A stretch of DNA of 26,324 bases from a virus: positions 1 through 26,324 of the IMG/VR virus record IMGVR_UViG_3300037502_002008; one strand, given 5' to 3'. This document shows, one piece after another, positions 1 to 26,324 of the stretch. The position numbers were made by a program, and so were the translations under genes. The notes under the pieces were generated by a model. That model did no database searches. It saw only the letters and a program-made list of their open reading frames with translations, and was not told the origin of the DNA. Every line of letters starts with the position of its first letter. Positions within the stretch are counted from its first letter, which is position 1.

Positions 1-224
1 GAGATGTCGTTGGCCGTCTGGTGGACGGCGGTCTCGTCGAGCTCCGGGCGGGCCGCGTGCAGGGCCTCGTGGATGATCGAGTCGAGCGTGTCCTGCTCGC
101 CCTGCCACGTGCCGATGCGGATCAGCCTCCCCTCGGCCTTGCCGGGGTCGATCATGTCACCGTAGTCGCGGAGGTTGGCCGCGAAGCGGAACCGCCAGTA
201 CTTGCCGCCGAGGCGTACCCGCAT
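1..224 (-). CDS. Small HExxH putative zinc metallopeptidase-like phage protein (C terminus outside window)
   Basis: The reading frame opens at an ATG at 224 and runs off the left edge, giving 74 residues. The start is supported by an AGGAGG Shine-Dalgarno about 4 bases upstream, inside the 17-base gap after the metallophosphoesterase stop. Near residues 50-55 it reads IIHEALHA, a match to the HExxH zinc-binding motif of gluzincin or SprT-like metallopeptidases, preceded by a basic, aromatic N terminus (MRVRLGGKYWRFRF). I recall small phage and planctomycete proteins of this shape (start RVRL..., HE-x-LHA near the middle), but their substrate is not established. The third zinc ligand would lie downstream of the visible part, so activity cannot be judged. 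It is co-directional with the upstream phosphoesterase gene and probably shares its transcript. Confidence 0.7.
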   Translation of the reverse strand, partial: MRVRLGGKYWRFRFAANLRDYGDMIDPGKAEGRLIRIGTWQGEQDTLDSIIHEALHAARPELDETAVHQTANDI

Positions 225-241
225 CTGTCCTCCTCAAACGG

Positions 242-2203
242 TCAGTTTGCGTCGATGACGTCCCACGCCAGGCGAGGATATCCCCGCGTCTTGCTGCCGT
301 TCCCGGTCGGGGTCTGCTCCCATTTCACGTGCAGCCGCACCCACTTGGCGCGCAGGCTCGTCGGGCCGGGGCCCTTCTCGACGATCCATCCGCCGCTCCC
401 GTCGCCCCAGTCGGCCTTGTAGGTCCCACAGCGCACAAAGTCGCAATGGCGGTTTCGGACCTCGTAGACCCCGTTTCGGGTCTCGAGGTACTCGCGGGCG
501 ATGCCGACGATGTTGGAGTGGTGGTTGTGGCCGACCGCGATCATGTCCGCGCCCTCGACCCACGAGAACATGCGCCGGCTGTCAAGGACGCCCATGGACA
601 TCGGGGCACCGCCGCCGGAGCCGTGGTGGTAGCGCAAAGTCCACGTGAGGCGGGAGTTGTTGATCGTCACCCGGACCTTCATCCACCCGCCGTAGCCGCC
701 GGCCCCCATCTGGGAGGACGGATTCATGCTCTTGATGGCGCGCACGAGGTTGGTCGTCGGGCAGGTCTCGTGGTGCTTGAGCCAGGCGCTGTTACCCGTG
801 ATGTATGCGATCCCGTCCCGACGCACGAAGAAGTTCCCGGCGTGCGTTGTCAGGCAGTAGACGAAGCCCTCGTGCCTCGTGCGAGTGAACGATTTACGCA
901 TCACCGTCATCACCGGGCGGCGAGTGACGTTCAGGCGGTAATAGCCTTCCTCGCCACGAGGCTGCCATGACAGTGAGGCACGGAAGCCATGCGTAACGCA
1001 CGCCGCCTGAAGTTGCGACAGCATGTGATGCGTTCCGTAGATAACTCGAGCCCAAGAGTCCTCGCTCGCAGGTCGACGCGATCCGTCGCCGTCAATGTAC
1101 GACTCGAGGAAGATGGCGAACTGCTCGTCCGTGCATTCATGCACCCAGTTCGGGATTGACTTATCGTGACCACCGACAAGCTCCGCAAGCCATGGCGTGC
1201 GACCAATTCGGAACACGTGCTGCGGCAATGCGGTTTTGATGATGATGCCGTCGCACCTTCCTGGACGCACCTTCTCGTTCCATTCAATGCCAAGCCGAGT
1301 CAGGATGGCCCGGATCTCCTCAATCCCCTTCGGCTTTGACTGATAGACGTAAACCGATGATGTATCGGTACTGATATGCCCATCAGTCAGCACCCATGCC
1401 GCGAGCCGGATTTGGTCATCCGACCACTTGCACCCAAGAGCTGCGGACCTTGCCATGGCAGGCACGTGGACGACCGACATCTGCTCGGCGTCCTCGGCTA
1501 GCACATAACCAAGCTTCGCCGTCCTGCCATCTCCGAACGCTCTTTGCCACATGAAGTACGCCACGCGGTGATTTGGGGTCACGCGCATGGACATGCCACG
1601 TTGCCGCGCCTCAATCATGTCGCCGGAATACTCGTAGCGATGCACCTTGATCGGCTTCGCCCACGTGGTCGTGAGGTCATGCGGGTGCATTGATGCCACC
1701 TCGTCCTCAAGCGTTACATCGGCAATCGGAACCCATCCTCGTCGGGTCAGTACTTCGGACGAATTGTCCAGGCACTCGTGATTCCCCTGGCCGAGGAAGG
1801 CCCAGTGCTGCGCGTAGGGCTCGTAGCGCTCGGCGACCTCGTTGATGACTGCGTCGAAGTAGGCGGCCGCCGCGTGCGAGCTGCGGAGCTGCGACTTGCA
1901 CTGCCGGCGGTCGCTCGCGCCCTGCATCAGGTCGAGGCAGTCGCCCAGATCGCAGATGATCGCGCTGCGCTCAAGCGCCTGGCGCAGGTGCTTCTGCTCG
2001 AGCTCGCGGTCGCACTTGCTATTGTCAGTGTGGGCGTCGGAGCGTAAAAGTAGCCATTGCTCCCACCCGGTCGCCGTGCTCGGGTCGCAGTCAACGATAT
2101 GGACATTCCTGCCGTAGTGCGTGACCCGGAACGGGGGTGCGGCCGGCGCTTTCGCCGGCGCGGCCTTGCGCCTCGGCTGCGGCTTCTTGGTGGCCTTCGC
2201 CAT
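242..2203 (-). CDS. Calcineurin-like metallophosphoesterase precursor interrupted by an intein
   Basis: The 653-residue precursor has two host parts: residues 1-143 and 472-653, which would make a 325-residue enzyme after splicing. The metallophosphoesterase signature is readable in order: SDAH (55-58, usual DxH), GDCLD (88-92, usual GDxxD), GNHE (140-143), then after the intein YHHG and VGHNHH (usual GHxH). These residues bind the two metals and place the enzyme among phosphoesterases or nucleases; the substrate cannot be told. The start at 2203 (MAKATKK, a Lys/Ala/Pro-rich leader) is preferred over an upstream in-frame ATG at 2506, because the longer form would run antisense across the divergent promoter and the first plus-strand gene. 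The Shine-Dalgarno (AAGGG) is weak. The gene is divergent from the early operon and is followed 17 bases later by the HExxH gene. Confidence 0.88.
   Translation of the reverse strand: MAKATKKPQPRRKAAPAKAPAAPPFRVTHYGRNVHIVDCDPSTATGWEQWLLLRSDAHTDNSKCDRELEQKHLRQALERSAIICDLGDCLDLMQGASDRRQCKSQLRSSHAAAAYFDAVINEVAERYEPYAQHWAFLGQGNHECLDNSSEVLTRRGWVPIADVTLEDEVASMHPHDLTTTWAKPIKVHRYEYSGDMIEARQRGMSMRVTPNHRVAYFMWQRAFGDGRTAKLGYVLAEDAEQMSVVHVPAMARSAALGCKWSDDQIRLAAWVLTDGHISTDTSSVYVYQSKPKGIEEIRAILTRLGIEWNEKVRPGRCDGIIIKTALPQHVFRIGRTPWLAELVGGHDKSIPNWVHECTDEQFAIFLESYIDGDGSRRPASEDSWARVIYGTHHMLSQLQAACVTHGFRASLSWQPRGEEGYYRLNVTRRPVMTVMRKSFTRTRHEGFVYCLTTHAGNFFVRRDGIAYITGNSAWLKHHETCPTTNLVRAIKSMNPSSQMGAGGYGGWMKVRVTINNSRLTWTLRYHHGSGGGAPMSMGVLDSRRMFSWVEGADMIAVGHNHHSNIVGIAREYLETRNGVYEVRNRHCDFVRCGTYKADWGDGSGGWIVEKGPGPTSLRAKWVRLHVKWEQTPTGNGSKTRGYPRLAWDVIDAN
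791..1774 (-). other. Intein with LAGLIDADG homing endonuclease inside the phosphoesterase
   Basis: This in-frame 328-residue insertion sits directly after the E of the GNHE motif. It starts with Cys and block A (CLDNSSEVLTRRGWVPI), then block B with TPNH at 66-69. Two LAGLIDADG-like helices follow (LAAWVLTDG near 124-132 and FLESYIDGDG near 222-231), each keeping the catalytic acidic residue, with a block D-like KSIPNWV between them. Block F is VYCLTTHAGNFF, and block G ends in ITGN followed by Ser as the +1 extein residue. The penultimate residue is Gly rather than the usual His, a variation known in some inteins. The DNA is visibly less GC-rich than the flanks. Splicing would rebuild GNHE-SAWLK. 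Both splicing and endonuclease parts look intact. Confidence 0.92.
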
Positions 2204-2262
2204 GCCCTTGCACGGTAACAAGGCGTATTGCAGAAATCGGAAAAAAGTTTGAAGGTTGGCCC

Positions 2263-2292
2263 TTGACACGCCGATATACCCCGGAGTACCGT
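2263..2292 (+). promoter_or_regulatory. Putative sigma70-type promoter for the early operon
   Basis: A perfect -35 TTGACA (2263-2268) is followed after 18 bases by TACCGT (2287-2292), which keeps the first, second and last T/A of TATAAT. It lies in the 145-base divergent gap and fires toward the early genes. The start of transcription would fall near 2299, just before the leader hairpin. The -10 is weak, so an activator may be needed. No convincing promoter was seen for the opposite strand; the best guess is TTCAAA with AATACG 18 bases on, a poor match. Confidence 0.55.
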
Positions 2293-2304
2293 ACCGCCGT
2301 CGAT

Positions 2305-2341
2305 GCAGGGCGCGTTGCCCAGCCTCGGCAGCCAGAGAGGA
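2305..2341 (+). promoter_or_regulatory. Leader hairpin (GCGTT loop) and Shine-Dalgarno of early operon 1
   Basis: GGGC-GCGTT-GCCC (2308-2320) forms a 4-bp stem with a 5-base loop; a mismatch and two further pairs extend it outward. After 14 bases comes GAGAGGA (2335-2341), and 7 bases later the ATG at 2349. The same 13-mer, the same 14-base gap, the same GAGAGGA and the same 7-base gap recur before the gene at 5944, so this is a duplicated leader rather than a chance hairpin. Confidence 0.6.
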
Positions 2342-2348
2342 CCGACCG

Positions 2349-2606
2349 ATGAAGATCAAGGCCACGCTCGAGGACCTGCTCACCAAGCATCCGCAGGTCG
2401 CACTACGCCATGAGAACGGGGACCTGCTGCTCGCCGCCGCTCGGGAGCTCGGCGACAGCGCGAGCCTCCGCCTGCTCCACGCCCGCGAGGCGCTCGCCTC
2501 CATCAATCCCGACTCGGAGCACGAATGGAACCTCGCCGCCGACGAAGTCGTGGCCGCCGAAGCGGCCTTCGTTCAGACGCACGCCCAGACCGAGGTGGAG
2601 CTGTGA
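2349..2606 (+). CDS. Hypothetical early protein, first gene of early operon 1
   Basis: It encodes 85 residues, starting MKIKATLEDLL, with a well-placed GAGAGGA site 7 bases upstream. This start is chosen over an upstream in-frame ATG at 2256, which would precede the promoter. The protein is mostly helical and acidic, with Ala/Glu-rich stretches (LLAAARELGD, AADEVVAAEAAF) that suggest a small helical bundle. I recognise no family or motif. As first gene after the promoter it is likely expressed early. Its stop overlaps the GTG start of the next gene, so the two are probably translationally coupled. Confidence 0.75.
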   Translation: MKIKATLEDLLTKHPQVALRHENGDLLLAAARELGDSASLRLLHAREALASINPDSEHEWNLAADEVVAAEAAFVQTHAQTEVEL

Positions 2607-2863
2607 AGGCCCCCCGCGGCGAAGTCATGCTCGCACGGATGCTTGAGCTCGTCCGTATCGCGGCATTCGACCCCACCCCCCGGCGCACGCTCGCGGCGCG
2701 CTGGGATCTGACCCCGCGCAACATCAACTACCTCAAGCGCCGTGCGGAGAGCTGGTTCGACTGCTGCATCACCCACGACCCGCACCGCGGGTACGTGCTG
2801 ACGCATCCGGGCATCCTGAACGTCCACGCGCTTCGGACGAGCCGAGTCGGGGGTGCGCGATGA
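2603..2863 (+). CDS. Small putative helix-turn-helix protein
   Basis: It encodes 86 residues from a GTG start that forms a GTGA overlap with the preceding stop; GAGGTGGAG just upstream serves as ribosome site. An in-frame ATG at 2525 would lie deep in the upstream gene and gives an Arg-rich shadow-like N terminus, so it is not used. Residues about 28-50 (RRTLAARWDLTPRNINYLKRR) look like a helix-turn-helix: a helix, a turn at DLTP, and a basic recognition helix. This suggests DNA binding, perhaps regulation of the early region. The C-terminal part (HRGYVLTHPGI) may be a wing. The assignment rests on pattern only. Confidence 0.68.
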   Translation: MKAPRGEVMLARMLELVRIAAFDPTPRRTLAARWDLTPRNINYLKRRAESWFDCCITHDPHRGYVLTHPGILNVHALRTSRVGGAR

Positions 2864-3201
2864 TGCCGAACAACACCACCCCAAGCGCTCGGGCCGTAGA
2901 CCCCGGCACGAGCCACGCGGCGGCCGCGTCCATGGCAACGCCGTCCCGAGGCCAGCGGGCGGCCCTGCTCGCCGTCTACCGCAGCCACCCCGGCGGCCTG
3001 ACCGACGAGGAGGCCTGCGTCCTCGCCGTGATCCCCGGCGGATGGAAGCGGTGCAGCGAGCTCCGCGCCGCCGGCCTGATCCGCGAGACCGGGCGCACCC
3101 GCCCTGGGGCAAGCGGGCGCGAGCAGCGGGTCTGCGAGGCCGTCATCACGGACATCCCTGCTTCCTTGTTCCCCACCCCGAAGGGAGGCTTCCGATGGTG
3201 A
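2860..3201 (+). CDS. Winged-helix-like small phage protein
   Basis: It encodes 113 residues starting at an ATGATG that overlaps the previous stop; either ATG could be used. After a flexible Ser/Thr/Ala start (DPGTSHAAAASM) the body reads RGQRAALLAVYRSHPGGLTD, then WKRCSELRAAGLIRETG and a basic turn with Arg/Gly. This is the pattern of MarR-like or phage winged-helix proteins, in which a helix, a GLTDEE turn, an R-x-x-ELxxxGLI recognition helix and a wing follow in order. Together with the HTH-like neighbour it may form a small regulatory pair, but no target is visible. Its end overlaps the next gene by 7 bases. Confidence 0.72.
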   Translation: MMPNNTTPSARAVDPGTSHAAAASMATPSRGQRAALLAVYRSHPGGLTDEEACVLAVIPGGWKRCSELRAAGLIRETGRTRPGASGREQRVCEAVITDIPASLFPTPKGGFRW

Positions 3202-3581
3202 GCAACCGATGGGCCGAGCCCACCATCGACGACGTCGAGTACCGCGCCGACGCGCTTCCGTTGTTCCTTGAGCGCGTGGACGTTGCGAGCAAGATGCGCG
3301 AACTGCGCTCCCATATCCACGGGATCGCGGCCCTCGTGGTCGTCGGCACCGACCCCATGCTGCACCGGATCGACGAGGGCGACGGCACGCCGGCGGTCCT
3401 GTGGTGGCGCGCCTCGTGCGTGTTCCTCGACGCAAAGCCTGGCAGCAGCATCTACACGGGGCTGCGCCTGACTTCGTGCGCCATGCACCAGGACGGCGAC
3501 CTGCAGGACACGGTCCGCGAGGAGTTCGTCGACCGCTGCGTCAAGTTCGCCACCAAGCTCAAGGATTGCCCCCATGCATGA
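3195..3581 (+). CDS. Hypothetical early protein
   Basis: It encodes 128 residues from ATG at 3195, with GGGAGG upstream and a 7-base overlap with the previous gene. The in-frame upstream start at 2853 is rejected because it reads an Arg/Pro-rich shadow of the winged-helix gene. The protein is mixed alpha/beta, with a hydrophobic core segment (IAALVVVGTDPML), a Trp pair (LWWRASCVFLD) and a Cys/His-containing stretch (SCAMHQDGDL). No family was recognised and no catalytic motif is evident. It sits between the winged-helix-like protein and a 62-residue protein in a continuous run of overlapping genes. Confidence 0.72.
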   Translation: MVSNRWAEPTIDDVEYRADALPLFLERVDVASKMRELRSHIHGIAALVVVGTDPMLHRIDEGDGTPAVLWWRASCVFLDAKPGSSIYTGLRLTSCAMHQDGDLQDTVREEFVDRCVKFATKLKDCPHA

Positions 3582-3762
3582 CGTCAAGGACGCGGGCCGG
3601 GTCGCCATGACCCTCAAGCCCGGAGAGGCGTGCGTCCTCGTGGACGAGACTGGCCGCCGTGTGGCGGCGGTCCTGCCCAACGAGCGCCATGCGGGGAAGA
3701 TGCAGATCGTAGTCTGCGCCCCGAGGTCGGTTCGCATCATCAGAGAGAAGGCGCTGCCATGA
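3574..3762 (+). CDS. Small hypothetical protein, probably beta-rich
   Basis: It encodes 62 residues. The ATG at 3574 overlaps the end of the preceding gene by 8 bases; an alternative in-frame ATG at 3607 would give 51 residues. The sequence alternates hydrophobic and polar residues (ACVLVDETGRRVAAVLP, MQIVVCAPRSVRIIRE) as in a small beta barrel or sheet. No known motif is present. The stop is nested with the ATGA of the following gene. Confidence 0.62.
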   Translation: MHDVKDAGRVAMTLKPGEACVLVDETGRRVAAVLPNERHAGKMQIVVCAPRSVRIIREKALP

Positions 3763-4013
3763 CGAAGGACACCGTGGACGACATCGCTGGCCGTTTGCGC
3801 GAGGCGAGCAAGTGCATCAAGTACGACCTTGACCACATCCGGCTTCTGTCCGAGGCGTATGCGTGCATGACCCAGATGCAGCGCGAGCACTATGAGCGCC
3901 TGCAGGCCATGATCGCAGCAGGGCTGCAGCTCCGCCGGCTAACGACCGAGCTTGAGGCACTGCGCCGCGAGCTCGACGAGCTCCGCGCCATCGGGCCGGG
4001 GGCGACGCCATGA
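3759..4013 (+). CDS. Small coiled-coil early protein
   Basis: It encodes 84 residues from an ATGA overlap at 3759; AGAGAAGG upstream is an acceptable ribosome site. The N terminus (DTVDDIAGRLREA) has the D-I-x-x-R-L pattern shared with other small proteins of this operon. The C terminus (LRRLTTELEALRRELDELRA) is a clear heptad coiled coil. It is probably a dimerising accessory protein of unknown role and may belong to the same broad family as the proteins at 4821, 5051 and 5253. Confidence 0.7.
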   Translation: MTKDTVDDIAGRLREASKCIKYDLDHIRLLSEAYACMTQMQREHYERLQAMIAAGLQLRRLTTELEALRRELDELRAIGPGATP

Positions 4014-4201
4014 GCGAACTGTTTGCCGAGCACGCCGAACGGCATAAGCGGCTCGAGGAACTTGCTGATCGGCTGCTCTCGCAATCTTCCCTGCTCGGGC
4101 TCCACGCCTGGTACAAGTCCAGCGATGTGCTTCGCGCTGCCGCAGATGATGCGGAGGACGCGGCTCGCATCCTGCTCGGGATGGAGCCACATGAACGCTG
4201 A
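4010..4201 (+). CDS. Small hypothetical helical protein
   Basis: It encodes 63 residues from an ATGA overlap at 4010. It is strongly helical (AEHAERHKRLEELADRLLSQ, then AAADDAEDAARILLG). No family is recognised. It overlaps the next gene by 11 bases, and its ribosome site would lie within the end of the preceding gene. Confidence 0.62.
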   Translation: MSELFAEHAERHKRLEELADRLLSQSSLLGLHAWYKSSDVLRAAADDAEDAARILLGMEPHER

Positions 4202-4448
4202 CTACGCCATCTACCTCCTGCGCCGGCGGCGAGACGAACGCATCACCGCGGCCGAGCGCACGCCGCCGCGGCATCACGAGTTTGCGGAACACTGTCGCGC
4301 CGAGGCGCGGTTCTTTGACGGCGTCGCTGACTGCATCGAGCAGCTCCAGCGCGAGGCCGCCGAGGAACGAACGAGCCGTGTATTGGAGACGGCGGGGGCC
4401 GGGGGCGTTCTCCGGCCCCTGCCCGCCATACTGAAGGGGTTGCTATGA
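4191..4448 (+). CDS. Small hypothetical basic/helical protein
   Basis: It encodes 85 residues starting MNADYAIYLLRRRRDER. The start at 4191 overlaps the previous stop by 11 bases; the upstream in-frame ATG at 4023 would nearly duplicate the preceding gene and is rejected. The middle is helical (FDGVADCIEQLQREAAEERT). The last 20 residues are Gly/Leu/Pro-rich and coincide with a strong GC hairpin at 4394-4420, so this end may be shaped by RNA structure as much as by protein function. The stop overlaps the next ATG (ATGA). Confidence 0.6.
   Translation: MNADYAIYLLRRRRDERITAAERTPPRHHEFAEHCRAEARFFDGVADCIEQLQREAAEERTSRVLETAGAGGVLRPLPAILKGLL
4394..4420 (+). promoter_or_regulatory. GC hairpin with a GCGTT loop ahead of the gene at 4445
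   Basis: An 11-bp stem (two G-U pairs) closes the loop GCGTT at 4405-4409. The same 5-base loop tops the two leader hairpins at 2308 and 5903. Here it lies inside the end of a coding region and 35 bases before an ATG; spacing to the Shine-Dalgarno differs from the other two and no good promoter is seen. There is no T-run after it, so it is not a classical terminator. Confidence 0.35.
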
Positions 4449-4678
4449 CCGACTCACGAGACGAGCACGAGCCGTACAACTTCACGGAAAGCCCAGTCAT
4501 TGCCAGCATTGATCTTGGTGATCTCGTCGCGCTTCAGGACGAGATCGTCCGCCTCACCGCCGAGCGCGACGAGGCGCGGCGGGAAATCGCTCATCGCGTG
4601 TTCGTTTCGGGCGGATTGCGCCCGGCGGAGTTTGCGAAATCGCGTGGATGGGACTGCTTCAAGGAGGACAACAAGTGA
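4445..4678 (+). CDS. Small RGWDCF protein, paralogue A
   Basis: It encodes 77 residues from an ATGA overlap, with GAAGGGG as ribosome site. It has a central heptad segment (DEIVRLTAERDEARREIAHR) and ends in SRGWDCFKEDNK. The gene at 4821 has the same length and the same plan, with a matching coiled coil and an RRGWDCFGQEDGK tail, so the two are paralogues. I have seen RGWDCF-type tails in other small phage proteins but know no function. The end of the gene carries GGAGGA six bases before the next GTG, so it supplies the ribosome site of its neighbour. Confidence 0.75.
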   Translation: MTDSRDEHEPYNFTESPVIASIDLGDLVALQDEIVRLTAERDEARREIAHRVFVSGGLRPAEFAKSRGWDCFKEDNK

Positions 4679-4824
4679 AACGGTTTATTGTTGAAGATTA
4701 CCCCGATGCGGAAGCCGACCCATTCGTGCTGCTGGTGGTCGCCGCAATCAAAGCGATGAACAAGCAGCAACGGAACGAGTTGGCGCAGCACCTAGACCGC
4801 GCCGAAATGGAGGAAAACAAGTGA
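4675..4824 (+). CDS. Tiny hypothetical acidic protein
   Basis: It encodes 49 residues from a GTG at 4675 in a GTGA overlap with the preceding stop. GGAGGA lies six bases upstream. The sequence begins VKRFIVEDYPDAEADPFVLL and continues with a helix rich in Gln, Asn and Glu, ending MEENK. It sits between the two RGWDCF paralogues and is less GC-rich than most neighbours. Its tight fit between two identical junctions argues that it is a real gene. Confidence 0.65.
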   Translation: MKRFIVEDYPDAEADPFVLLVVAAIKAMNKQQRNELAQHLDRAEMEENK

Positions 4825-5054
4825 GCGATGACATTACCACGCGACTGCGCCGCGACTGTATGAGCCTGATCGCGGACGAAGCCGCCGACACGATTGAACG
4901 ACTCCGCAAGGAGCGCGACGCGGCAAGGCGACAATGCTGCACGCAAGCGGTATCACGACCTCTGGGAAACGGCACGGTTTACAACTGCGAAGATGCCGTG
5001 AAAGAAGCAACGCGGCGGGGCTGGGACTGCTTCGGACAGGAGGACGGCAAGTGA
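4821..5054 (+). CDS. Small RGWDCF protein, paralogue B
   Basis: It encodes 77 residues from a GTG in a GTGA overlap, with GGAGGA six bases upstream. The start reads MSDDITTRLRRD, the middle EAADTIERLRKERDAARRQ is coiled coil, and the C terminus is RRGWDCFGQEDGK. It matches paralogue A (4445) in length, heptad segment and tail, while its N terminus has the D-I-x-x-R-L pattern of the proteins at 5051 and 5253. Two adjacent Cys (CC) lie mid-protein. The function is unknown; a small dimeric accessory protein is the likeliest form. Confidence 0.75.
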   Translation: MSDDITTRLRRDCMSLIADEAADTIERLRKERDAARRQCCTQAVSRPLGNGTVYNCEDAVKEATRRGWDCFGQEDGK

Positions 5055-5251
5055 ACGACCCCGGCGACGAGCACAAGCACCGCGACATCCTCGAGCGCCT
5101 CGACCTGCTGTGGCCTGGGATGGGCGAGATGGCGAACGATGAGCGCCGCGAGGCCGCACGCGAGATCCGTGCCCTGCGCGACGAGGTACGCCGGCTGCGG
5201 GCGTTGCTGCCCGCCAAAATCTCGCGCATCCTCTACGAAGGTGAGGGGTGA
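5051..5251 (+). CDS. Small coiled-coil early protein
   Basis: It encodes 66 residues from a GTG in a GTGA overlap, with GGAGGA six bases upstream. An in-frame ATG at 4934 is rejected because it would overlap most of paralogue B. It reads DILERLDLLWPG and then ERREAAREIRALRDEVRRLR, a strong heptad. It is related in pattern to the proteins at 4821 and 5253 (D-I-x-E-R, then an EI-x-x-LR coil). The role is unknown. Confidence 0.7.
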   Translation: MNDPGDEHKHRDILERLDLLWPGMGEMANDERREAAREIRALRDEVRRLRALLPAKISRILYEGEG

Positions 5252-5252
5252 C

Positions 5253-5450
5253 ATGCCGCGCAGGAGGGAGCCGGATGACACCGATATCGTCGAGCGCATC
5301 GAGTCGCTCGAGTGCCCGGACCGCCTGCACCTCGACGCACGCGACGAGATCGTGCGCCAGCGCGGGGAGATGGCGTCCATGATGCGCGACCTGCGAGCCT
5401 GCACCCAAGAGCGCCTGTTCCTCCTCAACCACAAGATGCGCCGTGATTGA
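5253..5450 (+). CDS. Small coiled-coil early protein
   Basis: It encodes 65 residues from ATG at 5253, one base after the preceding stop, with GAGGGGTG as ribosome site. The N terminus is basic (MPRRREPDDTD), followed by DIVERIESLECPDRL and a helical segment (ARDEIVRQRGEMASMMRDLRA). It shows the same D-I-V-E-R start as its upstream neighbour. Its last 8 bases overlap the resolvase gene. No specific function can be given. Confidence 0.68.
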   Translation: MPRRREPDDTDIVERIESLECPDRLHLDARDEIVRQRGEMASMMRDLRACTQERLFLLNHKMRRD

Positions 5451-5865
5451 GTTCCATGTCCCTGGAGCCGCCGCCCCGCAAGGCTCCAAGCGCCCTATCA
5501 AACTCCGCAACGGCCGCGTAGTCCTGCTCGAGAGCTCGGCGCGGGTCAAGCCCTACCGGGCCGTCGTTGCCCTTGCAGCGCGCCAGGCTTGGTCGGGTGC
5601 CCCGGCTGCGGGCGAGGTCACCCTCGACGTCGCCTTTACGTTCCTGCGCCCTAAAAGCCACCTGACGCGGTCGGGCGCGGTCCGAGCGGGCGCGCCGGCG
5701 GCACCGGGTCGGCCGGACCTCGACAAGCTCCTTCGGGCCGTCGGGGACGCCCTCACCGGGATCGTGTACGCGGACGATTCGCAGGTGACTGGTTTGATCG
5801 CCACCAAGGCCTACGGGACCTCGGCCGGCACCCGGATTCGCGTCTGGGCCGCAGATATCGGTTGA
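5443..5865 (+). CDS. rusA: RusA-family Holliday junction resolvase
   Basis: It encodes 140 residues from a GTG that overlaps the previous gene by 8 bases. The diagnostic region is RPDLDKLLRAVGDAL followed by GIVYADDSQVTGLIATKAY, matching the RusA pattern PDxDNxxKxxxDAL...DDxQV. D92, D94 and D111/D112 correspond to the acidic metal-binding residues of E. coli RusA. The usual Asn after DxD is Lys here, and the usual Lys is Arg98, a conservative change. RusA dimers cut four-way DNA junctions, and phages use them in recombination and to resolve branched DNA before packaging. The length is typical. It is the last gene of early operon 1; its stop overlaps the -35 of the next promoter, and a RecT-like gene follows. 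Confidence 0.93.
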   Translation: MIEFHVPGAAAPQGSKRPIKLRNGRVVLLESSARVKPYRAVVALAARQAWSGAPAAGEVTLDVAFTFLRPKSHLTRSGAVRAGAPAAPGRPDLDKLLRAVGDALTGIVYADDSQVTGLIATKAYGTSAGTRIRVWAADIG

Positions 5866-5890
5866 CGGGAATGCTACCCGCCTGTATAGT
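5862..5890 (+). promoter_or_regulatory. Putative sigma70-type promoter for early operon 2
   Basis: TTGACG (5862-5867) and TATAGT (5885-5890) are separated by exactly 17 bases, each one mismatch from consensus. This is the best promoter in the window. The -35 overlaps the rusA stop codon. The expected start near 5897 falls at the base of the leader hairpin, so the transcript would begin with the folded structure. Confidence 0.75.
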
Positions 5891-5896
5891 CCGCAT

Positions 5897-5936
5897 GGGG
5901 TCGGGCGCGTTGCCCGGTCCCGCATTCACGAGAGGA
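5897..5936 (+). promoter_or_regulatory. Leader hairpin (GCGTT loop) and Shine-Dalgarno of early operon 2
   Basis: GGGC-GCGTT-GCCC (5903-5915) extends outward to a 10-bp stem (5897-5921) with two adjacent G-U pairs. The GAGAGGA ribosome site (5930-5936) lies 14 bases after GCCC and 7 bases before ATG 5944, exactly as in the 2305 leader. The flanking sequence differs, so the conserved parts stand out. Confidence 0.62.
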
Positions 5937-5943
5937 GACTCAT

Positions 5944-6885
5944 ATGGAACTTGCACGAATTGGTCAGGCGCAGCTTGACCCCATGACGGTGGCACAGGTG
6001 TTCAAGGCGTCGGGGATGTTCCCCGACATCCAGTCCGAGGCAGCGGCGTGCGCCAAGATCATCATCGGTCGCGGCCTCGGTTTGTCCGACTACGACGCAA
6101 TGACCGGGCTGCACATCATCAAGGGCAAGGCGGTCCTGGCCGCCAACCTGATGGCGGCGTCCATTAAGCGGGCCGGGAAGTACGACTACCGCGCCACCTG
6201 CTCGGACACTGCGTGCAGCATCGTGTTCTTCGGGCGCACGATGGAGGGCAAGTGGGAGGAGATCGGCACCACCGAGTTCACGCTCGAGGATGCACGGCGG
6301 GCGCAACTCGGCGGCGACAACTGGCGCAAGTGGCCGAAGGCGATGTTGTTCGCTCGCTGCATCTCTAGCGGGTACAAGCAGCATTGCCCGGATGCGCTCG
6401 GTGCCGCTCCCGTATACGTTGAGGCACACGGCGAGACGGAGATCGTTGAGGACGCCCCGCGCAGCCGCGCTGCCCTCCCGGCCCCCGAGGTCGTGGAGGC
6501 CGCCACGATGCCCCAGGACGCGCCAGTGGCCGAGGATGCCCCGAAGCCCGTCCGCAAGCGCAAGGCCGCGCAGGAGGCCCCTGCGGCCGCCCCGGCGTCG
6601 CCCAACGACATCCCGGTGGCCAAGCCCAAGGACACCTACCCGGACGAGCTCATCGGGACCTTCCGCATCCACGGGGTCGTTCGCCGGGAGGGTCGGGCCC
6701 ACGCCATTGACGCCACCGGGGAGTTCGGCCGGCTGTGGATCGCCACGACCGTGAACGAGTACGCCCGGCTCTGCGAGCAGGCCACGGACGCCGACCTCAC
6801 GCTTGACGTCGCCCGCGTGGGCAACGCCATGACCATCATGCGCGTCCTGCGCTCGAAGCCCGCCGAGGAGGCCACCCATGTCTGA
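5944..6885 (+). CDS. Putative RecT-like single-strand annealing/recombination protein with C-terminal extra domain
   Basis: It encodes 313 residues from ATG 5944. Residues 1-150 match a phage family I know as RecT-like: an opening F-x-x-SGMFPDI-x-SEA, IIIGRGLGLSDYDAMTGLHI, a GKAVLAANLMAASIKR strand-helix, AGKYDYR, FTLEDARRAQL, and WRKWPKAMLFARCISSG with a final CPDAL. Such proteins bind single-stranded DNA and anneal complementary strands. An Ala/Pro-rich linker with a basic KPVRKRK patch (about 153-235) leads to a C-terminal domain (IGTFRIHGVVRREGR..., FGRLWIATTVNEY) that I do not recognise; it may be a small beta-barrel. The neighbouring RusA supports a recombination module. The family call is from pattern memory; the fused tail is unusual. 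Confidence 0.72.
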   Translation: MELARIGQAQLDPMTVAQVFKASGMFPDIQSEAAACAKIIIGRGLGLSDYDAMTGLHIIKGKAVLAANLMAASIKRAGKYDYRATCSDTACSIVFFGRTMEGKWEEIGTTEFTLEDARRAQLGGDNWRKWPKAMLFARCISSGYKQHCPDALGAAPVYVEAHGETEIVEDAPRSRAALPAPEVVEAATMPQDAPVAEDAPKPVRKRKAAQEAPAAAPASPNDIPVAKPKDTYPDELIGTFRIHGVVRREGRAHAIDATGEFGRLWIATTVNEYARLCEQATDADLTLDVARVGNAMTIMRVLRSKPAEEATHV

Positions 6886-7156
6886 ACCGATCCGCGACTG
6901 GCAGGCCACCGCAATTAACGCCCAGCAGGCGCTCGGCAAGCTCACCGCCGAGTTTGAGGCGGCCAAGCAGCTGCACGACGAGCGGGAGGCCATCATCACG
7001 GCCCTGCGCGCCAAGATTCAGGCCCTGCAGGACGAGAACCGCGACTTCTACCGCCGCATCCACGGCAATCCCGACGCGCTGCACGAGCGGGCGCAGCAGG
7101 GCGAGCTCCACCGACCCGAGCAGGTGTTCCGCCAGGGCGGCTGGGTCGAGCGGTAG
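6878..7156 (+). CDS. Coiled-coil protein, last gene of early operon 2
   Basis: It encodes 92 residues from ATG 6878, overlapping the RecT-like gene by 8 bases. The first two thirds are a long heptad coil (LTAEFEAAKQLHDEREAIIT, LRAKIQALQDENRDFYRRIH). The tail (QQGELHRPEQVFRQGGWVER) is polar and aromatic. It may be a partner or regulator of the upstream recombinase by position only. It ends 5 bases from the end of the opposing late operon, with no terminator between them. Confidence 0.7.
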   Translation: MSEPIRDWQATAINAQQALGKLTAEFEAAKQLHDEREAIITALRAKIQALQDENRDFYRRIHGNPDALHERAQQGELHRPEQVFRQGGWVER

Positions 7157-7161
7157 GATCG

Positions 7162-7620
7162 CTAGACCATCCTCTCCCCGCCGTCGGCTCCCGCAGGAGG
7201 TTGGGACGCCGGCGGCGGGTTGTCTTTCCCGAAGGGCACGAGGCGGTTGAGCGCGGCCTGGCGCTCCTTGCACTTGCACCCCTTGGTCGGCTTGATCCCC
7301 ACCGCGGCGGCGACCTTGGCCACGACGTCCCCGAGGCCACGGAGGCGCTGTGGCGGCTTGGGAGGCGTCGGGCCCTGCCGGGCTCCTCCGACCCGTACTC
7401 GAGGTGGCAAGGGCGCTGCGGGCGTCCTCGGCGCTCGGATGGCCGTCTGGGGAATCTCGTAGATCGGCGGGTCCGTGCCGTCACCCTTGCGGGCCTCGCG
7501 GCTCGGGCAGGCGTCGCAGTTCAGGGGTAGGCCTTGGGCGCATGACGGGGTCATCCCCACCACCCGCCAGCTGCGGCAGTCGGTCACCTCAATCTGCTTG
7601 CCGTTGATCGTCAGGTGCAT
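7162..7620 (-). CDS. Cys-containing phage protein with a GLGDVVAKV / CKCKERQAALNR tail
   Basis: It encodes 152 residues starting MHLTINGKQIEVTDC at 7620, an ATGA overlap with the upstream Cys-rich gene; a longer in-frame start at 7707 lies inside that gene and is rejected. The N-terminal part has a C-x11-C-x7-CDAC set (C15, C27, C35, C38) that could bind zinc. A Pro/Arg-rich linker follows, then GLGDVVAKVAAAVGIKPTKG and CKCKERQAALNRLVPFG. I remember this tail motif, often with CGGCKxRQ, from other phage and bacterial small proteins of unknown function. It is the last gene of the late operon and meets the early operon tail to tail. Confidence 0.75.
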   Translation of the reverse strand: MHLTINGKQIEVTDCRSWRVVGMTPSCAQGLPLNCDACPSREARKGDGTDPPIYEIPQTAIRAPRTPAAPLPPRVRVGGARQGPTPPKPPQRLRGLGDVVAKVAAAVGIKPTKGCKCKERQAALNRLVPFGKDNPPPASQPPAGADGGERMV

Positions 7621-9392
7621 CAGTCGATGGAGATGACGTCGCCCGAGGTCTGGCAGAAGACGGCCGTGGCCCGGAACATCCCCTGCACGCACGGGATGAG
7701 CTGGCACTCGGGGTCATCGCATCCGCAGACGTCGTAGATGAAGGGGTAGTTGTTGCAGGTGGTCTGCGGGGTGCAAAGCCCGCAGAGCTCGTTCCACCCC
7801 GGCACGAGCAGGATGCCCGTGATGGGGTCGTAGACGTTGTTCAGGGGGTAACCCGGCACCTCAAGGCAGGTCGGGACGTCGACGTTGAAGTCCGTGTCGA
7901 CGCAGATGCTCTGCGTGCTGCCCTCGGGCTCGTAGACCCGCGCCATGGTGTACCGGAGCCCGGCGCTGTATTCCGCAGGCGACAGCGTGTTCACGCCGAT
8001 GGACGCATTCTGGACGATGCCATACGGGGCCGGGCTGTACGGGGCGAGCTTCTGGCACGCGCAGACCCGCCAGCGCTGGCTGCGCCCGGTCAGGATCACG
8101 CTCACGGTGAAGTTCGCCACGTTGATCTGGATGCGGTCGACGAACAGGTAGTCGCCCGTGGACGACGGTGGGCGCACGTTCGGGCCGTCGCCGCAGTCAA
8201 AGCACCCCTGGCGGTTTCCAAACCAGAAGTACTGGTTCAGCCAGGTTGCGGTCACAAGCGGATTGAGCCTGTCCGTGATGCGGTCGGAGATGTCCTGCGC
8301 GTCCCCGCTGAAGACGTTGATCGTGTAGTCGCAGACCGTCAGGCAGGTCGCCGGCAGGATGCCCCACCCCGTGTTGATCGTGCAGTCGTTGATATTGGAG
8401 ACCGAGACCTTCCCGAGGTACAGGGCCTCGATGGCCGCGAAGTCGGCCGGGTCGGTGATGTCCAGTCCCGCCGCCTGCGCGTAGCAGGCGCTGAAGACGA
8501 TCTCGAGCGCGTCGGCGATGTAGTAGTCCCCGAAGACGTCCGTGAGCGAGTACTGGGTTTCGACGGTGTACGACTCGCTCGCGTCAACCTCGCTCGAGCA
8601 CAGGCCGGGGATGCTCACGCAGGGGTCCGGGTACGGGTCGTCGTCGCAGCACTGGAGCGCGTCGAAGCAGTCCGGGCACTCGGCAAACTCCAGCACCGAA
8701 TACTCGTACCACGCCGTCGACGAGATGGGCGCGAGCGGCGAGAGAATCGTGACGCCCGGCGGCGGGTCCCGCTGGTAGCAGAGGCCGACGTCCTGCTCGA
8801 GGAACTTGGACATGGAGGCGTAGGTCTCGGGGCGGTTGACGTCACACCGGAGGTTGAACGGCACCCCCCACTCGTTGTAGCAGGCGGTGGCGTTGCTTGA
8901 GACCGTCACGGGGAAGACCGTGCCGAACTGGTCCTGGTACAGGTAGCACTCGGCGATGGTGTCCTCGCACGGCGACGCCGGCGGCAGGATCACGGGGCCT
9001 TCCCCGGTCGACAGGTCCGCGATGCCGCCCGGCTCGATGTTGGCTTGGGACGGGTCGGGCCGGCAGCAGGGCTCCTCGCCCTTGGGGAACGTCGCTACGA
9101 GGATTCCGACGTTCGTCGGGACGGTCGGCGTCGGCGGCGGGCAGGGGGCCGAGTAGAAGTTCGTCAGAGTAAAGGCGCACCCCTGGTACCCGATGACATA
9201 GCAGGTGTCCGGGTCAGGCGGCAGCGGGATGCCGAGCGCCTTGAGGTACCACTCGCAGAACTCGATGCGCGTGACCCCCGACTCGCAGCACGGCTCGCAG
9301 CAGTACGAGTCGAACCAGTCCGGGCAGATATCCGCCCACCAGATGACGCCAGGGGGTTCGCAGCAGCAGGTGACGGCCGTAACCGCGCTCAC
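7620..9392 (-). CDS. Extremely cysteine-rich late protein, probably virion-associated
   Basis: It encodes 590 residues from a GTG at 9392 that overlaps the stop of a 15-codon frame (GTGA). By my count about 43 residues are Cys (7%), many in pairs or clusters: TCCCEPP at the start, YCCEPCCE near 31-36, QCCDDD, VCACQ, CGLC, VCGCDDPEC near the end. It is also rich in Pro, Asp, Tyr and Trp. The spacing does not form a repeated zinc-finger pattern. No signal peptide or membrane segment is seen. Its place in the late operon, past the tailspike and the membrane proteins, suggests a structural or cell-surface-acting protein stabilised by disulfides or metal. I recognise no family. Confidence 0.82.
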   Translation of the reverse strand: MSAVTAVTCCCEPPGVIWWADICPDWFDSYCCEPCCESGVTRIEFCEWYLKALGIPLPPDPDTCYVIGYQGCAFTLTNFYSAPCPPPTPTVPTNVGILVATFPKGEEPCCRPDPSQANIEPGGIADLSTGEGPVILPPASPCEDTIAECYLYQDQFGTVFPVTVSSNATACYNEWGVPFNLRCDVNRPETYASMSKFLEQDVGLCYQRDPPPGVTILSPLAPISSTAWYEYSVLEFAECPDCFDALQCCDDDPYPDPCVSIPGLCSSEVDASESYTVETQYSLTDVFGDYYIADALEIVFSACYAQAAGLDITDPADFAAIEALYLGKVSVSNINDCTINTGWGILPATCLTVCDYTINVFSGDAQDISDRITDRLNPLVTATWLNQYFWFGNRQGCFDCGDGPNVRPPSSTGDYLFVDRIQINVANFTVSVILTGRSQRWRVCACQKLAPYSPAPYGIVQNASIGVNTLSPAEYSAGLRYTMARVYEPEGSTQSICVDTDFNVDVPTCLEVPGYPLNNVYDPITGILLVPGWNELCGLCTPQTTCNNYPFIYDVCGCDDPECQLIPCVQGMFRATAVFCQTSGDVISID

Positions 9393-9436
9393 GCCACCAT
9401 GACGATGCAGAGGGCGATGATCAGGAAGGGCATCAC
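9389..9436 (-). CDS. Possible 15-residue hydrophobic peptide
   Basis: GTG-ATG at 9436/9433 opens a 15-codon frame reading VMPFLIIALCIVMVA. The GTG overlaps the stop of the 42-residue gene, and its TGA overlaps the GTG of the Cys-rich gene, so it bridges both by GTGA couplings. The product would be almost entirely hydrophobic. There is no separate Shine-Dalgarno. It may instead serve only as a coupling leader for the next gene. Confidence 0.3.
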   Translation of the reverse strand: MMPFLIIALCIVMVA

Positions 9437-9561
9437 TTGCGGCCGAGCTTCGAGAGGAGCCACGAGAACGGGAAGAGCTGGCCAGCGATGTAACCGCCGA
9501 GCGCCGCGGCCGCCACGGCCCAGATGCTGCCGAGGAGCGAGGAGAGGTCTGCGAGGATCAT
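9433..9561 (-). CDS. Small single-span membrane protein
   Basis: It encodes 42 residues starting MILADLSSLLGSIWAV at 9561, in an ATGA overlap with the lipoprotein gene. Residues about 8-34 form one long hydrophobic segment (AVAAAALGGYIAG), followed by a basic end (LLSKLGRK). The size and topology fit a mini-holin or an accessory of a lysis cassette. The position directly after a spanin-like pair supports this, but no family is recognised. Confidence 0.6.
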   Translation of the reverse strand: MILADLSSLLGSIWAVAAAALGGYIAGQLFPFSWLLSKLGRK

Positions 9562-10070
9562 GTCTTGGGCTTCCTTTGTGCTTGAGCCTTACGGAACGCC
9601 GCGTCGAACTCGGGGTCTTGCGCCCGCATCGCCGCCACGTACTCCCGATCTCCCTCGGGCCGGGACGGGTCTAGCATATCGGCGGCGAGCTGCGCTTGGT
9701 TGACCTTCTTCCGGGGTAACCACCCGACCGCGATGCGGGCGGCCTGGCCAAGGCCGCTCTGCCAGACAAAGACCACCACCGCCACGGCGATCACGGCCGC
9801 CGCCACCCAGACGAGGGTGGACATCCACGCCGGCGTCCGGTCGGCCGTTCCCGGCAGGTCCTCGTGGATGGTTGCCGCGAGGGCGTCGATCCGCTCGGCG
9901 CGGGCCACGACCTCGGGCTGCTCGGTGGTGTTCCCAAGCACCATGAGGGCCTTGGCCTCGCTGCGGATGTCGTTCGCCGTGCCGGCAATGCGAGCCGTGG
10001 GGCTGCAGGCCGTCAAAGCAAGGCTACCGATGAGACTCAAGCTGGCGGTCAATCTTGTCCAGCCGTTCAT
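9558..10070 (-). CDS. Lipoprotein with internal membrane span; spanin-like candidate
   Basis: It encodes 170 residues. The N terminus is a lipoprotein signal peptide: MNGWTR, a hydrophobic LTASLSLIGSLALTA, and a lipobox L19-T-A-C22. A helical periplasmic part (AERIDALAATIHEDL) is followed by a strong membrane span at about 83-103 (STLVWVAAAVIAVAVVVFVW) and a basic/acidic cytoplasmic tail (LPRKKVNQAQ...). A lipid anchor in the outer membrane plus an inner-membrane span is the plan of unimolecular spanins, which fuse both membranes at the end of lysis. The start lies 47 bases inside the preceding membrane-protein gene in another frame, as Rz1 does in Rz. A different membrane role cannot be excluded. 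Confidence 0.75.
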   Translation of the reverse strand: MNGWTRLTASLSLIGSLALTACSPTARIAGTANDIRSEAKALMVLGNTTEQPEVVARAERIDALAATIHEDLPGTADRTPAWMSTLVWVAAAVIAVAVVVFVWQSGLGQAARIAVGWLPRKKVNQAQLAADMLDPSRPEGDREYVAAMRAQDPEFDAAFRKAQAQRKPKT

Positions 10071-10224
10071 TGATCGCTTCCTGCTGGGTCACGAGCCGCA
10101 TGAGCAGACGGTCGTGGGTGAGGTATCCGCCGCCAAGGATGGTGAGCAGCGTGATTGCCACGCCGATGATGCCCGCCCAATCGCGCAGCGACAGCTTGAC
10201 GATGTTGTTCCGCTCTATGGTCAT
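10024..10224 (-). CDS. Small membrane protein with coiled-coil tail; holin or i-spanin-like
   Basis: It encodes 66 residues from ATG 10224. One membrane span lies at about 16-35 (WAGIIGVAITLLTILGGGYL) after a short polar N terminus, and the rest is a helical coil (LLMRLVTQQEAINERLDKID). That is the plan of inner-membrane spanins and of some small holin-associated proteins. The last 47 bases overlap the lipoprotein gene out of frame. It stands 9 bases after the 52-residue gene with only a poor ribosome site, so coupling is likely. Confidence 0.7.
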   Translation of the reverse strand: MTIERNNIVKLSLRDWAGIIGVAITLLTILGGGYLTHDRLLMRLVTQQEAINERLDKIDRQLESHR

Positions 10225-10233
10225 GTCGTGATT

Positions 10234-10392
10234 TCAGGTCTTGAGGTTACTTGTGGCCTGTTCAATGATCGCCACCAAAATGGCTTTCACTTCGTCCTCT
10301 GACTTGCCCTTCGTTGAGCCAGGAGTAGTTGCGACGGTCATGCCGTCGATGACATACAGATCGTCCGACACCTGTTGAATCTCCATAATCAT
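10234..10392 (-). CDS. Small hypothetical protein downstream of tailspike
   Basis: It encodes 52 residues (MIMEIQQVSDDLYVIDGMTV...), from ATG 10392 in an ATGA overlap with the tailspike stop. A second in-frame ATG follows two codons later. The start forms short strands around DDLYVIDG, and the end is a helix (EDEVKAILVAIIEQATSNL). It keeps the lower GC content of the preceding tailspike region. Small genes at this position are often tail-fibre chaperones or caps, but no family is recognised. Confidence 0.65.
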   Translation of the reverse strand: MIMEIQQVSDDLYVIDGMTVATTPGSTKGKSEDEVKAILVAIIEQATSNLKT

Positions 10393-13205
10393 CCCCACGA
10401 GAACAGAGTGACCGTATAAGCACTTGCAAAGTTGTTTCGCACCTGCACGAGGCCACTATCTTGGCCGATGCAGATTTTGTTGCTGGTCGTAGCGGCGTTT
10501 CCGGTTGTTGCAATTGCCACGGCGCTTGAGCCAACAAAGTGCTGCACAAGCGTTCCCGATGCGCCGCTGAACATCGCGTTGACATCGCCCCCAAACGTAG
10601 TTCCGCTCAACAAGCGCAGTCCGCCGTTAGATGTGTATGTCCGTTGTGGGAACGTATAAACGCCCCCAGAGCCCGCTAGTGTCACGACTTGAATTGAGAA
10701 CTGGCTCCCGATCTCTTCCATGGGTGACACGCCGCCAATGCGAGGAAGGAATGCCGTCGTGGTAGTGCGTACCTTCGCCGCTTCCTGACCTATTCCAATG
10801 TTGTTGAGTGCGGTGATCTTTGCCGGATACAAGGTTCCTGTGCCGGTGTTCTCCAAGTGCAGGACATCCGTGCCGCTTGTGTTGACGTTGTTGGTGCAGA
10901 CGATGATGTTGTTGTCGTACACCCCACTCGATGAGTTGCACATGAATGCCGTGGCTATGTCACTCACGGCGTTGTCGGTGATCGTCATGTACAGCTTGTC
11001 GGCAGTCGCGCCTCGCAGTGCGGTATTCAGGAAATACTTGACCTGACCACCCATCACGCGGTTTCCCCTGATGACCGCAAACATCGGCTTTGCGGCTGCG
11101 CCGCTCGGCATTGCTCCCTCTGAATCATCAAGCACGTACAGAAGTTGACCCGTTGCGGTGGGCACGTTGTTGAACACCACGTTGTTTTCGATTGTGATGC
11201 TTCGGGCCCGTTGATATGTGCCAGGAACAAAAAACGAGATGCAGTTGCTCCCGGCTTGGTTTAGCGTCGCCAGTACGCTGAACGGACTCGTGGTATCTGG
11301 CGCAACGTCATAGTGCCAGACGTTGTTCACAATCGTCCCCGCCTGCACCTGAAAGTTGGCGATGCCGCCGAAACTTGCTGCTGCTGTGTTGGCGCTGGCG
11401 CACGGCTTGATGCTGAACCGAAACGAATTGTTGGCGACGATTGTCTCGTCGTTTTGGATCTTGAGAGCGCGACCTTTGCAGTTCACGAACGTGTTGTTAG
11501 TGACGGTGGCGCTTGTCGCTCTGTAGGTTGTTCCTGTAACAAGGCCTCCAAAGATGACGAGCCCATCCGTGTCTTGGTTGGATGCACTGCCAGTTGTTTC
11601 CTGGTTGAGGATGTTGGAAATCAAACACCCCGACACGTTCGTGGCCTGCGGATAAAGGCCTGATTGTTCTGTGACGACAATCGCCTGCGTACCGTTTGAG
11701 CCGGGCGTGTTCGACAACGGCTCTCGCGTGAAATCCTTTGCAATGCAATTCGTGATTGACACAAACTCATACCCACCGGCAATGTAAACACCGATGCAAC
11801 CTTTGTTCCCACCTACACCCGCTGTAACAGCAAGGCCGTTTTTGAACTCACAGTTGTCTAGCTTGACGGTGGTGGTGGATGCGCCCGCAGTTCCGGTAGT
11901 GTTGTCGATCCGCAGGATTGACTGAGCCTTGGAGTTCGCGTCGAAAGTCAGACCGGAAATCTCCACGCTGAATGCCGCGCAGGTCAGATAAATCATTTGA
12001 TTCACCTGCGATGCGGGGTTGGCCCTTATCGTCGCCTCATCGCCGAAGATCGTTAGTTTTCCCGTCAGCGTCTTCGTAATTTGCGTCGTTCCCGTTTGAT
12101 TCATGGAATACGTGCCAGCCGGGAAGAACAACGTTTTCCCCATCGCGGCGGTAATCGCCGCGCTGATTGCAGCCGTGTCATCCGTCACCCCATCGCCGAC
12201 CGCGCCGAAGTTCTTGACGCTTATAATTTCGTTCAGTCTGTTGGCGACGGTGCGCGTGACCGATCCGGGCGTGGGAGTGTAAGTCGCAAGGGTCGCGCTG
12301 GTCGCAAGCAGCGTAGAGGCCACGTGATCCCATTGGCCTCCGTTGTACTGCCATACGTCCCCGGTCGCAGGAGCCGCCGTATTGATCTGCACACCCGCAA
12401 GCCCATCGACCGTCGGTCCCGGATAGGTCCCGGCGAGGTCGCCGCTTGCAGCTCCGGTGGGCGTTCTCGCGTCGTTGAGGCGGCTGTCCGTCGCCTCTAC
12501 GGGCTTGCCGACGGTCGCGCTGCCGCTTGCCGCGAAGTCACAGGACAGCGTGACGTTTGCCGTCAGGTCGCCGCCGCCCGTCAGGCCCGTGCCCGCAATG
12601 ACCTGGCGCGTCAGGGGCACTCGCTGGGCGAGGTCTGTGGTGAGGTTCGCCACCTGGCTCTGGGCGAGCCCGCCGGCGGGGATCGGGTCGCTGCCGGCGC
12701 TACCGTGCGTGCCGCCGTGGCTCGTCGGCGTGCGGGCGTCTGACAGGCGGGTATCGGTCGCGCTCACGGCCTGCGTGGCGCTGCCGCCCCCGCTCGGGGC
12801 GAGGTCGACGTTCAGGGTGACGTCGGTCGACAGCGCGCCGCCACCCGTCAGGGCCGTCCCTGCGGTCACGAGGCGCGTCGTCGGGACCTTGGCCGCAAGG
12901 TCCGAAACGAGGTTCACGACCTGCGTCTGGGCAAGCGTGACCGGATCGCTCCCCCCGGAAGCGTGCGAGCTCGCGTGCAGCGCTGGGGTGCGGGCATCCG
13001 AGAGACGCGAATCGGTGGCGCGCACCAGTTGGTTCGCCGTGCCGCCCCCGTTCGGGGCAAGGTCGGCCGCAATCGTGCCTGCGCCGACGAGCGTGCCGCC
13101 AGGCGTACCGTCTGCGAGCAGGCCATTGCCGGCGGTTAACGACGACAGGCCGCCAACCGACACCACGTTGCTGTTCTGGGTGACGTCGATCTCAATATCG
13201 GCCAT
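10389..13205 (-). CDS. Tailspike/tail fibre with N-terminal repeats and a pectate-lyase-like beta-helix
   Basis: It encodes 938 residues. Residues 26-272 hold three imperfect repeats with SATDTRLSDARTP-type cores, which fit an elongated shaft. At about 328 the motif SVKNFGAVGDGVTDDTAAI, then LFFPAGTYSM, marks the start of a pectate-lyase-3-type right-handed beta-helix, as in many depolymerase tailspikes. Asn-rich rungs (TNNTFVNCKGRAL, IVNNVW, NNIGIG) continue to about 830. The C-terminal 100 residues are beta-rich and end in VTLFSWG. The expected role is trimeric receptor binding or surface glycan cleavage. The DNA encoding the beta-helix is clearly less GC-rich than the part encoding the repeats, indicating a mosaic gene. 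Start ATG 13205 follows GGAG and lies one base past the upstream stop. Confidence 0.88.
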   Translation of the reverse strand: MADIEIDVTQNSNVVSVGGLSSLTAGNGLLADGTPGGTLVGAGTIAADLAPNGGGTANQLVRATDSRLSDARTPALHASSHASGGSDPVTLAQTQVVNLVSDLAAKVPTTRLVTAGTALTGGGALSTDVTLNVDLAPSGGGSATQAVSATDTRLSDARTPTSHGGTHGSAGSDPIPAGGLAQSQVANLTTDLAQRVPLTRQVIAGTGLTGGGDLTANVTLSCDFAASGSATVGKPVEATDSRLNDARTPTGAASGDLAGTYPGPTVDGLAGVQINTAAPATGDVWQYNGGQWDHVASTLLATSATLATYTPTPGSVTRTVANRLNEIISVKNFGAVGDGVTDDTAAISAAITAAMGKTLFFPAGTYSMNQTGTTQITKTLTGKLTIFGDEATIRANPASQVNQMIYLTCAAFSVEISGLTFDANSKAQSILRIDNTTGTAGASTTTVKLDNCEFKNGLAVTAGVGGNKGCIGVYIAGGYEFVSITNCIAKDFTREPLSNTPGSNGTQAIVVTEQSGLYPQATNVSGCLISNILNQETTGSASNQDTDGLVIFGGLVTGTTYRATSATVTNNTFVNCKGRALKIQNDETIVANNSFRFSIKPCASANTAAASFGGIANFQVQAGTIVNNVWHYDVAPDTTSPFSVLATLNQAGSNCISFFVPGTYQRARSITIENNVVFNNVPTATGQLLYVLDDSEGAMPSGAAAKPMFAVIRGNRVMGGQVKYFLNTALRGATADKLYMTITDNAVSDIATAFMCNSSSGVYDNNIIVCTNNVNTSGTDVLHLENTGTGTLYPAKITALNNIGIGQEAAKVRTTTTAFLPRIGGVSPMEEIGSQFSIQVVTLAGSGGVYTFPQRTYTSNGGLRLLSGTTFGGDVNAMFSGASGTLVQHFVGSSAVAIATTGNAATTSNKICIGQDSGLVQVRNNFASAYTVTLFSWG
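12390..13130 (-). repeat. Three degenerate ~85-residue coding repeats in the tailspike shaft
   Basis: Residues about 26-109, 110-198 and 199-272 align around a G-TALTGGG / DLAPSGGG start, an A-TD-RL-DARTP core, an SGGSDP-like turn (copies 1 and 2) and a L-Q-QV-NL end. The third copy is divergent and switches into GDLAGTYPGPTVDGL. The repeats are protein-level; DNA identity is moderate. They resemble the shaft repeats of other phage fibres. Confidence 0.7.
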
Positions 13206-13206
13206 G

Positions 13207-13560
13207 TCAGGTGGCTCCTGCGAAGGTGTTGACCTGTGCGGGCCCCAACGAGGTCAGACGGTGGACGACGCTGCCGGGGAAGTGGATCTCAAAGTCGAAG
13301 CGCGCTTGGCCGAGCGGCAAGGTCGCCGTGGTGGCCGCCGGGATTGTCAGGGTGCCCTGCGTCTTGGCTACGTTCAGCACCCACATCGGGGAAACGCCCG
13401 TGGAGCTCGCCGTAAGGAAGGCCGCTGCCTCGGGTTGCGAGATAGTCAGCCGCCATTCCGTCGCTGTTGCAAGGGGCGGATACGTTGCTGGCCACGTGTT
13501 GATGGCCACCGTGGTCACGTAGGTCTCTCCCTTTGCGATGATGATCGACCATGGTTCCAT
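13207..13560 (-). CDS. Small beta-sandwich-like tail protein
   Basis: It encodes 117 residues starting MEPWSIIIAKGETYVTTV, with GGAGAG a few bases before ATG 13560. It is beta-rich: WRLTISQPEAAAF, LTIPAATTATLPLGQARFDFEI, and a close HRLTSLGPAQVNT. The pattern of a strand-rich body ending in a FDFxxxxPG-x-V-xRLxxGxxxV segment recurs in small tail or baseplate proteins placed just before fibres. It probably connects the fibre to the tail tip, by position. No enzyme motif is present. Confidence 0.7.
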   Translation of the reverse strand: MEPWSIIIAKGETYVTTVAINTWPATYPPLATATEWRLTISQPEAAAFLTASSTGVSPMWVLNVAKTQGTLTIPAATTATLPLGQARFDFEIHFPGSVVHRLTSLGPAQVNTFAGAT

Positions 13561-13561
13561 G

Positions 13562-15379
13562 TCACTCTCCTGGCGTTTCGGCGCATTCTATGCGGACGGC
13601 ATTCGGCATTGAGAACCAATACTGCGGCATGTATGGTGCCGTGGCGAGTCCCGTGTAAATGGTCGGGAAGTGTTCGACCATCTCCACGATGGTGCCGTCG
13701 GAGATCGGGAGCGCCGAGATCACGGCCACGGCCGCATAGTCACTTTGCAAGACGCCAGGCGCGACAACGTTGCCGGCATTACCCGGTCCGAGGTAGACGT
13801 TGCCTGCTTCGGCCATGTTTCGCGCCGTATTACCTGTGCGCCCATACGGAATTACTGCCACGTATTGCGTCGGGCAAGATGTCTCGTCTGGGTTCGGCTC
13901 CACCTCCTCAAAGGCGTAGAACCAGCGCCATGTCGTCCCTTCGCCTTCCGTGCATTGCGTCGCGGCAACAATCCGCGCCGGGAACACCCTTGTGTTCGGC
14001 GGCGGGACGTCGATGATCGTGGCCCCGACCAAGTTGCGATAGGCCTGTGCCTTACCCTTGGCCACAATCATCTGCGACGGGTCGTTCTCCGCGACGCCTT
14101 GCAATCCAAAGCGCCAGTCCTCCTCATTAACCTCCGACACCGTACACGGGCTTGGAAGCCCATCGACGACGGCAAGGCGATACGACACCTTCCCGATCTG
14201 GCCGATGGTTGTCGTGCTGTTCGTGTACCAGTTCACCCACCCCGCCCAGACCGTGCGCCCGAACGGAGTGTTGTTGTAACGGCTGGCGTAGTCCGACCGG
14301 ACGGCTGTCGCAAGCGTCGCAGGGTCCCATCCAGGTGACGTTGTGAGTGTGGCTCCCGCGTTGTTGTTGACGACAACGCCTGCCTCGCAAAGCGCTGCTC
14401 GTCCAATGTTCGCCGGTGCTCGCGTCCAGGTGGGCGTGCCGCTGCTGTTGAACAGGGAGCTCATCGAGAAGTGTTGCTGCGTAATCGGCGTTTCATCGAC
14501 GGCCGTGGTGTCGTAGACCGTCAGACCTTCAACCGACCTACGCGGCATGATGACCAAGGCTCGGCTCGGTGCTCGAGCACGGAAGCCGTCTTGGTTCCAG
14601 TTGTTGACCAGGACGTCGGTGCCACCCGCTGCGCCGTTGACGGGCTGCATCCCGCCGGCGATGGCGCGGGCGGCCGTGTCCATGCGTGCGTCGTATTGCG
14701 TCTTGAGCGTGTCGATCTCAATGAACGTCGTCCCGTTGCTCGTCGCCACAATCAGCTGCCGATTCGCCACCGCAATCGCATCGAGCAACAGGGCCAGCGA
14801 GACGTTGGAGCTGCCCACGAAATCGGCGATGCGACGCAAGTACTCGGGCGTTCGCGTCGTGAATCCCGTCGGCATCGTCAGGTTGATGCCCGTCGCCACG
14901 GTCGTGATGATGTTGAGCAGGTCCGCGTAGCTAGTGATGGGGTTTGGACCGCCCGTGTTGAAGTTCAGCTGCCAGCGCCCGTCGCTCGACCAAAGGGGCG
15001 CAAGCGCCTGGAGGGTCACCGCGGCGCTTGAGAACTGCCAGTACCACCGCTGGTCGACGAGCTCAACCATGACGGGCCCGCCGCCCTGCCTCCAGAGGAA
15101 CGGCTGCGGCGGGCGCACGTACAGGTTCTCGAGGACGAACGCCCCGCTTCCGTCGTTGAGGGTCAGGGTGACGGTGGCGGGGGCGTACAGGTTGGCGAGG
15201 TCGCTGTGCTTGACGAGGACGCTTGCGCTTGTGTGCTGCGTCATGCCGCACGGGACGTCGACGCGGAACAGATCCTCCGGCGCAATGCCGATCTGCCGCG
15301 CCACCTCGCCCATTTTCTCGTCGGGCAACAGGACGGGAATGACGTTCGCGCCCGCCGTGATGAAGGCCTCGACGCTCAT
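13562..15379 (-). CDS. Large tail-tip/baseplate-region protein
   Basis: It encodes 605 residues from ATG 15379 (MSVEAFITAGANVIPVLLP), an ATGA overlap with the preceding gene; an upstream in-frame start at 15520 is only a shadow of that gene and is rejected. It begins with a beta-rich part (VTLTLNDGSGAFVLENLYVRPPQPF), then helical and mixed regions (LLLDAIAVANRQLIVATSNG). A late aromatic stretch (TTWRWFYAFEEVEP) and a beta-rich C terminus follow. By position after the tape-measure candidate it should belong to the distal tail, hub or baseplate. I recognise no conserved domain. Confidence 0.75.
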   Translation of the reverse strand: MSVEAFITAGANVIPVLLPDEKMGEVARQIGIAPEDLFRVDVPCGMTQHTSASVLVKHSDLANLYAPATVTLTLNDGSGAFVLENLYVRPPQPFLWRQGGGPVMVELVDQRWYWQFSSAAVTLQALAPLWSSDGRWQLNFNTGGPNPITSYADLLNIITTVATGINLTMPTGFTTRTPEYLRRIADFVGSSNVSLALLLDAIAVANRQLIVATSNGTTFIEIDTLKTQYDARMDTAARAIAGGMQPVNGAAGGTDVLVNNWNQDGFRARAPSRALVIMPRRSVEGLTVYDTTAVDETPITQQHFSMSSLFNSSGTPTWTRAPANIGRAALCEAGVVVNNNAGATLTTSPGWDPATLATAVRSDYASRYNNTPFGRTVWAGWVNWYTNSTTTIGQIGKVSYRLAVVDGLPSPCTVSEVNEEDWRFGLQGVAENDPSQMIVAKGKAQAYRNLVGATIIDVPPPNTRVFPARIVAATQCTEGEGTTWRWFYAFEEVEPNPDETSCPTQYVAVIPYGRTGNTARNMAEAGNVYLGPGNAGNVVAPGVLQSDYAAVAVISALPISDGTIVEMVEHFPTIYTGLATAPYMPQYWFSMPNAVRIECAETPGE

Positions 15380-17223
15380 AGGTAGCTCGGAGCCGTTCCG
15401 ACGTTGTAGGTCTGCGTGTTGCTCGAAACGACGTCGATGACGCTTGAGCCCGACACCTGGACGGTTGCGTCGTAGCCGGGCGTAAGCGGGGCCACCACGG
15501 TCTGTTGCGTTGGCCACCATCGACGAACGGAGCCGCTGGTCGCATACCCGTTGCTTGTGGAGCCACCGCCGTCGTAGGCCCGGCTGATGCGGGTGTAGAT
15601 CCCTGTGAACGTCCGGTTGCCGTCAGGGCCGATCTCGCCGTGGTTCACGCGCCAGGAGTCATGCACGAGCATAAAGCCGGCGGGCATGGGGCGGTAGATC
15701 CGTGCCGGGGCCTCGTTGACCGACCGCACGGTCACGGTTTCGATGATGTCCACGGCGGCCTTGCCGAGCTGGAAGACGAAGTCCGCGCCCTGCGTGTACA
15801 TCGTCTGCAGGCGGTGCATCTTCGTGTCCTGCTCGACGTTGGTGACCGTGCTGACCTTCTCGACGGCCTTGACCACGGCGTCGGACGAGAACTTGGCGAT
15901 GGCTGGCTGGAACGGTCCAGCCTGAATCGCGGCGGTGGCCACGGCGAACGAGTCGTCGCTACCGACGAAGCTGATCGTGGGAACGGTGGCCGGGCATGAT
16001 GCCGTAAGCACCGCCACCATTTCCGCCACCGCGACCGTGGCCGCACTTGATTCCGGCTTGGCTTGCTGCAGGTTGCCTAGCCAGTGCGGGCTGCCGTAAA
16101 CACCGCCGGCGTTGCCGTAAGAATCCGGCCGCCAGTCGCAGGAGCGCGACACCGTGAAGTTTCGACCCACAATCTCGGCGACCGGGACCGATGCCACCGT
16201 GGTGACCGGGGCGACCGTGCCGACCGCCGGCGAGTCGGCGTCCACCTCAAAGCGGATCTTCGCCTTGGTGAGCATGGTCTGCTCGGTGATCACCATGCGC
16301 TGGATGCGGAAGCGCGAGAAGTTCATGCGGCTCTGGGAGAGCAGCACGGCGGCGTTGATGAGCTCGCGCGTGTCCCCGTCGGCAGGCCCTTCGAGGTCGC
16401 AGCTGAAGCGGAAGATGCCCCAGGCGAGGTTGGAGCGGTTGCGCTCGTACGTGAACTCGCAGTTGCCAGCGAAGGCCGCGTCAGGCAGGTTGGTCCGTGC
16501 CTGGACGTCAGTAATCTCGTAGATGAGCTGATTCCCGGCCTCGTTGTAGGCGAAGGTCTGGGATTCGCGCCGCCACTTGATCGCCGCCGAAAGGGTGTCT
16601 GCAGGCGCAATGGCCTTGCGGAAGAGGTCCGCATACGGCAGGCGTCCGTCCACATCGGCGAAACTGCCGCTTGGTGCAGGGCTTGCAATCGCGCCCTGCG
16701 CGGCCAGATTGACCGTCAGGACGCCCGCGACCGTGCGAGTGATCAGGCCGGCGGCGTCAAGCGCGAAGCGCTGCGTCCATCGGTGGCTGATGACCGGGTA
16801 GTCGGGCAGGGGCGCGGAGGAGCTCGTCGGGTAGGCGGTCGCGGCCGTCACGGTAAACGTAATCAGACACGCCTGCCGACCGTTTATCTCGGTTGCCTGC
16901 AGGTGCAGCAGCGGGCCGTTCATGGTGTCCGGGTAGGACACATCGAGCAGGTCCTCGGTGCCGCCGCTTGCCGTCACCCGGACCCGGACGCGGTCGAGCT
17001 GCCCCGTACCCATCTGAAGCTTGGTGGCGAAGTCCACAAAGGTCGCCGTGCCGTCCGACACAATGCACGATCCAGACAGCGTGGTCTCGTATCGGTCGAG
17101 GGTGTAGCCGTCTGCAGCGTAGATCGGCCGGCAGTCGTAGCTCGTGATGTTGGCGTACGGGAGCTCGTAGTCGACGCCGCTCCACCGGAAGACGATGTAG
17201 GTATTGCCTGGGCTGATGGGCAT
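15376..17223 (-). CDS. Large tail protein, likely distal tail or hub component
   Basis: It encodes 615 residues starting MPISPGNTYIVFRWSGVDYE at 17223, in a TAATG overlap with the tape-measure candidate. The first 130 residues are beta-rich (IYAADGYTLDRYETTLSGSC, VRVRVTASGGTEDLL, LITFTVTAATAYP). The middle holds a segment like tail-tube or adaptor folds (NCEFTYERNRSNLAWGIFRF, AKIRFEVDADS). The last 150 residues include FVFQLGKAAVDIIETVTVRS and RTFTGIYTRISRAY. It follows the order tape measure, then distal-tail-like protein, as in siphophages. The exact role cannot be given. Confidence 0.75.
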   Translation of the reverse strand: MPISPGNTYIVFRWSGVDYELPYANITSYDCRPIYAADGYTLDRYETTLSGSCIVSDGTATFVDFATKLQMGTGQLDRVRVRVTASGGTEDLLDVSYPDTMNGPLLHLQATEINGRQACLITFTVTAATAYPTSSSAPLPDYPVISHRWTQRFALDAAGLITRTVAGVLTVNLAAQGAIASPAPSGSFADVDGRLPYADLFRKAIAPADTLSAAIKWRRESQTFAYNEAGNQLIYEITDVQARTNLPDAAFAGNCEFTYERNRSNLAWGIFRFSCDLEGPADGDTRELINAAVLLSQSRMNFSRFRIQRMVITEQTMLTKAKIRFEVDADSPAVGTVAPVTTVASVPVAEIVGRNFTVSRSCDWRPDSYGNAGGVYGSPHWLGNLQQAKPESSAATVAVAEMVAVLTASCPATVPTISFVGSDDSFAVATAAIQAGPFQPAIAKFSSDAVVKAVEKVSTVTNVEQDTKMHRLQTMYTQGADFVFQLGKAAVDIIETVTVRSVNEAPARIYRPMPAGFMLVHDSWRVNHGEIGPDGNRTFTGIYTRISRAYDGGGSTSNGYATSGSVRRWWPTQQTVVAPLTPGYDATVQVSGSSVIDVVSSNTQTYNVGTAPSYL

Positions 17224-18077
17224 TAGATCCTCGCTCCCATGAGGCGCAGGTCATTGACGAACGGCTCGTTGGCGGCCGTGAAGTCGTACTGCGGTTGCGT
17301 GTTGCGGGCGATCTGCTGAAGGGTCGGCACGACCTGCGTCTTGAGCACGCCCCCGAGCATGATCATGCCCATGCCGATGCCGCCGTATCCGAGACCGCTT
17401 GACAGGAGGCCCGCGCCTCCGCGCTGCATGAGGTCCGCCGTCGCCTTCACGGCGTTCGGCAGCGCCTCAAGGATCTTGGGCAGGAAGCCGACGATGGCCT
17501 CCAGAATCTTGGCGAGCGCTTCCGTCATGGGCGCGAGGAACGCCGCGCCGACGCCGGCGGCGAAACTCTTGATCGTCAGGAGGCTGCGCTCAATGCGCCC
17601 CGCCTGCTGGATCTGCGCCGCGATGGCAGGCCCGGCGATCCCGCCTAGGCGCAGCTTCTCCATCGTCATGGCGATCTCGTTCGTCATGTCGGCGATCTGG
17701 ATCGCAGGGCTGAACTCCCGCAGATCCGATGCCACCCCCATGATGAACTGGTGCAGGCGCATCACGGCGTCAATGGCCATCTTGAACGCCTTGGTGATCG
17801 CTCCCACGACCACGGTCGCCATGGCCAGGCCTGCCGACGCCTTGATCAGCATCGACCCGAAGCGGCTCCCGCTGTCCTCGAGCGCGTCGTCCATCTCCGC
17901 GAGGGTCGCGCTAAAGTCGAAGCCATTGCCCTTCATGGACGAGAACATCCCAGGCAGGGCCTTGAGGATCTCGCCGAGGCCGAGCTTGTCAGCAGCCTCC
18001 TCCTCGCCCCCGACGCCGCTCCCGCCGCCCCCCATCCCCGTCACGACGTCGACCGTGATCTTGCCTAGGTCCTGCAT
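17223..18077 (-). CDS. Short tape-measure-like tail protein
   Basis: It encodes 284 residues, starting MQDLGKITVDVVTGMGGGGS. A Gly/Glu linker precedes alternating helical and hydrophobic segments (FGSMLIKASAGLAMATVVVG, SFAAGVGAAFLAPMTEALAK, GYGGIGMGMIMLGGVL), the mix seen in tape-measure proteins, which span the tail lumen and may enter the membrane. It comes after the frameshifted chaperone pair, the usual place for a tape measure. At about 0.15 nm per residue it would set only a ~43 nm tail, short for a siphophage, so it could be one part of a tail-tip complex instead. Confidence 0.62.
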   Translation of the reverse strand: MQDLGKITVDVVTGMGGGGSGVGGEEEAADKLGLGEILKALPGMFSSMKGNGFDFSATLAEMDDALEDSGSRFGSMLIKASAGLAMATVVVGAITKAFKMAIDAVMRLHQFIMGVASDLREFSPAIQIADMTNEIAMTMEKLRLGGIAGPAIAAQIQQAGRIERSLLTIKSFAAGVGAAFLAPMTEALAKILEAIVGFLPKILEALPNAVKATADLMQRGGAGLLSSGLGYGGIGMGMIMLGGVLKTQVVPTLQQIARNTQPQYDFTAANEPFVNDLRLMGARI

Positions 18078-18080
18078 GGG

Positions 18081-18542
18081 TCATACGCTCCAGTCGATCT
18101 CAAAGGCGCACAGGAAGGTCTCCGTGCCACGCATCCAACCGGGCAGATCGTCCACGGGCTCGACCACGCCGCCCGACCGCCATGTAAGGGCGATGGTGAG
18201 GCGGTCGTTGAGCGTGTTCTGGATCAGAAGTTGCCGCAGGCCGTCAATGGCGTTCTCGATGCCCGAGCTGCCAGCGATGCGGAGGGTGGCCTGATTCACG
18301 GGGTCCATGAGGTTCCGCCACCAGACGACCACCTGCACGTTCGCCTCAAGGAGGCCCACCCCGCTCCGGGGGTGCATGGCGGTGTCGCCGCCGGGGATGA
18401 TCTGGAAGGCGTACTGCGCGATGGTCTCGTCCGTGGGGCGCTCGGTCAGATAGACCGCGCCGCCGTAGCCCTCGGCGAGGGCCCACGTGCGGATCTCGTC
18501 CCGAAGGGCGATCCAGATGTCCGCATTCGTCTGCACGCTCAT
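18081..18542 (-). CDS. Minor tail / tail-terminator-like protein
   Basis: It encodes 153 residues from ATG 18542, an ATGA overlap with the chaperone extension. It opens with a helix (TNADIWIALRDEIRTWALAE), then a strand-rich body (ANVQVVVWWRNLM, LTIALTWRSGG) and ends in FLCAFEIDWSV. The helix then beta-strand order, and an ending strand that could pair in a ring, recall lambda gpU-like tail terminators, which cap the tail tube. However, terminators usually precede the tube gene, and this one follows the chaperones. The call is tentative. Confidence 0.6.
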   Translation of the reverse strand: MSVQTNADIWIALRDEIRTWALAEGYGGAVYLTERPTDETIAQYAFQIIPGGDTAMHPRSGVGLLEANVQVVVWWRNLMDPVNQATLRIAGSSGIENAIDGLRQLLIQNTLNDRLTIALTWRSGGVVEPVDDLPGWMRGTETFLCAFEIDWSV

Positions 18543-18793
18543 GCGCCACCCCGCTGGTGCTGCATGTCCATGCGGATCTTCCAGGCGAGGTCAGCATCGC
18601 CCGTGGCGAGCTGCACGGCCTGCTGCGTGACCTCGGGCGACCCGAAGGCGATGGCGATCCCCTGCGCGAGGGCGAGCGCCTGGCGGGCCTCCACGGCGGG
18701 GATGTTCAAGGCGAGGCCCATGGCGGTCTCCGGGTCGAAGTCGGAGGGCGGCCGGCCGTAGGTCGCTGTGAAGACGGCCGCCGCCCGTGTCAG
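18539..18793 (-). CDS. Tail chaperone T extension, made by -1 frameshift (GT fusion)
   Basis: This 84-residue frame has no good start of its own near its beginning. It is entered by a -1 shift at the end of the 82-residue G protein: after ...ERSGN the next codon becomes CTG, giving LTRAAAVFTATYGRPPSDFD and then MGLALNIPAVEARQALALAQ. The fused product is 166 residues. In lambda the analogous GT protein recruits tail-tube subunits onto the tape measure, while G alone coats it. A later in-frame ATG at 18721 is not needed. Its stop overlaps the next ATG. Position between tail tube and tape-measure candidate fits the family. Confidence 0.85.
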   Translation of the reverse strand: MTRAAAVFTATYGRPPSDFDPETAMGLALNIPAVEARQALALAQGIAIAFGSPEVTQQAVQLATGDADLAWKIRMDMQHQRGGA

Positions 18794-18799
18794 TTTCCC
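18746..18799 (-). promoter_or_regulatory. Programmed -1 ribosomal frameshift signal
   Basis: Read on the minus strand, GGGAAAC (18799-18793) is an X-XXY-YYZ heptamer in the correct phase: the G frame reads G GGA AAC and then TGA. Six bases (TGACAC) separate it from a stem of 11 bp with one bulged G (5' arm 18786-18776, 3' arm 18757-18746) and an 18-base loop. Spacer length and stem strength are those expected of bacterial -1 frameshift sites. The frame entered is open for 84 codons. Confidence 0.9.
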
Positions 18800-19038
18800 G
18801 AGCGTTCCGCCGCGTTCTTGATGCGGATGAACAGGCCAAAGAGCTGCTCGTCGCTCGCTGCCGCAGCGGTCTCGGGCGTGCGCGCCACCTTCCGCATCGC
18901 AGCCGTGACGTCGGCGATCTGATAGTCGTCCTTGCGCCCGATGGCGGCGATGATCTCGTGGAACTGGACGATGATCACGCCGACGGGGAGCTCGGCGCGG
19001 AACAGGAGGGGGTCGTTGTCGGAGTTCAGGTCGATCAT
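18790..19038 (-). CDS. Tail assembly chaperone G (short, unshifted form)
   Basis: It encodes 82 residues starting MIDLNSDNDPLLFRAELPVG at 19038, two bases after the tail-tube stop (TGACCATG). The protein is beta-strand first, then helical (QFHEIIAAIGRKDDYQIADV), the usual plan of G-type chaperones, which bind the tape measure before tube assembly. It terminates at TGA directly after the GGGAAAC slippery heptamer. No Shine-Dalgarno is obvious, so translation may depend on the tail-tube gene. The tail-tube to G/GT order is typical of long-tailed phages. Confidence 0.82.
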   Translation of the reverse strand: MIDLNSDNDPLLFRAELPVGVIIVQFHEIIAAIGRKDDYQIADVTAAMRKVARTPETAAAASDEQLFGLFIRIKNAAERSGN

Positions 19039-19040
19039 GG

Positions 19041-19529
19041 TCAGGTGGTCGCGGTCGTGTAGAGGACGCCCGAGACGCCGGGGATGGCCTTGAACGTCAC
19101 GCCGGCGCGCTGCTCGACGTTGCCGAATTGGCTCGTCACGATCCCGTTCGCCGGGACAAAGCAGCGCCCAAAGATGTAAGCCGTCTTGCCCGCCGTCAGG
19201 GGCAGGATCTTGACCGCGAAGGTGCCACTGTTGGCCACCAGCAGCCGGCCGATGGTCGCCGTGTTGAACGCCCCGCGCTGGCGGGTCCGCAGCGCCGTGA
19301 GCTGCGTGGCGTCCCACTTGACCAGGGTGGCCGTGACGGTGGCGTCGATGCCCTGCACCACGATCTCCTCGGGTGCCTGGCCGCTTGAGACCGTCTTGAT
19401 CTCGTGCGTATAGTCGTTCTCGCTGATCTGGGGGAGGTTGTCGTTGTCGGTCTGGCCGAGATCCACGTAGCCCGACCCGAGGTCGACTTGGATCATGCAT
19501 GGACCGCTGACAATGATTGATGCCGGCAT
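19041..19529 (-). CDS. Major tail tube protein
   Basis: It encodes 162 residues starting MPASIIVSGPCMIQVDLGSG. It is beta-rich throughout, with a paired strand-turn GYVDLGQTDNDNLPQ near the start, THEIKTVSSGQAPEEIVVQG, and IDATVTATLVKWD. The VDLGYT-like opening and the ATVTATL strand are common in tail tube proteins that stack as hexamer rings. It precedes the frameshifted chaperones and follows the gp10/gpG-like protein, the canonical position. Start ATG 19529 is preceded by an AAGGAAGG site, typical of a highly expressed virion gene. Confidence 0.8.
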   Translation of the reverse strand: MPASIIVSGPCMIQVDLGSGYVDLGQTDNDNLPQISENDYTHEIKTVSSGQAPEEIVVQGIDATVTATLVKWDATQLTALRTRQRGAFNTATIGRLLVANSGTFAVKILPLTAGKTAYIFGRCFVPANGIVTSQFGNVEQRAGVTFKAIPGVSGVLYTTATT

Positions 19530-19531
19530 GG

Positions 19532-20230
19532 TTACCTTCCTTTGAGGACCTTCTGGAGCCCTAGTCTAATCGTTCGTCCAATGTCCGACCATTCCGATGT
19601 GGTCGGAACGAGGAACGGCCTTGCGGGGACCTTGACGCCGTTCCACGCCATGATGAAGTCCTTCCCCTCAGTCAGGCCCTCGGCGTTGGGGTTCGCGCCC
19701 GTGGCGTGCGACCGCACGCCCTTGCGGGTCAGGGGGATGTAGTTCGGACCCTCGGTCTCGAATCCGAGCTCGTGGAAGATCGCGTACAGGGGCCCGGTGA
19801 GGACGATCTCGAGCTGCGTTTCGCCGCTGCGCTGGGCGCGCGCCCCGAGGCTGCGGACGAGGTTGCCCGTGTCCCGCAGGGGCTGCCCGCCGGCGCGGTA
19901 GCTCTTGCCCTTGACCCGGTATTCGGTGACCTTGACCGTCTTGATCTTGGGCCCGGCCTTGGTTTTGGTGACCTTCTGAACGGTGCGCTCTCGCGTGCCG
20001 AGGATGGCCCCGGAGTCCTTGGGCTTCCGCAGGGTCCAGAACTCGGCGTCGATATCCTTGAGGGGCTTGAGCGCCACGGCGGCCCCGGACGGCCCTCGGC
20101 CCTGCCCGGAGGCGATGTGGGCCTTGGCGTAGCGCGCCACGGCGGCCGCGATGCCCTTCAGGACCTCGGGGCTCCCGAGCGCCTTGGCGATGGCCCGCCG
20201 GCTTGGCTCGTCGTGCGCCCCGTAGGCCAC
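19532..20230 (-). CDS. HK97 gp10-like / virion morphogenesis-type protein
   Basis: It encodes 232 residues. I start it at GTG 20230 (VAYGAHDEPSRRAIAKALG), one base after the connector stop; the upstream in-frame ATG at 20371 reads a Pro/Arg-rich shadow of that gene. Residues about 117-215 match the gp10/gpG pattern: GGQPLRDTGNLVRSLGARA, GPLYAIFHELGFETEG, and VPARPFLVPTTSEW. This family helps complete the head-tail joint and tail. A basic insertion (VQKVTKTKAGPKIKTVKVTE) is longer than usual. Its neighbours, a connector and the tail tube, support the call. Confidence 0.82.
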   Translation of the reverse strand: MAYGAHDEPSRRAIAKALGSPEVLKGIAAAVARYAKAHIASGQGRGPSGAAVALKPLKDIDAEFWTLRKPKDSGAILGTRERTVQKVTKTKAGPKIKTVKVTEYRVKGKSYRAGGQPLRDTGNLVRSLGARAQRSGETQLEIVLTGPLYAIFHELGFETEGPNYIPLTRKGVRSHATGANPNAEGLTEGKDFIMAWNGVKVPARPFLVPTTSEWSDIGRTIRLGLQKVLKGR

Positions 20231-20231
20231 T

Positions 20232-20723
20232 TCAGCCTCCCGGCATCGTGTTCGGGCGGCGGCTGCGGAAGAAGGCGCTGTTCGACATCTGGTCGTAGTA
20301 GGCGAAGGTCTGCAGGGGGGTCGCCCGGACCTCGGGCAGGCCCGCCTCGGCGGCCTTGGCGAGCGCCCCAAAGATCGCCCGGCCGTCCCGCAAGTGCTCG
20401 AGCATCTCGTGCGCCCGCTTCATGCGCTCCTCGACCGCCGGCGGGATCTTGGCCGCCCGGCGCTGGAAGAGGATCTCGGTGGCCAGATCGACCGTCAGGG
20501 ACACGATCAGGTAGTCCGACGCGGTCGCCAGCGCCGTGAGGTCGGTGTCCAGATAGATGTTCCCGACGCGGGCGTAGGCCTTGATCATGGCCGTGGCGCG
20601 CTCAAGGGCCATGGTCGTGACCGGGTTCGCCCCTGGGTTCGGGTTGCCTTGGTCGGTGCAGAGCTCGGCAATGATGCGCGAGTCGAGTTCCTTCTCAAGG
20701 TCCGCGTAGGTAGCGAATGCCAT
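20232..20723 (-). CDS. Head-tail connector/adaptor protein (gp36/DUF1320-like)
   Basis: It encodes 163 residues with AGGAG six bases before ATG 20723. The start MAFATYADLEKELDSRIIAE, followed by a long helical section (ALERATAMIKAYARVGNIYL, LIVSLTVDLATEILFQRRAA, RMKRAHEMLEHL), is the pattern of gp36/DUF1320 or gp6-like adaptors that form a ring below the portal. The tail end (TFAYYDQMSNSAFFRSRRPN) is flexible and basic. It follows the capsid gene and a strong hairpin, and precedes the gp10-like gene. Confidence 0.78.
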   Translation of the reverse strand: MAFATYADLEKELDSRIIAELCTDQGNPNPGANPVTTMALERATAMIKAYARVGNIYLDTDLTALATASDYLIVSLTVDLATEILFQRRAAKIPPAVEERMKRAHEMLEHLRDGRAIFGALAKAAEAGLPEVRATPLQTFAYYDQMSNSAFFRSRRPNTMPGG

Positions 20724-20736
20724 GCGCTGCTCCTAT

Positions 20737-20782
20737 GGCACGGGGAGGGCGGTCGCCGAAGCGTGCCGCCCTCCCGTGTGCC
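20737..20782 (-). terminator. Strong intergenic hairpin after the capsid gene (attenuator or processing site)
   Basis: In the 74-base gap between capsid and connector genes, an imperfect ~16-bp stem (20737-20752 with 20766-20782) encloses a second small stem, CGC-UUCG-GCG, whose cUUCGg tetraloop is exceptionally stable. No U-run follows; the next bases carry the AGGAG site and ATG of the connector. It is therefore more likely a partial terminator, an RNase stop that protects capsid mRNA, or a processing site than a full Rho-independent terminator. Confidence 0.55.
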
Positions 20783-20797
20783 GTTGGGGGGCTTGTG

Positions 20798-21841
20798 TCA
20801 GGTCGTGACGTCGAGCACGAGGTAGCCGGAGACCGGCGCGACGAGCTCCACGGTGCTGTTGTCGATGACGCGACCCTCGATGCGACGGTCCTTCGGATCG
20901 TCCCAGTTCTCGACGGTCATGTCCTCGAAGGCGAAGATCTGGGTGGTCGAGAAGCTCGTCGAGCCCTCGATGCCCACCAGACCGCCCGGACGGCTCACGA
21001 ACACCGCCGAGTTCCCGAAGACGAAGCTGCGGGTGGTGCTGGCTGCGCCCTTCTTGGTCGTGACCTTGACCGAGTCGTCGACCACGACCTGCACGCCGAA
21101 CAGGTTCGGCGGGAGGCCGTACTTGGCGAACGTATCCGAGCCCTGCAGGAAGGGCAGAGCGGCGGGGTAGTTCTTGACGTAGTCACGAACTTCCGAGGTC
21201 TGTCCGAGCAGGTTGGCGATCACGGGCGAGATGACGAGCATGACGTCGTATTCCGCACGCACCGCGCCGCCGGTGGCGAGCGAGATGGCGCGCAGAGCGC
21301 CCTGGATGCCCTTCTGGATGACGTTCGAGGTCGACGTCGTCCACGGAGCGCCACCGGGCGACAGGGTGCCCGTCGCCGCGTAGTTGCCGACAGCGTTGAA
21401 CGCCGTCTGCGCCGCCGAGCCCGTCAGCGCCGTCGCAGCGCGCATGCAGCGCGCCGTCATGGCGAGCTGCGCCTTGCTGCGAGCGTGCTGGGCAACGACG
21501 TCCCACGCCGCCTGCTTCACGGTCTCGTTCGGGATGTAGAACGGGTAGGCGTAGCGCTGGCAAGTGAACGCCACGAAGTCCTGCTCGTTCATCTTGCCGA
21601 CCGGGCGGTCATTGCCCAGGGGCCAGACGAACTCGTTGATGTCCGTCACGCGGACGTTGTCGTCCGAGTTGAGGCGCAGGTAGTACCCGGTCATCTGGTT
21701 GGCCGGGACGATCTGCGCGTACTTGGTGATGGGGAAGGTGTTCACCGCACGGGTGAACTCCACCTGAAGAGCGCCCGTTGCGAGGGCGTTGGTGGACGGC
21801 ACGTAGGTGTTCAGGCCGCCACCGACAGTCACGTAGCTCAT
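20798..21841 (-). CDS. Major capsid protein (HK97-fold type)
   Basis: It encodes 347 residues, starting MSYVTVGGGLNTYVPSTNAL. It has the plan of HK97-fold capsid proteins: an extended N-terminal arm, an E-loop-like region (YLRLNSDDNVRVTDINEF), a spine helix (NETVKQAAWDVVAQHARSK), and a P/A-domain segment (VMLVISPVIANLLGQTSEVR, LPPNLFGVQVVVDDSV). It has a near-perfect AAAGGAGGT ribosome site, fitting high expression, and follows the protease/scaffold and decoration genes. The VGGGLNTYVP segment near the N terminus recurs in the protease/scaffold junction and may be a processing or docking site. Confidence 0.88.
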   Translation of the reverse strand: MSYVTVGGGLNTYVPSTNALATGALQVEFTRAVNTFPITKYAQIVPANQMTGYYLRLNSDDNVRVTDINEFVWPLGNDRPVGKMNEQDFVAFTCQRYAYPFYIPNETVKQAAWDVVAQHARSKAQLAMTARCMRAATALTGSAAQTAFNAVGNYAATGTLSPGGAPWTTSTSNVIQKGIQGALRAISLATGGAVRAEYDVMLVISPVIANLLGQTSEVRDYVKNYPAALPFLQGSDTFAKYGLPPNLFGVQVVVDDSVKVTTKKGAASTTRSFVFGNSAVFVSRPGGLVGIEGSTSFSTTQIFAFEDMTVENWDDPKDRRIEGRVIDNSTVELVAPVSGYLVLDVTT

Positions 21842-21847
21842 GGTATG

Positions 21848-21856
21848 ACCTCCTTT
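21848..21856 (-). promoter_or_regulatory. Near-perfect Shine-Dalgarno of the capsid gene
   Basis: AAAGGAGGT on the minus strand lies six bases before the ATG at 21841 and could pair with nine bases of the 16S rRNA tail. It is the strongest ribosome site in the window and decides the start of the capsid gene. Confidence 0.85.
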
Positions 21857-21872
21857 GGGTCAGTCGTTTTGA

Positions 21873-22256
21873 TCAGCTCACCTTGGTGGCGGGCAGACGG
21901 TAGGCCCAGAAGATCTGGTTATCTCCACCAGCACCCTCAAGGGCAACGAAGAGGGCGGTGTTGGTCGAGGTGACCGGGGTCACCTTGCCAGCCGTCGTGG
22001 GCATGAGGCCCTGTCCAGCCGTGATCGACGTGCCCGCGGTGAGCTGCACGCAGTTCGAGGGCTGCAGGGAGATGGGGTCGCCCGTTTCGGCATGGTTGGC
22101 CGAATCGAAGCGGCGGGTGGAGCCGTCGGCGACGCCCACGACGAAGTCGCCGGCGGCGGTCGACGCCACGCCCTGGAAGGCGGTGGTGTCCATCTTGACG
22201 ACGCGGTAGGGCAGGATCGTGCCGCCCGCGATGAGATTGGGAGAGAACTGAAGCAT
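21873..22256 (-). CDS. Head decoration protein
   Basis: It encodes 127 residues starting MLQFSPNLIAGGTILPYRVV; AAGGA upstream is the ribosome site. It is almost wholly beta, with AAGDFVVGVADGSTRRF, GDPISLQPSNCVQLTAGTSI and TAGQGLMPTTAGKVTPV. The order 'IxPYRxVK ... GVA ... G..v.V...G...aGaaItaG..L...G' is that of small capsid decoration or stabilisation proteins (gpD-like/DUF2190-like). It lies between the protease/scaffold and capsid genes, where lambda places D. Confidence 0.8.
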   Translation of the reverse strand: MLQFSPNLIAGGTILPYRVVKMDTTAFQGVASTAAGDFVVGVADGSTRRFDSANHAETGDPISLQPSNCVQLTAGTSITAGQGLMPTTAGKVTPVTSTNTALFVALEGAGGDNQIFWAYRLPATKVS

Positions 22257-22274
22257 GGTGTGTATTCCTTGTGG

Positions 22275-22871
22275 TTAGCGGCGGGTGCGGGCGTTGATCG
22301 CCTTGGCAAACTCTTCGGGCTTGCCGGCGAACTGCTTGACGAGGTCACCGACGTCGGCGATGCCCATTCCCTTGGGCATGGCGGCGCGGCTCATGTCGAT
22401 CTTCGTTCCGATGGGGTCGCGGGCGAACAGCTCGCGCCACGACTCGAGCAGCGAGACCGGGTCACGGGAGGCCTGCAGCTGGCCGACCAGCGCGTCGCGC
22501 TGCGTGTCGGGGATGCGGTAGCCCTCCTGCTCCATGATCTCGATCTCGCGGGCGAACTTCTCGCGGGTGAGCTCGGCCTTGAGGGCCGCGTTCTCGCGCT
22601 CGATGCGGGCCATGCGGGCCCGCAGGCCGTAGCTGCTCTTGGACGCGATGACCTCCTCGGCCTCCTCCTCGTCCTCGTGCGTGATGGTCAGCTCGCCCAT
22701 CTCGTCCTTGTCCTCGGATTCCTCGGCCATGACGACCTCGTCGTCGCCGTCCTCGGCCATCTCTTCCTTGTCGCCCTCGTCGGCGAACTTCTTCTTCATC
22801 ATCGCGGACAGGTCGGAGATCGCGCACTTCATGGCCTCGAGCTCCTCGCGGATGTCGTTGTCGGATGCCAT
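22275..22871 (-). CDS. Nested in-frame scaffold protein (internal start)
   Basis: An in-frame ATG at 22871 (MASDNDIREELEAMKCAISD) is preceded by AAGGAGGAG (22886-22878) six bases upstream, stronger than the site of the full-length gene. It would make a separate 198-residue scaffold from the C-terminal part of the protease gene: acidic middle, long coiled coil, basic end. The same design is known for lambda C/Nu3. A free scaffold in excess over the protease is what capsid assembly needs. The internal start is inferred from sequence only. Confidence 0.72.
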   Translation of the reverse strand: MASDNDIREELEAMKCAISDLSAMMKKKFADEGDKEEMAEDGDDEVVMAEESEDKDEMGELTITHEDEEEAEEVIASKSSYGLRARMARIERENAALKAELTREKFAREIEIMEQEGYRIPDTQRDALVGQLQASRDPVSLLESWRELFARDPIGTKIDMSRAAMPKGMGIADVGDLVKQFAGKPEEFAKAINARTRR

Positions 22872-23750
22872 TGCGGCCTCCTCCTTATTCAGCGCCGGGA
22901 CGAAGGTGTTGAGGCCACCACCGACCCCGGCGAGGTCGTGGTTGCTCTTTGAGAACGTGATGCGCTCGCCGCGGCGAGCGAAATGCGTGTCGGGAAGCGG
23001 CCGGCGCGGGGTCTCACGACCCAGCAGCGCCACCTCGGACAGGTGGTCGCTCTCGGACCAGATCTCCGCCGACCGCCTGGGGAAGGCGTTCGTGGCGATA
23101 AGTCTGTCGAAGATGTCCCTGCCGACCTCCATGTCTCCCACAATGTACCCAACGCCATCCCGTTCCTCGTATCGGAGTTGCGGGATTCGACCGACCGCGC
23201 TCTTGGGCTCCTTGCCGTCCTTCTCGTGCATGATCACGATGCGGGGGTAGGAGCCTCGGGCCATGTGCTTCCCGGTGGCGGCGACGATCTTCTGCAGGCG
23301 CTTGTTGTCGAAGCGCTTGAGCTCGGGGTCGGCCTCGCCATCGTCGATGGCGGGGTCGAACGCCATGAACAGCTCAACGCCACGCAGGACGACCTTGTCA
23401 TCATCCTCGACGACCTCGTGCGATGCCTTCTGGTTCACGCTCTTGCCCTCCTTGCGGTCCATTTCGGCCACCTTGCGCTCGGCCCACGCCTTGCCGGCGT
23501 CGCCGCCCCAGAGCAGCCACGCGATATACCCGGCGTCAGCATCCCCGCCCTTCTGGTTGCCCTCATGGCGGGCGAAGAAGGACGCCATGCGGCGCACGGT
23601 GTCAGGGGACAGGGTGGCCCGGTTCTTGAGGTCGCGGGCGCGCGCCACGCCGACCTCGGTCCCGCCACGGCCGTGCTTGGCCCGCAGCTCGAGGCCGCGG
23701 GCGGCGTTGGACGCCATCTCCTGGGTGGGCTTGAGGTCGACGTCGGTCAT
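22275..23750 (-). CDS. Prohead protease fused to scaffold
   Basis: It encodes 491 residues from ATG 23750 (ATGA overlap). Residues 1-97 are a module I have seen fused to phage head proteins: ARGLELRAKHGRGGTEVGVA, TVRRMASFFARHE, GYIAWLLWGGDAGKAWAERK. Residues about 118-262 look like a Mu-I/XkdF-type protease: YPRIVIMHEKDG, GRIPQLRYEERDGVGYIVGD, then FPRRSAEIWSESDHLSEVAL and LGRETPRRPLPD. A catalytic Ser/His pair is not certain by eye. After VGGGLNTFVP come an acidic stretch (about 317-361), a coiled coil (RMARIERENAALKAELTREK) and a basic end (FAKAINARTRR), the plan of a scaffold whose C terminus binds capsid protein. Confidence 0.8.
   Translation of the reverse strand: MTDVDLKPTQEMASNAARGLELRAKHGRGGTEVGVARARDLKNRATLSPDTVRRMASFFARHEGNQKGGDADAGYIAWLLWGGDAGKAWAERKVAEMDRKEGKSVNQKASHEVVEDDDKVVLRGVELFMAFDPAIDDGEADPELKRFDNKRLQKIVAATGKHMARGSYPRIVIMHEKDGKEPKSAVGRIPQLRYEERDGVGYIVGDMEVGRDIFDRLIATNAFPRRSAEIWSESDHLSEVALLGRETPRRPLPDTHFARRGERITFSKSNHDLAGVGGGLNTFVPALNKEEAAMASDNDIREELEAMKCAISDLSAMMKKKFADEGDKEEMAEDGDDEVVMAEESEDKDEMGELTITHEDEEEAEEVIASKSSYGLRARMARIERENAALKAELTREKFAREIEIMEQEGYRIPDTQRDALVGQLQASRDPVSLLESWRELFARDPIGTKIDMSRAAMPKGMGIADVGDLVKQFAGKPEEFAKAINARTRR
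22878..22886 (-). promoter_or_regulatory. Internal Shine-Dalgarno for the nested scaffold
   Basis: AAGGAGGAG lies within the protease coding region and six bases before the in-frame ATG at 22871. It encodes Lys-Glu-Glu in the full-length protein, so it could be a coding coincidence, but its strength and spacing are those of a real initiation site. Confidence 0.65.
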
Positions 23751-25018
23751 GTGGTGAGGCCCTGCAGGGTGCCGTCAGCAAGCCGGGTCGGCCAATACTT
23801 GATCTGCCGAATGGAGTTGTTCAGCACCACGTTGGCGTCGGTCAGGCTTGTTCCGTCGGTGCTGGTTGCGCCAATGACCAACCAAGTCGGGGCCACCGAG
23901 AACGCCAGCGACGAGCCCGTGGCAACGGTGCCGCCGTTCAGGCATACGCTTGCGCTGCTGCCGTTGTACCCAAACGCGCCCTTCGTCCTCGCGCCGCTTG
24001 TGAGCGTGTTGGCCGTCGTGACGTTGTTCGTGCCGCCGAAGTCAGCCACGCGCAGGTTGCCTGCGGCGGCGGTTTGCAGGAAGTGCAGGTGCTTGGTGGA
24101 TACGTCATCCGTAGACAGCACGGTGCGGTTGGTGCTTCCGCTCGCTCCAGCGCGCACGCCGCCGAACCAGTCTGCATAGAACGTGCCTTGCGTTCCGCCC
24201 TGATACCACGACGAGAAGTTCGTCCCAGTCATCCGACAGAAGTCGGCCGCTCTCGTTTCCGTGGTAGTGCTTGTAAGAATATACGACGAAGCAATGGCTC
24301 CCGTTTCAACCTGCACATGGCTGAATCGCACGCTTGCATCGGCAGATACGCCAGTTCCGACAGCCGTGCCAATTCCGATACGCAGAGCTCCGTTTCCTGC
24401 GGTAGCCCCAACAGTTACCGTAAAGGAAAGTCGTCCAGCCGACGACGGATTTGCAATAGTGTTGCTCGATGCCCCCGACGGAAGCGATGTCATATAGGCA
24501 AACGTCGCAGTCGTTCCGGTTACAGCCTCAAGGTATACAGAAATGATGTATGTCGTGTTCGCAGCTAGCGCGATTGTCTGCTCTAAATAGTCACGCTGGC
24601 TGATTGCCGAAGCCGCAATGCTCCATGCCTTTTGTCCTGGAAATGTCGTTGAACTCACCGAAGACACATTGCATTGGCTAAAGCCGCGCGCCCAACTCGT
24701 AGGAGATGTGGACGTATAGGCCATGCTGCCGTTTAGGCAAATGTTTGTTGCCGTGCCTTCAACGAGCAGGCCTTTGAGCGCAAGTGAGCTCGGGTCGTGG
24801 TCAAAGCGAGCAATGTCGGTTCCTGCCGAAGTCAGGACTCCGCTGACATTGATGAATGTCGCATTAGCGCTTGCACGTGTAAATATCAAGCGCGAATCAA
24901 GCGATCCCGTGGTGAAGTCCAGCGTGAGCGTAGAGCCGTCGCCGGCGCGAGACATTAGCTTGCTCGCGTAGCTCGAGCCGCTGATCCGCGATAGCCTGGG
25001 ACGGTTGGCGCGATTCAT
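23747..25018 (-). CDS. Lectin/LamG-like virion protein
   Basis: It encodes 423 residues from ATG 25018 (MNRANRPRLSRISGSSYASK), overlapping the upstream stop by one base. A longer frame start at 25297 is a His/Arg-rich shadow and is rejected. The segment FTRASANATFINVSGVLTSA, RFDHDPSSLALKGLLVEGTA-TN is a widespread phage motif (fR-RASxATY...RFDHDP...GLLIEExxTN) found in tail fibre and virion proteins. Beta-rich jelly-roll-like parts follow (YLEQTIALAANTTYIISVYL; LRVADFGGTN; SVAPTWLVIGATS), as in concanavalin-like carbohydrate-binding folds. It probably binds glycans. DNA around 24200-24950 is less GC-rich than the neighbours, and its place in the head gene cluster is unusual. Confidence 0.78.
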   Translation of the reverse strand: MNRANRPRLSRISGSSYASKLMSRAGDGSTLTLDFTTGSLDSRLIFTRASANATFINVSGVLTSAGTDIARFDHDPSSLALKGLLVEGTATNICLNGSMAYTSTSPTSWARGFSQCNVSSVSSTTFPGQKAWSIAASAISQRDYLEQTIALAANTTYIISVYLEAVTGTTATFAYMTSLPSGASSNTIANPSSAGRLSFTVTVGATAGNGALRIGIGTAVGTGVSADASVRFSHVQVETGAIASSYILTSTTTETRAADFCRMTGTNFSSWYQGGTQGTFYADWFGGVRAGASGSTNRTVLSTDDVSTKHLHFLQTAAAGNLRVADFGGTNNVTTANTLTSGARTKGAFGYNGSSASVCLNGGTVATGSSLAFSVAPTWLVIGATSTDGTSLTDANVVLNNSIRQIKYWPTRLADGTLQGLTT

Positions 25019-25833
25019 CAGAGGGTGGACCAGAACGTGCCCATGGTCGGGGTGCCGCTCGACTTGAACTGCGCCGTGACGTACTGCGCGCCCGCCAGGT
25101 CGATCAGGGCCGCCGCAGGCTCCACGTTGCTGCCCGCCGGCAGCGCCGGCGAGTACAGGTTGCCGCTCGGGGTGCCCGCGACCTGCGTGATGCCGCTGAA
25201 GGTCCGGTGGTTGGCCGTGCCGTCGATGGTGTAGTTCGGGACGGTGCCGCTCGTGAAGGTCAGGGTGAGATCCGCTAGCACGGTCGGGACGTACCAATAC
25301 GACGCCACGTTCGACCGGGTATAGGTGACGCCCGTCGGGTTGCCGGCGGTGGTCGTGATGGCCGCGCCGCCCAGCGTCGCCGAGAGCTGGAACGTGGTCG
25401 ACCCGTTCGTGGCGATGATGTAGTACGTGGTGGGGTTGACGTACGCAGGCACGGTGATCGTGCCCGACCCGCCGAAGGTGCCGGCGATGGTGAGGGCCTG
25501 CCCGACCGCGAGGGTGGGGTTGGCGTTGCAGGTGAAGTTGCCGGCCGTGTCGGCAATGGTCACCCCGGTCAGGGTGCCGCTCGCGTCCGCGTACTTGCGC
25601 CAGTTGAGGAGCCGCATCCCGATGCTCGTCTGGGCCGTGGTGGCGGAGACCATGAACGGCATGACGTAGAGGAGAGACGGGTTCTGCCCGCTGACGCTCG
25701 CGCTCGTGTAGTCGAAGAGCAGGGTGGCCGTCGGCGGGGTCTGGAGGAACACCGCGGCGGAGTTGGCGTAGGTCGCCGGCACGGAGTCGGCCGTGACCTT
25801 GCGGAAATTGTTCTGTGCGGTGGTGATGTCCAT
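25018..25833 (-). CDS. Beta-rich virion protein with an inserted accessory domain
   Basis: It encodes 271 residues starting MDITTAQNNFRKVTADSVPA at 25833. Residues about 88-173 form a self-contained module (GVTIADTAGNFTC, LTIAGTFGGSGTITVPAY, TTYYIIATNGSTTFQLSATL, GGAAITTTAGNPTGVTY) that I know as an add-on in many phage structural proteins. The flanks (IGMRLLNWRKYADASG; SYWYVPTVLADLTLTFTSG) look like one domain split by it. The likely role is as a head-surface or head-fibre protein, by position beside the lectin-like gene and upstream of the protease. The function is inferred. Confidence 0.7.
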   Translation of the reverse strand: MDITTAQNNFRKVTADSVPATYANSAAVFLQTPPTATLLFDYTSASVSGQNPSLLYVMPFMVSATTAQTSIGMRLLNWRKYADASGTLTGVTIADTAGNFTCNANPTLAVGQALTIAGTFGGSGTITVPAYVNPTTYYIIATNGSTTFQLSATLGGAAITTTAGNPTGVTYTRSNVASYWYVPTVLADLTLTFTSGTVPNYTIDGTANHRTFSGITQVAGTPSGNLYSPALPAGSNVEPAAALIDLAGAQYVTAQFKSSGTPTMGTFWSTL

Positions 25834-25834
25834 G

Positions 25835-26324
25835 TCAGATCTCTCCTCTGCGCTTCATGTCGAGCGCGATTGCGACCGCCTGGTCCTGCGGCTTGCCCTC
25901 GGCGATGAGTGTGCGGATCTTGTCGCTGACGGCCTCGTCGGAGGCGGCCATGAGCTTCAGGCCGGCCTTGACGTCCTCGCGCTCGAGGTCGGAGGGCTTG
26001 GCGGCCTCCATCACTTCGCCCATCTTGGTCCCAAGTCGGATGACGTCGTCATACGAAGGCTTGGTTCCGCGAGCTTCTGCCTGCTTCTTTGTTCCCTCGA
26101 TGCTGCGAAGCACACGGTCGGAAACCATGTAGGAGCGTTCCGTTCCGGTCTTGTCGACGATGGTGACCTTGTGCGGAGTTGGCGCTGCCATCGTGGTCTT
26201 GGCGGCGGTGGCCTTCGCGCCGGGGCGGGAGGCCATGAGCACCGTGGCCTTCAGCACCTTCTCGGGGCCGCCGCCTTGTCCCTTGAACCAGCCCTTCTTG
26301 AGCATGGCGTCGGCCCATTGGCGT
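25835..26324 (-). CDS. C-terminal part of a head-region protein (N terminus outside window)
   Basis: The frame is open to the right edge (…RQWADAMLKKGWFKG), so the ATG at 26305 is probably internal and the true start lies beyond the window. It has a Lys/Ala/Pro-rich linker (MASRPGAKATAAKTTMAAPT), a strand pair (HKVTIVDKTGTERSYMVSD), helices (YDDVIRLGTKMGEVMEAAKP), and ends IAEGKPQDQAVAIALDMKRR. I know the EGKPQxQAVAIAL...R end from other phage head proteins. The parent could be a head morphogenesis or accessory protein; terminase and portal are expected further right. Confidence 0.65.
   Translation of the reverse strand, partial: RQWADAMLKKGWFKGQGGGPEKVLKATVLMASRPGAKATAAKTTMAAPTPHKVTIVDKTGTERSYMVSDRVLRSIEGTKKQAEARGTKPSYDDVIRLGTKMGEVMEAAKPSDLEREDVKAGLKLMAASDEAVSDKIRTLIAEGKPQDQAVAIALDMKRRGEI

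Follow-up and report, generated by a model that had tools for sequence, protein, structure and literature searches.

On the minus strand of the window, the 26,324-nt stretch of phage DNA analysed here, lies an open reading frame for a 653-residue protein, which starts with ATG and whose N-terminus is conserved in two near-identical alleles lacking an intein (L003 and L004). The frame contains an insert of 984 nt, corresponding to 328 codons in frame and with zero stops, whose exact limits are listed with the other features in Table 1. The inserted segment extends from Cys144 to Asn471, with GNHE before it and Ser after it, and the junctions (marked by slashes) read GNHE/CLDNSSEVLTRRGW...GIAYITGN/SAWLKHHE. 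The GC content of the insert is 58.6%, compared with 67.1% for the flanking exteins, and its GC3 is 0.70 versus 0.90-0.91. The initial annotation had placed a 328-residue intein between GNHE and Ser; the intein-free alleles fix the same ends independently, and since the boundaries match, the call is not due to chance.

Table 1. Features of the precursor gene in the window (nucleotide positions).
Feature	Position	Strand	Basis
Precursor ORF, 653 aa + stop	242..2203	-	ATG start, N-terminus conserved in L003/L004
N-extein, residues 1-143, GQGNHE at end	1775..2203	-	Empty alleles L003/L004
Metallophosphoesterase motif I, D56-A-H58	2030..2038	-	Both D and H unchanged across 33 relatives
Metallophosphoesterase motif II, GDCLD	1931..1945	-	GD invariant, LD nearly so
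Metallophosphoesterase motif III, GNHE; insertion point directly after	1775..1786	-	Invariant
Intein, 328 aa, C144 to N471	791..1774	-	TIGR01445, PF14528; absent in L003/L004
Intein block A, CLDNSSEVLTRRG, nucleophile Cys1	1736..1774	-	TIGR01445 region and intein alignment
Intein block B, VTPNHRVAY (TxxH)	1556..1582	-	T66 and H69 invariant
LAGLIDADG motif 1, LAAWVLTDG	1379..1405	-	PF14528, residues 267-313
LAGLIDADG motif 2, FLESYIDGDG	1082..1111	-	Same sequence in the L001 and L002 inteins
Intein blocks F and G, GFVYCLTTHAGNFFVRRDGIAYITGN; Cys at F:4, terminal Gly-Asn	791..868	-	Intein alignment
C-extein, 182 aa + stop, starts SAWLKHHE, +1 residue Ser	242..790	-	Intein-free alleles
Clustered sites at which the window differs from L003 and L004 alike, in C-extein directly downstream of intein	620-790	-	Comparison with L003/L004
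Metal-ligand His in YHHG, extein H199	623..625	-	Invariant
Metallophosphoesterase motif V, HNH of GHNH, extein H231 and H233	521..529	-	Both His invariant

Sequence motifs and predicted fold identify the extein as a calcineurin-like metallophosphoesterase with the full ligand set DxH, GD, GNH[DE], H and [GS]HxH. Residues D56, H58, G87-D88, G140-N141-H142-E143, H199, H231 and H233 are invariant in 33 relatives with identities down to 35%. All 33 match PHROG_7339 ("DNA repair exonuclease"); Pfam Metallophos matches seven of them and not the closest copy, and no significant relative emerged when the PDB was searched with an extein profile. The pLDDT of the AlphaFold model of the extein rose from 45 with 13 close relatives to 79 with the deeper set of 33, and the latter model matches PolD DP1, GpdQ and VPS29 with E-values down to 3.7e-6, at modest TM-scores (0.43 or less by query length). 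The extein therefore resembles these calcineurin-like enzymes in ligand set and fold, with low sequence similarity to solved structures. That the intein splits the GNHE motif of a metallophosphoesterase, as first proposed, is borne out by the invariant ligands, the PHROG_7339 matches and the fold. The fold and the PHROG name suggest a nuclease-like role. Within the superfamily, GNH[DE] supplies a metal ligand (Asn) and a catalytic residue (His), so that the unspliced precursor would probably be inactive.

The residue set of a class 1 intein is complete (C144, TPNH, N471, S472) and is kept in the orthologous inteins of two other contigs, L001 and L002. The presence of Cys1, of TPNH in block B, of a Cys at F:4, of a terminal Gly-Asn and of Ser at +1 assigns the element to class 1; the last two features read as initially described. 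Class 3 inteins have no N-terminal nucleophile and carry W in block B, C in block F and T in block G. The C and T are present here, and class 3 is ruled out by Cys1 and by V, not W, in block B. Helper His residues are common in class 1 inteins; the window intein has none at block G and probably none at block F. A Gly-Asn terminus is common to all 16 phage inteins compared, and it is ordinary for this group. LAAWVLTDG and FLESYIDGDG are identical in the window, L001 and L002 inteins, both motifs retaining Asp and Gly, and the two-motif LAGLIDADG endonuclease is apparently intact.

The window intein matches PF14528 (LAGLIDADG_3) with 27.1 bits at a gathering cut-off of 22.5, and the L002 orthologue exceeds the TIGR01445 (intein_Nterm) cut-off of 24.5 with 29.3 bits, whereas the window copy itself stays slightly under it with 22.3. 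The AceL NrdHF intein is the only PDB sequence match, both from the single protein and from the intein profile. No second intein was found in the window by PF14528; a six-frame scan with TIGR01445 missed even the known one, so a weak second intein may have escaped detection.

A search of IMG/VR for relatives returned 26 loci, and two scans together yielded about 80 different contigs, counted by contig names; since the pattern of the second scan spanned the empty junction, the carrier frequency is biased low. L003 and L004 contain the same gene without the intein, their exteins being 97.8% and 98.5% identical to that of the window, and, in the stretches compared, the DNA flanking the insertion site shows 96-97% identity. 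Their joined motif, GNHESAWLKHHETC, is a seamless GNHE-SAWLKHH. Intein-free homologues of the 325-residue extein, which the initial annotation proposed to look for, thus occur in these two alleles and in other relatives. L001 and L002 carry the intein at the same site, with 88-89% amino acid identity to the window intein and N-exteins only 75% identical. All remaining relatives are empty, so that carriers make up three of about 81 sampled family members, in scattered lineages and with sampling biased towards empty alleles. Carrier L001 and the empty allele L023 come from one and the same metagenome (3300042376). Judging by these contigs, the presence of the intein varies among near-identical phages.

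The extein tree places the carriers apart: the window groups with L003 and L004 (support 100/100), L001 pairs with the empty allele L063 (92/89), and L002 lies amid other empty alleles. A clade of the three carriers is rejected, the free tree being 224 log units better (p-AU 4e-6). The codons at the site are GAG/AGC in the window versus GAA/TCG in L003 and L004, four adjacent differences, while the nearest further differences from both empty alleles are at +33 and -247. Likewise, the +1 serine codon is AGT in L001 versus TCG in its sister L063; AGY codons occur at this position in 17 of 66 distinct empty junctions. Because no single base change converts TCN into AGY, the switch is most simply read as copying from a donor, and GAG/AGC in a near-identical background is the trace expected of gene conversion during homing. 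In the 171 nt immediately downstream of the intein, 14 positions differ from L003 and L004 alike, compared with 3 of 375 beyond (Fisher p 1.5e-5, with the 171-nt limit set after seeing the data). Among 71 alleles no donor matches this patch fully, the best agreeing at 8 of the 14 positions, and the patch is suggestive of a co-conversion tract. The polymorphism would look the same had the intein been lost through recombination with an empty allele instead of gained. These comparisons support the view that the intein is mobile and was recently gained or lost in the window lineage.

Relative to L001 and L002, the intein has a dN of about 0.07 and a dS of 1.3-1.8 (NG86), the latter near saturation, which makes the ratios rough; within this limit they are alike in the splicing and endonuclease parts. 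Such values indicate strong purifying selection and speak clearly against decay. With dN far below dS in the endonuclease part and the acidic residues present in both motifs, the original description of an apparently intact LAGLIDADG endonuclease holds at the sequence level. Between the window, L001 and L002, intein dS is no lower than extein dS, and therefore the intein has long been present in this phage group. For the same reason, and with dS close to saturation, recent transfer among these three was dropped as a candidate. What separates the window from L003/L004, by contrast, is recent. The initial annotation took the lower GC content as support for recent arrival; the GC content is indeed lower, and a recent gain or loss separates the window from near-identical empty alleles.

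The rarity of inteins in phosphoesterases suggested by the initial annotation is not supported, since 37 are listed in the RDF/metallophosphoesterases of cluster A1 mycobacteriophages (Kelley et al., 2016; PMC5050341); those of Applejack and LilBib are likewise RDF/metallophosphoesterase inteins (PMC12613952). In an alignment made here, the mycobacteriophage intein sits after the homologous GNH[DE]: the Magnito insertion reads GNHD/C...TGN/S, and intein-free Bxb1 gp47 reads GNHDLRAR. The cluster A1 inteins (Magnito, BPBiebs31, Applejack, LilBib) are also of class 1 type, with a LAGLIDADG region and GNH[DE]/C...GN/S junctions. On the tree, the cluster A1 phosphoesterase intein is the closest non-orthologous one (support 82/93, 30% identity), and it scores 128 bits with the window intein, where no other phage intein exceeds 74. 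The endonuclease motifs differ, being LTDG and IDGDG in the window (more canonical) versus LTDS and FTDGT in cluster A1. The host enzymes also differ: that of cluster A1 belongs to phrog_221, a family remote from the phrog_7339 of the window extein, and the window group consists of environmental phages. The extein does not belong to the Bxb1-type RDF/phosphoesterase family, as its relatives match phrog_7339 and Bxb1 gp47 matches phrog_221; hhalign joins the two profiles solely over the GD to GNH[DE] region. A counter-defence role has been reported for a cluster A phosphoesterase, and Bxb1 gp47 is described as lacking phosphoesterase activity and acting as a recombination directionality factor (PMC12287305); neither function is transferable to the window extein. 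Other phage inteins (in DNA methylase, TerL, primase, NrdA, ThyX, portal, PhoH and Pol) share C1, the Cys at F:4 and the terminal Gly-Asn, but occupy different host genes and sites and are 21-27% identical to the window intein. Further environmental phage inteins were seen at L045 264-1328 and L046 2501-3511, one with a RepA/AAA-type ATPase-like and one with a ThyX-like host protein, as judged by eye.

The element is very probably a selfish class 1 homing intein, lodged in a tailed-phage gene for a calcineurin-like metallophosphoesterase. Its splicing domain, wrapped around the LAGLIDADG endonuclease, would excise itself after translation by the standard class 1 route: an N-S acyl shift at Cys1, transesterification to Ser+1, Asn cyclisation and an O-N acyl shift. 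Excision would restore the 325-residue enzyme, and the free endonuclease could cut empty GNHE/SAW alleles during co-infection, whereupon repair would copy the intein gene into the cut allele and co-convert the flanking codons. High conservation of the motif may explain the preference for this site: targets would be common and imprecise deletion would kill the enzyme; the remote phosphoesterase family uses the same site.

Inteins generally occupy conserved motifs. The proposal that this one might gate enzyme activity, for which position alone speaks, does not follow from its place at GNHE for that reason. In its fuller form the proposal is a conditional switch, in which slow or signal-dependent splicing keeps the phosphoesterase inactive until some stage of infection; it could be a timer for a nuclease-like enzyme that, if active too early, would damage host or phage, with GNH[DE] colonised in two remote families as an on-switch. 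Insertion directly after the metal-binding motif, with a probably inactive precursor, is consistent with it, and conditional splicing has been described for other inteins, such as that of mycobacterial DnaB (PMC6195587). However, the intein is dispensable in near-identical phages, a conserved regulatory need is not evident from its few, scattered carriers (even in a sample biased to empty alleles), and mycobacteriophage terminase inteins spliced quickly when tested (PMC5050341). Both the switch and the timer are accordingly rated improbable.

Less probable still is decay of the endonuclease or splicing domain, which would leave a dead insert that disables the enzyme. The sub-threshold TIGR01445 score of the window copy would fit decay, which inteins can undergo, as noted for the Arthrobacter Arth_1007 intein (PMC3196547); against it stand the open frame, the full complement of expected catalytic residues, both LAGLIDADG aspartates and the low dN relative to dS in both parts. 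The last rival, that the insert is just an additional phosphoesterase domain or comes from chimeric assembly, is refuted and carries next to no weight, as the same insert occurs with identical ends in L001 and L002, is absent from L003 and L004, and matches intein profiles.

The homing reading is thus preferred: the insert is a genuine intein and probably an active homing element, of a known kind and at a known site, but in a host-protein family and a phage group that are new for it. With it, inteins at GNH[DE] are documented in a second, remote phosphoesterase family, from environmental phages, besides the one mycobacteriophage protein family. The clean, near-identical pair of invaded and empty alleles makes homing, co-conversion and any cost or regulation testable, and the L003/L004 site offers a natural target for cleavage of the empty allele.

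A scan of genome contigs found a single fragment (L049 12-650), an extein relative (76%) on a contig of 3.7 kb that belongs to an Opitutae MAG bin; it hints too weakly at a host for one to be named, and the contig may simply be viral sequence caught in the bin. Elsewhere in the window, a 590-residue cysteine-rich protein without a PHROG match is encoded at 7620-9392 (-), on the tail-gene strand. A RusA-like Holliday junction resolvase (5443-5865, +) and a RecT-like annealing protein (5944-6885, +) are encoded on the strand opposite to the structural genes.

Follow-up and report, generated by a model that had tools for sequence, protein, structure and literature searches.

The early-operon mRNAs of a family of uncultured podovirus-like phages appear to carry a conserved cis-acting RNA hairpin as their 5′ terminus, and we propose, with moderate confidence, that it joins a clamp on the 5′ end to a loop read by a trans-acting factor. 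The hairpin structure itself we regard as well supported, with little room for doubt: pairing is kept while the letters of the stem change, pointing to an undescribed shared control or protection element. The sequence studied is the 26,324-base virus record IMGVR_UViG_3300037502_002008, the whole of which constitutes the window.

Two early operons share a leader

Searching the whole window for GGGCGCGTTGCCC-N14-GAGAGGA-N7-ATG returns matches at 2308 and 5903 only, exactly the two leaders that a preliminary description had reported to share core, N14, GAGAGGA, N7 and ATG; the 13-mer core has two exact matches, one per leader. In operon 1 the core (2308–2320) is followed by N14 (2321–2334), the ribosome-binding site, N7 (2342–2348) and an ATG at 2349; in operon 2 the same parts are the core (5903–5915), N14 (5916–5929), the ribosome-binding site, N7 (5937–5943) and an ATG at 5944. 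TTGAC-type promoters had been placed 12–15 bases upstream, and we locate both, with 15 bases (operon 1) and 12 bases (operon 2) separating the −10 element from the core. The features are:

2263–2292, plus strand: promoter of early operon 1, TTGACA (2263–2268) and TACCGT (2287–2292), from sequence; relatives are arranged alike
2277–2288, plus strand: operator-like dyad TAC-N6-GTA over the operon 1 −10, shared with relatives' promoters
2299–2329, plus strand: operon 1 5′-terminal RNA hairpin, loop GCGUU, core 2308–2320, from the fold from the predicted +1, covariance model and covariation
2335–2341, plus strand: GAGAGGA ribosome-binding site of operon 1, from sequence
2349–2606, plus strand: first gene of operon 1, an 85-aa protein of unassigned function, found in most element-bearing phages compared
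5862–5890, plus strand: promoter of early operon 2, TTGACG (5862–5867) and TATAGT (5885–5890), from sequence
5875–5886, plus strand: operator-like dyad TAC-N6-GTA over the operon 2 −10, shared with relatives' promoters
5897–5921, plus strand: operon 2 5′-terminal RNA hairpin, loop GCGUU, core 5903–5915, from the fold from the predicted +1, covariance model and covariation
5930–5936, plus strand: GAGAGGA ribosome-binding site of operon 2, from sequence
5944–6885, plus strand: first gene of operon 2, a RecT-like single-strand annealing protein (PHROG 561, E 2.5e-9)

The 13-mer and 7-mer, repeated in fixed register before an ATG, arose in none of 300 Markov-shuffled windows; the 13-mer alone, at up to three mismatches, is no more frequent in the window than in shuffles. 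Scanning with GCGTTGCCC-N-GAGAGGA gave mostly chance matches within genes and was set aside. The 85-aa protein is predicted by AF2 to be all-helical (mean pLDDT 89), with no Foldseek match in the PDB at E ≤ 0.001. No near DNA match to the window was found among 50,697 phage records, and no RecT relatives, sought as a clue to the host, in bacterial genomes.

The hairpin begins at the predicted transcription start

In the folding models a longer hairpin, its outer stem beginning at the predicted transcription start, has the 13-mer as its tip. The 13-base hairpin core previously described is present in both leaders, but the full hairpins are larger, spanning 2299–2329 and 5897–5921. We predicted +1 as a purine about 7 nt past the −10, from which the start was inferred; folding begun right after the −10 added pairs upstream of +1 and blurred the 5′ boundary, and leaders were hence refolded from the predicted +1. 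On this basis operon 1 folds as GUCGAUGCAGGGC-GCGUU-GCCCAGCCUCGGC (−17.6 kcal/mol), with an outer stem GUCGA/UCGGC and an inner stem GGGC/GCCC, and operon 2 (the RecT operon) as GGGGUCGGGC-GCGUU-GCCCGGUCCC (−18.2 kcal/mol). Covariance model R1, whose training set includes the window leaders, scores 36.3 bits at 2297–2334 (operon 1) and 32.5 bits at 5892–5929 (operon 2).

Across 39 leaders folded in this way, 27 leave no 5′ nucleotide unpaired and 32 leave at most one, in keeping with the earlier placement of the hairpin at the 5′ end of the transcript; the outliers with unpaired 5′ bases include two likely chance hits (L273 and L285). Position by position, 28, 31, 35 and 33 of 36 leaders are paired at +1 to +4, a count partly favoured by construction because the register comes from the same fold, and 16, 21, 13, 14 and 4 of 36 at −1 to −5; chance pairing would give about 13. 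The N14 and N7 spacing, the same in both leaders and first read as a shared feature, is incidental: in relatives the gap 3′ of the hairpin can be anything between 3 and about 24 nt. A subset of relatives' leaders holds a second, sequence-conserved hairpin.

The stem covaries beneath a near-constant tip

Alignment A3 (34 leaders, essentially ungapped) gives a covariation score of 0.440 against 0.166 ± 0.021 in 500 shuffles, none of which scored as high. Kinship inflates such shuffle statistics; slid controls, in which the partner strand is moved by 1–3 columns, retain relatedness yet stay low, at 0.180 at most. Covariation in a 24-leader alignment (A2) agrees. A lack of compensatory stem changes had been named beforehand as a result that would count against a shared element; many were found, with 11 of the 13 stem pairs in A3 changed on both sides, and only the two innermost pairs (G-C and C-G) never vary. 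Stem variants such as GGCAGAC/GTCTGCC, GTCAATG/CATTGAC, CGCACGC/GCGTGCG and GTCCCTGC/GCAGGGAC illustrate this freedom.

The tip, GC-[RYGUU]-GC, is nearly invariant among leaders. GCGUU, the only loop in the preliminary description, is indeed the commonest, followed by ACGUU and GUGUU, but a 4-nt GCGU also occurs, and GCGGU, GAGGU and ACGGU are found more rarely at the same position at other promoters, extending the loop to an R-N-G-K-U type whose R1 could pair with U5. Strong hairpins in these phages at large, including intercistronic ones that have no promoter, also favour GCGTT, which is one of their most enriched pentaloops.

The hairpin recurs across operons of related phages

Relatives were collected via protein homology alone: RecT homologues in viral contigs supplied 61 further loci, and the first gene of operon 1, used as a query, six matches. 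Upstream of RecT genes with a comparable start, the hairpin is present in 26 of 27 (loops GCGTT, ACGTT or 4-nt GCGT), L042 being the one leader that lacks it. Selection by promoter among the homology-fetched loci (TTG..TAY-N6-xTA, then a ribosome-binding site and ATG) yields 33 distinct leaders, all with the hairpin, 27 with GC-RYGTT-GC and six with a 4-nt loop; 14 more matches to the promoter pattern lacked a ribosome-binding site and were left out of the 33. Promoters without the hairpin, the other counter-case foreseen, are therefore absent from this set.

The covariance-model scan of relatives that had been suggested returns two to three strong R1 hits in most family records, third copies sitting at divergent promoters, each with its own stem. 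A second model, R2, adds copies outside its training set, in promoter and ribosome-binding-site contexts, and L291 packs four hairpin units into about 2.7 kb, two of them R2 training sequences. Each genome has the hairpin on two to four operons. The stem covariation and the retention of the hairpin at relatives' promoters support the original proposal that the operons share a regulatory RNA element at the 5′ end. A few weaker hits fall between cistrons or within genes. A repeated look-alike in L091, longer and of different architecture, was set aside.

Family member G012 has genes for TerL and a portal-like protein, and the TerL records closest to its own carry the annotation Podoviridae; on the best reading the element belongs to the early regulon of podovirus-like phages. 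Neither the closest of these records, MW202640 and MW202722 (both 69%), nor Synechococcus phage S-LBS1 yielded the element at E ≤ 0.5.

The element is phage-specific and undescribed in the resources searched. A promoter-plus-core pattern finds 66 loci in viral contigs, with a ribosome-binding site at 47 of 67 places, and for most of the distinct viral places with such a site the folding energy lies between −12 and −21 kcal/mol. Applied to the genomes of 84,980 bacterial and archaeal species, the same pattern finds 89 loci, near our rough chance estimate; the places examined there have a ribosome-binding site in 11 of 80 cases and are mostly weakly folded. Rfam gave no match to the window at gathering score, nor to four element-bearing loci at E ≤ 1.

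Proposed mechanism and alternatives

Under our preferred reading, transcription would start at a purine some 7 nt downstream of the −10, with the first nucleotide already paired. A variable outer stem, with or without an internal loop, would clamp the 5′ end; the inner stem, topped by the invariant G-C/C-G cap, would present the R-Y-G-U-U loop, and the ribosome-binding site would follow a few nucleotides 3′ of the stem. The clamp probably protects the mRNA, by blocking 5′-end-dependent decay, and leaves the ribosome-binding site open by holding the leader folded away from it. A trans factor common to the operons, of phage or host origin, probably recognises the conserved loop and would couple their expression. 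Of the functions offered in the preliminary description, the best fit is a 5′ clamp that acts like a cap: hairpins at the 5′ end can make mRNA more stable, and they impede RppH (reviewed in PMC3997798).

Stabilisation may be all that the hairpin provides, in the manner of ompA/papA or T7 phi10, with RYGUU kept as a favourable, unbound pentaloop; we think this unlikely. A pure stability clamp would need no conserved loop, so the conserved loop weighs against it: loop and two cap pairs stay constant while the rest of the core hairpin varies, and to our knowledge RYGUU is not among the known ultra-stable loops. The stem's beginning at the predicted +1 is nevertheless what this explanation expects, as are the enrichment of GCGTT as a pentaloop, promoterless intercistronic hairpins included, and the impeding of RppH by 5′ hairpins (PMC3997798).

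At the other extreme, and just as unlikely, the hairpins could mark a phage RNA regulon, in which the phage makes its own RNA-binding protein to recognise RYGUU loops at the 5′ ends of early mRNAs and switch the decay, translation or elongation of all operons together. That protein might be encoded by the first gene of operon 1 or by another early gene nearby; the 85-aa product of the former, which co-occurs with the element, is only one candidate loop reader.

We consider it improbable that the hairpin acts in antitermination, as HK022 putL/putR or lambda nutL/nutR do, by modifying RNA polymerase as a nascent structure with or without a phage protein. Its occurrence at the head of each early operon would suit such a role, HK022 putL lying just past PL and putR about 270 nt past PR, with the first putL pair at A3 (PMC9378689), and so would the second, sequence-conserved hairpin of some leaders. 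Against it, putRNA comprises two stem-loops over about 70 nt, whereas each window leader has one hairpin; no boxA-like motif was noticed by eye; and the plus strand of the early region (2000–10500) showed no terminator-like site.

A DNA-level reading, in which a phage repressor binds the GGGC-N5-GCCC inverted repeat as double-stranded DNA downstream of the promoter, is very improbable. The repeat keeps a near-constant distance to the −10 and adjoins another dyad, but its half-sites change sequence and retain pairing, where a DNA site would conserve sequence, and its loop is asymmetric and conserved. The neighbouring TAC-N6-GTA dyad is the better candidate operator. An exact copy lies over the −10 in 23 of 36 distinct promoters, and the looser TAY-N7-TA in 33 of 36; some promoters were first collected by a pattern requiring the dyad, and the 36 counted here were chosen by core and promoter. 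As judged from sequence, its place in the promoters of hairpin-bearing operons suggests that these also have a transcriptional regulator in common. Finally, a small-loop hairpin ahead of early operons resembles the N4-like arrangement, in which a virion RNA polymerase uses a hairpin of single-stranded DNA as its promoter. This reading is rejected: sigma-70-type −35/−10 elements precede every hairpin copy, and Pfam gives no RNA-polymerase match for the large protein of G012 (2193 aa).

Comparison with known systems

The nut, put and boxB leader RNAs of phages are founding models of RNA-based control, and few families have been described beyond cultured phages. A family defined by covariation, tied to a predicted transcription start and absent from Rfam offers a small testable module, and would add a new RNA–protein pair if a phage protein binds the loop.

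Like the 5′ stem-loops of E. coli ompA and papA, the present stem starts on the first transcribed nucleotide (predicted here) or directly beside it and is followed by a ribosome-binding site. The T7 phi10 leader, a 5′-terminal stabilising stem-loop, is arranged comparably. Unlike in these three, loop and two cap pairs are conserved here, and the module is placed on two to four operons per family phage.

In lambda nut, as in our element, early transcripts have close to their start a short hairpin whose loop is 5 nt long. The loops differ, GNRNA in boxB and RYGUU (also GCGGU, GAGGU and ACGGU) here; and unlike in nut, our stem stands at the predicted +1, with the ribosome-binding site directly after it and no boxA-like motif apparent by eye.

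In HK022, too, early operons begin with a structured RNA, put; the stem of putL begins near +1, and the two stem-loops of put, about 70 nt in all, bind RNA polymerase (PMC9378689). The window leaders, by contrast, have one hairpin of 25–31 nt, a second being found only in the subset of relatives.

A further parallel is with the SAS/ESAS of cluster K mycobacteriophages, 13-bp elements (GGGATAGGAGCCC) repeated at gene start sites (PMC3203893), as our 13-base unit is repeated at phage gene starts. SAS are conserved in sequence and linked to translation starts, whereas the element described here differs in sequence, is linked to promoters and has a stem that covaries.

Promoter dyad and early-operon products

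Features of the window:
2277-2288 and 5875-5886, TAC-N6-GTA dyad, over the -10 of both early promoters
2349-2606, first gene of operon 1, 85 aa
242-2203, minus strand, phosphoesterase-like gene

The dyad also overlaps the -10 in most relatives' promoters and is a candidate operator for a regulator common to the phage operons. The 85-aa product of operon 1, whose gene is present in most of the compared element-bearing phages, is acidic and has a predicted all-helical structure.

Additional and look-alike hairpins

Operon 1 itself contains a strong hairpin between two genes (window 4389-4428), which has a GCGTT loop but no promoter and scores 15.3 bits with CM R1, a covariance model of the leader hairpin. 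Similar hairpins occur in the compared loci L005, L012 and L015, with others in L224, L263 and L282. A subset of RecT-operon leaders carries, downstream of the first hairpin, a second with conserved stem sequence, GCGCGG-CGNN-CCGCGC (L012 6283, L023 5907, L027 2035, L244 2317 and L266, minus strand).

In L091, a 63.8-kb contig of a different phage, an intercistronic element (CTAGGCGCGTTGC..hairpin..GTTGCCCGCCTAGGGCA) is repeated upstream of successive RBSs (6500-9260), often overlapping the preceding gene's stop codon. In two Clostridia loci, L341 and L347, a promoter-like site is followed by a GC[AG]CGTTGC hairpin and then by an RBS, ahead of apparently the same gene in both (ATGAAAAAAATGACCATTG..); these occurrences may be due to chance.

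Insertion in the phosphoesterase-like gene

The phosphoesterase-like gene is interrupted by a probable intein, an insertion of the LAGLIDADG type (match to Pfam LAGLIDADG_3, E 6e-6); a relative in locus L300 (~312 aa) is free of this insertion.
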